From positions 1 to 57,083 of the forward strand of contig NZ_CALUXO010000051.1 of NCBI RefSeq assembly GCF_944324745.1: a stretch of DNA of 57,083 bases. Direction: 5' to 3'. Under the pieces are notes generated by a model, which worked only from the letters and a program-made list of their open reading frames with translations, ran no database searches and was not told the DNA's origin. The DNA comes from an uncultured Thomasclavelia sp. GTDB taxonomy: Bacteria; Bacillota_I; Bacilli_A; Erysipelotrichales; Coprobacillaceae. Below are positions 1 through 57,083 of this stretch, piece by piece (position 1 is the stretch's first letter; each line of letters opens with the position of its first letter). The position numbers were made by a program, and so were the translations under genes.

Positions 1-270
1 GAAAATGATGATGATTTCTATTTTCGCTGGGCCGTTAAAAAAACCGGGCCTGGCAAAGTTGAACATCAAGTTAAGATCATTGATAAAGAAAATGATGATT
101 TAGTTGAAGAAACCCATGTCCAGCAGACTTATCCAGTTGAAGTATATCTTGATTTATTAAAACAGGCTGGATTTAATGACGTTGAATATTACGGTGAATT
201 TGAAGATTATAAGATTGAAAGTCCAAGAGTTATATTTGTCTGTATCAAAAAACGGGAGGTAACAAAATGA
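1..270 (+). CDS. SAM-dependent methyltransferase, C-terminal part (5' end outside window)
   Basis: Reading frame 1 is open from the window edge to a TGA at 268-270 and encodes about 89 residues. The tail contains the pattern 'DLLKQAGFNDVEYYGEF' followed by a final strand 'RVIFVCIKK', typical of the last strands of class I SAM-dependent methyltransferases of the Methyltransf_25/YqeM kind. The N-terminal SAM-binding motifs are not in the window, so substrate and exact family cannot be given. Its TGA overlaps the ATG of mtnN by 4 bases (ATGA), so the two are translationally coupled. The pairing is sensible, because methyl transfer produces S-adenosylhomocysteine, which MtnN degrades. The family call rests on the C-terminus only. 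Confidence 0.65.
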   Translation, partial: ENDDDFYFRWAVKKTGPGKVEHQVKIIDKENDDLVEETHVQQTYPVEVYLDLLKQAGFNDVEYYGEFEDYKIESPRVIFVCIKKREVTK

Positions 271-974
271 TTGGAATAATTGGAGCTATGGAAGAAGAAG
301 TAGCTGCTTTAAAAGAGCATATGAAGACCAGTGATACTAAAAAAATTCTAGATTGTACTTTTTATCATGGTTATATTGATGAAGATGAAGTTGTACTTTT
401 ACAAGGTGGTATCGGTAAAGTAAATGCAGCAATTTGTACAACGTTACTATTAACTAATTATCAAATTGAATATGTTATTAATATTGGTTCGGCTGGGGGA
501 CTATCATTAATGCAAAATGTTGGTGATATCGTTATTTCTAAGGAAGTTTGTCAACATGATTTTGATATTACTGCTTTTAAAAATCGAGTTATTGGTGAGG
601 TACCTGGTTTACCACCAAAAATTCCAGCCGATCAGGAACTAGTAACTTTAGCCCAAAAAAGTTTAGAAAAATTACAAATAAATAATGAAATTGGTTTAAT
701 CGTTTCTGGTGATCAGTTTATTGATAATCAGGAAATTGTTGATAAAATTAAAAATAATTTTCCTGATGCGAAATGTGCTGAAATGGAAGCTGCTGCTATC
801 GGTCAAACATGTTATAAATTCAATGTCCCATTCATTATTACCAGATCATTGAGCGATGTTTATGGAAAAGGTGATTCATCAGTGCAATTTGATGAATTTT
901 TAGCTAAAGCATCGAAAGCTTCAGCTGATTTATGCTTGTCAATTATCAAAGAAAAGAGAAATTCTCATGTCTAA
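267..974 (+). CDS. mtnN: 5'-methylthioadenosine/S-adenosylhomocysteine nucleosidase
   Basis: This cytoplasmic enzyme cleaves adenine from methylthioadenosine and S-adenosylhomocysteine, detoxifying them and feeding methionine salvage and the AI-2 route. The 235-aa length is normal. The N-terminus 'MIGIIGAMEEEV' is the family signature. Further motifs are 'GGIGKVNAA', 'NIGSAGG', 'SGDQFI', the ribose-binding 'EMEAAAIGQ' and 'SLSD', whose Asp is the catalytic acid. The start ATG at 267 follows GGGAGG at about 253. It overlaps the upstream methyltransferase by 4 nt and the downstream U32 gene by 8 nt, so this is one operon. Nothing is unusual in the sequence. Confidence 0.95.
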   Translation: MIGIIGAMEEEVAALKEHMKTSDTKKILDCTFYHGYIDEDEVVLLQGGIGKVNAAICTTLLLTNYQIEYVINIGSAGGLSLMQNVGDIVISKEVCQHDFDITAFKNRVIGEVPGLPPKIPADQELVTLAQKSLEKLQINNEIGLIVSGDQFIDNQEIVDKIKNNFPDAKCAEMEAAAIGQTCYKFNVPFIITRSLSDVYGKGDSSVQFDEFLAKASKASADLCLSIIKEKRNSHV

Positions 975-3303
975 AATTGAATTACTGGCTCCAGCCGGCA
1001 GTTATGAGGCTCTTGTAGCTGCCGTAGAAAACGGAGCTGATGCCATCTACTTAGGTGGTAATGAATTTAGCGCCCGGGCTTTTGCCACAAATTTTAATCG
1101 TGATGAATTAAAACAGGCAGTTGCTTATAGTCATCTTCGAAATGTAAAAATTTATGTTACGATTAATACTTTATACGAAGATAATCAATTTAAACAATTA
1201 CATGATTATCTTTTGTTTTTGTTGAATATTAATGTTGATGCCTTAATTATTCAAGATATGGGATTGGTCAACTATATTCAAACTTATTTTCCAGAATTTG
1301 AAATTCATTTATCGACGCAAACTAGCATTCGTAATTTAGCTGGTGTTCAATATTTTGAAAATAGAAAAATAAGTCGGGTTGTCTTAGCCCGAGAAAATAC
1401 ATTAGAAGAAATAAAAAAAATTTGCCAGCATACCGATCTAGAAATTGAGGTCTTTGTTCATGGTGCTTTATGTATGTCTTATTCAGGGCAATGTTTGATG
1501 TCATCAATGATTGCTAAACGTAGTGGTAATAAAGGAGCTTGTGGGCAGCCATGTCGGCTAGCATATCAATTAGAAAAGGATGATCAAATTCTTAACGAAA
1601 AACCAGCATATTTATTATCACCTAAAGATTTATGCACTATTGAACATATTGGTGATCTAATTGAGGCCGGAGTAACTTCTTTTAAAATTGAAGGAAGGAT
1701 GAAACGACCTGAATATGTAGCTGTTGTTGTTAAAAACTATCGTCAGGCGATTGATGAATATTTATCAAAGCATACTATATCAAATCAAGATCAATCAATT
1801 TTAGAAATGAAGAAAATGTTTAACCGTGGTTTTACTAATGGCTATATTTTTAATGATCAAAATTTTATGGCCAAAGATTTTCCTGGCAATCGTGGTCTTG
1901 AAGTAGGTAAGGTGGTTAGTTATGATCAAAAAAGAAAACGTATCAAAATCAAGCTTGCAGCTACTCTTAAACAAGGAGATCGCATCTTTTTTCCATCAAT
2001 CGAATTAACGAGAACAATTACAAAGTTATATTTTAAGGGAAAATTAGTTAATCAAGCTGGTAATGGTGATCTTGTAGAAATTGAATTAAAATCACCAATT
2101 AAATCTGATGAGAAAATTTATAAAGTAATCGATAGTGATTTAATTAATCAGGCTCAAAACAGTTATCAAAATTCTCATGTAAAAAATAATATTGCTATAA
2201 CTTTCAATGGTCAAATTAACCAGAATCCAACTTTGACAGTAACATGTCGAGATGTTGAAGTCACTGTTACTTCTAATCAACCAGTTGTTAAAGCTAACAA
2301 TCAACCATTAGATAAAGAGCGTATTAGGCAACAATTAACTAAACTGGGTAATACACCATTTACTAGTAATTCAGTCACAATTAATTTTAGTGATAATGCA
2401 TTTTTTTCAATCAAAGAATTAAACTCAATGCGACGAGAAGCAGTACAACAATTAGAAATTGAACTAACTAAAAATCAAAATTATACTCGTCCATTACCTG
2501 ATAAACCAACTTACCATCTTTTTAAAACGATTAAAGGGATAGATGTTCGAGTATATAATCTAGAGCAACTAGAATCATTAATTGCTGAAGATATTCATCG
2601 CTTTTATTTTCCATTAAATCATCAATTTAAACAGGCTTATATGCTAGCTAAACAATACCATAAACATCTGGTACCTTTTACAGGCTTTTTAGCTGAAAAT
2701 AGAGATTTAATCAAATTTAAACATAGTGATTTATATCCGGAAATTGATCAAATCTTGGTTGGAGATTTTGGCGCATTAAATACCTTTGCTAATAAACAGT
2801 GTCTTTTAGATTTTAATTTTAATTTGTATAACAGTTATGCCTTTGATTATTTCAAAAATCATTCATGTGTCTTATCATTAGAAATGAGTAAAAAAATGAT
2901 CAATGATTTAAAAAATGTACAACAAGAATTAATTTTAACAGTATATGGTAAAAGTATTAATATGCATTTAAAACATTGTATTATTAGTGATTATTATTTC
3001 AATTGTCAAAAAGATCATTGTAATCTTTGTCATCATGGTAATTACAGTTTAGTTGATCGTAAGGGGGAACATTTTACGATCTTAACTGACGATAACTGTA
3101 ATAACTTATTATTTAATAGTCATTACTTATATTTGGAAAATATTAGTGATGTTGATTGTGATTATGTTCTTTTATCTTTTAGCGATGAGTCTGGTCAACA
3201 ATGCCTTAAAGTATTCAACGATTATAAAAATAATATTCTACAAAATAAAACACGTAAAAATATCATTAAAGATAAAATTACAAATGGTTATTTTAATGAC
3301 TAA
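967..3303 (+). CDS. U32 family peptidase-fold protein with DUF3656 (RlhA/YdcP-like)
   Basis: This 778-aa member of peptidase family U32 carries the family signature 'EVFVHGALCMSYSGQC' near residues 160-175, then the Cys-rich stretch 'GNKGACGQPCR'. The middle (roughly residues 380-490) fits DUF3656. The C-terminal quarter has a second Cys/His cluster ('FNCQKDHCNLCHHG') that could bind metal. Members with DUF3656 include Escherichia coli RlhA, which is needed for 5-hydroxylation of a 23S rRNA cytidine. Other U32 proteins act in tRNA hydroxylation or ubiquinone synthesis, so 'peptidase' is probably a misnomer. The gene overlaps mtnN by 8 nt and ends at a terminator hairpin. An RNA-modification role is inference. 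Confidence 0.8.
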   Translation: MSKIELLAPAGSYEALVAAVENGADAIYLGGNEFSARAFATNFNRDELKQAVAYSHLRNVKIYVTINTLYEDNQFKQLHDYLLFLLNINVDALIIQDMGLVNYIQTYFPEFEIHLSTQTSIRNLAGVQYFENRKISRVVLARENTLEEIKKICQHTDLEIEVFVHGALCMSYSGQCLMSSMIAKRSGNKGACGQPCRLAYQLEKDDQILNEKPAYLLSPKDLCTIEHIGDLIEAGVTSFKIEGRMKRPEYVAVVVKNYRQAIDEYLSKHTISNQDQSILEMKKMFNRGFTNGYIFNDQNFMAKDFPGNRGLEVGKVVSYDQKRKRIKIKLAATLKQGDRIFFPSIELTRTITKLYFKGKLVNQAGNGDLVEIELKSPIKSDEKIYKVIDSDLINQAQNSYQNSHVKNNIAITFNGQINQNPTLTVTCRDVEVTVTSNQPVVKANNQPLDKERIRQQLTKLGNTPFTSNSVTINFSDNAFFSIKELNSMRREAVQQLEIELTKNQNYTRPLPDKPTYHLFKTIKGIDVRVYNLEQLESLIAEDIHRFYFPLNHQFKQAYMLAKQYHKHLVPFTGFLAENRDLIKFKHSDLYPEIDQILVGDFGALNTFANKQCLLDFNFNLYNSYAFDYFKNHSCVLSLEMSKKMINDLKNVQQELILTVYGKSINMHLKHCIISDYYFNCQKDHCNLCHHGNYSLVDRKGEHFTILTDDNCNNLLFNSHYLYLENISDVDCDYVLLSFSDESGQQCLKVFNDYKNNILQNKTRKNIIKDKITNGYFND

Positions 3304-3307
3304 TCAA

Positions 3308-3343
3308 AAGATCCTGACAAATTGTTGTTAGGATCTTATTTTA
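3308..3343 (+). terminator. Rho-independent terminator after U32 gene
   Basis: A 13-bp stem (3308-3320 with 3325-3337, one G-T pair) with a 4-base loop is followed by a T-rich run. It lies 4 nt after the U32 stop codon and ends the methyltransferase-mtnN-U32 operon. Confidence 0.85.
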
Positions 3344-3414
3344 ATTAATTCGACAAATTTCTAAATTATCAGATAAACCAGTAGGAAACATCTACCTAAA
3401 TTCGTAAAAGTAAT

Positions 3415-3441
3415 TTACTAAAATACTAAATAGTTTAGTAA
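3415..3441. promoter_or_regulatory. Repeated TACTAAA half-sites, candidate operator of the HTH gene
   Basis: Three copies of TACTAAA lie in 26 bases: direct copies at 3416-3422 and 3424-3430, and an inverted copy at 3434-3440. The second and third form a perfect 7-bp inverted repeat around TAG. The outer pair, TTACTAAA (3415-3422) and TTTAGTAA (3434-3441), is also perfect. The cluster sits about 15 bp upstream of the apparent -35 box of a lone HTH regulator, which fits an autoregulatory operator. Confidence 0.5.
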
Positions 3442-3455
3442 GTTTCAAATAATTA

Positions 3456-3484
3456 TTGCAACAAATTATTGAAAATGCTAAAAT
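3456..3484 (+). promoter_or_regulatory. Predicted sigma-A promoter of HTH gene
   Basis: TTGCAA (3456-3461) and TAAAAT (3479-3484) are separated by 17 bp. The predicted start of transcription is near 3491, which leaves a very short leader that still includes the GGAGG ribosome site at about 3494. The frame can be read from the TTG at 3456, but that codon is the -35 box rather than a start. Confidence 0.45.
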
Positions 3485-3506
3485 TTATTTAGTGGAGGTA
3501 AAAAAG

Positions 3507-3836
3507 ATGATTGATAAGGATTTAGCAGCACGGCTTAAAGCTTATCGTAATTTCAAGCATTTAACTCAAAAAGAAGTGGCCGCATATTTAAAAGTTCCGC
3601 ATTCTGCAATATCAGATATTGAAAACGGAAAAAGAGATATTACTGTTAGTGAATTAAGAATTTTTTCAAATTTATATGGTCGCAGTGTTGAAGAGATAAT
3701 GAGTGGTAAGAAATACGATTATTATAATATTGCCAATATCGCCCGTCTTTTAACTGAATTACCTGATGAAGATTTAAAAGAAATAATGTTTATGATTGAA
3801 TATAAAAGAAAACGTAATGAAACTAAGAAAAAATAA
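3507..3836 (+). CDS. XRE-family helix-turn-helix transcriptional regulator
   Basis: This is a 109-aa cytoplasmic DNA-binding protein. The N-terminal half is a classic Cro/C1 HTH: 'LTQKEVAAYLKVPHSAISDI', then 'ENGKRDITVSELRIFSNLYG', roughly residues 15-60. The C-terminal 45 residues are charged and helical, probably a dimerisation tail. The ATG at 3507 follows GGAGGT at a good distance. Extending upstream to a TTG at 3456 would run through the promoter and has no ribosome site. The gene stands alone between terminators. The repeated TACTAAA site upstream suggests it controls itself. Targets are unknown; there is no toxin, phage or metabolic neighbour to suggest a role. Confidence 0.85.
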   Translation: MIDKDLAARLKAYRNFKHLTQKEVAAYLKVPHSAISDIENGKRDITVSELRIFSNLYGRSVEEIMSGKKYDYYNIANIARLLTELPDEDLKEIMFMIEYKRKRNETKKK

Positions 3837-3910
3837 TCAATTTTATATTTATTGAAATAGAAGCAGGGGATTCGTTAAGATTTAAAACAAAAAGAATTTG
3901 TTTTATCAAG

Positions 3911-3939
3911 AAAAAGAACTAGGAAAACTAGTTCTTTTT
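3911..3939. terminator. Bidirectional terminator between convergent genes
   Basis: A 12-bp perfect stem, AAAAAGAACTAG (3911-3922) with CTAGTTCTTTTT (3928-3939), has a 5-base loop. T-runs lie on both strands. It serves the plus-strand HTH gene and the minus-strand HAD gene. Confidence 0.85.
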
Positions 3940-3941
3940 CA

Positions 3942-4784
3942 TTAATCAATTAATTTTAAATAACGGAAAGCATTATATAAGCCATCATCATTAACATCAG
4001 TCGTTATATAATCAGCGGCTTCCTTAATTTCTTTACCACCATTACCCATAGCAACATTAAAAGCACAACATTCAAACATTGATAGATCAATTTTAGCATC
4101 ACCAAAAGCAATTGTATCTTTACTATCAGCTTTTAGATAATCTAATAATACTTCAATGGCATGACGTTTAGTAATACCAGCAGGACCTAAATCACCATAT
4201 AAAGCAACTTCACCTTTACCGCCCCATGTATTAGCAATTAAATGAGGAAATTCTTTTTTGGAATCTAAATGATCTTGATATGAGCTTAAAATAAAACTTA
4301 TTTTATTAACATCATCCCGATACAAATCTTCACCTTGAAGATGGATAAATCCATCAATAAAACGCTTTGATGATTCTTTAGCATGTGCTAAATCAGCTCC
4401 TTTTCCTTGAGCATATTTTACCATTGTTTCTGGTCCTTGTTCATACATATAGTCATTACAATACATACCACTATTAGCTTCAAGATAGAAACCTAGATGT
4501 CGTTCATTACACCAGTCGACAATATGTTTAACATCTTCTTTTGATAAACCCTGATGCATAACGACTTTTCCATGATCTTCCACATATGCTCCATTACCAC
4601 CGATCATTCCATCAAGTTCACATAAATTCCGTTGTTCAATTTCTGCTTTAGAACATCCAGTACAAATATAAACTTTGTGACCATTTGCTCTAGCCATATC
4701 AACTGCTTTAGCAGCCGAAGCTGGTAATTTAGCATCATAATCAATTAGTGTTCCATCAACATCTAAAAAAACAATTTTACCCAT
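3942..4784 (-). CDS. HAD-superfamily sugar phosphatase (Cof type)
   Basis: This 280-aa hydrolase has the HAD motif I 'DVDGTLI' at the N-terminus, motif II around 'YICTGCS' and motif IV 'GDAKIDLSMF' followed by 'NVAMGNGG', the standard Cof/YbiV-type C2-cap layout. Family members dephosphorylate sugar phosphates and flavin or nucleotide precursors; the substrate cannot be read from sequence. AAAGGAG lies just upstream of the ATG. A weak AT-rich hairpin separates it from the upstream phosphodiesterase gene, and a TATAAT-like -10 (4820-4825) lies in the gap, so it may have its own promoter. The canonical motif II Ser/Thr appears as the Thr of 'CTG'. Confidence 0.88.
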   Translation of the reverse strand: MGKIVFLDVDGTLIDYDAKLPASAAKAVDMARANGHKVYICTGCSKAEIEQRNLCELDGMIGGNGAYVEDHGKVVMHQGLSKEDVKHIVDWCNERHLGFYLEANSGMYCNDYMYEQGPETMVKYAQGKGADLAHAKESSKRFIDGFIHLQGEDLYRDDVNKISFILSSYQDHLDSKKEFPHLIANTWGGKGEVALYGDLGPAGITKRHAIEVLLDYLKADSKDTIAFGDAKIDLSMFECCAFNVAMGNGGKEIKEAADYITTDVNDDGLYNAFRYLKLID

Positions 4785-4846
4785 AAATATATCTCCTTTG
4801 GTTAATCATTATTATTTATATTATAACATGAAAAAATAAAGTTTCT

Positions 4847-5416
4847 TTATTTATTTTTAGTTTGATAGTTATCTAATAATTGTTTAAATTCTTCTAAATA
4901 AATTTTACCATCATTTAAGACTAGCTCTGTACACTCTTCATGGGTTTCATGATTATAATATGCGACATTAACACCATGATCATCAAGTGTAACAATTGCA
5001 TATGTGCCAAAACCATAGGAACCTCGATTGATCATGACACTGCCAGGATTAATTATATATTTAGAATTAATAATTGATAATGATGGAACATGGGTATGTC
5101 CATGAAAACAAATATCAATATTATTATCTACCATATAATCATAAAGAGTCTGATCACCACGATAAACATCATAATAGTGTCCATGAACGATTAAGCAATG
5201 ATAATTTCCAGCTGCAAATCTTATTTCCAAAGGAAAATTAGCATTATCATGATTACCTTTAACAACATAATATTTATTTAATAATGGATCTTCTTTTTCT
5301 AAAGATGAGTCACCACAATGAACATAATAATCCATATTGGGATATTTATCGGTGATCTTTTTAAATAATTCATTTTGAAGATGCGTATCACTTAAAACTA
5401 ATAATTTCATTAACAT
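4847..5416 (-). CDS. Metallophosphoesterase, YfcE/MJ0936 family
   Basis: This 189-aa calcineurin-like phosphodiesterase shows the full metal-binding set: 'LSDTH' near the N-terminus, 'HCGDSS', 'VKGNHDNA', 'VHGHYYD' and 'FHGHTHVP', followed by 'NPGS'. YfcE-type proteins are manganese-dependent phosphodiesterases acting on model substrates in vitro, and the physiological substrate is uncertain. The ATG at 5416 is chosen because AAAGGA lies 7-8 nt upstream; a second in-frame ATG two codons later is also possible. It is transcribed divergently from the PTS EIIB pair and is followed by the HAD phosphatase. Confidence 0.9.
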   Translation of the reverse strand: MLMKLLVLSDTHLQNELFKKITDKYPNMDYYVHCGDSSLEKEDPLLNKYYVVKGNHDNANFPLEIRFAAGNYHCLIVHGHYYDVYRGDQTLYDYMVDNNIDICFHGHTHVPSLSIINSKYIINPGSVMINRGSYGFGTYAIVTLDDHGVNVAYYNHETHEECTELVLNDGKIYLEEFKQLLDNYQTKNK

Positions 5417-5453
5417 TCACATTCCTTTCTAAACTTAAACAGCAGTTATTTTA

Positions 5454-5481
5454 ATCATAACACTTTAAATAACGAAAACAA
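5454..5481 (-). promoter_or_regulatory. Possible promoter of metallophosphoesterase gene
   Basis: On the minus strand TTGTTT (5481-5476) and TATGAT (5459-5454) are spaced by 16 bp, about 40 bp upstream of the start codon. The match to sigma-A consensus is moderate. Confidence 0.35.
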
Positions 5482-5595
5482 AATAATAAATTTTTAATTT
5501 TTTTGCCGTTAAAATTATAAAAGATTTAATCGATAAAATTTGTTTTTTTTATCTTTAAACAACGCAAAAAATAGGGGAAAAGAAACAAGAAAGTG

Positions 5596-5624
5596 TTTAC
5601 ATTCTTGGCTATTCGGTGTAAAAT
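5596..5624 (+). promoter_or_regulatory. Predicted sigma-A promoter of EIIB pair
   Basis: TTTACA (5596-5601) and TAAAAT (5619-5624) are spaced by exactly 17 bp, 35 bp upstream of the first EIIB start codon. No convincing catabolite (cre) site was found around it. Confidence 0.55.
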
Positions 5625-5658
5625 TAGTTTAGGTTGAAAAAAAGGAGTGTATATAATT

Positions 5659-5973
5659 ATGAAAACTATTTTATTAGTATGTTCAGCAGGTATGTCTACT
5701 AGTTTACTAGTAACAAAAATGGAAGGGGCTGCAAAAGAAGCTGGAGTTGAATGCAAAATTTTCGCATTACCATTCTCTGATGCACCTAGAGTATTAGAAG
5801 AAGTTGATTGCATTTTACTTGGCCCACAAGTAAGATTCCAAAAAGCTGCAATCGAAAAATTAGCTGCAGGTCGTAAAGCTGGTCCTATCCCTGTAGACGT
5901 AATCGATATGAGAGATTATGGTACAATGAACGGTAAAGCAGTATTTGAATCTGCAATGAAATTAATTGGATAA
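5659..5973 (+). CDS. PTS EIIB component, lactose/cellobiose family (first copy)
   Basis: This 104-aa phosphocarrier domain belongs to the lactose/cellobiose (LicB/CelA) EIIB family. The N-terminal strand and P-loop 'LLVCSAGMSTSLLVTKME' contain the Cys that takes phosphate from EIIA. 'CILLGPQVRF' and 'IDMRDYGTMNGKAV' are family motifs. The ATG at 5659 is preferred to a GTG at 5647 that abuts the AAAGGAG ribosome site. No EIIA or EIIC gene is adjacent, so it must work with partners encoded elsewhere or be regulatory. It is closely similar to the next gene. The A/T-ending, regular codon use hints at strong expression. Confidence 0.92.
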   Translation: MKTILLVCSAGMSTSLLVTKMEGAAKEAGVECKIFALPFSDAPRVLEEVDCILLGPQVRFQKAAIEKLAAGRKAGPIPVDVIDMRDYGTMNGKAVFESAMKLIG

Positions 5974-5980
5974 TGATAAA

Positions 5981-6004
5981 AAAAGGTATTTTAAGATACC
6001 TTTT
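5981..6004 (+). terminator. Hairpin between the two EIIB genes
   Basis: A 9-bp stem, AAAAGGTAT (5981-5989) with ATACCTTTT (5996-6004), has a 6-base loop. The T-run is mostly inside the stem, so it may be a leaky terminator or an mRNA processing/stability element that sets different levels for the two EIIBs. Confidence 0.55.
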
Positions 6005-6036
6005 ATAATATTGAAGTAATAAAAGGAGATAAAAAT

Positions 6037-6354
6037 ATGGCAACAAGAATTATGTTAGTGTGTGCTGCAGGTATGTCTACTAGTTTATTAGTAACTAAAA
6101 TGGAAGTTGCAGCTAAAGAAGCTGGTGAAGATGTTGAAATCTTTGCATTACCTTTATCTGAAGGTGAAAAAATTATCGATACAGTAGATTGTGTTTTACT
6201 TGGCCCACAAGTAAGATATGCCAAAAAAGAAGTTGAAAAATTAGTAAAAGAAACTGGAAAAGATATTCCATTCGATGTAATCGAAATGAAAGATTACGGT
6301 ATGATGAATGGTAAAGCTGTATACGAATTTGCTAAAAAATTAATGGGTAAATAA
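6037..6354 (+). CDS. PTS EIIB component, lactose/cellobiose family (second copy)
   Basis: This 105-aa paralogue of the preceding gene has the same phosphocysteine loop 'LVCAAGMSTSLLVTKME', 'CVLLGPQVRY' and 'IEMKDYGMMNGKAVYEF'. By eye the two agree at well over half of positions, with differences concentrated in the middle (residues 30-50 and 65-80) that contact EIIA or EIIC. AAAGGAGA lies 7 nt before the ATG. It is followed by a strong terminator, so the transcription unit contains only EIIB genes. Tandem duplication is the simplest origin. Sugar specificity cannot be inferred without the membrane component. Confidence 0.92.
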   Translation: MATRIMLVCAAGMSTSLLVTKMEVAAKEAGEDVEIFALPLSEGEKIIDTVDCVLLGPQVRYAKKEVEKLVKETGKDIPFDVIEMKDYGMMNGKAVYEFAKKLMGK

Positions 6355-6357
6355 TTC

Positions 6358-6386
6358 AAAATGGGTAATAACTACCCATTTTTATT
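6358..6386 (+). terminator. Rho-independent terminator after EIIB pair
   Basis: A 10-bp stem, AAAATGGGTA (6358-6367) with TACCCATTTT (6373-6382), has a 5-base loop and is followed by a T-run. It starts 3 nt after the stop codon. Confidence 0.88.
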
Positions 6387-6426
6387 TTGCATTTCTATAA
6401 TTAGGGTTTTATAATAATAATTACTA

Positions 6427-6450
6427 TGATATAATAACCTAAAAATTAGG
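6427..6450 (+). promoter_or_regulatory. Extended -10 promoter and small dyad before ACT/DUF711 genes
   Basis: TGATATAAT (6427-6435) is an extended -10 element; the -35 region is poor, as expected for this promoter type. Immediately downstream CCTAA (6438-6442) and TTAGG (6446-6450) form a 5-bp inverted repeat whose right arm runs into the ribosome site TTAGGAGG. It could be a small operator, or chance. Confidence 0.5.
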
Positions 6451-6463
6451 AGGTAATTGATTA

Positions 6464-6736
6464 ATGCAAAAGGGAATTATTACTGTTGTTGGAAAGGATC
6501 AGGTAGGAATTATTGCCAAGGTTTGTACATTTTTAGCCGAAAAAGAAGTCAATATTTTAGACATTTCACAAACAATAATTCAAGGTTATTTTAATATGAT
6601 GATGATCGTTGAATTAACTTCTATTATTGATAAATTTGGCGCTGTCTGTGATGAATTAGATAAATTAGGTAATGAAATTGGTGTTAATATCAAGTTACAA
6701 CATGAAGATATTTTCAATAAAATGCACCGGATTTAA
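6464..6736 (+). CDS. ACT domain protein, UPF0237 family
   Basis: This 90-aa protein is a single ACT domain: '[20 protein letters not shown]' then '[20 protein letters not shown]', with the glycine at the beta1-alpha1 turn typical of amino-acid binding. It belongs to the UPF0237/GcvR-like small ACT proteins, which in Firmicutes are almost always encoded immediately upstream of a DUF711 (UPF0210) gene, as here (11-nt gap). It is cytoplasmic. Function is unproven; sensing of an amino acid or one-carbon compound for the partner protein is inference. AGGAGG lies before the ATG. Confidence 0.9.
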
Positions 6737-6747
6737 GGAGATGGAAG

Positions 6748-8112
6748 ATGATAAATTTATTTGAAGTTGCCGAAACTAATAAAATGATTGAACAGGAAAA
6801 TCTTGATGTTCGAACTATTACCTTAGGAATCAGTTTATTAGATTGTATGGATAAAGATGTTGATGTAGTATGCGAAAATATCTATAAGAAAATTACCACT
6901 GTAGCCAAGAATTTGGTAGCTACTGGTGAACAGATCGAAATGAAATATGGTATTCCAATTGTAAATAAACGAATTTCAGTTACACCAATTGGATTTATCG
7001 GTGCTAACTCATGTAAAACAACGGCTGATTTTGTTAAAATTGCTAAAACATTAGATAAATGCGCTCAAGAAACCGGTGTTAATTTTATCGGTGGTTACAG
7101 TGCTATTGTTTCTAAAGGAATGACTAAAGCTGAAGAGTTATTAATTCGTTCGATACCTGAAGCAATGAAAGTAACTAATAATGTTTGTAGTTCGGTCAAT
7201 GTTGGTTCAACTAAAACCGGGATCAATATGGATGCTGTAAAGTTAATGGGCGAAATAATTCATGATACTGCTGACTTAACTAAAGAAAATGATTCAATCG
7301 GTTGTGCTAAACTAGTAGTATTATGTAATGCTCCTGATGATAATCCATTTATGGCTGGAGCTTTCCATGGTGTCAGTGAAGCTGATGCAATTATCAATGT
7401 TGGTGTAAGTGGCCCAGGGGTTGTTAAAACTGCTATTAATAGCGCTAAAGGAAAAGATTTTGGTGAGTTATGTGAAATTATTAAGAAAACGGCTTTTAAA
7501 ATTACTCGTGTTGGTCAATTAGTAGCCTTAGAAGCTTCAAAAGCTTTAAATGTTCCATTTGGTATTATTGATTTATCATTAGCACCAACTCCAGCAATTG
7601 GTGATAGTATTGCTGATTGTTTAGAGGGAATGGGATTAGAAAGTGTAGGAGCTCCGGGTACTACTGCAGCACTTGCTATTTTAAATGATCAAGTAAAAAA
7701 AGGTGGTGTCATGGCCTCTAGTTATGTTGGTGGTTTAAGTGGTGCCTTTATTCCAGTTAGTGAAGATCAAGGAATGATCAATGCGGTGAATCGTGGCGCT
7801 TTAACACTAGAAAAACTTGAATCAATGACTTGTGTTTGCTCAGTGGGACTTGATATGATTGCTATTCCAGGAAAAACTTCTTCAGCGACTATTTCGGGTA
7901 TAATTGCTGATGAAATGGCCATTGGAATGATTAATCAAAAAACTACTGCTGTTAGAATTATTCCGGTAATTGGAAAAGATGTTGGTGAAGTAGTTGAATT
8001 TGGAGGATTATTAGGATATGCTCCAATAATGCCAGTTAATCAATTTAACTGTGATGAATTTATTAATCGTGGTGGTCGTATTCCAGCACCAATTCATAGT
8101 TTTAAAAATTAA
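6748..8112 (+). CDS. UPF0210 / DUF711 protein (PFL-like fold)
   Basis: This 454-aa protein has the expected full length for UPF0210. Recognisable features are the start '[20 protein letters not shown]', the glycine-rich 'GVSGPGVVK' and '[14 protein letters not shown]', and the C-terminal '[14 protein letters not shown]', which is nearly invariant in the family. Family members have a pyruvate formate-lyase-like barrel, but no glycyl-radical motif is visible and no activity has been assigned. The gene follows the ACT protein by 11 nt with AAGGAG before the ATG, forming the conserved two-gene module. Its stop codon overlaps the terminator stem. Confidence 0.9.
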
Positions 8113-8133
8113 AAGACGAACTTTCGTCTTTTT
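8111..8133 (+). terminator. Rho-independent terminator after DUF711 gene
   Basis: A 9-bp stem, AAAAGACGA (8111-8119) with TCGTCTTTT (8124-8132), has a 4-base loop. The stop codon TAA (8110-8112) is partly inside the stem. Confidence 0.85.
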
Positions 8134-8157
8134 AATTGTTTTGAAAGGAGAAATATC

Positions 8158-9384
8158 ATGGATGAATTAATAGTATTTAGTCCATTTTATCAAGATCAGG
8201 AAATTGAATCTTGTTTTAAAATGTATAATGAAATTATAACTGGTAATCTTAATAATAGTAATCGTTTCGTATCTTTATTAATTAGATTAGCTGAACAATA
8301 TAATCTTTATGATAATTTATTTAATAGTTTATTAACTTATTTATTAATCAATAATGAAAATTCTTTTACTTTAGCGTTAGAAAGAAAAAAAACAATAGCT
8401 GATAATTTAAAAACGATCGTATTAAACGATTTTGAAACTATTTTTAAAATGTTTAATACTGATTTTTCAATGTTATCGCCAATGCAAAGAGATTTAATTA
8501 ATAACTTTACACCATCAAAACCAGTTATTAATCAAGAGTTATTTGAAGTAACTAGTACATTACAAAATCAATTAACTAAATGTTTAGATTTAACATCATT
8601 TTATAATATATTAGAAAAATTCTTTTTAACTTATGGAGTCGGTAAGTTTGGTTTAAATAAAGCGTTTCGTTATGAAGATCATCAGATTGTTCCAATCATC
8701 CATATTGGTAACGGTCGTTTAGAACAATTAATTGGTTATGAAACTCAAAAACAGACATTAAGAAATAATACTGAAGCATTTTTAGCTGGTAAAAAAGCCA
8801 ATAATGTGTTGTTATATGGTGATAGTGGTACGGGCAAATCAAGCAGCATTAAAGCTCTATTAAATGAATACTATAAAGATGGTTTAAGAATGATCGAAGT
8901 CTATAAACATCAGTTTATTGATTTACCTAAAATCATTCAACAGCTTCAATCACGAAACTATAAATTTGTCTTATTTATGGATGACTTATCTTTTGAAGAA
9001 TTTGAAGTGGAGTATAAATATTTAAAAGCGGTGATTGAAGGAGGCTTAGAGAAAAAGCCAGATAATATTTTAATTTATGCAACAAGTAATCGCCGTCATA
9101 TTGTTAAACAAACATGGAGTGAAAGACAAGATCAAGATGAAATTAATATCAATGATGCTAAGCAAGAAAAAACATCGCTAAGTTCACGTTTTGGAGTTAA
9201 AATTCTTTATATGCATCCAGATCGCATCAATTATTTAAATATCATTGATGGTTTAGCAAAACAATATAATTTAAAAATGGATAAAGAAGAATTACACCAA
9301 AAAGCTTTAACTTGGGAAATTCGTCACGGTGGTTTTTCAGGACGTACTGCTAAACAATTCATCAACGCGATGTTAGGAAAATAG
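8158..9384 (+). CDS. DUF815 AAA-type ATP-binding protein
   Basis: This 408-aa protein has a helical N-terminal half (residues 1-190, no recognised motif) followed by an AAA ATPase core. The Walker A motif is 'LLYGDSGTGKSSSIKALL' (about residues 218-235), Walker B is 'KFVLFMDDLSF', a sensor-like segment is 'ILIYATSNRRHIV', and the Arg-finger-like end is 'RHGGFSGRTAKQF'. This is the DUF815 arrangement. The family is widespread, with no established function; a chaperone-like or remodelling role is only suggested by the AAA fold. GAAAGGAG precedes the ATG. The next gene follows by 12 nt, so the two probably share a transcript. Confidence 0.88.
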   Translation: MDELIVFSPFYQDQEIESCFKMYNEIITGNLNNSNRFVSLLIRLAEQYNLYDNLFNSLLTYLLINNENSFTLALERKKTIADNLKTIVLNDFETIFKMFNTDFSMLSPMQRDLINNFTPSKPVINQELFEVTSTLQNQLTKCLDLTSFYNILEKFFLTYGVGKFGLNKAFRYEDHQIVPIIHIGNGRLEQLIGYETQKQTLRNNTEAFLAGKKANNVLLYGDSGTGKSSSIKALLNEYYKDGLRMIEVYKHQFIDLPKIIQQLQSRNYKFVLFMDDLSFEEFEVEYKYLKAVIEGGLEKKPDNILIYATSNRRHIVKQTWSERQDQDEININDAKQEKTSLSSRFGVKILYMHPDRINYLNIIDGLAKQYNLKMDKEELHQKALTWEIRHGGFSGRTAKQFINAMLGK

Positions 9385-9396
9385 AGTAGGAGATTT

Positions 9397-11118
9397 ATGA
9401 AAAAATTACAAATTACAGATTACAAACAAATAAAAAAATATTTGGATGATGCTGATTATGAAGGTTATAATTCTAATTTTGTAACTATGATGATGTGGGA
9501 TCATGAATATGAAATTTATTATGAAATAAAAGAAAATTATTTAATCATGTTACATACATATCTAAATGAACACTTCTTTTCTATGCCTTTTTGCAAAGAA
9601 GAATATTATCAAGAAGCTGTTGAATATATGATGGATTATGCTCAAAAACATAATTTCCCATTTAGAATCGATTTAGCTGTAAATAAATTTACTGACTATA
9701 TAAAAAATATATATGGTGATCGTTTCTTATATTTACACAATGAAGATAATGATGATTATATTTATGAAAAAAGGGCTTTAGAGACATTATCTGGTAAAAA
9801 AATGCAAAAAAGAAGAAACCATTTTAATGCTTTTATTAAAGAATATCCTGATTATGTTTATAAAGAAATTGAAGATGAAGATATTGATAATGTTTTAAAT
9901 TGTTTAAAACGCTGGGATGTTGATCATCGCCATGAACAGAGTGTCATTTCAGAATTTATTGGTATTGTCTATTTATTAGTTCATCGCCATGAATTAAATA
10001 TCAAAACTGGTTGTATTTATCTTAATAACCAATTAGAAGCATTTATCATTGGTTCTCCATTAAAACATAAAACTATTCAGATTCATGTTGAAAAAGCCAA
10101 TAAAGATATTCGAGGTCTCTATGTGGCAATTGGAAAATTTTTCTTAGAAAATAATTATCCTGATTATGAATTAGTTAATCGTGAAGAAGATATGGGACTA
10201 GAATCTTTAAGACGAGCTAAAAGAATGTTACATCCAGTTAAGATGTTAGAAAAATATACGATCGTTTTAAATAAGCAAAGTATTCGTCAAGCTAAGCGAA
10301 GAGATCTAGTGGATGTTATTAAGCTATGGCAAAATAACTTTGATGATGAAGATGTAGCTTCTAGTAGATTTTATTTTGAAAAATGCTATCGAGAAGAAAA
10401 TACTTATCTTTTAATTAACAATGATGTTTTAGTTTCGATGTTACAAATTGTTCCATATACTTTAGTTTTTGATTCTCAAGAAACACCAGCATATTTTATT
10501 TTAGGAGTAGCTACTAATAAGAATTATCAAAAACAAGGTTTAATGAAAAAACTAATGAACTATGTACTATCATTACCAAAATACCAAAATCAAAAAATCT
10601 TATTGCAGGCATATCATCCAGAAATATATTATGGCTTTGGTTTTAAAGAAGATTATTTTCATAAATCAACAAAAATTGATCAGGAAAAATATCATCAAGA
10701 AAAACTAAAAACCATTGAAGATTACGATTATGCTAAATCATTAAGTTTATATGAAGAATTCACCAAAGATTTTAATGGTTATCGTAAAAGAAATTTGGAT
10801 TATTACAAAGATTATTTAATTGCTCGCTGCACTGCCTATAAAGATGAATTAAAAATCTTTTATGATAATACTAAAGCGGTTGGTTATGTAATATATCATG
10901 AAGATGATAAACAAATTAAAGTAGGTGAGTTGATTTATTTGACGGGTTATCTAGATAGAATTATTAGTACTTTAGTCAATTTAGACAAAGAGTTAATTGT
11001 TGAAAGTGATCTAAAAACTGAATTAATTGGTGAAACAACTGATATTACAACTATGATGACAAATTTCTTGAAAAATAATCATCAAGATAATAATTTATAT
11101 ATCAACGAGTCTCTCTAA
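9397..11118 (+). CDS. DUF2156 domain fused to an Eis-like GNAT acetyltransferase
   Basis: This 573-aa protein has two parts. Residues about 1-290 match DUF2156, the acyltransferase-like fold related to the soluble domain of lysyl-phosphatidylglycerol synthases ('NFVTMMMWDHEYEI', 'KKRNHFNAF'-type motif, 'LVNREEDMGLESLRRAKR'). From about residue 300 a GNAT domain starts, with the acetyl-CoA site 'GVATNKNYQKQGLMKKLM' and a 'YYGFGF' turn. The remaining 150 residues resemble the second GNAT-like lobe of Eis-type enzymes. No transmembrane segments are present, so it is cytoplasmic. Substrates are unknown; peptide or aminoacyl transfer plus N-acetylation is inference. It is probably cotranscribed with the DUF815 gene. 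Confidence 0.78.
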   Translation: MKKLQITDYKQIKKYLDDADYEGYNSNFVTMMMWDHEYEIYYEIKENYLIMLHTYLNEHFFSMPFCKEEYYQEAVEYMMDYAQKHNFPFRIDLAVNKFTDYIKNIYGDRFLYLHNEDNDDYIYEKRALETLSGKKMQKRRNHFNAFIKEYPDYVYKEIEDEDIDNVLNCLKRWDVDHRHEQSVISEFIGIVYLLVHRHELNIKTGCIYLNNQLEAFIIGSPLKHKTIQIHVEKANKDIRGLYVAIGKFFLENNYPDYELVNREEDMGLESLRRAKRMLHPVKMLEKYTIVLNKQSIRQAKRRDLVDVIKLWQNNFDDEDVASSRFYFEKCYREENTYLLINNDVLVSMLQIVPYTLVFDSQETPAYFILGVATNKNYQKQGLMKKLMNYVLSLPKYQNQKILLQAYHPEIYYGFGFKEDYFHKSTKIDQEKYHQEKLKTIEDYDYAKSLSLYEEFTKDFNGYRKRNLDYYKDYLIARCTAYKDELKIFYDNTKAVGYVIYHEDDKQIKVGELIYLTGYLDRIISTLVNLDKELIVESDLKTELIGETTDITTMMTNFLKNNHQDNNLYINESL

Positions 11119-11130
11119 AATAATTTTTTA

Positions 11131-11159
11131 TTGACTAACTGCCAATCACATTATAAAAT
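11131..11159 (+). promoter_or_regulatory. Predicted sigma-A promoter of purF
   Basis: TTGACT (11131-11136) and TAAAAT (11154-11159) are 17 bp apart, 27 bp upstream of the purF start. No PurR-box pair or purine-riboswitch-like structure is visible in the short leader. Confidence 0.6.
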
Positions 11160-11185
11160 AAATACGTTTTAGAGGAGGTTAGTTG

Positions 11186-12607
11186 ATGGACTATAAAGAT
11201 CGTGAATTACATGAAGAATGTGGTGTTTTTGCCGTTTGTGGTTATGAAAACGCTGCTGCAATGTGTTATTATGGATTACATTCTTTACAACATCGTGGAC
11301 AAGAAGCTGCTGGTATTATCGTAAAGAATAAAGAAGCTTTATCAATTCAAAAAGGAGAGGGACTAGTAACCGAAGTTTTTGATCAAGATAAAATTGCTAA
11401 AATGACAGGTGACTACGCTATTGGTCATGTTCGTTATTCAACTGCTGGTGGTGGTGGTATTGCTAATGTGCAACCATTATTATTTAGAACTTTGCGGGGA
11501 TCATTAGGCATTGCTCATAATGGAAATATTGTTAATGCCAATATCTTAAAAAAGGAATTGGAAGAAAAAGGAAGTATTTTCTCTAGTACTTCAGATACTG
11601 AAATACTAGGTCATCTAATTATGCGAGAAGAAGGTCATATGATTGATCGAATTTGTAATTCCTTAAATAAATTGGATGGTGCTTTTGCCTTTTTGATTTT
11701 AATCGAAAATGCTCTATATGTTGCTAGAGATAAATATGGTTTACGACCAATTTCAATGGGTCAATTGCCTAATGGAGCTTATGTCTTTTCTTCAGAGACT
11801 TGTGCTTTTGAGGTAGTTGGTGCTAAATTTATCCGCGACTTAGAGCCAGGTGAAATTGTTAGAGTAAAAAACGGAACTATCAAATCAAAATTGTATACAA
11901 ATGATGTTGTCGATAAAATCTGTGCGATGGAATATATTTATTTTTCTCGTCCTGATAGTAATTTAGATGGAATCAATGTTCATACAACTAGAAAATTAGC
12001 AGGACGCCAATTATTTAAAGAATCGCCAGTTGCAGCTGACTTAGTTATTGGTGTACCTGATTCCTCAATTTCTGCTGCAATTGGATATGCTGAAGCGGCA
12101 GGGATTCCATATGAAATGGGATTAATAAAAAATAAATATGTTGGTAGAACTTTTATTCAACCAACTCAAGAAATGCGTGAACAAGGGGTACGAATGAAAT
12201 TATCAGCCGTATCTTCTATTGTTAAAGATAAACGAGTAATCATGATTGATGATTCAATTGTTAGAGGAACAACATCAAAACGTATCGTTCGTTTATTAAA
12301 AGAAGCTGGTGCTAAAGAAGTCCATGTCAGAATTGCTTCTCCAGCTATTAAATATCCATGTTTTTATGGAGTTGATATGTCAACAATGGATGAACTAATT
12401 TCAAATCGTTTAAATGTTGATGAATTATGTAAATATATTGAAGCTGATTCATTAGCCTTTATTAGTGAAAAAGGAATTGAAAAATCAATTCACTTTGATC
12501 CAGAAAAACATAAATGTGGTTTATGTTTAGCATGTTTTAATGGTAATTATGTTACTGATATCTATGATGCTTTTGAACATGATAAAGAAAAAAAGGGAAA
12601 AATATAA
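11186..12607 (+). CDS. purF: Amidophosphoribosyltransferase
   Basis: PurF catalyses the first committed step of purine synthesis, making phosphoribosylamine from PRPP and glutamine. The protein is 473 aa. The N-terminal 'EECGVFAVCG' supplies the catalytic Cys, unmasked by propeptide removal. 'LQHRGQEAAG' and 'AHNGNIVNA' are glutaminase motifs. 'VIMIDDSIVRGTTSKR' is the PRPP loop. Cys residues in 'YPCFYG' and 'CGLCLACF' match the [4Fe-4S] ligands of Bacillus-type PurF. The ATG at 11186 is better spaced from GAGGAGG than a TTG one codon earlier. The gene has its own promoter and terminator and no other pur genes beside it, which is unusual for Firmicutes. Confidence 0.96.
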   Translation: MDYKDRELHEECGVFAVCGYENAAAMCYYGLHSLQHRGQEAAGIIVKNKEALSIQKGEGLVTEVFDQDKIAKMTGDYAIGHVRYSTAGGGGIANVQPLLFRTLRGSLGIAHNGNIVNANILKKELEEKGSIFSSTSDTEILGHLIMREEGHMIDRICNSLNKLDGAFAFLILIENALYVARDKYGLRPISMGQLPNGAYVFSSETCAFEVVGAKFIRDLEPGEIVRVKNGTIKSKLYTNDVVDKICAMEYIYFSRPDSNLDGINVHTTRKLAGRQLFKESPVAADLVIGVPDSSISAAIGYAEAAGIPYEMGLIKNKYVGRTFIQPTQEMREQGVRMKLSAVSSIVKDKRVIMIDDSIVRGTTSKRIVRLLKEAGAKEVHVRIASPAIKYPCFYGVDMSTMDELISNRLNVDELCKYIEADSLAFISEKGIEKSIHFDPEKHKCGLCLACFNGNYVTDIYDAFEHDKEKKGKI

Positions 12608-12638
12608 GCTAGTAAGAGTTATTCTTACTAGCCTTTTT
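12608..12638 (+). terminator. Rho-independent terminator after purF
   Basis: A 10-bp stem, GCTAGTAAGA (12608-12617) with TCTTACTAGC (12623-12632), has a 5-base loop and is followed by CTTTTTATT. It starts directly after the stop codon. Confidence 0.92.
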
Positions 12639-12704
12639 ATTGATGATTGTAAAATATTGATATATTATCAACTTCGCATAATGTATATTATGAAATTTTT
12701 ATAG

Positions 12705-12731
12705 TAAAAAAGATGCTGTTTTAGCATCTTT
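12705..12731 (-). terminator. Terminator of xerD-deoB-membrane protein unit
   Basis: The stem AAAGATGCT (12709-12717) with AGCATCTTT (12723-12731) is followed on the minus strand by a T-run. The stop codon of the small membrane protein (12730-12732) overlaps the stem. The 70 bases between this and the purF terminator show nothing else. Confidence 0.8.
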
Positions 12732-12999
12732 AAATTACATTAATAAATGCAACAGTATTTAAAACTAAAAAGAAACAACCAACGATAATTAAATAAATGA
12801 ACAATTTAATTGATGAATTCTTTTTATAATTATTGTATAAAGCTAAAATAGCACAAATTATTAAGGCTATTGCTATTAAATAAAATAAGATAATACTAAT
12901 TGTTGTTTTAGTTAATAAACCCATAGCTAGTAAAAATGTTGCAATTCCATAAGCTAATATAGACATCACAATTAGTTTTTTTATTTGTTCTTGTTCCAT
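12730..12999 (-). CDS. Small hydrophobic membrane protein of unknown function
   Basis: This 89-aa protein begins with a charged stretch (MEQEQIKK) and has three hydrophobic segments, about residues 10-30, 34-55 and 67-88. A basic loop (NNYKKNSSIK) lies between the second and third. I do not recognise a family. The second of two adjacent ATGs (12999) is preferred because AAGGAG lies only 2 nt before the first. It begins 9 nt after the deoB stop codon and is probably cotranscribed with xerD and deoB, but no functional link is evident. Confidence 0.7.
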   Translation of the reverse strand: MEQEQIKKLIVMSILAYGIATFLLAMGLLTKTTISIILFYLIAIALIICAILALYNNYKKNSSIKLFIYLIIVGCFFLVLNTVAFINVI

Positions 13000-13008
13000 C
13001 ATTGCTCC

Positions 13009-14190
13009 TTAAATAATATTATTTAAAATTGATTTACCAATCACTGGTAAAGCAACATTAAAATTATCGGCAATAGTTGCACCAATAACCGCAAAAGAAT
13101 TCATTGGTGGCATGAATCGTGGTTGTATTAATTCTTTAGAATAAATAATCAACGGAACTTGTTCTCGCGTATGATCAGTTCCTTTATATGTAGGATCATT
13201 TCCATGATCAGCAGTAATCATTAATAAATCATCTGGCTGCAAATATTTCATTAATTCACCAAGTTGTTGATCAAATTCTACAATTGCTTTCCCATATCCT
13301 TCAGGATTACGACGATGACCATAAACAGCATCAAAGTCAACTAGATTAACAAAGCATAATCCTGTGAAGTTAGTTTTGGCTAATTCAATTGTTTTTTCCA
13401 TTCCGTCCTTATTACTTACGGTCTTGATCCCTTTTGTAATTCCTTGATTGACGAAAATATCTGGTATTTTACCGACACCAATAACATCAAAATTATTTTC
13501 TTTTAAAGTATCTAAAACAGTTTTATCAAATGGAGCTAATGCTAAATCATGACGATTAGCCGTTCTAACAAACTCCCCTGCTTCATTTTTTATAAAAGGT
13601 CGAGCAATAACTCTCCCTACTTTCCAGCGATCATCCATGGCAATTTCACGAGCGATTTGGCATGCTTGATATAATTCTTCCAAAGGAATGATATCTTCGT
13701 TAGCTGCTACCTGAAAAACGGAATCAGCTGATGTATAAACGATCCAATCACCAGTGTTAATTTGATGTTGACCATATTGCTTGATAATTTCAGTTCCACT
13801 GGCAGCAATATTACCAACACATTTACGACCTGTCTTTTGTTCAAATAACTGAATAAATTCATCAGGAAAGCCAGTTTCAGTAAAGGTAATAAATGGTTTT
13901 TCAGTTTTTAAACCCATCATTTCCCAATGCCCAGTCATCGTGTCTTTACCATTAGAAATCTCATTTAAAGCCATGCTATAACCTAATTGCAGATGAAGTT
14001 GATGAATTCCTTTAAAATCACCTAGATTTCCTAAACCTAATCCTTCTAAATTAGGCAAGTCAAGGCCCCCGCATTTTTCACATATATGTTTTAAGGTATT
14101 GGCACCATAGTCATCATATAATGAAGCATCGTAGGCATTACCAATCCCTAAAGAATCACAAACTATTAAGAAAACTCGATTATATCTCAT
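13009..14190 (-). CDS. deoB: Phosphopentomutase
   Basis: DeoB interconverts ribose-1-phosphate and ribose-5-phosphate (and the deoxy forms) in nucleoside salvage. It is 393 aa, full length for the family. The N-terminus 'RVFLIVCDSLGIGNAYDA' carries the first metal Asp. 'SNGKDTMTGHWEMMGL' contains the phosphorylated Thr and the signature. 'FVNLVDFDAVYGHRRN' and 'LMITADHGNDPTYKGTDHTRE' supply the other manganese ligands. The ATG at 14190 follows GGAGG by 5 nt; an in-frame upstream ATG at 14223 lacks a site. The xerD-deoB order matches ripX-drm of Bacillus subtilis. Confidence 0.96.
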   Translation of the reverse strand: MRYNRVFLIVCDSLGIGNAYDASLYDDYGANTLKHICEKCGGLDLPNLEGLGLGNLGDFKGIHQLHLQLGYSMALNEISNGKDTMTGHWEMMGLKTEKPFITFTETGFPDEFIQLFEQKTGRKCVGNIAASGTEIIKQYGQHQINTGDWIVYTSADSVFQVAANEDIIPLEELYQACQIAREIAMDDRWKVGRVIARPFIKNEAGEFVRTANRHDLALAPFDKTVLDTLKENNFDVIGVGKIPDIFVNQGITKGIKTVSNKDGMEKTIELAKTNFTGLCFVNLVDFDAVYGHRRNPEGYGKAIVEFDQQLGELMKYLQPDDLLMITADHGNDPTYKGTDHTREQVPLIIYSKELIQPRFMPPMNSFAVIGATIADNFNVALPVIGKSILNNII

Positions 14191-14261
14191 TGTAACCTCC
14201 ATAATGTATGTCGTAATTATCATTTTTAGTATATCATTAATAACTAAAAATTACTACTAAC

Positions 14262-15167
14262 TTACTTATTATATTTTTTCATTCTTGGATGAAACTGCTG
14301 ATATTCCTGTTTGATTTTTTGATTTGAAATATGAGTGTAAATAGTGGTTGTGGCAATATCGCTATGACCTAATAATTCTTGTATCGAGCGTAAATCAGCC
14401 CCATTTTCTAATAAATGCGTGGCAAATGTATGTCGAAGTGTATGTGGTGAAATATGCTTAGTAATCGAAGTTGTTTCACATAAATTTTGCAAGATTGTAT
14501 AAAATTCCTGTCGACTAAGTTTATTACCATGTTGATTTAAAAATAAGAGATTATCATGATAAACGTTAAGTTTTTCACGATATTGATTAATATAGCAGCT
14601 CAATAGATCACCCACATAATCACTGATAGGCACTAATCTCTCTTTGTCCCCTTTGCCAATTACCTTAACAAAGCCCATTTTGATATTTAAATCACTCAAT
14701 TTTATTGATAGCAATTCAGAAACTCGCATCCCAGTAGCATAAAGGAGTTCTACTAAACAACGGTTTCGAGCACTGACAGCATCAGTTATTTCAATACTTT
14801 CTAATAATTCTCTCATTTCAGCCACTGATAAAACTGCAGGAAGTTTCTTTTCTTTTTTGGGGAGTGTAAAACTACTCATTAAATTAGTCGAAACTATTTT
14901 TTCTTTAACTAGAAAAATATAAAACATCCGTAAAGAAATCATTTTTCTTGAAATTGAGTTAGTACTGTTAGTTTTATCAAGTTCTTTTAAATATAAACGG
15001 ATATGTTCTTTTTCAATTTCAGCAACTTGATTAATATCAAAACGTTCAATAATGAAATTGCTAAAGGCTACTAAATCTCTAATATAAGCGGCAATTGTAT
15101 TTTTAGATAACCCCTTTTCAACGATCAGATATTGTTTATACTCTTTTAAAGCATCCAGTAATGTCAT
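14262..15167 (-). CDS. xerD: Site-specific tyrosine recombinase XerD
   Basis: This 301-aa chromosome-dimer-resolution recombinase has an N-terminal SAM-like core-binding domain ('FLVKEKIVSTNLM', 'LPKKEKKLPAVLS') that leads into the catalytic domain. The tetrad and tyrosine are visible: Arg in 'YATGMRVSELL', Lys in 'VIGKGDKERLVP', His-Arg in 'SPHTLRHTFATHLLE', His in 'LLGHSDIATTTIYTH', with the Tyr in the last motif. XerD is chosen over XerC because of its place before deoB, as in Bacillus. The ribosome site is weak (GGCAGGGAT). The spoIIM-xerD-deoB order is conserved. Confidence 0.92.
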   Translation of the reverse strand: MTLLDALKEYKQYLIVEKGLSKNTIAAYIRDLVAFSNFIIERFDINQVAEIEKEHIRLYLKELDKTNSTNSISRKMISLRMFYIFLVKEKIVSTNLMSSFTLPKKEKKLPAVLSVAEMRELLESIEITDAVSARNRCLVELLYATGMRVSELLSIKLSDLNIKMGFVKVIGKGDKERLVPISDYVGDLLSCYINQYREKLNVYHDNLLFLNQHGNKLSRQEFYTILQNLCETTSITKHISPHTLRHTFATHLLENGADLRSIQELLGHSDIATTTIYTHISNQKIKQEYQQFHPRMKKYNK

Positions 15168-15222
15168 AGTATTTCATCCCTGCCTTTAGTAAATATTATA
15201 GCATTTTTTGATAATTAATTCA

Positions 15223-15786
15223 TTAAACTAGATATACTTTAAAAGCCATTGATAAACTTACAATAATCAAAATAATAATAATATAATCTAAAATATAGTT
15301 AATTATTTTACGACTGTTAAATACTTCAGTTGTCAAAAAGGAAATAGTAAAACAATTTAGTGATAATCGAATAGAGATTATTGAAATTATATAAATTAGA
15401 ATTAATTCTAAAAATAGCTGTGGAAAATATCCTAAAAATAACATAGATGAATTAAAATCATTTAAAGTAAAATAAAAAATAGTCGCAATCGTGATTTGCA
15501 TTCCTTTAGTAAAAATAACAAAACTATTTAAGATTATACCTAAAAAACTAGTCGAAATAACTAGTGATAAAAATATGTAAAGACCCGTGATTGTTAAATA
15601 TAGGTTATAATTATTAGTAGTTTGATTATCATGGCCAAAAAAAAGGTATTGGGCAATATCAATAATTTTAGGATTTCCGTAAAAATAAAAAAGTATTCCA
15701 AATAATATTCCACAAACAAAAAGAATAGTTGTAAAGATATTGATCAATAGTTTCTCGTTTCTATATACTTTATTTAAAATACTCAT
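15223..15786 (-). CDS. spoIIM: Stage II sporulation protein M
   Basis: This 187-aa integral membrane protein has about five hydrophobic segments. It follows the SpoIIM (DUF95) pattern: 'CGILFGILFYF' in the first segment, 'SFLGIILNSFVIFTKGMQIT', 'FLGYFPQLFLELILIY' and a hydrophobic C-terminus. In Bacillus SpoIIM, SpoIIP and SpoIID drive peptidoglycan remodelling during engulfment in the mother cell. It is somewhat shorter than the Bacillus protein. The position upstream of xerD supports the call. Its start codon and flanks form the 3' arm of a perfect 13-bp inverted repeat whose loop holds the ribosome site (see 15778-15820), so translation from read-through mRNA may be blocked. Confidence 0.82.
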   Translation of the reverse strand: MSILNKVYRNEKLLINIFTTILFVCGILFGILFYFYGNPKIIDIAQYLFFGHDNQTTNNYNLYLTITGLYIFLSLVISTSFLGIILNSFVIFTKGMQITIATIFYFTLNDFNSSMLFLGYFPQLFLELILIYIISIISIRLSLNCFTISFLTTEVFNSRKIINYILDYIIIILIIVSLSMAFKVYLV

Positions 15787-15820
15787 AAGTGTACCTCCGT
15801 TTATACAACTTATGAGTATT
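15778..15820. promoter_or_regulatory. Perfect inverted repeat over spoIIM start codon
   Basis: AATACTCATAAGT (15778-15790) and ACTTATGAGTATT (15808-15820) are perfect 13-bp complements. The 17-base loop contains the minus-strand GGAGG. On the spoIIM mRNA the ATG lies inside the 3' arm. A weak sigma-E-like pair (GCATAAA at 15834-15828, 13 bp, CATAAGTT at 15814-15807) overlaps the 5' arm. On the plus strand a T-run follows, but no plus-strand gene needs terminating here. Confidence 0.7.
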
Positions 15821-15836
15821 TTTATTTTTTATGCTT

Positions 15837-17039
15837 TTATTTTAAATATTTCTTTTGTTTATCATTTGAAGCTATCGATGAAGCTTTCGTAACCATTGGT
15901 TGATCAAAAGTCTGATTAATTTTGGCTAGAATCTCATCGATGTCTTTATTTTTTATTTCTTTATCATCTTCATATTCAAAGATACTGATTTGCTCCTTTA
16001 GATCTTTTTTATTAATGGTATTATTCAAACTAATTCCCAGTAATCTAATTTTACGGCCATTATAATTGGCATCAAAAAGCATTTTTGCAGTAGATAAGAT
16101 TGTTTCATAATCATTGATATATTTGTTTACCATTGTTTGTCTAGTAACACTTTCAAATCTAGTATATTTGATCGTTATCGAAATAGAATTAGAAACTAGA
16201 TTGCGTTTAACAGCTCTTGAAGAAACTTGCTTAGCCAAGTTGCTTAATACTTCTTTTAAATAAACCTCATCATCGCTATCAGCTGGTAATGTTGTTGAAT
16301 TTCCAACTGATTTTAGTTCATTATGTCCAAAATCAACTGGTGTTGTATCAATTCCATTAGCTTTGCGATAAACTAATAAAGCATTTTTCCCAATAACTTT
16401 TTTCAAATTATCATAATTTTGCCGTTTTGCTAGATCACCGATAGTATTAATGCCGACTTCGCGTAATTTTGGTTGGGTTTTTTTGCCAATTCCAAACATT
16501 TCTTTAATATCTAGCGGCCACATTAATTGCTGAATATTATTTCGGGTTAAAACGGTAATTCCCATGGGCTTTTTCATATCGCTAGCCATTTTGGCTAGAA
16601 ACTTATTGGGGGCAATTCCGATAGAACATTTAAGATTTAATTGTTCTAAGACTTTATTTTGGATATTTTTTGCCAAAGTAATCGGATGAATTTTCTTTTC
16701 TTGAATTACATTAGTAACATCTAAATAACATTCATCAATGCTCGCAACTTCTAAGATTTCACTATAAGAGGCAATAATCGTGAAAAATTCATTAGACAAC
16801 CGATGATATAAGTCAAAATCAGCTGGTAAAATGATTAAATGTTTACATAGCTGTTTTGCCTGAAACAACGGCATTGCTGAATGAATACCATACTTTCGGG
16901 CTTCATATGAAGCCGTAGTAATTATACTTCGTTTCGATTTACCAGAAATAACGATTGGTTTATTAGCTAATGATGGATTTCGTGCTACTTCAGCACTAGC
17001 ATAAAAAGCATTTAAATCAATATGAAAAATAACCTGCAA
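15837..17039 (-). CDS. dinB: DNA polymerase IV
   Basis: This 400-aa Y-family translesion polymerase starts with 'FHIDLNAFYASAEVARNP' (first catalytic Asp). 'ASIDECYLDVT' supplies the catalytic Asp-Glu pair. 'CSIGIAPNKFLAKMASDMKKP', two helix-hairpin-helix-like segments ('MFGIGKKTQPKLREVGI') and the little-finger region ('GNSTTLPADSDDE') follow in order. No C-terminal beta-clamp motif is obvious. It lies between spoIVB and spoIIM, where Bacillus has other genes, and is probably a local insertion into the sporulation-linked cluster. Its transcripts could read into spoIIM. Confidence 0.93.
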   Translation of the reverse strand: MQVIFHIDLNAFYASAEVARNPSLANKPIVISGKSKRSIITTASYEARKYGIHSAMPLFQAKQLCKHLIILPADFDLYHRLSNEFFTIIASYSEILEVASIDECYLDVTNVIQEKKIHPITLAKNIQNKVLEQLNLKCSIGIAPNKFLAKMASDMKKPMGITVLTRNNIQQLMWPLDIKEMFGIGKKTQPKLREVGINTIGDLAKRQNYDNLKKVIGKNALLVYRKANGIDTTPVDFGHNELKSVGNSTTLPADSDDEVYLKEVLSNLAKQVSSRAVKRNLVSNSISITIKYTRFESVTRQTMVNKYINDYETILSTAKMLFDANYNGRKIRLLGISLNNTINKKDLKEQISIFEYEDDKEIKNKDIDEILAKINQTFDQPMVTKASSIASNDKQKKYLK

Positions 17040-17098
17040 ACTCCCTCACCTCTTTTTTCTATTATACTAAAAATCCTGCTAAAATGAAATATAAGAAA

Positions 17099-17118
17099 GG
17101 ATGCTCCTTTGAGCATCC
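17099..17118 (-). terminator. Terminator after spoIVB
   Basis: A perfect 8-bp stem, GGATGCTC (17099-17106) with GAGCATCC (17111-17118), has a 4-base loop. On the minus strand it is followed by TTTCTTATATTT. Confidence 0.75.
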
Positions 17119-17123
17119 AATAA

Positions 17124-18116
17124 TTAATCTTGTTGTTCCATTTCTAACATCCAGTCAATGTATAATCCATAACCAGTCATTGGGTTGTTTCCAGATACAT
17201 GCGTAACACAACCGATAATTTTATTATTTTGAATTATCGGTGAACCGCTCATTCCTTGAACAATTCCGTTGGCTTTTTTTAAAACTTCCTGATCTGTTAC
17301 CGTAAACTCAATTCCTTTTTCCATTGCTGTATCTTGTTTATTTAATTTTGTAATCTCAATTTGACATTTAACAATTTCATTTCCTTGTAAAACTGTTAAA
17401 AAATATGCTTCTCCAAGTTTGATTTCTTCAATTGATGCTGTTTCCATCATTTCACGATTGGAAATATCGTAATTATAAGTTCCATAGAGACCAAATTGAC
17501 TATGACTGTTTATACTACCTATTTCAACATTGGAAATGTCAGCAATTTTATTACCTGAAGAGCCAGATGCAGCTTTTTTAATACTAGTTACCTTACTTTC
17601 ATATATGCTCCCGTCTTGTAATAAACTTTCACTATCTAGTTTTGAATCACTCATTGCATGACCTAGAGCGCCAAAAGTTTCAGATTCTGGATTATAATAA
17701 GTTAAAGTTCCGATTCCAGTTATTGAGTCTTTGACATATAAACCAGTTGAAAATTGCTGGTTTTCTAAAACTACTTGTAGATTTTGATGAAGGGTTTGCT
17801 CATCACGTTTAATTGTTAAGTCATAAACCATATCATCATTAGTTTCTTTAATAACTGAAGTTAGACTGGCGATACTATCAATGGTTTGATCTTCGATTGC
17901 AATAATTAAATCACCTATTTGAAAATCTTCATCCAATGGATTGTATCTTTGATTATTTACTTGAATATCATATCCACCAGTAATGACAACACCTTGGTAA
18001 TCAAGTTCGATTCCAATTGAATCCCCACCTGGAATCAATGATATTGCCCATGCGGCAACCGGATTAGTTATTAAAACAACAATAATTAAAGAAAGGGTTA
18101 GCTTTTTAAAAAGCAT
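17124..18116 (-). CDS. spoIVB: SpoIVB serine peptidase (family S55)
   Basis: SpoIVB is the forespore-secreted protease that starts the sigma-K checkpoint by cleaving SpoIVFA. At 330 aa it is shorter than the roughly 425-aa Bacillus protein. An N-terminal hydrophobic segment (residues 6-25) is a signal or anchor. 'LIPGGDSIGIELDYQGVVIT' is the family N-terminal motif. A PDZ-like region (about residues 55-115) includes 'FQIGDLIIAI'. 'GALGHAMSD' carries the catalytic His (about 151) and 'VQGMSGSPIIQNNK' the catalytic Ser (about 291). Like Bacillus it lies directly after recN, but spo0A does not follow. Its ATG is in an inverted-repeat arm and a sigma-G-like promoter lies upstream (18146-18175). 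Confidence 0.92.
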   Translation of the reverse strand: MLFKKLTLSLIIVVLITNPVAAWAISLIPGGDSIGIELDYQGVVITGGYDIQVNNQRYNPLDEDFQIGDLIIAIEDQTIDSIASLTSVIKETNDDMVYDLTIKRDEQTLHQNLQVVLENQQFSTGLYVKDSITGIGTLTYYNPESETFGALGHAMSDSKLDSESLLQDGSIYESKVTSIKKAASGSSGNKIADISNVEIGSINSHSQFGLYGTYNYDISNREMMETASIEEIKLGEAYFLTVLQGNEIVKCQIEITKLNKQDTAMEKGIEFTVTDQEVLKKANGIVQGMSGSPIIQNNKIIGCVTHVSGNNPMTGYGLYIDWMLEMEQQD

Positions 18117-18175
18117 AGCAACCTCCTTGTAGCTTAGCTACATTATAGTTTGGTTACTATGCTTGAATTTATTCA
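18112..18175 (-). promoter_or_regulatory. Sigma-G/F-like promoter overlapped by start-codon inverted repeat (spoIVB)
   Basis: On the minus strand TGAATA (18175-18170, overlapping the recN stop) and CAAACTA (18152-18146) are 17 bp apart, close to the forespore sigma-G consensus. AGCATAGTAACC (18163-18152) can pair with GGTTGCTATGCT (18123-18112, one G-U), whose ATG is the spoIVB start. A second perfect dyad, TGTAGCT/AGCTACA (18128-18142), is nested inside. The outer 5' arm would be absent from mRNA made at this promoter. Confidence 0.6.
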
Positions 18176-19824
18176 CTATTTTGTTTTAGTTTACGAGCAT
18201 GCTCGATTGATTCGCTAGATACTTCTTTACCTGAAATTAATTTAGCAATTTCATTAACACTTTGATCATAATTTAATTTGCTTACGGACACATTAGTATT
18301 ATTATCTTGAACAATTTTTTTGATTAAATAATGGTGTTTAGCAAATGAAGCAACCTGAGCTAAATGAGTAATACATAAAACCTGATGACTTTTAGCAATC
18401 TGTTTCATTTTAGCACCAATACTTTCAGCAACTTTACCACTGACACCAGTATCAGCTTCATCAAAAATAATTGTTTCGATTGGACTGGTTGTTAATGATA
18501 AAATTTTAATTGCCAGCATGATTCGAGACAATTCACCACCAGAAGCAACTTTATTAAGTGGTTTTAAAGTTTGTCCATCATTAGTTGAAATTAAAAACTC
18601 AACTTTATCTTGACCGTTTAACTGGTAATCAATTTTTTCAAAATTTATTTTAAAAACTACTTTATCTAAATATAATGACTTTAACTGCTCCATAACCAAT
18701 TTAACGAAGTTCTCAGCCTCTTTTTTTCTTAAGTCGGTTATTTGGTTAGCTAATTCTTTAACCTCGTCTAAAGCGATATTTAGCTGATTTTTGAGGTTGT
18801 TTAAATACGTTTCTCGATTGTTAAAAGCAGCAATCTTATTTTCCAGTTCTTCTTTAGCTGCATGGATACTTTCAATCGATGGACCATATTTTCTTTTTAA
18901 ACGATTTAATTTGAACAATATTTCCTGAATTTCATTTAAACGATACTCATCGAAATCAACACTATTAAATTCATTAATGATTTGATCATCTAAATCCATT
19001 AAATTATAATATAAGTCATACATTTTTTCATAAGCATCTTGATAACCAGGATTATCACTTACAATTTCCAATTCACTTAAAGCATTATTTAAATTCGTTA
19101 ATACCCCATAATCACCACTGATATATTGACGATAATTAGCAATTTTTTCTTTAATTTTTTCATATTCCTGTAATTGCTTTTTTTCGAAATCCAACTGTTC
19201 TTCATTAATTTCATCTAAATCCAAGTCATTGATCTCATCTAATTGACTTTGATAAAATTCTAATTGTTCATCACTTAATTCTTCATTCAAAGCCTTTTGA
19301 TAATCACGATTAATATCCCGATAGGTCCGATATGCCAGGACATATTTTTGATGTAATGATTCTAATTTATCTCCAATAAAATGATCTAGAATATCTAGAT
19401 GATTATTAGCATCAAATAAACTATGGGTTTCAAATTGAGAATGGATATCTATTAAATTAGACATAATATCTTGTAAAACCATCTTTGAAACATTGCGATA
19501 ATTTATTTTAATTACCGCCCGATTATCACGATTGATAGCTTTTGATACCACTAGTTTGTCATCATATTCAATTCGATATTCTTTTAATTTATCAAAAATA
19601 GGCGAATTTTTATTGATCGTAAAAACACCTTCAATAAAACATTCATCACAGTTAGCTTTAATAAAACTAGTTTGACTACGATTACCGATCAATTGCCCAA
19701 TAGCATCGATAATAATTGATTTACCAGCACCAGTTTCCCCAGTTAAAACAGTCATTGAATCACTGAATTCAACTCCTAGACGATCAATAATAGCAAAATT
19801 TTCAATGTAAATACTCTCTAGCAT
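18169..19824 (-). CDS. recN: DNA repair protein RecN
   Basis: This 551-aa SMC-like ATPase acts early in double-strand-break repair. The N-terminal head has 'LTGETGAGKSIIIDAIG' (Walker A, about residue 29) and a long coiled-coil middle (about residues 150-360) rich in Glu, Leu and Lys. The C-terminal head has 'KVASGGELSRIMLAI' (signature) and 'TIIFDEADTGVSG' (Walker B), then 'CITHLAQVA'. It starts 8 nt after the tlyA stop. In Bacillus an argR/ahrC gene separates these two and is absent here. The stop region also carries the -35 element of the spoIVB promoter. Confidence 0.95.
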   Translation of the reverse strand: MLESIYIENFAIIDRLGVEFSDSMTVLTGETGAGKSIIIDAIGQLIGNRSQTSFIKANCDECFIEGVFTINKNSPIFDKLKEYRIEYDDKLVVSKAINRDNRAVIKINYRNVSKMVLQDIMSNLIDIHSQFETHSLFDANNHLDILDHFIGDKLESLHQKYVLAYRTYRDINRDYQKALNEELSDEQLEFYQSQLDEINDLDLDEINEEQLDFEKKQLQEYEKIKEKIANYRQYISGDYGVLTNLNNALSELEIVSDNPGYQDAYEKMYDLYYNLMDLDDQIINEFNSVDFDEYRLNEIQEILFKLNRLKRKYGPSIESIHAAKEELENKIAAFNNRETYLNNLKNQLNIALDEVKELANQITDLRKKEAENFVKLVMEQLKSLYLDKVVFKINFEKIDYQLNGQDKVEFLISTNDGQTLKPLNKVASGGELSRIMLAIKILSLTTSPIETIIFDEADTGVSGKVAESIGAKMKQIAKSHQVLCITHLAQVASFAKHHYLIKKIVQDNNTNVSVSKLNYDQSVNEIAKLISGKEVSSESIEHARKLKQNSE

Positions 19825-19832
19825 CTAATCAC

Positions 19833-20636
19833 CTACCCTGTAAAACAATTATGAGCCTGCAAGATAACAGCATCGAAGTCAATATCATCATTCATTTGGC
19901 CATTTTTGACAAATAAGCCCAAAAATTCAATATTACCTTCGCCTCCAGTAATTGGTGAAAAAGTTAATTTTTCTAATTCAAAATTATTTTCTTTACCATA
20001 TGCAACAACTTTTTCGATCACTTGACGATGAATTTCTGGATCTTTGATTATCCCTTTTTTACCAACTTGTTCTCGCCCAGCTTCAAATTGCGGTTTAATT
20101 AAAGCAACAACCTGATCATTATCTGCCAAGATATCTTTTAATGGTTTAAAAATATGCTTTAAAGAAATAAAAGACACATCAATACTAGCAAAACTAGGTA
20201 GACCATGATCAAACAATTCTTTAGTAGCATAACGGAAATTAGTTTTTTCTCTAACAATGACCCGAGGATCATTTCTAAGTTTCCAGACCAGCTGATTTGT
20301 CCCCACATCAACAGCATAAACTAGTTTGGCATGATTTTGCAAAGCACAATCAGTAAAACCACCCGTTGAACTGCCAATATCCACCATGATCTTATCATTC
20401 AAATCAAGATCAAATTCTTTGATAGCTTTTTCAAGTTTCAAACCACCACGAGATACATATGGTAATACATTTCCCTTAACATATAGTTTGGCATCAACCG
20501 GTATTTTCGTTCCTGGTTTATCAATAATATCATGTTCATCATGAACTATTCCAGCCATTATAGCTCGCTTAGCCTTTTCACGAGAATCAAAAAATCCTTG
20601 TTCTACTAATAAAACATCAATTCTTTCCTTTTTCAT
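19833..20636 (-). CDS. tlyA: TlyA/YqxC family rRNA methyltransferase (hemolysin-like)
   Basis: This 267-aa protein has an N-terminal S4 RNA-binding domain ('RIDVLLVEQGFFDSREKAKR') and an FtsJ-like methyltransferase domain. The SAM site is 'MVDIGSSTGGFTDCALQNHA', followed by 'YAVDVGTNQLVWKLR' and 'FASIDVSFISLKH'. Mycobacterial TlyA makes 2'-O-methylcytidines in 16S and 23S rRNA and affects capreomycin sensitivity. The Firmicutes YqxC group is probably rRNA-directed too, though 'hemolysin' is a historic label. It overlaps dxs by 20 nt, showing tight coupling, and matches the dxs-yqxC order of Bacillus. Confidence 0.92.
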   Translation of the reverse strand: MKKERIDVLLVEQGFFDSREKAKRAIMAGIVHDEHDIIDKPGTKIPVDAKLYVKGNVLPYVSRGGLKLEKAIKEFDLDLNDKIMVDIGSSTGGFTDCALQNHAKLVYAVDVGTNQLVWKLRNDPRVIVREKTNFRYATKELFDHGLPSFASIDVSFISLKHIFKPLKDILADNDQVVALIKPQFEAGREQVGKKGIIKDPEIHRQVIEKVVAYGKENNFELEKLTFSPITGGEGNIEFLGLFVKNGQMNDDIDFDAVILQAHNCFTG

Positions 20637-22491
20637 TAATTATCTCCTTAACTTTTAAATAAAAGCTATCCATATCCAATCCTTCATCTTTTAGTATTTG
20701 CCCTATTGTTCCCTGAGTTGAATAATGATCATCAACACCAAAACTATAAATAAATTTATTAATCTGATTTTGTGAATAATAATAAGCAATATTGCTCGCT
20801 AACGAATTTATTTTTAAATCAGTTTCATAAATAATTAATGGTTTATCATCAATAATCATCTCTAACATCTGATAATCCATCGGTTTGATAAATAAAGCAT
20901 TGACAATTCTAAGTTTGATATCTTTATGGGCAAAGTACTCTTCAATCATTGTAACATTTTGACCATAACAAATAACGGTTGCATCATAATCAGTAATATC
21001 GTTGATTTCCCATTTACCTATTTCTAAAACGTCATCATCTCCAATTTCTAAATCTACTAAATCACCTTTAGGAATTCTTAAAACATATGGATGATCATGA
21101 TACTTTAGATATGTATTAATAAACATTTTAGCATTGATACTATTGTTTGGAGTGCAAATTATTAAATTAGGCAATTGATTTAAAAACCCTAAATCAAACA
21201 CCCCATGATGGGTAGGTCCATCTGCCCCAACAAAACCACAACGATCGACGCAAATTAAACAGCTTAGATCCATTCGGGCAATATCATGATTGACCTGGTC
21301 ATAAGCTCGCTGTAAAAATGAAGAATAGACAGAAACAAATGGTTTTTTATTTGCTAATGATAAACCAGCTGTAAAAGTTAATGCATGCTCTTCAGCAATT
21401 CCAACATCAAAACTACGATCAGGATAGTGTTTAAATATTTGGTCTAACGCTGATCCATGAATCATTGCTGGAGTTATCGTAACTATATCTTTATCTCTAG
21501 CCATTTTCATTTCAATATAATCGGCAACCATTTTAGACCATGATTTTTTACCAGGATCAGGTGGGTTTTTAATCGTTCCATCTTTTATATTAAATGGAGC
21601 AATGCCATGCCATTTGCCTTCAATATCATTTTCAGCAAATTTATAACCTCGTCCTTTTTTAGTTACAATATGGACAACAACACTCGATTTAGCGTTTTTA
21701 GCAACATTCAAAACCCGAATCAAATCATCAAAATTATGACCATTAACTGGGCCTAAATAATCAACGCCAAAATCTTCAAAAATAGTATCATCAATTAAAC
21801 CGTGCTTGATAAAATCTTTAACTCGTTTAGAAAAATTAAAAATCATCTGCCCAAATTTATTATGTGAGGTTAGATTTCGATAATCTTCTTTTAAATTATT
21901 ATAAGTTCCACTAATTCTTACTGAAGATAAAAATTCTCCAAAACCCCCAATACTTTTACCAATAGCCATTTGATTATCATTTAAAATAATAATTACTTTA
22001 TTATCAATAAATCCTAAATGATTTAAAGCTTCTAGCGATTCACCACCAACCATAGCAGCATCGCCAATAACTGGGATAATATGATAATTTTCACGATTTA
22101 AATCACGAGCAACTGCCATTCCAATAGCCCCACTTAAAGCAGTAGAAGAATGTCCTGCTTCAAAACAATCATGCTCGCTTTCACAACGCTTTTGAAATCC
22201 CGACATTCCTTGATACTGTCTCAAAGTTGGAAATTGACTAGCTCTTCCGGTCAATATTTTATGTACATAAGATTGATGTCCGACATCAAATAGGATCTTA
22301 TCGGTAGGAGAATCAAATACATAATGTAAAGCAATCGTTAATTCAACTACTCCTAAATTACTAGATAGATGGCCTCCAGTTTGTGAAATGTTATCAATTA
22401 AAAATTGACGAATTTCTTCAGCTAGTTCATTTAATTGTCGAATATCCATCTCTTTTAAAAAAGAGGGATCTTTAATTTTTGTTAGATCCAT
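20617..22491 (-). CDS. dxs: 1-deoxy-D-xylulose-5-phosphate synthase
   Basis: This thiamine-diphosphate enzyme condenses pyruvate and glyceraldehyde-3-phosphate, the first step of the MEP isoprenoid route. It is 624 aa. 'FDVGHQSYVHKILTGR' and 'SGAIGMAVARD' are N-terminal motifs. 'VIGDAAMVGGESLEALNHLG' with 'NDNQMAIG' forms the ThDP/Mg motif. 'DVGIAEEHALTFTAGLS' carries the catalytic Glu, and 'CVDRCGFVGADGPTHHGVFD' follows. The C-terminal transketolase lobe is complete. It shares one base with the ispA stop and overlaps tlyA by 20 nt. With dxr further along the window, this confirms the MEP pathway in this organism. Confidence 0.96.
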   Translation of the reverse strand: MDLTKIKDPSFLKEMDIRQLNELAEEIRQFLIDNISQTGGHLSSNLGVVELTIALHYVFDSPTDKILFDVGHQSYVHKILTGRASQFPTLRQYQGMSGFQKRCESEHDCFEAGHSSTALSGAIGMAVARDLNRENYHIIPVIGDAAMVGGESLEALNHLGFIDNKVIIILNDNQMAIGKSIGGFGEFLSSVRISGTYNNLKEDYRNLTSHNKFGQMIFNFSKRVKDFIKHGLIDDTIFEDFGVDYLGPVNGHNFDDLIRVLNVAKNAKSSVVVHIVTKKGRGYKFAENDIEGKWHGIAPFNIKDGTIKNPPDPGKKSWSKMVADYIEMKMARDKDIVTITPAMIHGSALDQIFKHYPDRSFDVGIAEEHALTFTAGLSLANKKPFVSVYSSFLQRAYDQVNHDIARMDLSCLICVDRCGFVGADGPTHHGVFDLGFLNQLPNLIICTPNNSINAKMFINTYLKYHDHPYVLRIPKGDLVDLEIGDDDVLEIGKWEINDITDYDATVICYGQNVTMIEEYFAHKDIKLRIVNALFIKPMDYQMLEMIIDDKPLIIYETDLKINSLASNIAYYYSQNQINKFIYSFGVDDHYSTQGTIGQILKDEGLDMDSFYLKVKEIINEKGKN

Positions 22492-23339
22492 TATTTCACT
22501 CTTTTCTGTAATTTCTCAATTATTCCTAAAATTAAACCATGGTTGATTCTAAGTGAATAAAGAAGTTCAACAGCTTCTTTAAACAACTGATCAGCAATTT
22601 CTTGTGAACGAGCAACTCCCATCAAACTAGCATAGGTACTTTTATCATTTTCTTGATCACTACCGACTTTTTTACCTAAAATTTCACTGTTTCCAACAAC
22701 ATCTAAAACATCATCTTGTATCTGGAAAGCCAGACCAATTTTATATCCAATATTTTGCCAGATTTCAATATCATCTTTGTTTGCAATACAAGCTCCCATC
22801 ATTAAAGCAGCACTGATTAGATCGCCGGTTTTATGACGATGAATTAAATTTAATTCATCCTGGCTAGCCTTTTTATGCTCAAAGCTAAGATCAAGATCCT
22901 GCCCTAAAATCATCCCATTGATACCTGAAGCATGATATAAAATCTTTAACAATGATACTTTCAATTCCGCATCAAGTTCCATATTTAAAATAACATTGAC
23001 AGCCTCATTCAATAATCCATCACCAGCTAAAATAGCTGTTGCTTCACCATAACGGATATGACAAGTCGGTTTACCGCGACGTAATTCATCATTATCCATA
23101 CCCGGTAAATCATCATGAATCAACGAATAAGTATGAATCATTTCAATTGCACAGGCAGCATCAAGAAATGGTTTCCAATCTTGATCATAACTACGAATAA
23201 CCTGAAGCATTAATAAAGGTCGAATCCGTTTACCACCAGCATTTAATGAATATTTCATTGCCTCTTTAACTTTAGAATTCTGATAAGTATCTAAAATATC
23301 TTCTAATCTTGCGTTGATTGCAACAAGTAATTTATCCAT
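22491..23339 (-). CDS. ispA: Polyprenyl synthetase (farnesyl/geranylgeranyl diphosphate synthase)
   Basis: This 282-aa all-helical prenyltransferase extends allylic diphosphates with IPP. 'GGKRIRPLLMLQ' binds IPP. 'YSLIHDDLPGMDNDELRRGKP' contains the first Asp-rich motif (DDxxxxD) and 'IQDDVLDVVGNSEILGK' the second. 'KSTYASLMG' is typical of IspA/FPP synthases. The start overlaps the xseB stop by 8 nt, and dxs begins at its last base, giving the Bacillus order xseB-yqiD-dxs. Product chain length (C15 or C20) cannot be settled by eye. The product feeds uppS, which is also in the window. Confidence 0.93.
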   Translation of the reverse strand: MDKLLVAINARLEDILDTYQNSKVKEAMKYSLNAGGKRIRPLLMLQVIRSYDQDWKPFLDAACAIEMIHTYSLIHDDLPGMDNDELRRGKPTCHIRYGEATAILAGDGLLNEAVNVILNMELDAELKVSLLKILYHASGINGMILGQDLDLSFEHKKASQDELNLIHRHKTGDLISAALMMGACIANKDDIEIWQNIGYKIGLAFQIQDDVLDVVGNSEILGKKVGSDQENDKSTYASLMGVARSQEIADQLFKEAVELLYSLRINHGLILGIIEKLQKRVK

Positions 23340-23556
23340 CTTTTTCCTCGATTTTTAAATCTTCTAATTTGTCATCTACTAAGATCTTGGCAACTTTATC
23401 TTCAATATTATTTAATTTATCATTGCACAATTTAGATAACTTAATTCCTTCTTGAAATAAATCAACGCTTTTTTCTAAAGATATTTGATTATTTTCTAAT
23501 GCTGAAACAATTTCTTCTAATTTTTTCATTGCTTCTTCAAAAGTTATATTTTCCAT
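23332..23556 (-). CDS. xseB: Exodeoxyribonuclease VII small subunit
   Basis: This 74-aa XseB is almost all helical coiled coil. The family signature 'TFEEAMKKLEEIVSALENNQ' is followed by 'SLEKSVDLFQEGIKLSKLC'. It associates in several copies with XseA to make exonuclease VII, a single-strand DNA exonuclease in repair. It lies 12 nt after xseA, with AGGAGG before the ATG, and overlaps ispA by 8 nt. The C-terminal end is acidic and variable, as usual. Confidence 0.95.
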   Translation of the reverse strand: MENITFEEAMKKLEEIVSALENNQISLEKSVDLFQEGIKLSKLCNDKLNNIEDKVAKILVDDKLEDLKIEEKDG

Positions 23557-23568
23557 TCTATGATCCTC

Positions 23569-24885
23569 CTACTTAATGATTGCCTTTTTAATACCATCTT
23601 GCATTTTTACATCAATTTCATCACCACTACTTAGGTCATTGGCCGACGAAATCACCTGATTTTCTTTTAAAACGATTGCATAACCTCTTTCTAATGTTTT
23701 CAGGGGTGATAAAGTATTTAATTTTGATAGTAAAAAATGATATTTTTCCTGATTAGTCTGCAATTTTCGCTTAATAGCCGTATTTGCCATATAGTTAATC
23801 GTATTTAAATAATTCCGCTGATTATTAATAAACAGTTTAGTTTGATGATTAAATGTTTGAATCAAACTATTCGTTCTATTGACCTTTTCTTTAAGATTAG
23901 TTTGAAAACTATGGTTCAATCGATCGTAAAGATAATCAATTCGTGCTTGCTTATCTTCGTATAATTTATTTGGATTTTTCAATAAATAAAATGATGATAA
24001 CCGATTATAATTTTCTTTTGCTAAATCAAGTTTCTGTTTCATTAAATTATTCAATGTATAGCGAACATTAGCAACGTTTTGCTGTAGCTCATTGATATCT
24101 GGAGTTGCCTTGATTGCAGCAGCAGTTGGAGTTATCGCCCGAAAATCAGCAACAAAATCACAAATCGTAAAATCGGTTTCATGACCAACTCCACTGATGA
24201 TGGGAGTTTGACAAGAATAAATCGTATAAGCCAGTTTTTCTTCATTAAAATTCCATAATTCTTCAATCGAACCACCACCACGGGCAATTATAATCGTATC
24301 AAAATGCAAACTGTCAACAAATTTTAAAGTGCGGCAAATTTCGTGATAAGCATTTTTGCCTTGAACAGGAATCGGAAATGCGATAATTCTTACAACTGGA
24401 AATCGCAATTTGATCGTTCTAACCACATCAGCTAATGCAGCACTGGGATTTCCTGATAAAATAGCAATTTTAGATGGGTATTTAGGAATTGGTTTCTTTT
24501 TATCGGGAGCAAATAATCCCTTTGTAGCTAAGTCTTTTTTTAATTGTTCATAGCGTAAAAAAAGAGCCCCTAAACCATCTTGTTCCATAGAATCTACATA
24601 TAATTGATAGGTTCCAGCCACATCATAAACTGAAACACTGGCTCTTATTAATACATTCATCCCATCAGAGGGTTCAAATACCAGTTTTTTAGCTTTTGAT
24701 GCAAACATCACCGCACTAACTCTAGAATGCTCATCTTTTAAAGTAAAATAGAGATGTCCGGAACGATGATGTTTAAAATTAGAGATTTCTCCTTTTATAT
24801 AAATATGCTGTAATTGACTATCAGAATCAATTTTGACTTTTAAATATCTATTTAAAGCACTTACTGTTAAATATCTTGATTCCAT
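23569..24885 (-). CDS. xseA: Exodeoxyribonuclease VII large subunit
   Basis: This 438-aa catalytic subunit has an N-terminal OB fold ('IKGEISNFKHHRSGHLYFTL', 'VMFASKAKKL', about residues 20-100). The nuclease core contains 'IAILSGNPSAALADVVRT' (usually TS-x-GAA-x-D), 'IIIARGGGSIEELWNFNEE' and 'ISGVGHETDFTICDFVAD'. A long coiled-coil region (about residues 260-380) that carries XseB follows, and a short C-terminal segment 'LERGYAIVL' ends the protein. It shares one base with nusB. In Bacillus folD lies between nusB and xseA; here it is absent. Confidence 0.95.
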   Translation of the reverse strand: MESRYLTVSALNRYLKVKIDSDSQLQHIYIKGEISNFKHHRSGHLYFTLKDEHSRVSAVMFASKAKKLVFEPSDGMNVLIRASVSVYDVAGTYQLYVDSMEQDGLGALFLRYEQLKKDLATKGLFAPDKKKPIPKYPSKIAILSGNPSAALADVVRTIKLRFPVVRIIAFPIPVQGKNAYHEICRTLKFVDSLHFDTIIIARGGGSIEELWNFNEEKLAYTIYSCQTPIISGVGHETDFTICDFVADFRAITPTAAAIKATPDINELQQNVANVRYTLNNLMKQKLDLAKENYNRLSSFYLLKNPNKLYEDKQARIDYLYDRLNHSFQTNLKEKVNRTNSLIQTFNHQTKLFINNQRNYLNTINYMANTAIKRKLQTNQEKYHFLLSKLNTLSPLKTLERGYAIVLKENQVISSANDLSSGDEIDVKMQDGIKKAIIK

Positions 24886-25289
24886 TATTTAATTTTATTT
24901 AATAAACCATTAATAAATTTATACGAATCGTGATCACAATATTTTTTAGATAAGACTACTGCTTCATTAATAATTACTTCTTTGCTTTGAGCTGTTTCTA
25001 ATAGTTCATAACAGGCAACTATTAAAATTGCTAACTCAATTTTTGACAAACGATCGATTGACCAGCTTTTTTTCAAATGCTTAGCAATTTCATCTTGATA
25101 TTTACCTATATTTTTAACAATACTGTTAATCATTAATAAACAATAATCATAATCACTGCGATCAGCACATAATTCTTTATCACTATTTAAATAGTCAACA
25201 ATTTCTTCTTCACTTGTATCTACTAACAATTTTTGATATGTTGCAATCACAGCTTTTTCACGTATTAATTTTTTTCGATATTTTTTCAT
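24885..25289 (-). CDS. nusB: Transcription antitermination protein NusB
   Basis: This 134-aa helical protein binds boxA RNA with S10 (NusE) for rRNA antitermination. The typical C-terminal pattern is 'SIDRLSKIELAILIVACYEL', then 'VIINEAVVLSKKYCDHDSYKFINGLL' in family terms. The start at 25289 is chosen because GGAAGGACGG lies 5 nt before it; an in-frame ATG 30 nt upstream lacks a site. A terminator between asp23 and nusB suggests nusB heads the nusB-xseA-xseB-ispA-dxs-tlyA-recN operon, at least in part. Confidence 0.93.
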   Translation of the reverse strand: MKKYRKKLIREKAVIATYQKLLVDTSEEEIVDYLNSDKELCADRSDYDYCLLMINSIVKNIGKYQDEIAKHLKKSWSIDRLSKIELAILIVACYELLETAQSKEVIINEAVVLSKKYCDHDSYKFINGLLNKIK

Positions 25290-25366
25290 TAAAACCGTCC
25301 TTCCAAAAACTTCTACCATGATTTTATCATATTTAACTTCTAAAATAAATGAATAACCACAAATAA

Positions 25367-25390
25367 AAAGATTATCAAATGATAATCTTT
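25367..25390 (-). terminator. Terminator after asp23
   Basis: A perfect 10-bp stem, AAAGATTATC (25367-25376) with GATAATCTTT (25381-25390), has a 4-base loop and on the minus strand a T-run. The asp23 stop codon (25389-25391) overlaps the stem. Confidence 0.8.
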
Positions 25391-25727
25391 AGAAATTAAT
25401 TCCCTTAACTTCAACGTTAACTTTAACATTTTTTATTCCTGTCATTTCAAAACAGTTTTGAACAACTTTGTTTTGTAACATAGTGGTTAGTGTAGTAACA
25501 TTAGAACCATAATCAACTAAAATTGCTATTGTAATGAAAACCTGATTATTTTTATTAATTGTTACATTAACAGGACCTTTACCAGGAATAGGAATCATAT
25601 TTCCTTCAAATTGAATTCCGTCAATTGAATCGACTGCTTTTTCTACAATGGCCTGAAATACACTTAAACCAATATTTAAGTCACCCAAATTAGATTCTCT
25701 TTCTACTGAATAATATTCTTGACTCAT
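25389..25727 (-). CDS. Asp23/Gls24 family envelope stress protein
   Basis: This 112-aa member of the Asp23 (DUF322) family corresponds in position to Bacillus yqhY. Motifs are 'LNIGLSVFQAIVEKAVDSID', 'VNVTINKNNQVFITIAILVDY' and 'IKNVKVNVEVKGINF', an alternating strand pattern. Asp23 proteins associate with the membrane envelope through AmaP-like partners, and YqhY is linked to fatty-acid synthesis (acetyl-CoA carboxylase) in Bacillus. The accBC genes that usually sit beside yqhY are missing here. It has a good sigma-A-like promoter, and its ATG is at the edge of an inverted repeat (25726-25772). Confidence 0.9.
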   Translation of the reverse strand: MSQEYYSVERESNLGDLNIGLSVFQAIVEKAVDSIDGIQFEGNMIPIPGKGPVNVTINKNNQVFITIAILVDYGSNVTTLTTMLQNKVVQNCFEMTGIKNVKVNVEVKGINF

Positions 25728-25781
25728 CTTAACTACTCCTTTATATACTCACATTGTATATAAAATTAAGATAAAATTCAA
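25726..25781 (-). promoter_or_regulatory. asp23 promoter embedded in nested inverted repeats
   Basis: On the minus strand TTGAAT (25781-25776) and TACAAT (25758-25753) are 17 bp apart. An outer dyad pairs ATCTTAA (25772-25766) with TTAAGAT (25732-25726, including AT of the start codon). An inner perfect 9-bp dyad pairs GTATATAAA with TTTATATAC (25756-25764 and 25740-25748). Both 5' arms lie in or upstream of the -10, so only read-through mRNA would contain the whole structure. Confidence 0.55.
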
Positions 25782-26248
25782 GTGTCACTAATAAACTTAA
25801 CTTCAACTTGATACTTATTCTCCGTTTTTTCCATTACTGCTTTAATAATATTATCAGCATCAGTACTTGAAGCATCTTTTTTATCGACTACTACTTTAAT
25901 AGTTTGCTCACTCACTTCAACAAAAGCATTTTTAAAGCCAGCATCATTGATTGCCTGAGTTATTTCTTTTTCTAACGCTGCTGTTTCTTTAGCTTCATTT
26001 ATAGAAGCTAGAGCACTGGCAATTTCATCACTGCTACTTTGACTTGAAGCAATAATAGCATTATTTTCACTAATTAAATCAGCACGCTGCTGGTCAAGAT
26101 TTGCTTGCATAGTTTCAATTTCACTCAAAGCATCATTAGTGACAGATACTTGATCATCAGATGATTCTGGTGGTAAAAGAACATAATAAATGGAAAGGAC
26201 TAAAATTAAACTAAATAAAGTTAAAAAAGTAATAGCTTGTCTATTCAT
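25778..26248 (-). CDS. spoIIIAH: SpoIIIAH-like sporulation protein
   Basis: This 156-aa protein has one N-terminal transmembrane segment (about residues 6-25, 'AITFLTLFSLILVLSIYYVL'). A Ser/Gln/Glu-rich helical stretch follows, then a C-terminal YscJ/FliF-like ring-building domain ('EKEITQAINDAGFKNAFVEV', 'IKVVVDKKDASSTDADNIIK'). In Bacillus SpoIIIAH pairs with SpoIIQ across the forespore membranes to form the feeding-tube channel. The start at 26248 follows GGAGA. The position between efp and asp23 matches Bacillus, but the other seven spoIIIA genes are absent here. A strong sigma-E-like promoter and a start-codon dyad lie upstream. Confidence 0.88.
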   Translation of the reverse strand: MNRQAITFLTLFSLILVLSIYYVLLPPESSDDQVSVTNDALSEIETMQANLDQQRADLISENNAIIASSQSSSDEIASALASINEAKETAALEKEITQAINDAGFKNAFVEVSEQTIKVVVDKKDASSTDADNIIKAVMEKTENKYQVEVKFISDT

Positions 26249-26298
26249 ATTCTTTCTCCTCACTACTTAACTATATGCATCAGTTAAAAAAATATGAA
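26244..26298 (-). promoter_or_regulatory. Sigma-E-like promoter and start-codon dyad of spoIIIAH
   Basis: On the minus strand TCATATT (26297-26291) matches the sigma-E -35 consensus fully, and CATATAGT (26277-26270) matches the -10 at 6 of 8, with a 13-bp spacer. TTCATATTTTTT (26298-26287) can pair with AAAGAATATGAA (26255-26244, one G-U), which holds the start ATG. An inner dyad TTAACT/AGTTAA (26282-26287 and 26267-26272) is also present. The 5' arms overlap promoter elements. Confidence 0.6.
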
Positions 26299-26325
26299 AA
26301 AACACTAGTTAAATAAACTAGTGTT
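26295..26325 (-). terminator. Terminator after efp
   Basis: A perfect 10-bp stem, AACACTAGTT (26301-26310) with AACTAGTGTT (26316-26325), has a 5-base loop and is followed on the minus strand by a T-run. The efp stop codon (26324-26326) overlaps the stem. Confidence 0.9.
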
Positions 26326-26881
26326 AAGCTCTACCTTGATATTTTCCATCAACAGTGTTGACGATAACTTCTTCACCTTCAGAAATAAATAAAGGTACTT
26401 TAATTTGGAAACCTGTTTCAATTGTAGCATTCTTGGTTGCTCCAGTTGCAGTGTCTCCTCTAACTGCCGGTTCCGTTTCAATAACTTTAAATGGGACATT
26501 AATTGGTAAAGCTACACCTAGTACTTCACCTTCATAACTAGTAACTTCTACTTCATCACTTTCTTTTAAGAAATTGATTTCCCATTTTAAATTTTCTGCA
26601 GGAATTTCAATTTGTTCGTAAGTTTCATTATCCATAAATACTAAAGCTTCTCCAGTATTATACAAATATTGCATTTTACTTTTATCAACATGAGCTCTTT
26701 TTACTTTATCATTACCACCAAAAGTAATTTCTGTAGTTGCTCCTGTTCGTAAATTTTTCATTTTTACTCTAATATTGGCAGCTGCTCTAGCAGTTTTATT
26801 ATGAGAATAATCTAAAACAACATACAGATTACCATCGTATTCAAATGTAACTCCAGGTTTTAAATCTCCTACACTTATCAT
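26324..26881 (-). CDS. efp: Translation elongation factor P
   Basis: EF-P relieves ribosome stalling at polyproline. It is 185 aa with three beta-barrel domains: the KOW-like N-domain 'ISVGDLKPGVTFEYDGNLYV', the modification loop 'DYSHNKTARAAANIRVKMKN', and the C-terminal signature 'TGATKNATIETGFQIKVPLF'. The loop tip residue that carries beta-lysine or rhamnose in other groups is in 'SHNKTARA'; Lys is present, as in Firmicutes that use aminopentanol or other modifications, but the modification cannot be read from sequence. A good promoter lies 35-60 bp upstream. The gene ends at a strong terminator before spoIIIAH. Confidence 0.96.
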   Translation of the reverse strand: MISVGDLKPGVTFEYDGNLYVVLDYSHNKTARAAANIRVKMKNLRTGATTEITFGGNDKVKRAHVDKSKMQYLYNTGEALVFMDNETYEQIEIPAENLKWEINFLKESDEVEVTSYEGEVLGVALPINVPFKVIETEPAVRGDTATGATKNATIETGFQIKVPLFISEGEEVIVNTVDGKYQGRA

Positions 26882-26915
26882 TAAAAATCTCTCCTTACAT
26901 GTAATTTACTAAGTA

Positions 26916-26944
26916 AGTATATCAAAAATAAGAGATATTGTGAA
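26916..26944 (-). promoter_or_regulatory. Predicted sigma-A promoter of efp
   Basis: On the minus strand TTCACA (26944-26939) and TATACT (26921-26916) are spaced 17 bp apart, directly after the last comG gene. This gives a leader of about 27 nt with AAGGAGAG before the ATG. Confidence 0.55.
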
Positions 26945-26957
26945 GAAAATTTTACAG

Positions 26958-27335
26958 TTATTGATACTCAAAGTGACGGATAATCAAACTATCTAACTCT
27001 ATCTCTATTTCAAAAGAAAATTTATTTGTCTTCTTGGTGACATCAGTAACGATATAATAATAATCGCCCATATCATCGACTGTATAGTAAATCCGATAAT
27101 CTTCTATCGTAACCTCATCACTAAATAAAATACTATCAGCTATAGTTTCTTTAAAATAATAAATAATTGATAATTCAACTAAACGATTTTCATCAAGTTC
27201 TTTGATTCTGACAATTCCACGACTATTTTCCATTACATTAGTAAAAAATACACCAATATTCAATATAGTAATCAATAAGACTATTAAAACAACCTGTAAG
27301 ATTGAACCTTTATGGGTTAACTGGAACCATTTCAT
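26958..27335 (-). CDS. comGG: ComGG-like minor pseudopilin
   Basis: This 125-aa protein is the last gene of the comG operon. An N-terminal charged start with 'HKGSILQVVLIVLLITILNI' (residues 8-27) looks like a degenerate prepilin cleavage site followed by the hydrophobic pilin helix. The remainder is mostly beta and acidic, as in ComGG. The usual Glu at mature position 5 is not evident, which is common for this subunit. It overlaps comGF by 26 nt. Identification relies largely on operon position and layout, since ComGG sequences are poorly conserved. Confidence 0.65.
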   Translation of the reverse strand: MKWFQLTHKGSILQVVLIVLLITILNIGVFFTNVMENSRGIVRIKELDENRLVELSIIYYFKETIADSILFSDEVTIEDYRIYYTVDDMGDYYYIVTDVTKKTNKFSFEIEIELDSLIIRHFEYQ

Positions 27336-27789
27336 TTTCTAATTCTTCACTTTCATCAACTACTTCGATTTGATAATCATAGCCAATTAGATAAGTGTAA
27401 GTATTACTGTCATCTTCAATATCCATATAAATTTTTTTGTCAATTTGGTAAAAGCTTAAATCATTGACATTATGAATTAAAATATCAAATCCTGGCTCTT
27501 TTACCAGACGATGATTATGTAAAGAAATAGTAAATGTTTTATCTTCTTGATCTTTATAAGTTAAACAATCGTTGACTTCAATATCTTTAGCCGTATATAG
27601 AATTTTTGAAAGTTGATTGGCCCCTAAAGAATAATTGCTCATCGTAACTTTTAGATCATCTTTAACCGCAATAACTTTTAAAATTGGAACCAGATTAAAA
27701 AGAATAAGTAAGGTAATTGTCAAAGAAAACAATACTTCCACTAAGGTAAAACCTCTTTTATTGCTCCAACTAAATCGCTTGTCTGCCAT
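27310..27789 (-). CDS. comGF: ComGF-like minor pseudopilin
   Basis: This 159-aa protein has a classic type IV prepilin N-terminus 'NKRGFTLVEVLFSLTITLLI': cleavage after Gly, Phe +1, Glu +5, then a hydrophobic helix. The C-terminal part has the ComGF pattern 'HRLVKEPGFDILIHNVNDLS' with 'DKKIYMDI'. Exported and processed by the ComC peptidase, it would be a minor part of the DNA-uptake pseudopilus. AAGGAG lies 8 nt before the ATG. It overlaps comGE by 49 nt and comGG by 26 nt. Confidence 0.82.
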   Translation of the reverse strand: MADKRFSWSNKRGFTLVEVLFSLTITLLILFNLVPILKVIAVKDDLKVTMSNYSLGANQLSKILYTAKDIEVNDCLTYKDQEDKTFTISLHNHRLVKEPGFDILIHNVNDLSFYQIDKKIYMDIEDDSNTYTYLIGYDYQIEVVDESEELENEMVPVNP

Positions 27790-27962
27790 AAACTCAACTC
27801 CTTTTCTTTTTGAATTTCTAGATAATGCTTATAGTCAGCACAACTGGCATTATAATGCTTTAAAGCAGTAGTATAACAGCTTAAAAGCACTATCACACAA
27901 CTTACAAATACGCTAAATGCTAGTAAAGTTTCGATTAAGGTTGTTCCTTTTCTATCTAACAT
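27741..27962 (-). CDS. comGE: ComGE-like minor pseudopilin
   Basis: This 73-aa protein has a prepilin-like N-terminus 'DRKGTTLIETLLAFSVFVSC': cleavage after Gly with Thr +1 and Glu +5, then one hydrophobic helix and a short helical tail. The ATG at 27962 (preceded by GGGG at about 8 nt) is preferred to an upstream in-frame start at 27983. It overlaps the comGD end by 11 nt and comGF by 49 nt. Two Cys residues in or near the helix are unusual. The name is by position and layout. Confidence 0.7.
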   Translation of the reverse strand: MLDRKGTTLIETLLAFSVFVSCVIVLLSCYTTALKHYNASCADYKHYLEIQKEKELSLWQTSDLVGAIKEVLP

Positions 27963-28371
27963 AAAAAGCCCCACTTCCGACATTTAAAACTATTTGACTG
28001 GAGTTATTCCCATCACTTATTTTTAATGTTCCACCCAAATTGATATTACCATTTCGATTAAAATGGAAATTATCAGATGATTCAAAATAATAACTGGCAT
28101 CTAAACTAACACTACGACTTTGATCACGATACTGGTAATTAATCATTTGATGAGTAATTTCGATATCAACCTGACAATGATTTAATATTGCCTGGGTTTT
28201 AGCCTCTTCTAATAAAGATACAATTACTAAACACTGCTGATTCAAAGAAATTTTTGGTCGATTAACAACTACATAACTGCTAGTAATCGCACTTAAAACA
28301 ATAATAATACTTAAAACTAATAGCATTTCTACCATTGTGAAACCATTTTTACCTGGCATATGCTTGACCAT
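27952..28371 (-). CDS. comGD: ComGD-like pseudopilin
   Basis: This protein of about 139 aa has a clear prepilin site 'GKNGFTMVEMLLVLSIIIVL' (Gly|Phe, Glu +5), a hydrophobic helix and a GspH/FimT-like soluble domain ending 'VLNVGSGAFYV'. The start is uncertain: ATGs at 28371 and 28359 both lie inside the comGC stop region with no clear ribosome site, implying translational coupling to comGC. A GTG at 28395 is also in frame. The soluble domain 'NFHFNRNGNINLGGTLKI' is typical of minor pseudopilins. Confidence 0.78.
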   Translation of the reverse strand: MVKHMPGKNGFTMVEMLLVLSIIIVLSAITSSYVVVNRPKISLNQQCLVIVSLLEEAKTQAILNHCQVDIEITHQMINYQYRDQSRSVSLDASYYFESSDNFHFNRNGNINLGGTLKISDGNNSSQIVLNVGSGAFYVR

Positions 28372-28657
28372 CACTGATATAAATAGACAATCCACTAGGA
28401 CAAGTAGCCTGTTTTTGAGTTAAATATGGATGATCACCTGAAGTTAAATCAGAAATGCTATTTGGCAGTTCTCCATGCTCGATTTCATATAGAACGATCT
28501 GACTATTGACTACTTCGATTTGCGCGTCACAGCTTTTCTCCTTAACTACCCGATTTTTACTGGTCACATTGGGAATCACTAACAATAAAATTACTAAGAT
28601 AACTGAAATACAAAAAATCATTTCAATTAAAGTAAAACCATTTTTCTTTTTTTCCAT
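28349..28657 (-). CDS. comGC: ComGC major pseudopilin
   Basis: This 102-aa protein is the best conserved pilin of the operon. The N-terminus 'MEKKKNGFTLIEMIFCISVI' gives cleavage after Gly, Phe +1 and Glu +5. A long hydrophobic helix follows, then a short soluble domain with two Cys (positions about 43 and 86) that could form the structural disulfide. ComGC polymers make the competence pseudopilus that binds DNA. AGGAAAGGG lies before the ATG. It starts 12 nt after comGB and overlaps comGD. Confidence 0.9.
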   Translation of the reverse strand: MEKKKNGFTLIEMIFCISVILVILLLVIPNVTSKNRVVKEKSCDAQIEVVNSQIVLYEIEHGELPNSISDLTSGDHPYLTQKQATCPSGLSIYISDGQAYAR

Positions 28658-28669
28658 TACCCTTTCCTC

Positions 28670-29671
28670 CTATAAGCTACCAACTACATTCATCATTGGT
28701 ATAATAATTGAAATATAAACAATAATTACAAACAAAGCTGTAAAACAATATACAAATACAACCACATATTTCATAATTCTTTTCAACTGAAAATTTAAAG
28801 TTTCCAGTGATAGCTCAAGATAATTATTTAATGATTTATCTTGGCGAGTATCATGAATCAATAACTTAAAAAAAGAAACAAAAAGAGGTTCAAAGTAGAC
28901 AAACTCACTAATAATCATTACTAAATCCTGTCCTTTTAAAACTTGCAAATAGATTTCATATACCAGCATTTTAATATCACTATCGTCTATTTTTTGATAT
29001 AAGGTAGTAATAATGTTTGAAAAATCGTAGCCATTGATCAATAATTCATTATAGTATAAGGCAAATTTAATCGAGTAGTATTTTTGAATTATAATTTTGA
29101 TCAAAAAACAATAACTTACCAGCAAATCTAAAAGTTTAAAATATTGTCTTTTTATCGCATAAATAGTAATTATTACTGCAGTACTAAAAAGTAAAATTAA
29201 TAATATAATTATGATCGGAATAATTTTAAAACTCCAAAAAATTAATCTAGTTACCAAACCTAAACTGATATCAAATTCGATAAATAATTGATTTACCGAA
29301 GGTAATAATCCATAAACAATAAACAATGAAAAACCAACCAAAAAAGCAATCAACACGATTGGATAAGTTAATTGTTTTTTTATCTTATTAGCAGTAATAT
29401 TAATTTTACTAACGATACTTAAACTTTTAATAATCGCATCTGCAAGATTATCTTCAAGTCGAAAAAATTTAAAATATTCAATAAATGTACGATTAAACCC
29501 CGATTGAATAATGGCTTCATCTAAAGACATCCCTTGCTTAAGAAATTGATGAATTAAATCGATTTTAGCATTTTTATCGATTACCTGGCAGAGTGATAAA
29601 ATATCTTCGATTAAGTAGCCTTGTTTTAAAAAAGAAGCAATGTTTTCTAACAAGCGATAATCATCATTCAT
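28670..29671 (-). CDS. comGB: ComGB polytopic membrane protein (GspF family)
   Basis: This 333-aa inner-membrane platform protein of the competence pseudopilus has two GspF-type cytoplasmic helical domains (about residues 1-95 and 190-300). They are separated by hydrophobic segments near 100-125 and 150-180, with a last one near 305-330. 'FLKQGMSLDEAIIQSGFN' and 'TYPIVLIAFLVGFSLFIVYG' are recognisable. The ATG at 29671 is favoured because AGGT lies 8 nt upstream; an in-frame TTG at 29686 is weaker. It overlaps the comGA stop by 8 nt. Confidence 0.88.
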   Translation of the reverse strand: MNDDYRLLENIASFLKQGYLIEDILSLCQVIDKNAKIDLIHQFLKQGMSLDEAIIQSGFNRTFIEYFKFFRLEDNLADAIIKSLSIVSKINITANKIKKQLTYPIVLIAFLVGFSLFIVYGLLPSVNQLFIEFDISLGLVTRLIFWSFKIIPIIIILLILLFSTAVIITIYAIKRQYFKLLDLLVSYCFLIKIIIQKYYSIKFALYYNELLINGYDFSNIITTLYQKIDDSDIKMLVYEIYLQVLKGQDLVMIISEFVYFEPLFVSFFKLLIHDTRQDKSLNNYLELSLETLNFQLKRIMKYVVVFVYCFTALFVIIVYISIIIPMMNVVGSL

Positions 29672-30650
29672 TAATAGTACCTGCAATTTGTATATAATCG
29701 ATATAATCGTGCTCTAATAAATAGAGGGCATTTTGTTTAAATGTTCGATATTCCATTGCTTCATTATTGAAATATTTTAAAATATTTTTACGATTTAAAA
29801 ATTCTGGGAGAATTAATGGTGTGTGGTTTTTTTTATCATAGAGCATCTTTTGAGCTAATACACCAACTAAGACATCTTCTAAATCAATCTTGATTACACC
29901 TAGATTAAGTAGTCTTCTAATCGTAATCAAACAATCACTAGAATGAATCGTCGTTAAGACCAGATGACCAGTCAACGCACAAGTAATAGCTAGTTTAGCT
30001 GTTTTTTTATCACGAATTTCCCCAATCATGATAACATCCGGATCATGTCTTAAAATTTGTTTTAAAGAATTTTGGTAAGTGATTCCTAGTTTCTCATTGA
30101 TTTGTAGCTGAAGACAGTAATCCTTATTGATTTCAATCGGGTCTTCTAAAGTCACGATATTTTTTTTATAACGTTGATTGATCGTATCTAACAAGGTATA
30201 TAGAGTTGTCGATTTACCAGAACCAGTTGCTCCACTAACAATAAATAATCCCGATTTTAAATTAGTAATATGATTTAAAAAATTTAATGTATCTGAAAAT
30301 ACGGTTAGTTTTTCTAAAGTAATCTGGTGATGATTATTTAGAATTCTAATTACTAAACTGTCTAATTCTTTGCCTGGTAAACTAGAAATACGTAAATAAT
30401 AGATTTTATTCGTGACCGCATAGTCTAAATGCCCGGTTTGTGGCTTTAATCGAAAATTGATATCAATATTAGAAATAAAACGAATGTAATTAAAAAACTT
30501 CGAACCAGTTTGATATTCTAGAGAATTATAAAAAATTAAATCACCGCGCTGACGAAAGGAGATAATACACTTATCTTTTAACAATAAATGAATATCGCTA
30601 GCATGAGATTCAATTGCATGATATAACATTTTTTCAAATAGTTCATCCAT
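29664..30650 (-). CDS. comGA: ComGA secretion/pilus assembly ATPase (GspE family)
   Basis: This 328-aa hexameric ATPase powers the competence pseudopilus. Motifs include an N-terminal 'HASDIHLLLKDKCIISFRQR', Walker A 'VSGATGSGKSTTLYTLLDTI', the Asp box 'VTLEDPIEI', Walker B 'RHDPDVIMIGEIRDKKTAKL' and the His box 'GHLVLTTIHSSD'. It lacks the long N-terminal extension of GspE, as ComGA does. AGGAGG precedes the ATG. It heads the seven-gene comG operon, and no ComK-box-like pair was evident in the 70 bases upstream. Confidence 0.92.
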   Translation of the reverse strand: MDELFEKMLYHAIESHASDIHLLLKDKCIISFRQRGDLIFYNSLEYQTGSKFFNYIRFISNIDINFRLKPQTGHLDYAVTNKIYYLRISSLPGKELDSLVIRILNNHHQITLEKLTVFSDTLNFLNHITNLKSGLFIVSGATGSGKSTTLYTLLDTINQRYKKNIVTLEDPIEINKDYCLQLQINEKLGITYQNSLKQILRHDPDVIMIGEIRDKKTAKLAITCALTGHLVLTTIHSSDCLITIRRLLNLGVIKIDLEDVLVGVLAQKMLYDKKNHTPLILPEFLNRKNILKYFNNEAMEYRTFKQNALYLLEHDYIDYIQIAGTINE

Positions 30651-30708
30651 AAAAATACCTCCTATTATTCTTTTACACCACCAATTTTAAAATCTCTTTA
30701 AAAATAAA

Positions 30709-30734
30709 AAAAATCGTAAAAAATTACGATTTTT
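30709..30734 (-). terminator. Terminator between MBL hydrolase and comG
   Basis: An 11-bp perfect stem, AAAAATCGTAA (30709-30719) with TTACGATTTTT (30724-30734), has a 4-base loop. The minus-strand T-run continues beyond the stem. The MBL gene stop codon lies inside the stem. Confidence 0.88.
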
Positions 30735-31338
30735 GTAAATATGGATTAAGCACCCGTTCTTCTTTTAATGTAGTACTAGGACCATGTCCAGGATAAACAA
30801 TGGCATCAAAATCCAAAGCTTTAATTTTTTCAATTGATTTAAGAGTATCATATTTAGAAGAATTTGGAAAATCAAAACGACCAATAGAACCTTTAAACAA
30901 AACGTCCCCAGAAAAAATGATCCCATCATTTACTAGATATATCATTGAAGCTCCGGGACAATGACCCGGCAAATGCAACCATTGCATCTGAATTCCAGCA
31001 ATTTTCATGGTTTCTTCAGCTGCTAAAACCGGAGCATTGACTATAAAAGGTTCTTCAAAAGTAGATAGATTCAAACGCGGATTTTTTAACATTGCTATAT
31101 CTTCTTGATTGATATAAATAGGACAATGATATTTTTCATATAAATAATCCACCGCACCAACATGATCAAAATGTCCATGGGTCAACAATATCGCCTGTAA
31201 ACTTAATTCATGTTCCGTTAAAAATCTATGTAACTTTTTTCCTTGGGCACCAGGATCAACAATTATACAGTCAGTATCATTAATAATTAAATAACAATTA
31301 GTCTGCATATTCCCTAAGACAAAATGTTTCACTTCCAT
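30724..31338 (-). CDS. MBL-fold metallo-hydrolase (glyoxalase II-like, YqgX type)
   Basis: This 204-aa metallo-beta-lactamase-fold enzyme has 'ILLTHGHFDHVGAVDYLYEK' (HxHxDH), 'WLHLPGHCPGASMIYL' (His), 'FSGDVLFKGSIGRFDF' (Asp) and 'IVYPGHGPSTTLKEE' (His), the full binuclear zinc set. The family includes Bacillus YqgX, described as a glyoxalase II/hydroxyacylglutathione-hydrolase-like enzyme; in an organism without glutathione the natural thioester is uncertain. The position between rpmG and comGA resembles the yqgX-comG neighbourhood of Bacillus. Terminators on both sides suggest a single-gene unit. Confidence 0.9.
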   Translation of the reverse strand: MEVKHFVLGNMQTNCYLIINDTDCIIVDPGAQGKKLHRFLTEHELSLQAILLTHGHFDHVGAVDYLYEKYHCPIYINQEDIAMLKNPRLNLSTFEEPFIVNAPVLAAEETMKIAGIQMQWLHLPGHCPGASMIYLVNDGIIFSGDVLFKGSIGRFDFPNSSKYDTLKSIEKIKALDFDAIVYPGHGPSTTLKEERVLNPYLQKS

Positions 31339-31359
31339 TTAAAATCCCTCCAATAAAGA

Positions 31360-31377
31360 AAAAAAGCCCAAGGGCTT
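31360..31377 (-). terminator. Terminator after rpmG
   Basis: A 6-bp GC-rich stem, AAGCCC (31364-31369) with GGGCTT (31372-31377), is followed on the minus strand by seven T. The rpmG stop codon (31376-31378) is inside the stem. The loop is only two bases as drawn, so the real fold may open one pair. Confidence 0.75.
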
Positions 31378-31525
31378 ATTTCTTTTCCTTATGAACAGTT
31401 TTTTTGTTACATCTAGGACAATATTTGTTAATTTCCATTCTTTCAGGATGATTTCTTTTATTTTTTGTGTTGATATAGTTTTCTTCACCACATTCAGTAC
31501 ATCTATAAATAATATTTTCTCTCAT
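31376..31525 (-). CDS. rpmG: 50S ribosomal protein L33
   Basis: This 49-aa protein is translated from 31525 on the minus strand. It begins [17 protein letters not shown], then '[20 protein letters not shown]' and a basic end with '[11 protein letters not shown]'. The two CxxC pairs (residues 9/12 and 36/39) show this is the zinc-binding (C+) L33 form. AGGTG lies upstream of the ATG. It lies between the class B PBP and the MBL hydrolase and is followed by its own terminator. The small size makes it easy to miss. Confidence 0.93.
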
Positions 31526-31597
31526 TATTTACACCTCCATTTGCAAACTTTTCGACTTATATAATATCATAGTCTTTGAATAATTACTAGAACTTTT

Positions 31598-33715
31598 TTA
31601 ATTTAAACCATACTTTTGTACATAAGCATCAACAACTTGACTAGAAATCATTGGTGCTGAACTTGATCCACCATTTGATGAAACTGTTTGACGATAACAT
31701 AAGCAGGCAAAAGCTAATACTGGTTCTGATGATTCATCAGCAGCGATATACCCAATTTGTAAATGGTTAGGATAATCAGTTTCGATGGTTTTACCATTTT
31801 CATCAGTATAGATTTCGGCAGTACCTGTTTTAGCATATGTAGTATATGATTTACTACTCCAGTAAGAATGACATGTTCCTTCATTTCTTGTTACACAGGC
31901 CCGCATTCCTTCTTTAACTCGAGAAAACGCTGTTGTTTGCTCACTAACATCATCTAAAACTTCTGTGTTTTTAGAATATTTAGTATAAACATTTCCTTCA
32001 TCATCAGTAGTATAAGAATCTAATAATAGATGTGGCTGTACTCGTTTACCTCCATTAGCTAAGGTACAAGTATATTGAGCTAATTGGACCATTGTATAAG
32101 ATTGATATTGACCAATCATAGCATCCAATAAAAGACCACTGGTTCTTTGACCAACTGAACCTTCATATCCAGTACTTTCATTTGGCACATCCAGTCCTGT
32201 CTTCACTCCTAAACCTAATTCACCGTAATCTTGTTTTAAAGTATCAAAAGCGGTGTAATCAATGCTCAAAGGGCCATCATAAATATATTCAGCACCACCT
32301 AAAAGCATCGCAATTCTAAACATATAAACGTTTGATGAATAGGCAATTGCATCCACTTCATTTATAGTTCCAAAACTTTTCCATGATTTTTTTTCAGCAG
32401 TATTTTTCAATTTAATCGGTTCATCGACAAAATAAGTATTTTCAGTAATCAAATTATGTTTAAAACCAACATATAAAGAACCACCCTTAATAGTTGACCC
32501 TATCAAATTTGCATCCAGATAATTTCCAGCAGCATAATCAGAAACTTCACCAGTTTCTTTATTAATAGTTTTTCCGGACATAACAATAATTTCTCCAGTT
32601 TTAGGATCCATCAACATTAAAAATACTTTATTAAAGAACCGGTTGCTGGAATTCATAGCTTTCAATTCATTTTCAATAACTGAATCAGCATATTGCTGCA
32701 GTTCCCAGTCAATTGAAAGACGGATATTTTCACCTGCAATTCCCGTTTCAGTTGAAACCACAATTGGATTTCCATCACTGTCATAATCAAGGGTATAGCT
32801 GCTGTCACTTCCTCTTAAAATATCTTCATATTGACTTTCTAGTCCCGAAGTTCCAACTCGTGAATTGTTTTGATAGCCAAGCGCTAATAGCTGATCTCTA
32901 AGTTCGGCTGGTAACCCCTGTTGTTTCGTTGTTACATTACCTAAGACCTGTGAAAAGGAAGTGTCATACACTTTTTGGCGTGACCAGTCAGAAGTAATAG
33001 TTATACCAGGTAAAATATCAGAATTTTCTCCAATAATACTAGCTTCTTCATCAGACAGTCCTTCAGCCACGACCGTTGAACCACTAGTACAATTTTTCAT
33101 CAAATAATAGAAATGCGCATATTTCATTTCATTATCATCCATATACTGGTTGATCAAATCTTCAGTGATTCGTTCGATTTTCATATTATAAATGACTTTT
33201 TCAGCATTATCTTGTCCACTGATTGCTTCTTGTTCTTCATCGGTAATTAATGAATTCGCAACATCTTTATGCATTAAAATGAAATAATCTTTTTTAGCTC
33301 GGTCAGAGATAACTTTATCATCATGAACATCTAAATTGATATTATTAGCTAAAAATTGAGCTGATTCTTGTAAGACTGCATCCTTTATTTTTTTAGGTGC
33401 ATAATACGTAGCACTTATGACATTAACATTTTCTACTAATTTCGTATAATTTCGATCAACGATTTCACCACGAGTAGCATCGGTAGTATATTTTGTCGTT
33501 CCGTACTGTTCTAATTTAACATTAAGTTCATCTGCCTGAACAAATTGTATATATCCAAGTCTAAACGCCATGATTGATGTAATTGCTACAACAAAACATA
33601 ACAAACCAATCAAACGACGACTTACAACATTATCTTGTTTATTTTTTTGATCTCGTTCTTGCTCTAAAGCACCATAGAAACGAACTTTTGGTATTTTTCT
33701 AAAATTAAACGCCAT
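31598..33715 (-). CDS. Class B penicillin-binding protein (transpeptidase)
   Basis: This 705-aa monofunctional PBP has a short cytoplasmic tail, then one transmembrane anchor (about residues 35-55, 'IGLLCFVVAITSIMAFRLGY'). The dimerisation region includes 'ATRGEIVDRNYTKL', and the transpeptidase domain follows. The active-site motifs are 'GSTIKGGSL' (SxxK), 'YSSNVYM' (SxN) and 'YAKTGTAEIY' (KTG). It crosslinks peptidoglycan during elongation or division; the PBP2B-like pattern is shared by both kinds, so the role is not fixed. The second ATG (33715) is preferred because GGAGGT is only one base from the first. There is no C-terminal PASTA domain. Confidence 0.9.
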   Translation of the reverse strand: MAFNFRKIPKVRFYGALEQERDQKNKQDNVVSRRLIGLLCFVVAITSIMAFRLGYIQFVQADELNVKLEQYGTTKYTTDATRGEIVDRNYTKLVENVNVISATYYAPKKIKDAVLQESAQFLANNINLDVHDDKVISDRAKKDYFILMHKDVANSLITDEEQEAISGQDNAEKVIYNMKIERITEDLINQYMDDNEMKYAHFYYLMKNCTSGSTVVAEGLSDEEASIIGENSDILPGITITSDWSRQKVYDTSFSQVLGNVTTKQQGLPAELRDQLLALGYQNNSRVGTSGLESQYEDILRGSDSSYTLDYDSDGNPIVVSTETGIAGENIRLSIDWELQQYADSVIENELKAMNSSNRFFNKVFLMLMDPKTGEIIVMSGKTINKETGEVSDYAAGNYLDANLIGSTIKGGSLYVGFKHNLITENTYFVDEPIKLKNTAEKKSWKSFGTINEVDAIAYSSNVYMFRIAMLLGGAEYIYDGPLSIDYTAFDTLKQDYGELGLGVKTGLDVPNESTGYEGSVGQRTSGLLLDAMIGQYQSYTMVQLAQYTCTLANGGKRVQPHLLLDSYTTDDEGNVYTKYSKNTEVLDDVSEQTTAFSRVKEGMRACVTRNEGTCHSYWSSKSYTTYAKTGTAEIYTDENGKTIETDYPNHLQIGYIAADESSEPVLAFACLCYRQTVSSNGGSSSAPMISSQVVDAYVQKYGLN

Positions 33716-33821
33716 GTTCATACCTCCATTTTTGTCATTATTATAGACTAAAATAATTATTAAGTAAATTAAAACGTTGAATTAACATAAAAAATAAGAA
33801 TCTACCATAATTTACCCAAAT

Positions 33822-33846
33822 AAAAAACTGGTCAAACCAGTTTTTT
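33822..33846 (-). terminator. Terminator after lepA
   Basis: An 11-bp perfect stem, AAAAAACTGGT (33822-33832) with ACCAGTTTTTT (33836-33846), has a 3-base loop. The lepA stop codon (33845-33847) overlaps the stem. Confidence 0.88.
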
Positions 33847-35653
33847 ATTCATCATCGACTGATAAAATTGCCATGAAAGCTTCTTGCGGTATTTCAACAT
33901 TACCAACTGCTTTCATTCGTTTTTTACCTTCTTTTTGTTTCTCTAATAATTTCTTCTTTCGTGAAACATCGCCACCATAACATTTAGCCAAGACATTTTT
34001 TCGCATGGCTTTAATATTAGTACGAGCGATAACCTTTCCTTGTAATGCTGCCTGAACAGGAACTTCAAACATTTGACGTGGAATTAATTCTTTTAATTTT
34101 TCACAAATAATTTTTCCACGATGGTAGGCAAAATCTTTATGAACAATTGTCGATAAAGCATCTACAACTTCGCCATTTAACAAAATATCCATTTTCTGTA
34201 ACTTACTTGTTCGATATCCAATAATTTCATAATCCAGAGAGGCATAGCCTTTAGTGCTAGATTTTAATTTATCAAAGAAATCATAAACAATTTCTGATAA
34301 AGGAATTTCGTAAATAATATTTTGACGTGTTTCATCAATGTATTCAATATCCTGATATTCACCACGTTTAGCCTGACAAAGTTCCATGATAGCTCCAACA
34401 AATTCATTTGGAGTCATAATAGAAGCTTTGACATATGGTTCTTCAATATGATCAATAACTTGTGGATCAGGCATTTTAGCCGGGTTATCCACAATAATCA
34501 TTGATTTATCAGTTAGATAACAATGATAGATTACTGACGGTGCCGTAGCGATTAAATCAAGATTAAATTCTCTTTCCAGGCGTTCTTGGATAACGTCCAT
34601 ATGTAATAGTCCTAAAAAACCGCATCTAAATCCAAAACCTAAAGCTTGAGAAGTTTCTGGTTCAAACATTAGTGATGAATCACTTAATTGCATTTTTTCT
34701 AAAGCTTCTCGTAAATCTTTATATTTAGCATTATCAATTGGATATAAACCACAATATACCATTGGATTTAATGGACGATAACCAGGTAATTGTTCTGTAG
34801 CTTCATTTTCCAAAGTGGTAATTGTATCCCCAACATGAACATCCTTGATTGATTTAATTGAAGCCGCCAACCAGCCAACTTCACCAGTAACCAATTCATC
34901 TTTTTTGACTTCATTAGGCGTTCTTACACCGACTTCAGTTACTTCATAGCTGGCACCAGTCGCCATAAATTTAATCGTATCACCCACTTTGATCTTTCCT
35001 TCTTTAATACGAATAAATACAATTACTCCTCGATAACTATCGTAATAAGAATCAAATATCAATGCTTGGGTAGGATTATCAACACTACCACTTGGTGCTG
35101 GAAATTCTTTAACAATTTTTTCTAAAACTTCTTCAACGTTCAAACCACTTTTAGCTGAAATCAACGGAGCATGATCCGCTGGTAAACCAATTACATCTTC
35201 AATTTCTTTAATTACTCGTTCTGGATTAGCACTAGGTAAATCAATTTTGTTAATAACTGGTAAGATTTCCAAGTTACTATCTAAAGCCAGATAAACATTA
35301 GCCAATGTCTGTGCTTCAACACCTTGAACAGCATCTACAACTAGCACTGCTCCTTCACAAGCAGCTAATGAACGTGATACTTCATAAGTAAAATCGACAT
35401 GACCTGGAGTATCAATTAAATGTAATAAATACGTTTGACCATCCTTAGCTTTATAATGTAGTTGAACGGCATTTAATTTTATGGTAATCCCTCGTTCTCG
35501 TTCCAAATCCATACTGTCTAATAACTGAGCTTTCATATCACGATCAGCTACCGCACCTGTAATTTGTAAAATTCGGTCTGCAAGGGTACTTTTTCCATGA
35601 TCAATATGAGCAATAATTGAAAAATTTCTAATTTTACTTTGATCAATAGTCAT
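33845..35653 (-). CDS. lepA: Elongation factor 4 (LepA)
   Basis: This 602-aa translational GTPase has G1 '[17 protein letters not shown]', G2 'RERGITIK', G3 '[12 protein letters not shown]', G4 'VINKIDLP' and G5 'ISAKSG'. EF-G-like domains II, III and V follow, then the LepA-specific C-terminal domain ending '[18 protein letters not shown]' and '[20 protein letters not shown]'. It acts in ribosome biogenesis or back-translocation under ionic stress. It has full family length, its own terminator and about 60 bases to the upstream ssb gene. Confidence 0.97.
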
Positions 35654-35713
35654 TTAATCACCCACTTTCGTGTAGTAATTATAACAAAAGAAATTAGTAA
35701 AGACAATCGATAA

Positions 35714-36049
35714 TTAATCGGGACTAACGAAATATTTATCTAAAATAGATACTCGTTCAGCAATAACTTCAATCGTTGTAATTGCTTTAGCATCGCTACA
35801 TTCAATATTTCTAGAATGTAAACGTCCTTTAATTGCCAATAACGTTCCTGGTTTGGCAGAATCAATAATCATTTCAGCAATTCCGCGCCATAACGACACC
35901 ATAATATAATCACTTTCAAAAACGCCTAAACCATTTTTAAAACCTTGTTCGATTTCAATTTTCGCATTAGCAACTTTAACCCCACTTAACGTTGTTTGCA
36001 TTATAGGTATTTCTACTAACTTTCCAACTAACGCTACTGTATTTAGCAT
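35714..36049 (-). CDS. Short single-stranded DNA-binding protein (SsbB-like)
   Basis: This 111-aa OB-fold protein begins 'MLNTVALVGKLVEIPIMQTT' and continues with 'GVKVANAKIEIEQGF' and 'AKPGTLLAIKGRLHSRNIEC', the SSB pattern. It ends 'ILDKYFVSPD' with no Gly/Gln linker and no acidic DDDIPF tip, so it should not recruit the tail-binding repair proteins. Bacillus SsbB (YwpH, 113 aa), a competence protein, has the same truncated shape. The start at 36049 follows AGGAGGG; an upstream in-frame ATG at 36088 lies in the leader. Two TTGACA boxes lie upstream (36174-36169, 36114-36109) without a clean -10. A competence role is inference. Confidence 0.8.
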   Translation of the reverse strand: MLNTVALVGKLVEIPIMQTTLSGVKVANAKIEIEQGFKNGLGVFESDYIMVSLWRGIAEMIIDSAKPGTLLAIKGRLHSRNIECSDAKAITTIEVIAERVSILDKYFVSPD

Positions 36050-36259
36050 ATCATCCCTCCTTAGAAAAAATATAATCATATTTTTCATTTTCTTTCAAGA
36101 AACGACAATGTCAAAAAATATATTTAAATTACGTTTACATTCAAATTTAATGGATTTATTAATAAATTTGTCAAAATAACGACCAAATATGTAATTTAAG
36201 TCCGATTGAGTCTATAATAATTTATAATAAAAATTTGATTTAAAAATCCTAAATACAAA

Positions 36260-36298
36260 AAAACAACAGTAATCGTCTGTGATAGGTACTGTTGTTTT
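36260..36298 (-). terminator. Terminator after the acidic ISPxxG protein gene
   Basis: A 12-bp perfect stem, AAAACAACAGTA (36260-36271) with TACTGTTGTTTT (36287-36298), is followed on the minus strand by a T-run. The 15-base loop is unusually large. The remaining 210 bases to the ssb start hold only possible promoter boxes. Confidence 0.78.
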
Positions 36299-36311
36299 CA
36301 TTTTTCTCATA

Positions 36312-37013
36312 TTAATCTTTAAATTTTTTTTCGTATAAACTCATCAATTCATCTAAAGACATATTATCATCAATTTCATCAATCAATGAATCTTTTTTGT
36401 CTTCTTCACTAGATTCAAAATTTAACTTAAACTCACCAGTGCGTTCTTCGATAATTTTTAATTGATCTTGTTCTTCTTCAATGATTTTGGCAATATTACG
36501 TAAATTATCTTCAACTGTTGGAACTGATTCCTCTACTTTTGTAACTGAATCTTTAGGTGTTGCCTCATCATCTTCACTGTTTACTTCATTAATACTAGTT
36601 AAAGAAGCTTGAGAATCAATCGGTTTCTTTTCTTCATAATCACCAAAAAAAGGACTAATGACCGGAACTAAATCATCCGTTTTTTTGCGCCGTGTTGGGC
36701 GTTTTGTTGGAGTTTTAGCAGGTTGGGTTTCTACATTATTTTTAGTTAAACCATTCATTGGTGAAATGACTTCGGTCATCTGATAAACAATTTTAGGCTT
36801 TTCAGTATTATTAACTTTCTTTTCGACCGGTTTGGAAGTTTCTTTAGTTTTAGATTTTGGGGTAGTTTTTTCCTTCTCTTCTTTTTTTTCTTGAAATTCT
36901 TCGTCATAAATCAAAGGAGAACTAAACTTTTCTTTTCGTCTTTGTTCAACTACTGGATCTACTTCAAAAATATCATCATCTTCTTCATGTTTTTTAAACA
37001 AACCTCTAAACAT
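36312..37013 (-). CDS. Acidic, mostly disordered cytoplasmic protein with repeated VISPxxG motif
   Basis: I do not recognise a named family. The 233-aa protein starts 'MFRGLFKKHEEDDDIFEVDP'. A Lys/Glu/Thr/Pro-rich low-complexity stretch (residues 45-80) follows. It contains two copies of a short motif, 'EVISPMNG' (about residue 83) and 'PVISPFFGDYEE' (about residue 120). A 'FSSPLIYDEEF' segment lies near residue 30, and the end is strongly helical and acidic ('SLDELMSLYEKKF'). There is no signal peptide or membrane segment. It is the last gene of the trmB-thioredoxin-ytpR unit, 18 nt after ytpR. The repeated motif in a disordered chain suggests a scaffold or adaptor, which is inference only. 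Confidence 0.8.
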   Translation of the reverse strand: MFRGLFKKHEEDDDIFEVDPVVEQRRKEKFSSPLIYDEEFQEKKEEKEKTTPKSKTKETSKPVEKKVNNTEKPKIVYQMTEVISPMNGLTKNNVETQPAKTPTKRPTRRKKTDDLVPVISPFFGDYEEKKPIDSQASLTSINEVNSEDDEATPKDSVTKVEESVPTVEDNLRNIAKIIEEEQDQLKIIEERTGEFKLNFESSEEDKKDSLIDEIDDNMSLDELMSLYEKKFKD

Positions 37014-37031
37014 TGATATTACCCCTTTCTG

Positions 37032-37631
37032 TTAAAAAAATGAATCACCAATTTGATACTGATTTTCATCTAAAACTAAGATTCCTCTTTTTTGAGGTGC
37101 GTTAGGTAGATTTAATTCACGTGCAGAACAAATCATACCATCTGAGGGCACTTTTCTTAATTTAGATGGTTTAATAATCATACCACTTGGCATGATTGCT
37201 CCAGAAACAGCTACAACAACTAATTGATTTAAAGCAACATTAGGTGCCCCACATACAATTTGTTTCGTTTCAGTTTTTAAATCAACTTGACAAATATGTA
37301 AGTGATCAGAATCAGGATGATCTTCAATTTCCACAATTTTTCCCACAATAAATTTTGGAGTTCGATCAACTGATACTGGTGACAAATCATATTTATCTAG
37401 TATTTGATTAAATTTATCAACCTGTTCATCGCTAAATGCCACTAAGCCATCATTGATTGTTCCTAAATACTTACTGGCATTTAATAAATTATAACCAATA
37501 ACATTATCATTTTTATCTTTTAAAACTACTAAATCATCTTTTTTATCATAAGAGAAAGTTTTGCCTTCCCCCAAACGAGCTAATAAAATATCTCCTACTT
37601 GCTCAAAATTATAAAATCCATGAAATAACAT
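37032..37631 (-). CDS. ytpR: YtpR-family tRNA-binding domain protein
   Basis: This 199-aa protein has an N-terminal DUF4479 segment (about residues 1-85, 'FYNFEQVGDILLARLGEGKT'). The EMAP/tRNA-binding OB domain follows: 'KFIVGKIVEIEDHPDSDHLH', then 'KQIVCGAPNVALNQLVVVAV', 'GMIIKPSKLRKVPSDGMICS' and 'ARELNL'. The domain is like the N-terminus of phenylalanyl-tRNA synthetase beta chain, but no catalytic domain is present. In Bacillus ytpP (thioredoxin-like), ytpQ and ytpR are neighbours; here the thioredoxin and ytpR are adjacent, without ytpQ. The RNA ligand is unknown. Confidence 0.9.
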   Translation of the reverse strand: MLFHGFYNFEQVGDILLARLGEGKTFSYDKKDDLVVLKDKNDNVIGYNLLNASKYLGTINDGLVAFSDEQVDKFNQILDKYDLSPVSVDRTPKFIVGKIVEIEDHPDSDHLHICQVDLKTETKQIVCGAPNVALNQLVVVAVSGAIMPSGMIIKPSKLRKVPSDGMICSARELNLPNAPQKRGILVLDENQYQIGDSFF

Positions 37632-37642
37632 CGTTACACCTC

Positions 37643-37963
37643 TTATTTTAAACTATCAATAAATGCTTGAACTTCTTCTTTAGTCTTTCTAAGTTTGCTG
37701 ACAAAACGTCCAATTTCTTCATGATCATTATAGGCAACAAACGAAGGGATACCTAAAATATCTAAATCCTTACATAAATCAAGCATATTGTCACGATTAA
37801 TTACATAAAATTTAAACTCAGGATTATTGTCAACTATTTCTCCCATATATGGTTTAATAAACATACAATCAGGACACCAGTCTGCAGTAAACATTATAAT
37901 AGTTTTACCAACTCTAACTTTATCAAATTCTTCAATTGTTTTAATTTCTATTAATTTATCCAT
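37643..37963 (-). CDS. Thioredoxin-like protein (YtpP type)
   Basis: This 106-aa protein has a thioredoxin fold with the active site 'MFTADWCPDCMFIKPYM'. The motif is WCPDC rather than the usual WCGPC, so redox properties may differ from general thioredoxin. A cis-Pro is present in 'LGIPSFVAYNDHEEIGRF'. It is cytoplasmic. It overlaps the trmB stop by 8 nt and precedes ytpR by 11 nt, the same association seen in Bacillus (ytpP-ytpR). It probably reduces or senses specific proteins; the partner is unknown. Confidence 0.88.
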   Translation of the reverse strand: MDKLIEIKTIEEFDKVRVGKTIIMFTADWCPDCMFIKPYMGEIVDNNPEFKFYVINRDNMLDLCKDLDILGIPSFVAYNDHEEIGRFVSKLRKTKEEVQAFIDSLK

Positions 37964-38609
37964 TATTACGATACCTTGCTACCAATTTATAAATTGGCCC
38001 TTTCTGTGAAAATTTTTGTTCATATTCAGTCATAATATTCATTTCATTTTCAGGACTATTATGCAAATCCAGATTAACACTTAATATATCAAGTGGATAT
38101 TGATTTATCGATACAATCGAGTATTCAAACAAACTGCGATTATCGGTTTTAAATTCAATTTCACCATCAGCAACCAAGATTTTTCGATACACATCTAAAA
38201 ATTTTTTTGAAGTAAGTCGCCGTTTTTCATGGCGTTTTTTAGGCCATGGATCACTAAAATTCAAATAAATATGATTAACTTCATTTTCGGCAAAGATTTC
38301 ATCTAAATTAATAGCATCAAAATGAATTAATTTCATATTTTCAGGTTTAAAATCATTCGTATTGATTTTATTGACCGCAGCTGCTAAAACACTTGGAAAT
38401 TTTTCAATCCCAATAAAATTAACCTCTGGATTACGACAAGCAGATTGATAAATAAAATCACCTTTACCCATTCCAATTTCAATATAGATTGGATGATCAT
38501 TACCGAATACTGCTTTCCATTGATTGTAACATTCATTTGGATTCAATACCACTATATCATCATTTTCTTTTAAAATATCATAAGCTTTTGGATTATTTCT
38601 TAAACGCAT
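37956..38609 (-). CDS. trmB: tRNA (guanine-N7)-methyltransferase
   Basis: TrmB makes m7G46 in the tRNA variable loop using SAM. It is 217 aa. 'IYIEIGMGKGDFIYQSACRN' is the SAM site. 'NFIGIEKFPSVLAAAVNKI', 'HIYLNFSDPWPKKRHEKRRL' (the signature) and 'IEFKTDNRSLFEYSI' follow in family order. The start at 38609 has GGGGAG upstream. It lies 32 nt after the pseudouridine synthase gene and overlaps the thioredoxin gene, so this is an RNA-modification-centred operon. Confidence 0.95.
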   Translation of the reverse strand: MRLRNNPKAYDILKENDDIVVLNPNECYNQWKAVFGNDHPIYIEIGMGKGDFIYQSACRNPEVNFIGIEKFPSVLAAAVNKINTNDFKPENMKLIHFDAINLDEIFAENEVNHIYLNFSDPWPKKRHEKRRLTSKKFLDVYRKILVADGEIEFKTDNRSLFEYSIVSINQYPLDILSVNLDLHNSPENEMNIMTEYEQKFSQKGPIYKLVARYRNNG

Positions 38610-38641
38610 TACAACTCCCCTTTACATATAAAAATATTCTA

Positions 38642-39361
38642 TCACAAATCACTCATCAAGTCGACTAGTTCATTTTGAGATAATTCCCTAAAATCTCCTA
38701 AAGCTAGAGAACGATCCAACTGTAAATTTTTTATCGCAACTCTTTTTAAATGAACAACTTCTTTATTGCAGGCGGCTACCATCTTTTTCACTTGATGAAA
38801 TTTTCCTTCAAAAATCTCTATTTCCACTTCACAGCTATTTTGATCAGCCTGCAAAATTTTTAAATTAGCTGGCAGACAATGATGGCCATTATCTAAAACA
38901 ATTCCCTTTTTAAATAATTGAACATCATTTTCATCCATAATACCATCTACTCTAGCATGATAAATTTTACTATGATGACGACTAGGAGCCATCAGTCGAT
39001 GAGCAAAATCTCCATCATTAGTAATTAGTAATAATCCTTCTGTATCTAAATCTAATCTTCCCACTGGAAATAACTCATAATTTTCATAACCAAAGATTAA
39101 ATCTAAAACTGTCGGATGAACATTATCTTTAGTAGCACAAACATACCCTTGAGGTTTATTTAACATTAAATAAACATAGGGCTGATAGTTAATCACTTCA
39201 CCATCACAAACAACTTCATCTTCATTTAAATTAACTTTATAATCATCATTTTTAATAATCTGGCCATTAACAGTAATAAAACCCTTACGAATTAGATTTT
39301 TAACTTGCTTACGAGAACCTAATCCATATTTAGCCAGCATCTTGTCCAGTCGCATTTCCAT
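38642..39361 (-). CDS. 16S rRNA pseudouridine synthase, RsuA family
   Basis: This protein of about 239 aa has an N-terminal S4 domain ('RLDKMLAKYGLGSRKQVKNL', then 'KGFITVNGQII') and the RsuA/RluB catalytic core. The core has 'GRLDLDTEGLLLITNDGDFA' with the catalytic Asp in GRLD, and 'KIYHARVDG', 'EIFEGKFHQVKKMVAAC' and 'LKRVAI' follow. RsuA itself makes pseudouridine 516 of 16S rRNA; RluB/E/F relatives act on 23S, and the exact site cannot be fixed here. The start is uncertain: ATGs at 39361 and 39355 are candidates, and both lie inside the end of the lipoprotein gene, so the two are coupled. Confidence 0.9.
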   Translation of the reverse strand: MEMRLDKMLAKYGLGSRKQVKNLIRKGFITVNGQIIKNDDYKVNLNEDEVVCDGEVINYQPYVYLMLNKPQGYVCATKDNVHPTVLDLIFGYENYELFPVGRLDLDTEGLLLITNDGDFAHRLMAPSRHHSKIYHARVDGIMDENDVQLFKKGIVLDNGHHCLPANLKILQADQNSCEVEIEIFEGKFHQVKKMVAACNKEVVHLKRVAIKNLQLDRSLALGDFRELSQNELVDLMSDL

Positions 39362-39839
39362 ATAAACTAATATACCTTTCAATTTTTTGATTACTTTCTT
39401 TGGAAGAATAATATGTCAAATAGACATAAACACTAAATTTTGTTTTAGTAGTAATTCCTGATAAATTTATTCCTTTATAAATACCGTTTTCCTTATCAAT
39501 TACACCAGGAACCAAAGAATAATTATTTTCTTCCAATACTCCTAAAGTTGGTAAACTCTCACTATCGTCATCTTCAACTTTGGCTATTGCCTGTAAATAA
39601 TACATATTTACATTAGGGCTGTCAATAATAACATCATAGCGATATTGATTATCATCAGTAGGATTGACAATTAAACGAATTGAAAAATCAGAAACAGCAG
39701 TTTCAAAAGTATCATTATCATTTAGTTTTTCTTCATATTGCTGGTATTGTTGATAGTATTTATCATCTACACTGTTATCTTCTTGTTTACATCCACATAA
39801 ACAGATAGCACATATTAATAATATTAAAAATTTTTTCAT
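39330..39839 (-). CDS. Small lipoprotein of unknown function
   Basis: This 169-aa protein starts 'MKKFLILLICAICLCGCKQE', a clear type II signal peptide with lipobox LCGC, giving a lipid-anchored Cys at about residue 17. The mature part begins with a Gln/Tyr-rich helix ('YYQQYQQYEEKLNDNDTFET') and then a beta-rich domain with no family I recognise ('RYDVIIDSPNVNMYYLQAIA', 'TKTKFSVYVYLTYYSSKE'). It has its own extended -10 promoter (39895-39903) and overlaps the pseudouridine synthase start by about 32 nt. No function is inferred. Confidence 0.8.
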   Translation of the reverse strand: MKKFLILLICAICLCGCKQEDNSVDDKYYQQYQQYEEKLNDNDTFETAVSDFSIRLIVNPTDDNQYRYDVIIDSPNVNMYYLQAIAKVEDDDSESLPTLGVLEENNYSLVPGVIDKENGIYKGINLSGITTKTKFSVYVYLTYYSSKESNQKIERYISLYGNATGQDAG

Positions 39840-39894
39840 AGTAACCTCACATTCTTTTAAGGGAATATTAATGTAGATTAATTACTACCAGCTT

Positions 39895-39903
39895 ATTATA
39901 ACA
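39895..39903 (-). promoter_or_regulatory. Extended -10 promoter of lipoprotein operon
   Basis: TGTTATAAT on the minus strand (39903-39895) lies about 55 bp upstream of the lipoprotein ATG. The -35 region is weak, as expected for an extended -10. Confidence 0.5.
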
Positions 39904-39947
39904 CATTTTTTAGTTCATTAAAAAAGCTTTCCAGCATTTATAAAAAA

Positions 39948-39968
39948 ATAGGAACATAAAGTTCCTAT
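39948..39968 (-). terminator. Terminator after DUF1540 gene
   Basis: A perfect 8-bp stem, ATAGGAAC (39948-39955) with GTTCCTAT (39961-39968), has a 5-base loop and is followed on the minus strand by a T-run. The stop codon TAG (39967-39965) is inside the stem. Confidence 0.88.
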
Positions 39969-40114
39969 CGACATTTAAACGTCTTACAAGCTGTTTCTTG
40001 CACTTCTTTTGCTTCATTACAATGACAATTGCAAACGACAATCTCTTTAGCTGTACAATTGCAATTTTCATTATAAACGCAACTGTCAACCTGGCAATTT
40101 ACGCCTCTAGCCAT
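39965..40114 (-). CDS. Cysteine-rich DUF1540 protein
   Basis: This 49-aa protein contains nine Cys spaced as in DUF1540: 'GVNCQVDSCVYNENCNCTAK', then 'VVCNCHCNEAKE', then 'ETACKTFKCR'. The family is common in spore-forming Firmicutes and has no proven role; the pattern fits a small metal-binding knuckle. The ATG at 40114 follows GGGAGGTGAT; an in-frame upstream start at 40162 has no site. A TATAAT (minus strand, about 40152-40157) lies just after the cse60 terminator. It is a separate one-gene unit beside the sporulation-type cse60 gene. Confidence 0.85.
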   Translation of the reverse strand: MARGVNCQVDSCVYNENCNCTAKEIVVCNCHCNEAKEVQETACKTFKCR

Positions 40115-40160
40115 CAAATCACCTCCCTTTATAGTTTTAACCAAAGTTATATTATTATAC

Positions 40161-40191
40161 AAAAAAAGGATAAATGAAAATCATTTATCCT
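40161..40191 (-). terminator. Terminator after cse60-like gene
   Basis: An 11-bp perfect stem, AGGATAAATGA (40167-40177) with TCATTTATCCT (40181-40191), has an AAA loop and seven T on the minus strand. The stop codon (40183-40181) is at the stem edge. Confidence 0.88.
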
Positions 40192-40354
40192 CATAAACGA
40201 TCAGGCAACTAAAACTATATTCTAATTCACTAGAAAATGTCATAGCTACTTGATAATGCATTGATAAGATTATTGGCTGTTTATCATCAATGAAGTCATT
40301 AATCTCATCTTCTAAATCTAATTCATGATCTTTTTCGATTATTTTAACTTTCAT
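40181..40354 (-). CDS. Cse60-like small sporulation protein
   Basis: This 57-aa protein starts at 40354 on the minus strand: 'MKVKIIEKDHELDLEDEIND', then 'FIDDKQPIILSMHYQVAM', ending 'YSFSCLIVYEDK'. This is the pattern of the Cse60 family (basic first strand, acidic helix, two strands, aromatic end). Bacillus Cse60 was found as a sigma-E-controlled gene of unknown function. No Shine-Dalgarno sequence precedes the ATG, and the start codon is inside the 3' arm of a perfect 17-bp palindrome (40349-40385). A TATAAT placed 6 nt before the ATG would give a leaderless transcript. A strong terminator follows. Confidence 0.75.
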   Translation of the reverse strand: MKVKIIEKDHELDLEDEINDFIDDKQPIILSMHYQVAMTFSSELEYSFSCLIVYEDK

Positions 40355-40385
40355 ATCATGATTATAAAATAATCATGATATGAAA
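40349..40385. promoter_or_regulatory. Perfect 17-bp inverted repeat over cse60-like start codon
   Basis: Positions 40349-40365 and 40369-40385 are exact complements around AAA. On the minus strand the 3' arm contains the ATG (40354-40352). There is no T-run after it on the minus strand, so it is not a standard terminator for galM. A TATAAT (40366-40361) sits at the centre, with a partial sigma-E-like ACATATT at 40388-40382. Confidence 0.75.
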
Positions 40386-40392
40386 TATGTCA

Positions 40393-41271
40393 TTATTGGT
40401 TAATTTCTACTTTAAATGTACATTCAAATTCTTCAGCTGGATTTAAAGCAACAATACCTTCTTTATCTTTAAATTCTCCATCAAAATCAACATAATCACT
40501 ATGTCCTACCCAAGGTTCAATGGCAATTAAACCTCCCACATGTTTAGCAGCCCATAAACCAACATGATTAAAATTATTCATATGGAATACAATTGATTTA
40601 TTATGATTTAATGATCTTAAAGCAATTGATTCTGATTTAAAATCTTTAAAGACAATTGCATCATTATCAAATAATCGTTGACGAACAAAAAATCTTCGTT
40701 CATTATCAAAAAATGGTAAAGTAACTCGTGACATTCCCTTCTTTTCAACATCAATTACTTTTTGCGATAATGTTTCATTTTCACTAAATTCTAGATAATA
40801 ATCATTGCTTGACTCATTTTCCATAAACGGACAAGCAAAAGCAGGATGACCACCAATTTGGAAATAAATTGTTTTATCATCGATATTAGTAACTTTACAG
40901 TTGCAGACTAAAATATTTTTTTCTAGACGATAAGTAACTTCAAGTTTAAATAAATATGGATATTGTTTAGCAATTTCTTCGTTTGAAGTTAAAGTAAAAA
41001 CTACTTCTTCATCACTGATTTGATTAGTATCATATTCATTATGACGTGAAAAACCATGTTGCGTCATAGAATATACTTTACCTTCAATGCGACATTCATT
41101 ATTTTTTAAAGCACCAACAATTGGAAACAAGATTGGTGCACTGTTAGCCCATTGAATTGGGTCACGGCGCCACATATAATTAATATGATCCTCTTGACCA
41201 ATTATTTTAATAATTTCGGCTCCTTTACTAGCCAATGTAACTTCTAGATAATCATTTTTTAAAACAACCAT
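40393..41271 (-). CDS. Aldose 1-epimerase family protein
   Basis: This 292-aa protein belongs to the galactose mutarotase-like superfamily, LacX/YphB-like branch. 'YMWRRDPIQWANSAPILFPI' (with catalytic-region Arg), 'TQHGFSRHNEYD' (His), 'FQIGGHPAFACPF' (His) and 'LIAIEPWVGHSDYVDF' (Glu) match the family. It interconverts sugar anomers, possibly of an amino sugar or sugar phosphate, given its neighbour nagA one base upstream. The exact substrate is unknown. The gene ends 8 bp before the large palindrome over the cse60-like start. Confidence 0.9.
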   Translation of the reverse strand: MVVLKNDYLEVTLASKGAEIIKIIGQEDHINYMWRRDPIQWANSAPILFPIVGALKNNECRIEGKVYSMTQHGFSRHNEYDTNQISDEEVVFTLTSNEEIAKQYPYLFKLEVTYRLEKNILVCNCKVTNIDDKTIYFQIGGHPAFACPFMENESSNDYYLEFSENETLSQKVIDVEKKGMSRVTLPFFDNERRFFVRQRLFDNDAIVFKDFKSESIALRSLNHNKSIVFHMNNFNHVGLWAAKHVGGLIAIEPWVGHSDYVDFDGEFKDKEGIVALNPAEEFECTFKVEINQ

Positions 41272-41272
41272 T

Positions 41273-42412
41273 TTACCCTCCGATTTTCACTTTTCCAGCA
41301 AGCATAACAAAATCAACATTTACTTCTTCATCAAACATGATGATATCAGCAATTTTATTGACTGCAATTTCTCCAAGATCGATTAAATTCAAATTTTTAG
41401 CTGGATTATAACTTGCTAGATTAACAGCTTCATTGATAGTTAGTCCCAAATGTTGATAAGCATTCTTGACTGCAACATTTAATGCTAATATGCTACCAGC
41501 CAAGGTACCATCTTTTAAGCGAGCGGCATTATCTTTAACATAAACAGGTTGATTTCCTAATTTATATTGTCCATCTGGTAAACCAGAAGCTTCAATTGAA
41601 TCAGTAATTAACATTACTTTATCTACACCTTTGGCTTTTAATAATACCTTGGCAGCTGGATAACTTACATGTATACCATCTAAAATTAATTCAGCATAAA
41701 CTTGATCATGTTCCATAATCGCACCAACAACACCAGGACTTCGATGAGTAAGTGGGGTCATAGCATTATAAGTATGAGTACCAGAAGTTGCTCCAGCTTT
41801 AATACCAGCAACAGCTTGATCATAAGTAGCATCAGTATGACCAATACTTACAACAATCCCTTCTTTAACTAAGTATTCAATTAACGCTTCAGATCCTTCT
41901 CTTTCAGGAGCTAAACTTATTTTCTTAACAATATTAGCGTATTCACCCGTTAGAGATTTAAAATTTTCTTCAGTTGGAGCAATCATAAATTCTTCTGGCT
42001 GCGCTCCTTTATATTTTTTATTGAAGAATGGTCCTTCCATATGAACTCCAAGAATTCGGCTACCTTCAGTTTTATCCATGCTGATGGCAACATTTTTGAT
42101 TGCAGCATAAGTATCTTCTTGAGACATTGTCATAGTAGTTGGAAGAATTGATGTCACTCCAGTTTTTAATGATGTTTTAGAAATAGTATTGATATCATCA
42201 AATGTTGGATACATCGTATCACTACCACCACGTCCATGACTATGAACATCGATAAATCCTGGTGCTACATAACGTCCCTTAGCATCGATTATCGTTTCAT
42301 CTTGTGGTTTTCTAGATGAAATCTCACAAATCCGGTCATCTCGAACATAAACGTTTGCTTCGATAACTTCATCTTTTAAAATAACTTTCCCATTTAAAAT
42401 ACAGTATTTCAT
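41273..42412 (-). CDS. nagA: N-acetylglucosamine-6-phosphate deacetylase
   Basis: NagA removes acetate from GlcNAc-6-P in amino-sugar use and cell-wall recycling. It is 379 aa with an amidohydrolase barrel. 'APGFIDVHSHGRGGSDTM' is the metal-binding start. 'ILGVHMEGPFFNKKYKGAQP' carries the Glu ligand, 'VSIGHTDATYDQAVAGIKAG' and 'TSGTHTYNAMTPLTHRSPG' supply His ligands, and 'VMLITDSIEASGLPDGQYKL' the catalytic Asp. A TATAAT-like box and AGGAGG lie upstream. nagB is not in the window. It is followed by the aldose epimerase with a one-base gap. Confidence 0.95.
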   Translation of the reverse strand: MKYCILNGKVILKDEVIEANVYVRDDRICEISSRKPQDETIIDAKGRYVAPGFIDVHSHGRGGSDTMYPTFDDINTISKTSLKTGVTSILPTTMTMSQEDTYAAIKNVAISMDKTEGSRILGVHMEGPFFNKKYKGAQPEEFMIAPTEENFKSLTGEYANIVKKISLAPEREGSEALIEYLVKEGIVVSIGHTDATYDQAVAGIKAGATSGTHTYNAMTPLTHRSPGVVGAIMEHDQVYAELILDGIHVSYPAAKVLLKAKGVDKVMLITDSIEASGLPDGQYKLGNQPVYVKDNAARLKDGTLAGSILALNVAVKNAYQHLGLTINEAVNLASYNPAKNLNLIDLGEIAVNKIADIIMFDEEVNVDFVMLAGKVKIGG

Positions 42413-42482
42413 TATTAAATCCTCCTACATATTTAATATTATAGCACAAATAAAAGAAGATGAAACAAATATAATCACTACA

Positions 42483-42515
42483 AAAAAAAGCAAAAACAGT
42501 TTTAATGTTTTTGCT
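42483..42515 (-). terminator. Terminator of the rimP-nusA-infB-rbfA operon
   Basis: A 10-bp perfect stem, AGCAAAAACA (42489-42498) with TGTTTTTGCT (42506-42515), has a 7-base loop and a minus-strand T-run. It lies just after rbfA. Confidence 0.88.
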
Positions 42516-42523
42516 TAGTAATT

Positions 42524-42874
42524 CTATTTATCTTGATGATTCAATTCATTAATGATTTTTTCAATTTTATTACCATATTCTAAAGAAGTATCTAATACAA
42601 AGTGTAATTCAGGTACCTTTCTGATTGTCAGTCTTTTTGCAAGTAAAGAACGAATAAATCCTTTTGAATGTTCTAAAGCTTCCATTCGTTTTTCAACATT
42701 TCGATCCTCTTTACCTAAAAAAGTAACGTAAACTTTAGCAATTGATAAATCTCTAGTAGTTTCAACGGCAGTAATAGTACAAAATCCTATCTTAGAATTT
42801 TTGACTTCAAATTGCAGGATTTGCGATAACTCACGTTGAATAATGGCATTCATTTTATCTTTTTTTAAAACCAT
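42524..42874 (-). CDS. rbfA: Ribosome-binding factor A
   Basis: This 116-aa KH-fold protein matures the 5' end of 16S rRNA and supports cold adaptation. 'MNAIIQRELSQILQFEVKN', 'TITAVETTRDLSIAKVYVTF', 'LEHSKGFIRSLLAKRLTIRK' and 'VPELHFVLDTSLEYGNKIEK' are the family blocks. The start may be the ATG at 42874 or the second Met (MNAII) six codons later; AAATAA/GGTGAAA upstream does not decide clearly. It is the last gene of the operon, 9 nt after infB. Confidence 0.94.
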   Translation of the reverse strand: MVLKKDKMNAIIQRELSQILQFEVKNSKIGFCTITAVETTRDLSIAKVYVTFLGKEDRNVEKRMEALEHSKGFIRSLLAKRLTIRKVPELHFVLDTSLEYGNKIEKIINELNHQDK

Positions 42875-42883
42875 TTATTTCAC

Positions 42884-44743
42884 CTACTTATTTTCAATTT
42901 CTTGCATGATATACCCTTCAACAATATCTCCTTCTTTGATATCATTGTAATTTTCAATACTTAAACCACATTCAAAACCTGATTGAACTTCTTTGACATC
43001 ATCTTGGAAACGTCTTAATGATGCTAATTTACCCTCATAAACAACAACACCATCACGAATCAAGCGAACACCACAATTACGTGGAATATATCCATCAGTT
43101 ACATAACATCCGGCAATATTACCAATCTTAGAAATTTTAATAACCTCTCTAATTTCAGCTTGCCCGGTAATTACTTCTTCAACTTCAGGAGCCAGCATTC
43201 CTTTCATTGCTGTTTCAATTTCTTCTACCATTTTATAAATAATATTATGAAGTCTGATTTCAACGCCTTCTTCTTCAGCTTTTTGTCTTACTTTAGCATT
43301 TGGTCTAACATTGAAACCATAAATAATCGCATTTGATGCTGATGCTAATAATACATCTGATTCAGTGATTCCACCGGCAGTTGAACGAATAACATTAACA
43401 CGAACACCTTCAACTGAAATTTTTTCTAAAGATGCTTTTACTGCTTCAGCGGTACCTTGAACGTCAGCTTTAACAATAATATTTAAATCAAGAATTTCTC
43501 CTTCTTTAATTTGTGAGAATAAATCATCTAGCGATAAAGCTGCTCCAGTACTTCTTTCTTTATCTTGTTTAGCTTTTAAACGAGCCTCACCAATACTACG
43601 CGCTTGTTTTTCACTTTCAAATACCATGAATTTATCACCAGCGATAGGTACATCGTTTAATCCAGTAATTTCAACTGGTGTAGCTGGCAAAGCTTCTTTA
43701 ATAACTTTTCCACGATCATCAAGCATTTGACGAACTCGTCCATAACAAGTACCAACAACGATTGGATCACCAGTTCTTAAAGTTCCATTAGAAACTAATA
43801 AAGTAGCAACCGGTCCTCGACCTTTATCAAGTTTACCTTCAACAACACTACCGTAAGCTAAACGATTAGGATTAGCTTTTAAATCAGCCAATTCAGCTAC
43901 AACTGTTAATGTTTCAAGCAATTCTTCAATTCCAATTCCTTTTTTAGCTGAAATTTCGCAATAAACGGTGTCTCCACCCCATTCTTCAGGTAATAACCCT
44001 TGTTCAGCCATTTCACCCTTAATTCTTTCAGGGTCAGCGCCTTCTTTATCTATTTTATTGATAGCAACTACAATTGGTACGTTGGCAGCTTTAGCATGAT
44101 CGATTGCTTCTTTAGTTTGTGGCATTACCCCATCATCTGCCGCCACAACAATAATTACTATATCAGTAACTTGAGCACCACGAGCACGCATCGCTGTAAA
44201 TGCTTCGTGACCTGGAGTATCTAAGAATGTGACTTTTTTACCATTAACATCAACCTGATAAGCTCCAATATGCTGAGTAATACCACCAAATTCACCTTCA
44301 ACAATTGCTGATTTACGAATTGTATCTAGCAATGTAGTTTTACCATGATCGACATGTCCCATAATAGTAACTACTGGACAACGAGGAACTAGATCCTTTT
44401 CATCGTCTTGAACTTCTAAATCCTCAAAATTAACTTCACTGACTTCAACATGTTTTTCAGCATCAAAACCATATTCAAGACAGATCAATTCCACTTGTTC
44501 ATCAGTTAAAGAAGAGTTAATCGTAACCATCATTCCAAGTAAAAATAAAACTTTAATAACATTCGCAGGTGTTTGACCAATTTTTTCAGCTAATTGACCA
44601 ACTGTAATCCCTTCTTCGTAGACAATAACGCCATCTTTAACAGCTGTTTCTTCTTTTTTTGTTGGAAAATTAGACTTTAATTGTTTCTTTTTTCCGGCTC
44701 CTTTTTTATTTCTGTTTTTATTTTGTTTGTTGTGTTTTGCCAT
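42884..44743 (-). CDS. infB: Translation initiation factor IF-2
   Basis: At 619 aa this IF-2 is short compared with about 716 in Bacillus. The basic N-terminus ('[20 protein letters not shown]') is brief, followed by an IF2_N-type subdomain ('[20 protein letters not shown]'). The GTPase domain has '[20 protein letters not shown]', '[14 protein letters not shown]', '[16 protein letters not shown]', 'AINKID' and 'SAKKG', followed by domains II-IV with '[15 protein letters not shown]' and '[18 protein letters not shown]'. AGGAGGG lies 8 nt before the ATG. It sits between ylxQ and rbfA as usual. Confidence 0.97.
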
Positions 44744-44747
44744 ACAT

Positions 44748-45050
44748 TCACCCTCCTATCTTTTGTTTTAATAATTTTGCAAAGCCAGTATCCAAAATAC
44801 CGACTGCAACACGATTATGCTTGCCAATAGCTCTAGATAAATGTTCTATATCACCGGCAATATGATAATCGATATTATAACTGGTACATTTATCTGATAA
44901 TTTCTTTTTAGTATTATCACTAGCATCACTAGCAATAATAACTAAATAAACTTTATTACTACGAATTTTCTGTAATAATGTTTCACCAGTTGTAACCTTT
45001 CGAGCTCGAGATGCCAAACCTAAACAATTATAAAAATCGTTAGTTAGCAT
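44748..45050 (-). CDS. ylxQ: L7Ae-family ribosomal protein (YlxQ)
   Basis: This 100-aa protein has an L7Ae/L30e fold, a kink-turn RNA-binding family. '[20 protein letters not shown]', '[20 protein letters not shown]' and '[20 protein letters not shown]' match YlxQ. In Bacillus it lies between ylxR and infB and is proposed to bind a kink-turn RNA, though its ligand is not defined. It overlaps the rnpM (ylxR) stop by 11 nt and is followed after 4 nt by infB. Confidence 0.92.
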
Positions 45051-45294
45051 ATTTCTCTAATTCTTCAAAAATCTCATCAGGGATCTTTACTTGCAGAGCT
45101 CGTTCAAGTAATTTTTTCTGTTTGGCTTTTTCGAAAGCTTCATGACTTCGTTTTAAATAAGCACCACGACCATTCATTTTACCAGTAGGATCTACAAAGA
45201 CTTCTCCTTCTTTGTTACGAACAATTCGAATCAATTGTTGTTTGGGCAGCTGTTCTCCGGTTGCTAAACATTTTCTTAATGGAATTTTTCGCAT
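45040..45294 (-). CDS. rnpM: YlxR family RNase P modulator RnpM
   Basis: This 84-aa protein begins 'MRKIPLRKCLATGEQLPKQQ' and has 'RIVRNKEGEVFVDPTGKMNG' followed by 'RGAYLKRSHEAFEKAKQKK', the complete YlxR signature. The Bacillus protein has been reported to bind RNase P RNA and modulate its activity. It is located between nusA and ylxQ as in nearly all Firmicutes, with AGGAGG before the ATG and a short overlap with ylxQ. Confidence 0.93.
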   Translation of the reverse strand: MRKIPLRKCLATGEQLPKQQLIRIVRNKEGEVFVDPTGKMNGRGAYLKRSHEAFEKAKQKKLLERALQVKIPDEIFEELEKYAN

Positions 45295-45305
45295 ATTATC
45301 CCTCC

Positions 45306-46631
45306 TTATTTATCATCATAGTACTCATCATATTGATCATAGTCGATTTCTTCTTCGTATTTATTATATTCATCATCGTAATCATCGAAATCATCATAAT
45401 TATCGTAGAAACCATCGTCGATTTCTTCAATTTCTTCAGAGTCTTCTTGACTACTTGTAACATTTTCTTCACTTTCATCATTAGTTTCCTCAAGCATCTC
45501 TTGAGCAAATTCTTGCTGGAAGTCATCATCAACCGGTGAAGGTTCTTCTTCAACTACTGGTGTAGTATCAATTAATCCTAATTCTAACGCTTCACTATAA
45601 GATTTGATGTCGATTTTCCAACCTGTTAATCTAACTGCAAGACGAGCATTTTGGCCACGTTTACCAATAGCTAATGATAATTGATCATCTGGAACAATAA
45701 CTAAAGCACTATGTTTTTCTTCATCAATTGATACATGTTTTACTTCTGAAGGACTTAAGGCATTAGAGATAAAGACTACTGGATCACTGTTCCATAAAAT
45801 AATATCAATCATCTCACCATTTAATTCATCAACTACATTTTTTACCCGGCTTCCTTTAGGTCCAACACATGAGCCAATAGGATCAACATTTTCATTACTT
45901 GTATAAACCGCCATCTTGCTTCTTTCCCCTGGTTCTCTGGAAACAGCTTTAATTTCAACGGTTCCATCATAAACTTCAGGTACTTCTAATTCAAATAATC
46001 TTTTAACAAAGTTTGGTTCTGTTCTACTAACAACAATTTGTGTTCCCTTAGTTCCACGATCAACATCACTAACATAAACTTTTAAATGTTGTCCTTCAAC
46101 TAATTTTTCCCCTGGAATCTGTTTATTTCCAGCTAAAAAAGCGCCAGTTTTACCAATGTTGATAATGGCAAAATTAGGTTCAACTCGATCAACGATTCCT
46201 GTAATGATATCATCTTTTTTATCAGCAAATTCATTATATAATGTTTCTTTTTCAGTTTCACGAATTTTCTGTCTGAATAACTGTTTAGTTTGAATAGCAG
46301 CTAAACGACCGATATGTTCCACATCAGCTTCAGTTTCTACTACATCACCAATTTGATATTTAGGGTTAATTGCTTGTGCTTCTTCCAATGACAATTCAAT
46401 ATCTTCATCTTGAAGATCATCAACAACAGTTCTTAATTCAAATAATCTAAATTTACCAGTTTTTTCATTAATTTCAACACGCACATTAGCGTCAGAACTT
46501 AAATAGTTCTTTTTATATGCTTTGGCAATTGATTCTTTTAACATATCTAAGAAAACGTCTTTTTCAATTCCTTTTTCTTCAATTAATAAATTTAAAGCAT
46601 TCAAAAAATTCTTATTCGTACTTGAAGCCAC
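45306..46631 (-). CDS. nusA: Transcription factor NusA with acidic Asp/Tyr-rich tail
   Basis: NusA controls pausing, termination and antitermination. It is 441 aa. The N-terminal RNAP-binding domain (about 1-125), S1 ('GIVDRVEPNFAIINIGKTGA', about 130-200), KH1 ('GSCVGPKGSRVKNVVDELNG') and KH2 ('LAIGKRGQNARLAVRLTGWK') end near residue 350, as in the 371-aa Bacillus protein. The last 90 residues are extra and extremely acidic, ending in repeats such as 'YDNYDDFDDYDDEYNKYEEE'. It starts with GTG (46631), 8 nt after AGGAGG. It follows rimP by 12 nt. The tail could mimic nucleic acid or act like the E. coli AR domains; this is inference. Confidence 0.95.
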   Translation of the reverse strand: MASSTNKNFLNALNLLIEEKGIEKDVFLDMLKESIAKAYKKNYLSSDANVRVEINEKTGKFRLFELRTVVDDLQDEDIELSLEEAQAINPKYQIGDVVETEADVEHIGRLAAIQTKQLFRQKIRETEKETLYNEFADKKDDIITGIVDRVEPNFAIINIGKTGAFLAGNKQIPGEKLVEGQHLKVYVSDVDRGTKGTQIVVSRTEPNFVKRLFELEVPEVYDGTVEIKAVSREPGERSKMAVYTSNENVDPIGSCVGPKGSRVKNVVDELNGEMIDIILWNSDPVVFISNALSPSEVKHVSIDEEKHSALVIVPDDQLSLAIGKRGQNARLAVRLTGWKIDIKSYSEALELGLIDTTPVVEEEPSPVDDDFQQEFAQEMLEETNDESEENVTSSQEDSEEIEEIDDGFYDNYDDFDDYDDEYNKYEEEIDYDQYDEYYDDK

Positions 46632-46643
46632 TTTTTCTTCCTC

Positions 46644-47111
46644 CTAAAATTTTACCGCTAATCTTATAAATTTGACATTATCATAGTCAATTTTAACCGT
46701 CTTTTTAATATTCTTAACTAAATATTCAAATTCAATCGTTTTATCTTCAATTCCTTTAATAAATCCTTCAACTTCATCCATTCCAGCTTTAGGATCATAA
46801 AACTTAGCATAAACATATTTACCAATTGAATTTTGCACCTGTTCAAAAGTTTTTAATGGTTTTTCAATCCCCGGTGAAGAAACTTCTAAATAATATTCAC
46901 CTTGAATTGGATCAACTTCATCTAATTTTTGACTAATGGCTTCACTAACAGCAACACACGTGTCCATATCAAGTGAACCAACATTCTTTTCAACAAAAAT
47001 TCTTAAATACCATTCACCGTTTTCATTTACATATTCGATATCATCTAAATAGACATCATGTTCAACTAAAAGTGGTTGAATAATCGTTTTAATGTTTTGT
47101 AAAAGTTCCAT
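46644..47111 (-). CDS. rimP: Ribosome maturation factor RimP
   Basis: This protein of about 155 aa matures the 30S subunit. 'DDIEYVNENGEWYLRIFVEK' and 'LDMDTCVAVSEAISQKLDE', then 'YYLEVSSPGIEKPLKTFEQV' (the signature), are followed by an Sm-like C-terminal domain. The second of two adjacent ATGs (47111) has the better spacing from GAGGTGA; the first (47114) is possible. It heads the nusA-infB operon. Its leader carries a terminator-like hairpin downstream of a strong promoter, discussed as an attenuator. Confidence 0.93.
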   Translation of the reverse strand: MELLQNIKTIIQPLLVEHDVYLDDIEYVNENGEWYLRIFVEKNVGSLDMDTCVAVSEAISQKLDEVDPIQGEYYLEVSSPGIEKPLKTFEQVQNSIGKYVYAKFYDPKAGMDEVEGFIKGIEDKTIEFEYLVKNIKKTVKIDYDNVKFIRLAVKF

Positions 47112-47136
47112 CATCTCACCTCAATTCAATAATAAA

Positions 47137-47154
47137 GAGTGGGTTCCCCCACTC
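47137..47154 (-). terminator. Terminator-like hairpin in the rimP leader (candidate attenuator)
   Basis: A perfect 7-bp GC-rich stem, GAGTGGG (47137-47143) with CCCACTC (47148-47154), has a 4-base loop. On the minus strand TTTATTATTG follows, an interrupted U-tract. It lies about 25 nt before rimP and downstream of the operon promoter, so it acts on the rimP-nusA transcript, not only on polC read-through. Confidence 0.65.
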
Positions 47155-47168
47155 CGCTTCGCTATGAA

Positions 47169-47196
47169 ACTATAGATATGATAACATAATTGTCAA
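47169..47196 (-). promoter_or_regulatory. Sigma-A promoter of rimP-nusA-infB operon
   Basis: On the minus strand TTGACA (47196-47191, perfect) and TATAGT (47174-47169) are 16 bp apart. The promoter lies just after the polC stop and before the leader hairpin. Confidence 0.7.
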
Positions 47197-47209
47197 AATA
47201 ATGCAATAT

Positions 47210-50200
47210 TTAAAAAAGTGAAAGCTGATTTCTCTCTTGCATTCCATCAAATACGCCCATTTTAGTAAGAGTTTTGATATGAGAGTTATTTAATTTAGTT
47301 CTTTTAATAACATCTTCTTTAGATAAAAATGGTCCATGTTGGCGAGCTTCAACTACTGTTGTTGCCACCGCATCGCCTAAAGCATCAATTGAACTAAATG
47401 GGGGTATTAATCCCTTTTCATCATTAGGATCTAAAATAAATTTACTAGCCTGTGAGTATTCTAAACTAATGGGATTAAAATGATAGCCACGTTCGATCAT
47501 TTCTAAAGCCACTTCAAAGACATCCCATAAACCTTCATCTTTATTTGAAGAACTATGTTCCTGTCTTAATCTGGTGATTTCCTCACGGCGAGCCATGATA
47601 GCATCTTTTCCTTTTACAAGAGTTTCAATTTCATAAAAATCACAACGAGTAGAAAAATAAACGGCATAGTATTCTCGAGGATAATATAATTTCCACCAGG
47701 CAACTCGTACAGCTGATAATACGTATGCAACTGCATGGGCTTTAGGGAACATGTATTTAATTTTTTTACATGAATCAATATACCATTGCGGAACATTGTA
47801 TTTTTTCATCAGCTCTTCATATTTTTTCTCTGGGAAAACCGCTGGTGATTTCCCTTTACGAACACATTCCATGATATCAAAAGCATCTTTATTGGGTAAA
47901 CCTTTTTCAATCAAATAGACCATAATATCATCACGACATCCAATTACCTCTGATAGAGTACAAGTACCTGATTTAATCAAAGTTTCAGCGTTACCTAAAT
48001 ATACATCCGTACCATGAGACAAACCAGAAATAATGACTAAATCGTTAAATGATTTAGGTTGTGTTTGATCAAGCATTCCGCGAACAAATGTTGTACCAAA
48101 CTCTGGTAATCCTAAAGCTCCATTTTTACAGCCGATAAAATCTAAGTTGCAGCCTAAAGCTTCACAACTAGTAAACAGACTCATTACTTTTTTATCATTG
48201 GTAGGAATTGATTTAGGATCAACACCAGTTAAATCCTGCAACAAACGAATTACGGTTGGATCAACGTGGCCTAAAATATCAAATTTTAATACATTATCAT
48301 GGATAGCATGGAAGTCAAAGTGCGTTGTCCGCCAGGCCGCTGATAAATCGTCAGCTGGATATTGATAAGGTGTAAAATCAAAAACATCCATATCACTTGG
48401 GATAACAATAATACCACCAGGATGCTGTCCTGTTGTCCGCTTTACGCCACCACACCCAGCAGCAATTCTTTCTAATTCAGCCGAACGAATCGTATTTTCT
48501 TTTCCCATCAATTCAGCATAGCCTCTGGCATAACCATAAGCCGTTTTTTCAGCTACGGTAGAAATAGTTCCCGCTCTGAAAACATGATCTTCACCAAAAA
48601 TTTCTTTAGTAAAAGCATGGGCCTTAGCCTGATATTCTCCAGAAAAGTTTAAATCAATATCAGGAACTTTATCAGCATTAAATCCCAGGAAGGTTTCAAA
48701 AGGAATATTATGTCCTTCACCTTTCATCACTGTTCCACATTTAGGACAAACTTTATCTTCTAGATCATAACCATCACTAATTACCCCTTCATCTAAAAAT
48801 TCACTATGACAGCAATTAGGACAAATATAATGTGGTGGCAATGGATTTACTTCGGTGATTCCAGCCATTGTAGCAACAAATGAAGAACCGACTGACCCCC
48901 GGGAACCAACTAAATAACCATCATCATTAGATTTCTTTACTAATAAATGCGAAATATAATAAATTACCCCAAAACCATGTTTAATGATATTGCTTAATTC
49001 CTTTTCTAATCGTTTTTCAACAATTGATGGTAATGGATTACCATATTTACGATGTGCCGTATCATAACAAATTTCTTTCAATTTATCATCAGCTCCAGGA
49101 ATTTTTGGCGTGTATAATTTATCATGAACTGGCTTGATTTCACTAACCATATCAGCAATTTTATTAGTATTAGTAACTACATATTCGTATACTTCATCTT
49201 CTGGCAAATATGGATAACACTTTAACATCTCATCAGTAGTTCTAAAATATTGACAAGGATTTTCAGCTTTTGGATTACGCCGATCACAAAGAGGATGAGC
49301 CCGATGACCAATTCCAATAGTAGGATTAGAAATAAAGACATCTCTAAAAATTTTGTCCTTAGGATCTAAAAAATGGACGTCCCCTGTTGCTACGATAATT
49401 TTATCTAATTCCTTAGCACAGTTTACAATTCGCAACAATGATTTAATCAGCTCATCTTGATCTTGTAATTTACCCCGATCTACTAAATGATGATAGTCTT
49501 CTAATGGCTGGATTTCTACATAATCATAAAACTCCATCGCCTTTTTTAATTTATCATCTGACAAATTAAGAGCTGCTTCAAAAACATCACTATTATAACA
49601 ACTAGTACCATACAACAAGCCGTCACGGTAATATTCTAAACGCTCTTTAGGAATTCTAGAACTTCCATGAAAATATTTAGTATTAGCTTCACTGACCAAC
49701 TTAAACATATTTTTTAAACCATCTTTATTTAAAGCTAAAGCCGTCAAATGATAAGGATGGACAATTTTATAAATATCATCACCAGTAAGCGCAACTAAAT
49801 CTAACAAATTATATTTACCACTTTGCATGATTTGATGCAGCATCATTGTAAAAACATCAGCTAAAACTTGAGCATCGTAATCGGCACGGTGAGCTACTTC
49901 ATCATCATAATTAACCCGATATAACCGACAGACATTTCCTAATCGATAGGATTTTAACGGTTTTAAAATTGCCCGAGCCAATGCTAATGAATCGATTACG
50001 GGATTTTTAATTTCAGGCAAATTATTTCTGCGTAAGTTTTCATTTAAAAAACCGATATCAAAACTAGCATTATGTGCTACCAGAATACAATCATCGAAAA
50101 AATCCATGATTGTTGGCAAAGCTTCTTTAATAGTTGGTGCATCTTTAACCATATCATTAGTAATATTTGTCAAATTACTAATTCGGGTAGAAATAACTTT

Positions 50201-51526
50201 TTCTGGATTGATGAACATCTGTAACCGATCGACGATTTCGCCATTTTTAATTTTAACCGCACCAAATTCCGTAATACCATCATGAATAACTGATAATCCG
50301 GTTGTTTCTAGGTCAAAAGATACAAAGACAGCGTGTTCAATTGAGGTATCAACAGGATTATAAACAATATCCAAGATTGGATCAACCATATTAAATTCAA
50401 TACCATAGATCATTTTAATTCCAGCTTTACCAGCTGCAATTTGGGCTTCTGGAAAAGATTGAACATTTTCATGGTCAGTAATGGCAATAGCCTGATGGCC
50501 CCACCGAGCTGCTGTTTGGACATATTGACTTACGGTACTGATACCATCCATCGTTGACATCTTAGAATGCATATGCAATTCAACCCGTTTGACTTCAGCT
50601 TGATCTTGACGGGGAGCAGGGCCTTTAATTATTTCTAATTCTCGTGCTATGATGCTAGTTTCTTTAGCATAAGTATCGTATCTGACATCCCCACGAACTT
50701 TAACCCAAACACCACCTTTTCCAATCAATTTAAGTTCTTCTAAACTATTTTTAGAATTATTTTCAAATCGTTTTACGATAATTGAATCAGTATAATCAGT
50801 AACCCACAGACTCTGAATATGTTTTCCAGATTTGATCTTGATTAAATCAGTTTTAAAAACATAGCCACTAATAACAATATTACTTTCCATCGTTTGATTG
50901 GTTATTTCCGCAATCTTTAATGATATCGGATTACTTTTTTTATAATAATTCTTTTTATAATCGTTGTTATTAGTAACCGGGGCTTTTTTTATTTCTTTTG
51001 GCATTTCAATTACAGGTAATTGCGGATTTTCCATTTGATCTTGAATACTTTTAAACTCATCATTATCTAAATCAATAAAATATTCTAACCCCATCGTAAT
51101 TCCTAACTGATCTAACATCTGAATAATTTCACTATTTAACTGTTTTAACTGTTCTAGTTGAATTTCATTTCCAGCTCCAATTCTGATCTTATTGTCAATT
51201 TTGAAGTTTTCAGTTGTAAGAGTTGCAAAAGCTGGATAATCATTTTTTAATTTTTCTAAAAGATAACCTAAATACAACATCAATTGTTCTTGATCATAGT
51301 TATTATCACTATAATGTAGATAAAAACTAGATGGATAAGGGAAATTATCAGTATTGTTTAATAATAACTGATATTCATGAAATGGGAGCATCTGTTTAAA
51401 AGATAAATAGAATATGTAACTATCATCTTTTGTCACAACTACTTTTTCAATTCTACCCTCTTTTAACTTATCAGCCATTTGATCAATCTGTAAATTTTTT
51501 AAAAGTATTAATAATTTATCTTCCAT
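47210..51526 (-). CDS. polC: DNA polymerase III PolC-type alpha subunit
   Basis: This is the replicative polymerase of low-GC Gram-positives, 1438 aa. In order there is a variable N-domain; an OB region (about 210-300, 'SNIVISGYVFKTDLIKIKSG'); PHP start 'RVELHMHSKMSTMDGISTVS' (about 317); an inserted proofreading exonuclease 'FVSFDLETTGLSVIHDG' (about 403) through 'HRADYDAQVLAD'; the PHP remainder; a zinc knuckle 'CPNCCHSEF' and 'CPKCGTVM' (about 910-930); the palm 'VPDIDLNFSGEYQ' (about 957); then fingers and a C-terminal HhH/duplex-binding region. It ends 'RNQLSLF', a likely beta-clamp-binding motif. It has its own promoter. Confidence 0.98.
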   Translation of the reverse strand: MEDKLLILLKNLQIDQMADKLKEGRIEKVVVTKDDSYIFYLSFKQMLPFHEYQLLLNNTDNFPYPSSFYLHYSDNNYDQEQLMLYLGYLLEKLKNDYPAFATLTTENFKIDNKIRIGAGNEIQLEQLKQLNSEIIQMLDQLGITMGLEYFIDLDNDEFKSIQDQMENPQLPVIEMPKEIKKAPVTNNNDYKKNYYKKSNPISLKIAEITNQTMESNIVISGYVFKTDLIKIKSGKHIQSLWVTDYTDSIIVKRFENNSKNSLEELKLIGKGGVWVKVRGDVRYDTYAKETSIIARELEIIKGPAPRQDQAEVKRVELHMHSKMSTMDGISTVSQYVQTAARWGHQAIAITDHENVQSFPEAQIAAGKAGIKMIYGIEFNMVDPILDIVYNPVDTSIEHAVFVSFDLETTGLSVIHDGITEFGAVKIKNGEIVDRLQMFINPEKVISTRISNLTNITNDMVKDAPTIKEALPTIMDFFDDCILVAHNASFDIGFLNENLRRNNLPEIKNPVIDSLALARAILKPLKSYRLGNVCRLYRVNYDDEVAHRADYDAQVLADVFTMMLHQIMQSGKYNLLDLVALTGDDIYKIVHPYHLTALALNKDGLKNMFKLVSEANTKYFHGSSRIPKERLEYYRDGLLYGTSCYNSDVFEAALNLSDDKLKKAMEFYDYVEIQPLEDYHHLVDRGKLQDQDELIKSLLRIVNCAKELDKIIVATGDVHFLDPKDKIFRDVFISNPTIGIGHRAHPLCDRRNPKAENPCQYFRTTDEMLKCYPYLPEDEVYEYVVTNTNKIADMVSEIKPVHDKLYTPKIPGADDKLKEICYDTAHRKYGNPLPSIVEKRLEKELSNIIKHGFGVIYYISHLLVKKSNDDGYLVGSRGSVGSSFVATMAGITEVNPLPPHYICPNCCHSEFLDEGVISDGYDLEDKVCPKCGTVMKGEGHNIPFETFLGFNADKVPDIDLNFSGEYQAKAHAFTKEIFGEDHVFRAGTISTVAEKTAYGYARGYAELMGKENTIRSAELERIAAGCGGVKRTTGQHPGGIIVIPSDMDVFDFTPYQYPADDLSAAWRTTHFDFHAIHDNVLKFDILGHVDPTVIRLLQDLTGVDPKSIPTNDKKVMSLFTSCEALGCNLDFIGCKNGALGLPEFGTTFVRGMLDQTQPKSFNDLVIISGLSHGTDVYLGNAETLIKSGTCTLSEVIGCRDDIMVYLIEKGLPNKDAFDIMECVRKGKSPAVFPEKKYEELMKKYNVPQWYIDSCKKIKYMFPKAHAVAYVLSAVRVAWWKLYYPREYYAVYFSTRCDFYEIETLVKGKDAIMARREEITRLRQEHSSSNKDEGLWDVFEVALEMIERGYHFNPISLEYSQASKFILDPNDEKGLIPPFSSIDALGDAVATTVVEARQHGPFLSKEDVIKRTKLNNSHIKTLTKMGVFDGMQERNQLSLF

Positions 51527-51557
51527 TTAACCACCCTACTTTTCTATCATGATGACT

Positions 51558-51587
51558 ATTATAACATAAGAAACTACCTCGCTACAA
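51558..51587 (-). promoter_or_regulatory. Extended -10 promoter of polC
   Basis: On the minus strand TTGTAG (51587-51582), an 18-bp spacer and TATAAT (51563-51558) preceded by TGT form an extended -10. The -35 lies in the loop of the rseP terminator hairpin. Confidence 0.55.
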
Positions 51588-51601
51588 GTTACGAGGTAGT
51601 T
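51572..51601 (-). terminator. Terminator-like hairpin upstream of polC
   Basis: A perfect 10-bp stem, AACTACCTCG (51572-51581) with CGAGGTAGTT (51592-51601), has a 10-base loop. In gene order it lies between polC's start and the rseP stop at 51633, so on the minus strand it ends the uppS-cdsA-dxr-rseP transcript. TTTCTTATG follows. Confidence 0.78.
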
Positions 51602-51632
51602 ATTAAACATCTTAATATCTTTTAAAGTTAAT

Positions 51633-52709
51633 TTATCCAAATATTCTTGATATATCATTTATCGTTACATAAATCATCAAACCAAATACCAGTGCTAATC
51701 CAGCCACCTGCAAAACATAACGAAGTTTTAAAGGTAATTCGCGACCAATTAACTTTTCAACTAAAGCAAAGATTACCTGACAACCATCTAATCCCGGTAT
51801 TGGTAACAAGTTAAAAATACCAACATTGGTAGAAATTAAAGCTAAAAATATCAGTATTTGGCTAATCGATCCGGTCGCTGTAATTTCAGCAGTAGTAGTA
51901 AAAATACCAGCTGGTCCTGATAATTGACCAATAGTGTTAGCTGTATCTGAAAATAATTTACCTAATGTAGTAAATATCAATAATGATAGTGTTTTAAATT
52001 GAGACAGAGCATAATTTATCGCCTCAAAAAAACTTAATTGTCGTGTTGCTGAAATGACTCCTAAAATATATGAACCACTTTCTTGATTATAGGTAGCATT
52101 GACTTGTTTAGTTTGTGTTTTTCCATCTCTAACTAATTCTACGGTAATAGTAACATCAGAATTATCGGCCGTTGTTATTTCGGCCATAACTTCTCGAATA
52201 TCATCATATGAACCAATTATACTTTCTTGTCCATCATAAACAATTTTGGTTATTCGATCACCCGCTTCAATACCAGCCATCATGGCAGGACCATTTTCTG
52301 TAACTGATCCAATTATCGGATTAGTATCTTGCACTTCAATAAAAGAATAAACCCCAATTAAAATAACAATGGATAAAACAAAGTTCATAAAGACACCAGC
52401 TAAAAAAACAACTACCCTTTTCCAACAGCTAATACCATTGATAGTGCGTTCAAAAGGAACATCTTTTAACTCTTCAATTTCATTATCAGCTTCACCAGCC
52501 ATAGATACAAAGCCTCCAATCGGTAAAGCTCGAACCTCATATTCAGTCTCGCCAACTTTTTTTGAAAAAAGTTTCGGTCCCATTCCAATAGAGAATTCAC
52601 TACAATATACTCCAAATGATTTGGCAGTAATAAAATGTCCAAATTCATGGATTAAAACAACAATTCCTAAAATTAAAATAAAGACAATTATCGTAATTAA
52701 AGTATGCAT
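51633..52709 (-). CDS. rseP: Site-2 protease RseP/RasP
   Basis: This 358-aa intramembrane zinc protease cleaves anti-sigma factors and signal-peptide remnants. 'VVLIHEFGHFITAKSFGVYC' holds HExxH-type ligands and the catalytic Glu in the first membrane segment. 'FSIGMGPKLF' and 'VRALPIGGFVSMAGEAD' follow. A PDZ domain spans about residues 125-220 ('SVTENGPAMMAGIEAGDRIT'). 'NVGIFNLLPIPGLDGCQVIF' is the second metal motif (LDG). The start shares a base with the dxr stop (TAATG). It is the last gene of the uppS-cdsA-dxr-rseP operon; proS, often next, is absent. Confidence 0.95.
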   Translation of the reverse strand: MHTLITIIVFILILGIVVLIHEFGHFITAKSFGVYCSEFSIGMGPKLFSKKVGETEYEVRALPIGGFVSMAGEADNEIEELKDVPFERTINGISCWKRVVVFLAGVFMNFVLSIVILIGVYSFIEVQDTNPIIGSVTENGPAMMAGIEAGDRITKIVYDGQESIIGSYDDIREVMAEITTADNSDVTITVELVRDGKTQTKQVNATYNQESGSYILGVISATRQLSFFEAINYALSQFKTLSLLIFTTLGKLFSDTANTIGQLSGPAGIFTTTAEITATGSISQILIFLALISTNVGIFNLLPIPGLDGCQVIFALVEKLIGRELPLKLRYVLQVAGLALVFGLMIYVTINDISRIFG

Positions 52710-53860
52710 TAATCTTCTCCTATCTGTTTTAAAACAAAATTACGAGCCCAGGCATCAATTTCAATTAACTGTTCTAAAGTTGGATTTTCAACTAAATTAT
52801 GGGCTTTCAATGCCTTAGCAACTAAATCTTCAATCTGTAAAAATTCAATTTTATTTTCTCTAAATAAAGCATTTGCCTGTTCATTCGCTCCGTTTAAAAC
52901 ACATGGCATACTGCCACCAGTTCTACCAGCTTGATAAGCCATTTCCAAAGCTCTAAAACGATTAAAGTCTGGTTTTTTAAAGTTCAAAGTAGCAATTTTA
53001 GCTAAATCAAGACTTTCACCATTTACTAATACATCACGATCAGGATATGTTAAAGCATATTGAATTGGTAAACGCATATCAGGATTCCCCAATTGTCCAA
53101 TAACAGATGTATCAACAAATTCCACCATTGAATGAATGATACTTTCAGGATGAATCAAGACTTCTATTTGATCATAAGACACATCAAATAACCATTTAGC
53201 TTCAATTACCTCAAGTCCTTTGTTAAACAATGTAGCACTATCGATTGTAATTTTAGCGCCCATCGACCAGTTAGGATGATTTAAAGCTTCTTGAACACTG
53301 ACCCCGACTAGTTCTTCACGAGTTTTATCACGAAAGCTACCGCCACTAGCTGTTAAAATGATCTTTTTGATTTGACTATGTTTTTCACCATTTAAAGATT
53401 GAAAAATTGCAGAATGTTCACTATCGACCGGTAATAAATGAACATTATTTTCTTTTACCAGCTTAGTAATTATATGTCCGGCAACGACTAATGTTTCCTT
53501 ATTAGCTAAGGCAATATCCTTTTTAGCCTTGATTGCTTCAATTGTCGGTAATAAACCAGCAAAACCAACGATTGCATTTAATACAACATCAACTTCATCT
53601 AAAGTAGCAATTCTAACTAATCCATCTTCGCCATAATATACATTGATATCTGGATACTTTTCCTGCAAATAAGTAGCATCTTCCTGTTTTACGACACAGA
53701 CATTTTTTACTTTTATTAAATTTAATATTTCTTCTACTTTTTTAATATTGTAACCAGCTGACATTGCAACGATTTCAAATTTATCTTGGTGATGATAAAC
53801 AACATCGACCGTCTGTGTTCCAATAGAACCAGTTACTCCTAAAACTGTTATCTTTTTCAT
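52709..53860 (-). CDS. dxr: 1-deoxy-D-xylulose 5-phosphate reductoisomerase
   Basis: This NADPH-dependent enzyme makes MEP in isoprenoid synthesis and is the fosmidomycin target. It is 383 aa. 'ITVLGVTGSIGTQTVDVVYH' binds NADPH, 'ALANKETLVVAG' and 'LLPVDSEHSAIFQSLNGEKH' are substrate/metal motifs, and 'LTASGGSFRDKTREEL' and 'GAKITIDSATLFNKGLEVIE' belong to the catalytic region. A C-terminal helical bundle is present. It follows cdsA by one base and overlaps rseP by one base. With dxs in the same window, the MEP pathway is supported. Confidence 0.97.
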   Translation of the reverse strand: MKKITVLGVTGSIGTQTVDVVYHHQDKFEIVAMSAGYNIKKVEEILNLIKVKNVCVVKQEDATYLQEKYPDINVYYGEDGLVRIATLDEVDVVLNAIVGFAGLLPTIEAIKAKKDIALANKETLVVAGHIITKLVKENNVHLLPVDSEHSAIFQSLNGEKHSQIKKIILTASGGSFRDKTREELVGVSVQEALNHPNWSMGAKITIDSATLFNKGLEVIEAKWLFDVSYDQIEVLIHPESIIHSMVEFVDTSVIGQLGNPDMRLPIQYALTYPDRDVLVNGESLDLAKIATLNFKKPDFNRFRALEMAYQAGRTGGSMPCVLNGANEQANALFRENKIEFLQIEDLVAKALKAHNLVENPTLEQLIEIDAWARNFVLKQIGED

Positions 53861-53861
53861 C

Positions 53862-54644
53862 TTATAACCTCACCATAACTAAAAAGAAACTAAATACTAC
53901 GGCATTAAAAACAATACTATCGATTCGATCTAAAATACCACCATGACCTGGTAATAAATTAGAGTAATCTTTAACTCCAAAAAAACGTTTAACAGCACTA
54001 AAAACTAAATCTCCTATTTGTCCTGTCATTGTTAGTACAAAAAAGGCTGAGATTAAGATTGGATTATTATCAATATAGCCCAAATATGTTCCATAGGCAA
54101 CAGACATAATCGTACCTAAAATAATTCCTCCAATTGAGCCTTCAATTGTTTTTTTCGGTGATAAGCGTGGAATTAGTTTGTGCTTTCCAAAAAAAACACC
54201 ACTAAAATAGGCACCAGTATCACTACCATAAGTTGCCAATGCCAATAATATTACATACTGGAAACCATATGTTTCTCTTAAAACTAACAGTGCATGCAAC
54301 CCGGCACAAATCAAAACTCCCATGGTAAAAATGTATCCTGTTCGCTCTATGGTCAAAGTTTCGTCAAAAATTGTAGCCGCAAATAAAACGATTAAATAAA
54401 TCATCATCCCATAGGAAGCAATAAATAAATCATGATGATCAAAAATAAAACCATAAATAAAGAACAATAAAACAATTGGATATAAAAATAATTTTATCTT
54501 TGGGCGAGCACAAATATGTAACATTTCATATACCGATAAAACCATGATTACGCCAATTAAAGCCTTAAAATAATAGCCGCCCAAAACTACACATGGTATC
54601 GCTACAAGCATCAAACAAATTGCTGTAATTATTCTTTGTTTCAT
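53862..54644 (-). CDS. cdsA: Phosphatidate cytidylyltransferase
   Basis: This 260-aa polytopic membrane enzyme makes CDP-diacylglycerol for phospholipid synthesis. It has about eight hydrophobic segments. The C-terminal signature 'GVKDYSNLLPGHGGILDRID' (with 'SIVFNA') carries the Asp residues that bind metal and CTP. 'YGSDTGAYFSGVFFGKHKLI' and 'PRLSPKKTIEGSIGG' are also family motifs. It shares its first base with the uppS stop and is followed by dxr, as in most Firmicutes. Confidence 0.95.
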   Translation of the reverse strand: MKQRIITAICLMLVAIPCVVLGGYYFKALIGVIMVLSVYEMLHICARPKIKLFLYPIVLLFFIYGFIFDHHDLFIASYGMMIYLIVLFAATIFDETLTIERTGYIFTMGVLICAGLHALLVLRETYGFQYVILLALATYGSDTGAYFSGVFFGKHKLIPRLSPKKTIEGSIGGIILGTIMSVAYGTYLGYIDNNPILISAFFVLTMTGQIGDLVFSAVKRFFGVKDYSNLLPGHGGILDRIDSIVFNAVVFSFFLVMVRL

Positions 54645-55399
54645 TACTTTAACCCTCCAAAACGTCGATCACGATTTTGATATAGCCAAATGGCCTTTTT
54701 TAGTTCAATTTCATCAAAATCTGGCCAAAGAACATCAGTGAAAACAAATTCTGCATAAGCCAACTGCCACAAAAGGAAATTTGATAACCTTTGTTCACCA
54801 CTGGTTCTAACCATTAAATCAACATCTGGTAAATCAGCAGTCATTAATTGTGAGGCAAAAATATTTTCATCTATATTTTCAACCGAAATTTCTCCCTCTA
54901 AAACTTTTCCAGCAATTTTTTTAGTGGCTGTAACAATTTCATCACGACCACCATAAATAAATGCAAAGCATAAAATCATTCCGGTATTATTTTTTGTTTT
55001 TTCAATAGCCCGATTGATGATTTTCTGCGTTTCATCAGGTGCCATTTCTAAATGACCAATAGTCGTGATTTTAACATTATTTTCCATCAATTCTTTCATG
55101 TAAGCCTCGAAAAAATCTTTCGGTAATTTAAAAATATATTGCACTTCTGAATCAGGTCGTGCAAAATTTTCTGTCGAAAAAGCATAAACAGTCATTGCTT
55201 TGACCCCTAAACTATTACAGCATAGTGCAATATCACGAATTGTCTTAGTTCCTTCGTGATGGCCATAAGTTCGTGGCATTTTTCTTTTTTTGGCCCATCG
55301 TCCATTTCCATCCATAATAAAAGCAATATGTTGAGGAATGTTATTCATATCAAGATCTTGATAGTTGATTTCTTCTTTTTTATCTTTTTTAAAAAACAT
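54644..55399 (-). CDS. uppS: Undecaprenyl diphosphate synthase
   Basis: This 251-aa cis-prenyltransferase makes the C55 carrier for cell-wall synthesis. 'PQHIAFIMDGNGRWAKKRKM' carries the catalytic Asp, 'GHHEGTKTIRDIALCCNSLG' and 'LTVYAFSTENFARP'-like segments are conserved, and 'VDLMVRTSGEQRLSNFLLWQ' with 'AYAEFVFTDVLWPDF' completes the site. The start at 55399 follows GGGAGG by 8 nt. It is separated from frr by a strong terminator and heads the uppS-cdsA-dxr-rseP unit. Confidence 0.96.
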   Translation of the reverse strand: MFFKKDKKEEINYQDLDMNNIPQHIAFIMDGNGRWAKKRKMPRTYGHHEGTKTIRDIALCCNSLGVKAMTVYAFSTENFARPDSEVQYIFKLPKDFFEAYMKELMENNVKITTIGHLEMAPDETQKIINRAIEKTKNNTGMILCFAFIYGGRDEIVTATKKIAGKVLEGEISVENIDENIFASQLMTADLPDVDLMVRTSGEQRLSNFLLWQLAYAEFVFTDVLWPDFDEIELKKAIWLYQNRDRRFGGLK

Positions 55400-55474
55400 C
55401 TAGTTTTCCTCCCTCGTATAGCTATTCGAGATTATACCATAAAACTACATTAAAAAAAAGGCTTTGCGAAAATC

Positions 55475-55498
55475 AAAAAGAACACCCTCAGGTGTTCT
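55475..55498 (-). terminator. Terminator after frr
   Basis: A perfect 8-bp stem, AGAACACC (55479-55486) with GGTGTTCT (55491-55498), has a 4-base loop and a minus-strand T-run. Confidence 0.9.
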
Positions 55499-55502
55499 AA
55501 TA

Positions 55503-56048
55503 TTATACAGTCATGATATCTTTTTCTTTTTCTTTTCCAATCTCATCAATTTCTTTAACAAATTTATCTGTTAATTTTTGTACTCTCTCTTGACCATCTT
55601 TAATTTCGTCTTCGCGGGCATCACTTTTTTTAATTTCATCATTAGCTTCACGACGAATATTACGAATTGATACTTTTGCATGTTCAGCAAATTTCCAAAC
55701 ATTTTTTGCAAACTCACGACGTCTTTCTTCAGTTAAAGCAGGAACCATAATTCTAATTAAATCACCATCATTTTGTGGTGTAAGTCCTAAATTAGCTTCA
55801 TAAATGCCATGTTCAATATCTTTGATACTAGATTTATCATATGGTTTAATTACTAATTGACGACCTTCAACAACTGAAATACCAGCAATTTGATTAACTG
55901 GAGTTGGAGAACCATAATAATTAACCATAACTCGATCAAGCATATTTGGATTAGCACGTCCCGTTCTAATTGTTGCTAAATCGCGACGATAAGCTTCGAT
56001 TGCTTTAGTCATTCTTTCACTAGTGTCTTCTAAAATCAAATCTATCAT
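55503..56048 (-). CDS. frr: Ribosome recycling factor
   Basis: This 181-aa protein splits post-termination ribosomes with EF-G. 'IEAYRRDLATIRTGRANPNM' and 'LDRVMVNYYGSPTPVNQIAG', then 'RQLVIKPYDKSSIKDIEHGI', 'LTPQNDGDLIRIMVPALTEE' and the C-terminal helix 'DKFVKEIDEIGKEKEKDIMT' are the standard blocks. It starts one base after the pyrH stop with AGGAGG overlapping the end of pyrH, giving the universal pyrH-frr pair. Confidence 0.97.
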   Translation of the reverse strand: MIDLILEDTSERMTKAIEAYRRDLATIRTGRANPNMLDRVMVNYYGSPTPVNQIAGISVVEGRQLVIKPYDKSSIKDIEHGIYEANLGLTPQNDGDLIRIMVPALTEERRREFAKNVWKFAEHAKVSIRNIRREANDEIKKSDAREDEIKDGQERVQKLTDKFVKEIDEIGKEKEKDIMTV

Positions 56049-56049
56049 T

Positions 56050-56766
56050 CTATTTTCCTCCTGAAATTATTGTACCAATTACATCACCATTACAAGCTTT
56101 AGCAATGTTTCCATCTTCTTGCATATTAAATACGCATAAATCAATATTATTATCTTTACATAAAGTAATTGCTGTTTGATCCATAATCTTAAGATCCTTT
56201 TGTAATACATCAAAGTAACTGATGCTATCAAAACGTTTTGCACTAGGATCAACTTTTGGATCAGCAGAATAAACACCATCGACCCCGTTTTTAGCCATTA
56301 AAATAACATCAGCATTAATTTCCGCTGCTCTTAATGCTGCAGTAGTATCAGTAGTAAAGAACGGACTACCTGTTCCAGCTCCAAAAATAACGATACGTCC
56401 TTTTTCAAGATGACGAATAGCACGACGACGAATGTATGGTTCAGCAACCTGACGCATTTCAATTGCTGTAAGCAATCTAGTAGGAACACCAATTGTTTCT
56501 AATGCATTTTGAACAGCTAAGCCATTCATAACAGTTGCTAACATTCCCATGTAATCAGCACTTGAGCGATCCATTCCCATATCAGCACCAGTTTTACCAC
56601 GCCATAAATTTCCACCACCACAAACAATGGCAATTTCAACTCCTAATTCTTTGGCATCTTTAATTTGGCGAGCAATGTCAGCAACAGTATGCGCATTAAT
56701 ACCAGTTTTGTCGTCACCGGCAAGTGCTTCACCACTTAGTTTCAATAATACTCGATTATACTTCAT
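56050..56766 (-). CDS. pyrH: UMP kinase
   Basis: This 238-aa hexameric kinase phosphorylates UMP in pyrimidine nucleotide synthesis. '[20 protein letters not shown]' is the ATP site start, '[20 protein letters not shown]' and '[20 protein letters not shown]' are UMP-binding segments, and '[11 protein letters not shown]'-type and '[19 protein letters not shown]' segments follow. It is the first gene of its operon here; rpsB and tsf, which usually lie upstream, are not present in the 260 bases to the next gene. The leader contains a 7-bp hairpin (56819-56836). Confidence 0.97.
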
Positions 56767-56818
56767 AATAAACTCCTTGCTTAATATTTATAAAAAGATT
56801 TATGCCCTAAGAACATTT

Positions 56819-56882
56819 CATTATCACAAGATAATGTTTCTTTTCTTAAAAAAATTTAACATATTTTTATATAATAGTCAAG
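56819..56882 (-). promoter_or_regulatory. Possible pyrH promoter and leader hairpin
   Basis: On the minus strand TTGACT (56882-56877) and TAAATT (56858-56853) are 18 bp apart. Downstream CATTATC/GATAATG (56819-56825 with 56830-56836) forms a 7-bp stem in the leader. A promoter here fits pyrH being the first gene of its unit. Confidence 0.4.
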
Positions 56883-56921
56883 ATTGTAAACGGCGTAAAA
56901 AAACACCATCTGATTCAAATA

Positions 56922-56979
56922 TGATAATGTCTTAATGTAACAAGATTGATAATGTTCCAACATGTTGGGACATTATCAA
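56922..56979. repeat. TGATAATGT repeats and 32-bp imperfect palindrome, possible IS end
   Basis: TGATAATGTC lies at 56922-56931. TGATAATGTTCCAAC (56948-56962) faces GTTGGGACATTATCA (56965-56979), a 15-bp inverted pair with one mismatch around AT. Three copies of the same 10-mer, two direct and one inverted, lie 50-110 bp before a transposase-like gene. They fit an insertion-sequence terminus with internal binding repeats, or an operator. Confidence 0.5.
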
Positions 56980-56993
56980 AAAAATGCTATACT
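56965..56993 (+). promoter_or_regulatory. Promoter of the right-edge gene
   Basis: TTGGGA (56965-56970), a 17-bp spacer and TATACT (56988-56993) preceded by TGC form an extended -10. The -35 is inside the right arm of the palindrome, so a protein bound there would block transcription. Confidence 0.5.
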
Positions 56994-57027
56994 ATAAACC
57001 TCACATTTTAAATTGGAGGTTTTGATT

Positions 57028-57083
57028 ATGAGAAAGGTCGATTTAAGAATGAACGAATTAAAAAAATATGAAATTATTAAAAA
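57028..57083 (+). CDS. Probable IS transposase, N-terminal fragment (3' end outside window)
   Basis: An ATG at 57028 follows GGAGG at about 57015 and encodes 18 residues to the window edge: MRKVDLRMNELKKYEIIK. The start resembles the N-terminus of a Firmicutes transposase group (ISNCY/IS1202-like) in which 'KYE.IKKLV' leads into an HTH with a GNK.RAA pattern, but that region is outside the window. The palindromic repeats just upstream support a mobile element. With only 18 residues the call is tentative; another HTH protein is possible. Confidence 0.4.
   Translation, partial: MRKVDLRMNELKKYEIIK

Follow-up and report, generated by a model that had tools for sequence, protein, structure and literature searches.

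The cse60 locus of a Thomasclavelia species: evidence for a probable leaderless sporulation mRNA behind a Spo0A-type promoter

The locus and the start codon of cse60

The window, by which we mean the whole stretch of 57,083 nucleotides that was analysed, carries on its minus strand the gene order nagA, galM, cse60 and a DUF1540 gene (Table 1). The Pfam profile Spore_Cse60 (PF10957) aligns to residues 1–55 of the cse60 protein (E = 1.5e-9) with 38.3 bits, against a gathering score of 20.7, which places the protein in this family. Only 38 bases separate the galM stop (40393) from the cse60 ATG (40354), and a terminator scan of this gap found none. The only terminator-like site of the region overlaps the end of cse60, which also disposes of the palindrome described below as an intrinsic terminator of galM. 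If cse60 uses its own promoter and this terminator, it would be transcribed as a unit of about 190 nt.

Table 1. Positions of the features discussed, in window coordinates
Feature	Position	Strand	Remarks
galM-like aldose 1-epimerase gene	40393–41271	-	PF01263; upstream of cse60, co-directional
TGACA, -35-like element and likely Spo0A-box half	40388–40392	-	-38 to -34; 21 nt from the -10 box; directly after the galM stop
Promoter spacer of cse60, 21 nt	40367–40387	-	Sequence variable, length constant in relatives
Perfect 17-bp inverted repeat, 3-nt loop	40349–40385		Arms 40349–40365 and 40369–40385; 100% complementary
-10 box TATAAT	40361–40366	-	-12 to -7 from the A of the cse60 ATG; TA...T there in 25/25
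Predicted transcription start	40354	-	A of the cse60 start codon; 6-nt discriminator after the -10 box
cse60 (57 aa, Spore_Cse60, PF10957)	40181–40354	-	ATG 40354–40352; Pfam and conserved N-terminus
Intrinsic terminator overlapping the cse60 end	40166–40192	-	Terminator scan
DUF1540 gene, start at MARGVN...	39965–40114	-	PF07561; next gene after cse60; strong Shine–Dalgarno sequence

The genome of the window (G000) is Thomasclavelia-like and 2.76 Mb in size. The main comparison covers 25 galM-linked Coprobacillaceae loci, namely that of the window (L001) and 24 relatives, from nine genera; the named loci near that of the window are those of Erysipelatoclostridium sp. An173, T. cocleata and T. 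saccharogumia. Since these sequences are related, the counts over the 25 loci are not independent and the nine genera are the more honest number. In the compared galM-linked loci, galM always lies directly upstream of cse60 and is co-directional with it.

The start codon of cse60 is ATG in all 25 loci, and the N-terminus MK[VI]KIIE that follows from it is preserved in nearly all close relatives. The in-frame codons on its 5' side (GAT, CAT, AAT, TAT, TTT, TTA) run to a TGA without any other start, so that the cse60 start is fixed and no alternative start codon with a ribosome site lies upstream of it in frame. The preliminary description of this DNA had noted that the ATG lacks a ribosome site, and this is confirmed in all 25 loci, in which no Shine–Dalgarno (SD) sequence was found for cse60: the longest match to GAAAGGAGGTGATC at positions -20 to -5 is 4 nt (TGAT, AAAG or, once, GGTG). 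The DUF1540 gene, whose start was picked by its SD, has an SD of 8–10 nt in 25 of the 25 loci; it thus serves as an internal control, indicating that SD use is normal at this locus.

A fixed -10 box and a Spo0A-type layout

The hexamer TATAAT ends exactly 6 nt before the cse60 ATG and, at this position, a sigma-A -10 box would make the A of the start codon the first transcribed base, as the preliminary description had proposed. Comparison with the relatives, together with the missing SD, supports this proposal. TA...T occupies -12 to -7 in every one of the 25 aligned loci and in all nine genera, the best rival offset reaching 7/25 and the maximum at any offset in 20,000 shuffles being 10/25. 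The base before the ATG is a pyrimidine throughout (25/25), and the other bases between the -10 box and the ATG drift. A fixed -10 box, a pyrimidine at -1 and drift elsewhere form the pattern expected if selection favours transcripts that begin with the A of the ATG. Alignment of the whole galM–cse60 gap, which had been put forward as a check, gives the same picture: the -10 offset and the gap length are constant and the spacer sequence drifts. These comparisons strongly support a leaderless cse60 mRNA that would start at the start codon, with the proviso that the start may lie 1–2 nt off the A, adding or removing bases.

Leaderless mRNAs of Firmicutes lack an SD and carry TANNNT about 12 nt upstream of the start codon; in low-GC genomes the box takes the form TAtAAT with TG ahead, and such mRNAs have been described mainly from Lactobacillales and Mycoplasma (Zheng et al., 2011; PMC3160421). 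The cse60 gene shares the box position, the TAtAAT/TG form and the missing SD with them, but it is a single conserved sporulation gene in a setting where leaderless genes are rare. They are few in C. difficile (15 genes; PMC7438776) and amount to 2–3% in solventogenic clostridia (PMC9045289). They are not common in the lineage of the window either: in 1.2 Mb of the related genome G005, an SD precedes one of the first starts in 923 of 1058 open reading frames, and widespread leaderless use was rejected there because SD-less ATGs show no peak of TATAAT at a distance of 6 nt upstream. Two more SD-less ATGs with TATAAT 6 nt upstream were seen in G005 (L108:3211–4375, minus strand, and L134:14892–16152, plus strand) and are candidate leaderless genes.

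Further upstream, ACA is found at -36 to -34 in 24–25 of the 25 loci, within the consensus AATGACA. The 21-nt spacer between this element and the -10 box exceeds the length usual in sigma-A promoters. In B. subtilis, the Spo0A~P-activated promoters of spoIIE and spoIIG have spacings of 21 and 22 bp, respectively, and we therefore inspected spoIIE and spoIIGA in the same genomes. The spoIIE gene is preceded by TGACAAA-N21-TATAAT in 23 of 25 cases and by the N20 form in the other two (counted from the end of TGACA), and spoIIGA by TGACA-N21-TA..AT in 16 of 16. The window's cse60 thus has the TGACA element, the 21 nt and the TATAAT of spoIIE and spoIIGA in the very same genomes, although these two genes have a leader with an SD whereas cse60 has none, and although its own link to Spo0A is a predicted one. 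The 0A box has the core TGTCGAA/TTCGACA, and according to PMC3485338 boxes close to the consensus are usual at spoIIE and spoIIA; spoIIE and spoIIG are sigma-A-dependent Spo0A targets (PMC12090719). The match at cse60 is partial: compared with TTCGACA, the core read in reverse complement, its consensus AATGACA keeps the GACA half. With a TTGACA-like element 21 nt before a sigma-A -10 box, the cse60 promoter matches the layout of the Spo0A-activated sigma-A promoters of Bacillus, where this distance is 21–22 nt, and by analogy cse60 would be under Spo0A control. A 21-nt-spaced promoter of this type, of which the preliminary description makes no mention, would also explain the conserved length of the galM–cse60 gap.

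The motif is rare. In nine congeneric genomes of about 3 Mb, YGACAAA-N19-TATAAT has only 1–5 matches per genome, and these take in spoIIE and/or cse60 in all nine. In three congeners (L198, L205 and L214) a small membrane-protein gene (MDFRKNAGIV...) lies just after CGACAAA-N19-TATAAT and is a candidate for a further Spo0A target. At 70 outgroup cse60 loci the spacing N in GACA-N-TA...T peaks at 21 (34/70), no other spacing between 10 and 31 exceeding 12 loci; here the -10 box mostly lies 15–17 nt before the ATG, with an SD between. Two of the eight cse60 loci of family f2 (L283 and L284) have the leaderless arrangement of the window. An automated scan of outgroup spoIIE upstream regions, in which many matches began mid-gene and flanks were limited, gave only one case at spacing 14 and one at 22, a scarcity that carries little information given these limits. 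The simplest history would begin with an old promoter of the Spo0A type and a very short leader carrying an SD; Coprobacillaceae and some lineages of f2 would then have lost the leader. Finally, spo0A and cse60 travel together: across 43 genomes of the family, each scores above the cut-off in 30, both in 29, neither in 12 and each alone in one, bearing in mind that absence of a gene from an incomplete genome is weak evidence.

The palindrome and galM read-through

The preliminary description had also reported an exact 17-bp palindrome with the ATG in one arm and TATAAT at its centre, and had suggested that galM read-through would be locked in the resulting hairpin. The palindrome is indeed exact, all 17 nt of the arms being complementary, and TATAAT is present in it, albeit slightly off the exact centre. 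In the minus-strand sense, the 5' arm (40385–40369) lies within the promoter spacer and the 3' arm (40365–40349) takes in the ATG, the discriminator and the greater part of the -10 box. No other perfect hairpin in the window is as long, and 60 dinucleotide shuffles gave at most 13 bp. The sequence of the palindrome is unique to the genome of the window and not conserved among relatives; since the arm has no other copy at one mismatch or fewer in the whole genome, it is not a dispersed repeat, and a mobile element was rejected as its origin on the same ground. Rfam matches were all below threshold, so that no known RNA family was retained. Elsewhere in this genome, outside the window, TTTCATATAATGATTAG repeats lie about 69–70 bases apart (G000:C85:18845–20041 and 29206–29710, G000:C58:5939–6024) and are probably CRISPR arrays.

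The galM read-through segment folds with a predicted energy of -22.8 kcal/mol, and the predicted probability that the cse60 AUG is unpaired is about 0.001 in read-through RNA, compared with about 0.98 in RNA starting at the AUG. With its AUG hidden and no SD, the read-through RNA should be silent. These values support the proposed lock, as do hairpins of different sequence that recur at cse60 in relatives more often than expected by chance (L002, L011, L012, L014, L016, L039 and L040). Shuffling of the spacer alone gives a mean z of -1.32 for the 24 relatives, the window being left out; the value for 300 intergenic controls is -0.19. A spacer pairs better with the cse60 start of its own locus than a swapped one does (p = 5e-5 without L001), and cognate-spacer folding with one species per genus gives a median p of 0.014. 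On the other hand, the number of pairs crossing the cse60 start site is not raised and a wider hairpin shuffle (-62 to -24) is not significant in Coprobacillaceae (family f1; p = 0.23), so that a read-through lock is likely in this family but not settled.

Strong hairpins occur in families f20 and f21, in which all 15 cse60 loci have one (mean z of -5.7 and -4.8); nearly all pair a C-rich stretch of the promoter spacer with the cse60 SD, and the -10 box is often in or near the loop. The SD forms the 3' arm and the spacer holds the 5' arm in L314, L316, L230, L232, L239, L249, L302 and others, and several of these hairpins are followed by a T-run and look like terminators with a nested promoter. 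At spoIIE, the promoter spacers of L079, L083, L085, L091, L105 and L077 finish with CCTC, the complement of the GAGG that serves as SD there, and the cognate-spacer test for spoIIE gives p = 0.0014. The f20/f21 arrangement resembles that of the lysozyme gene e of phage T4, in which a long read-through RNA hides the start region and translation is confined to the late-promoter RNA, which begins inside the structure and is devoid of the 5' arm (PMC3014915). In the window, too, the long RNA is predicted to hide the start and the own-promoter RNA would not contain the 5' arm. Unlike gene e, cse60 is a cellular sporulation gene, in which the AUG rather than an SD would be hidden and the short RNA would be leaderless.

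We may wonder at this stage whether the leaderless Spo0A-type promoter is real and the palindrome a neutral accident, template switching having perfected a near-palindrome in an unconstrained spacer with no lock ensuing. This is a reading that we take seriously while holding it to be rather doubtful. The palindrome sequence is found in one genome, its 5' arm lies wholly in the unconstrained spacer, several relatives (L006, L007, L037 and L041) have no hairpin at cse60, and the wider shuffle is consistent with chance. An accident would, however, less readily account for the different hairpins that recur in relatives, for own spacers outpairing swapped ones when the window is left out, or for the spacer–SD hairpins of f20 and f21.

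Origin of the translated RNA and significance

The remaining alternatives concern the promoter itself. Sigma-E -10 elements read CATA..., and B. subtilis cse60, which we take to be a sigma-E gene, was reportedly assigned by Henriques in 1997 to a mother-cell-specific sporulation regulon. If a sporulation sigma factor such as sigma-E rather than sigma-A used the cse60 promoter, the mRNA would still be leaderless. A title cited in PMC8863042 does put the B. subtilis homologue Cse60 (YteV), a protein given as of unknown function, in the mother-cell-specific regulon, but at the present loci the -10 box resembles TATAAT, many relatives have an extended TG, and a C precedes the box in only 2/25; the 21-nt layout, moreover, is the one seen at spoIIE and spoIIGA, which makes sigma-E use improbable. 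The two proteins belong to the same family (PF10957); given the mother-cell-specific report for B. subtilis, their control would differ, the window's cse60 having a putative Spo0A-type promoter.

It is more improbable still that cse60 has no promoter of its own and is translated mainly from galM read-through, by termination–reinitiation across the 38-nt gap. The constant, co-directional position of galM and the lack of a terminator would suit such coupling; yet selection holds the -10 box at one offset and ACA 21 nt earlier as the rest drifts, the read-through RNA is predicted to bury its AUG and there is no SD to aid reinitiation. An operator for a dimeric repressor covering the -10 box, suggested by the perfect dyad symmetry over the promoter, is the least credible of all, because the sequence occurs in no relative and in no other near-perfect genomic copy, and the relatives' hairpins vary in sequence and position.

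We therefore favour expression of cse60 from its own promoter of the spoIIE/spoIIG type. By analogy with Bacillus, Spo0A~P would activate this sigma-A promoter early in sporulation. RNA polymerase would use TGACA, the 21-nt spacer and TATAAT and begin at the A of the ATG; the resulting mRNA would be short and leaderless, and ribosomes would read its 5'-terminal AUG without an SD. The galM read-through RNA would include the spacer, fold into the 17-bp hairpin and hide the AUG, which would leave RNA started at the Spo0A-type promoter as the only translated form. Sequence comparison shows the promoter anatomy with its exact placement and conservation, the missing SD, the layout held in common with spoIIE and spoIIGA and the recurrent hairpins, whereas the precise 5' end, Spo0A binding and control, leaderless translation, the lock and the loss of the leader are inferred. 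We consider this scheme as a whole to be quite probable; its least doubtful link is the leaderless start and its most doubtful one the lock in the species of the window. A broader version is more tentative, and we would not lean on it: among gut bacteria of this class, cse60 and in part spoIIE might carry a translation device that is gated by the promoter. A Spo0A promoter would lie inside a hairpin, with promoter-spacer DNA as the 5' arm and the SD or AUG as the 3' arm. Translatable RNA would come only from the nested promoter, and the Coprobacillaceae form would be reduced to a leaderless mRNA.

The cse60 gene is a clear case, conserved and open to test, of a probable leaderless sporulation mRNA in a Firmicutes lineage with few leaderless genes. 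The 21-nt-spaced motif provides a means to find Spo0A targets in gut Erysipelotrichales, in which there is little genetics. A possible reason for the leaderlessness is that it may shield a developmental gene from the read-through of its metabolic neighbour.
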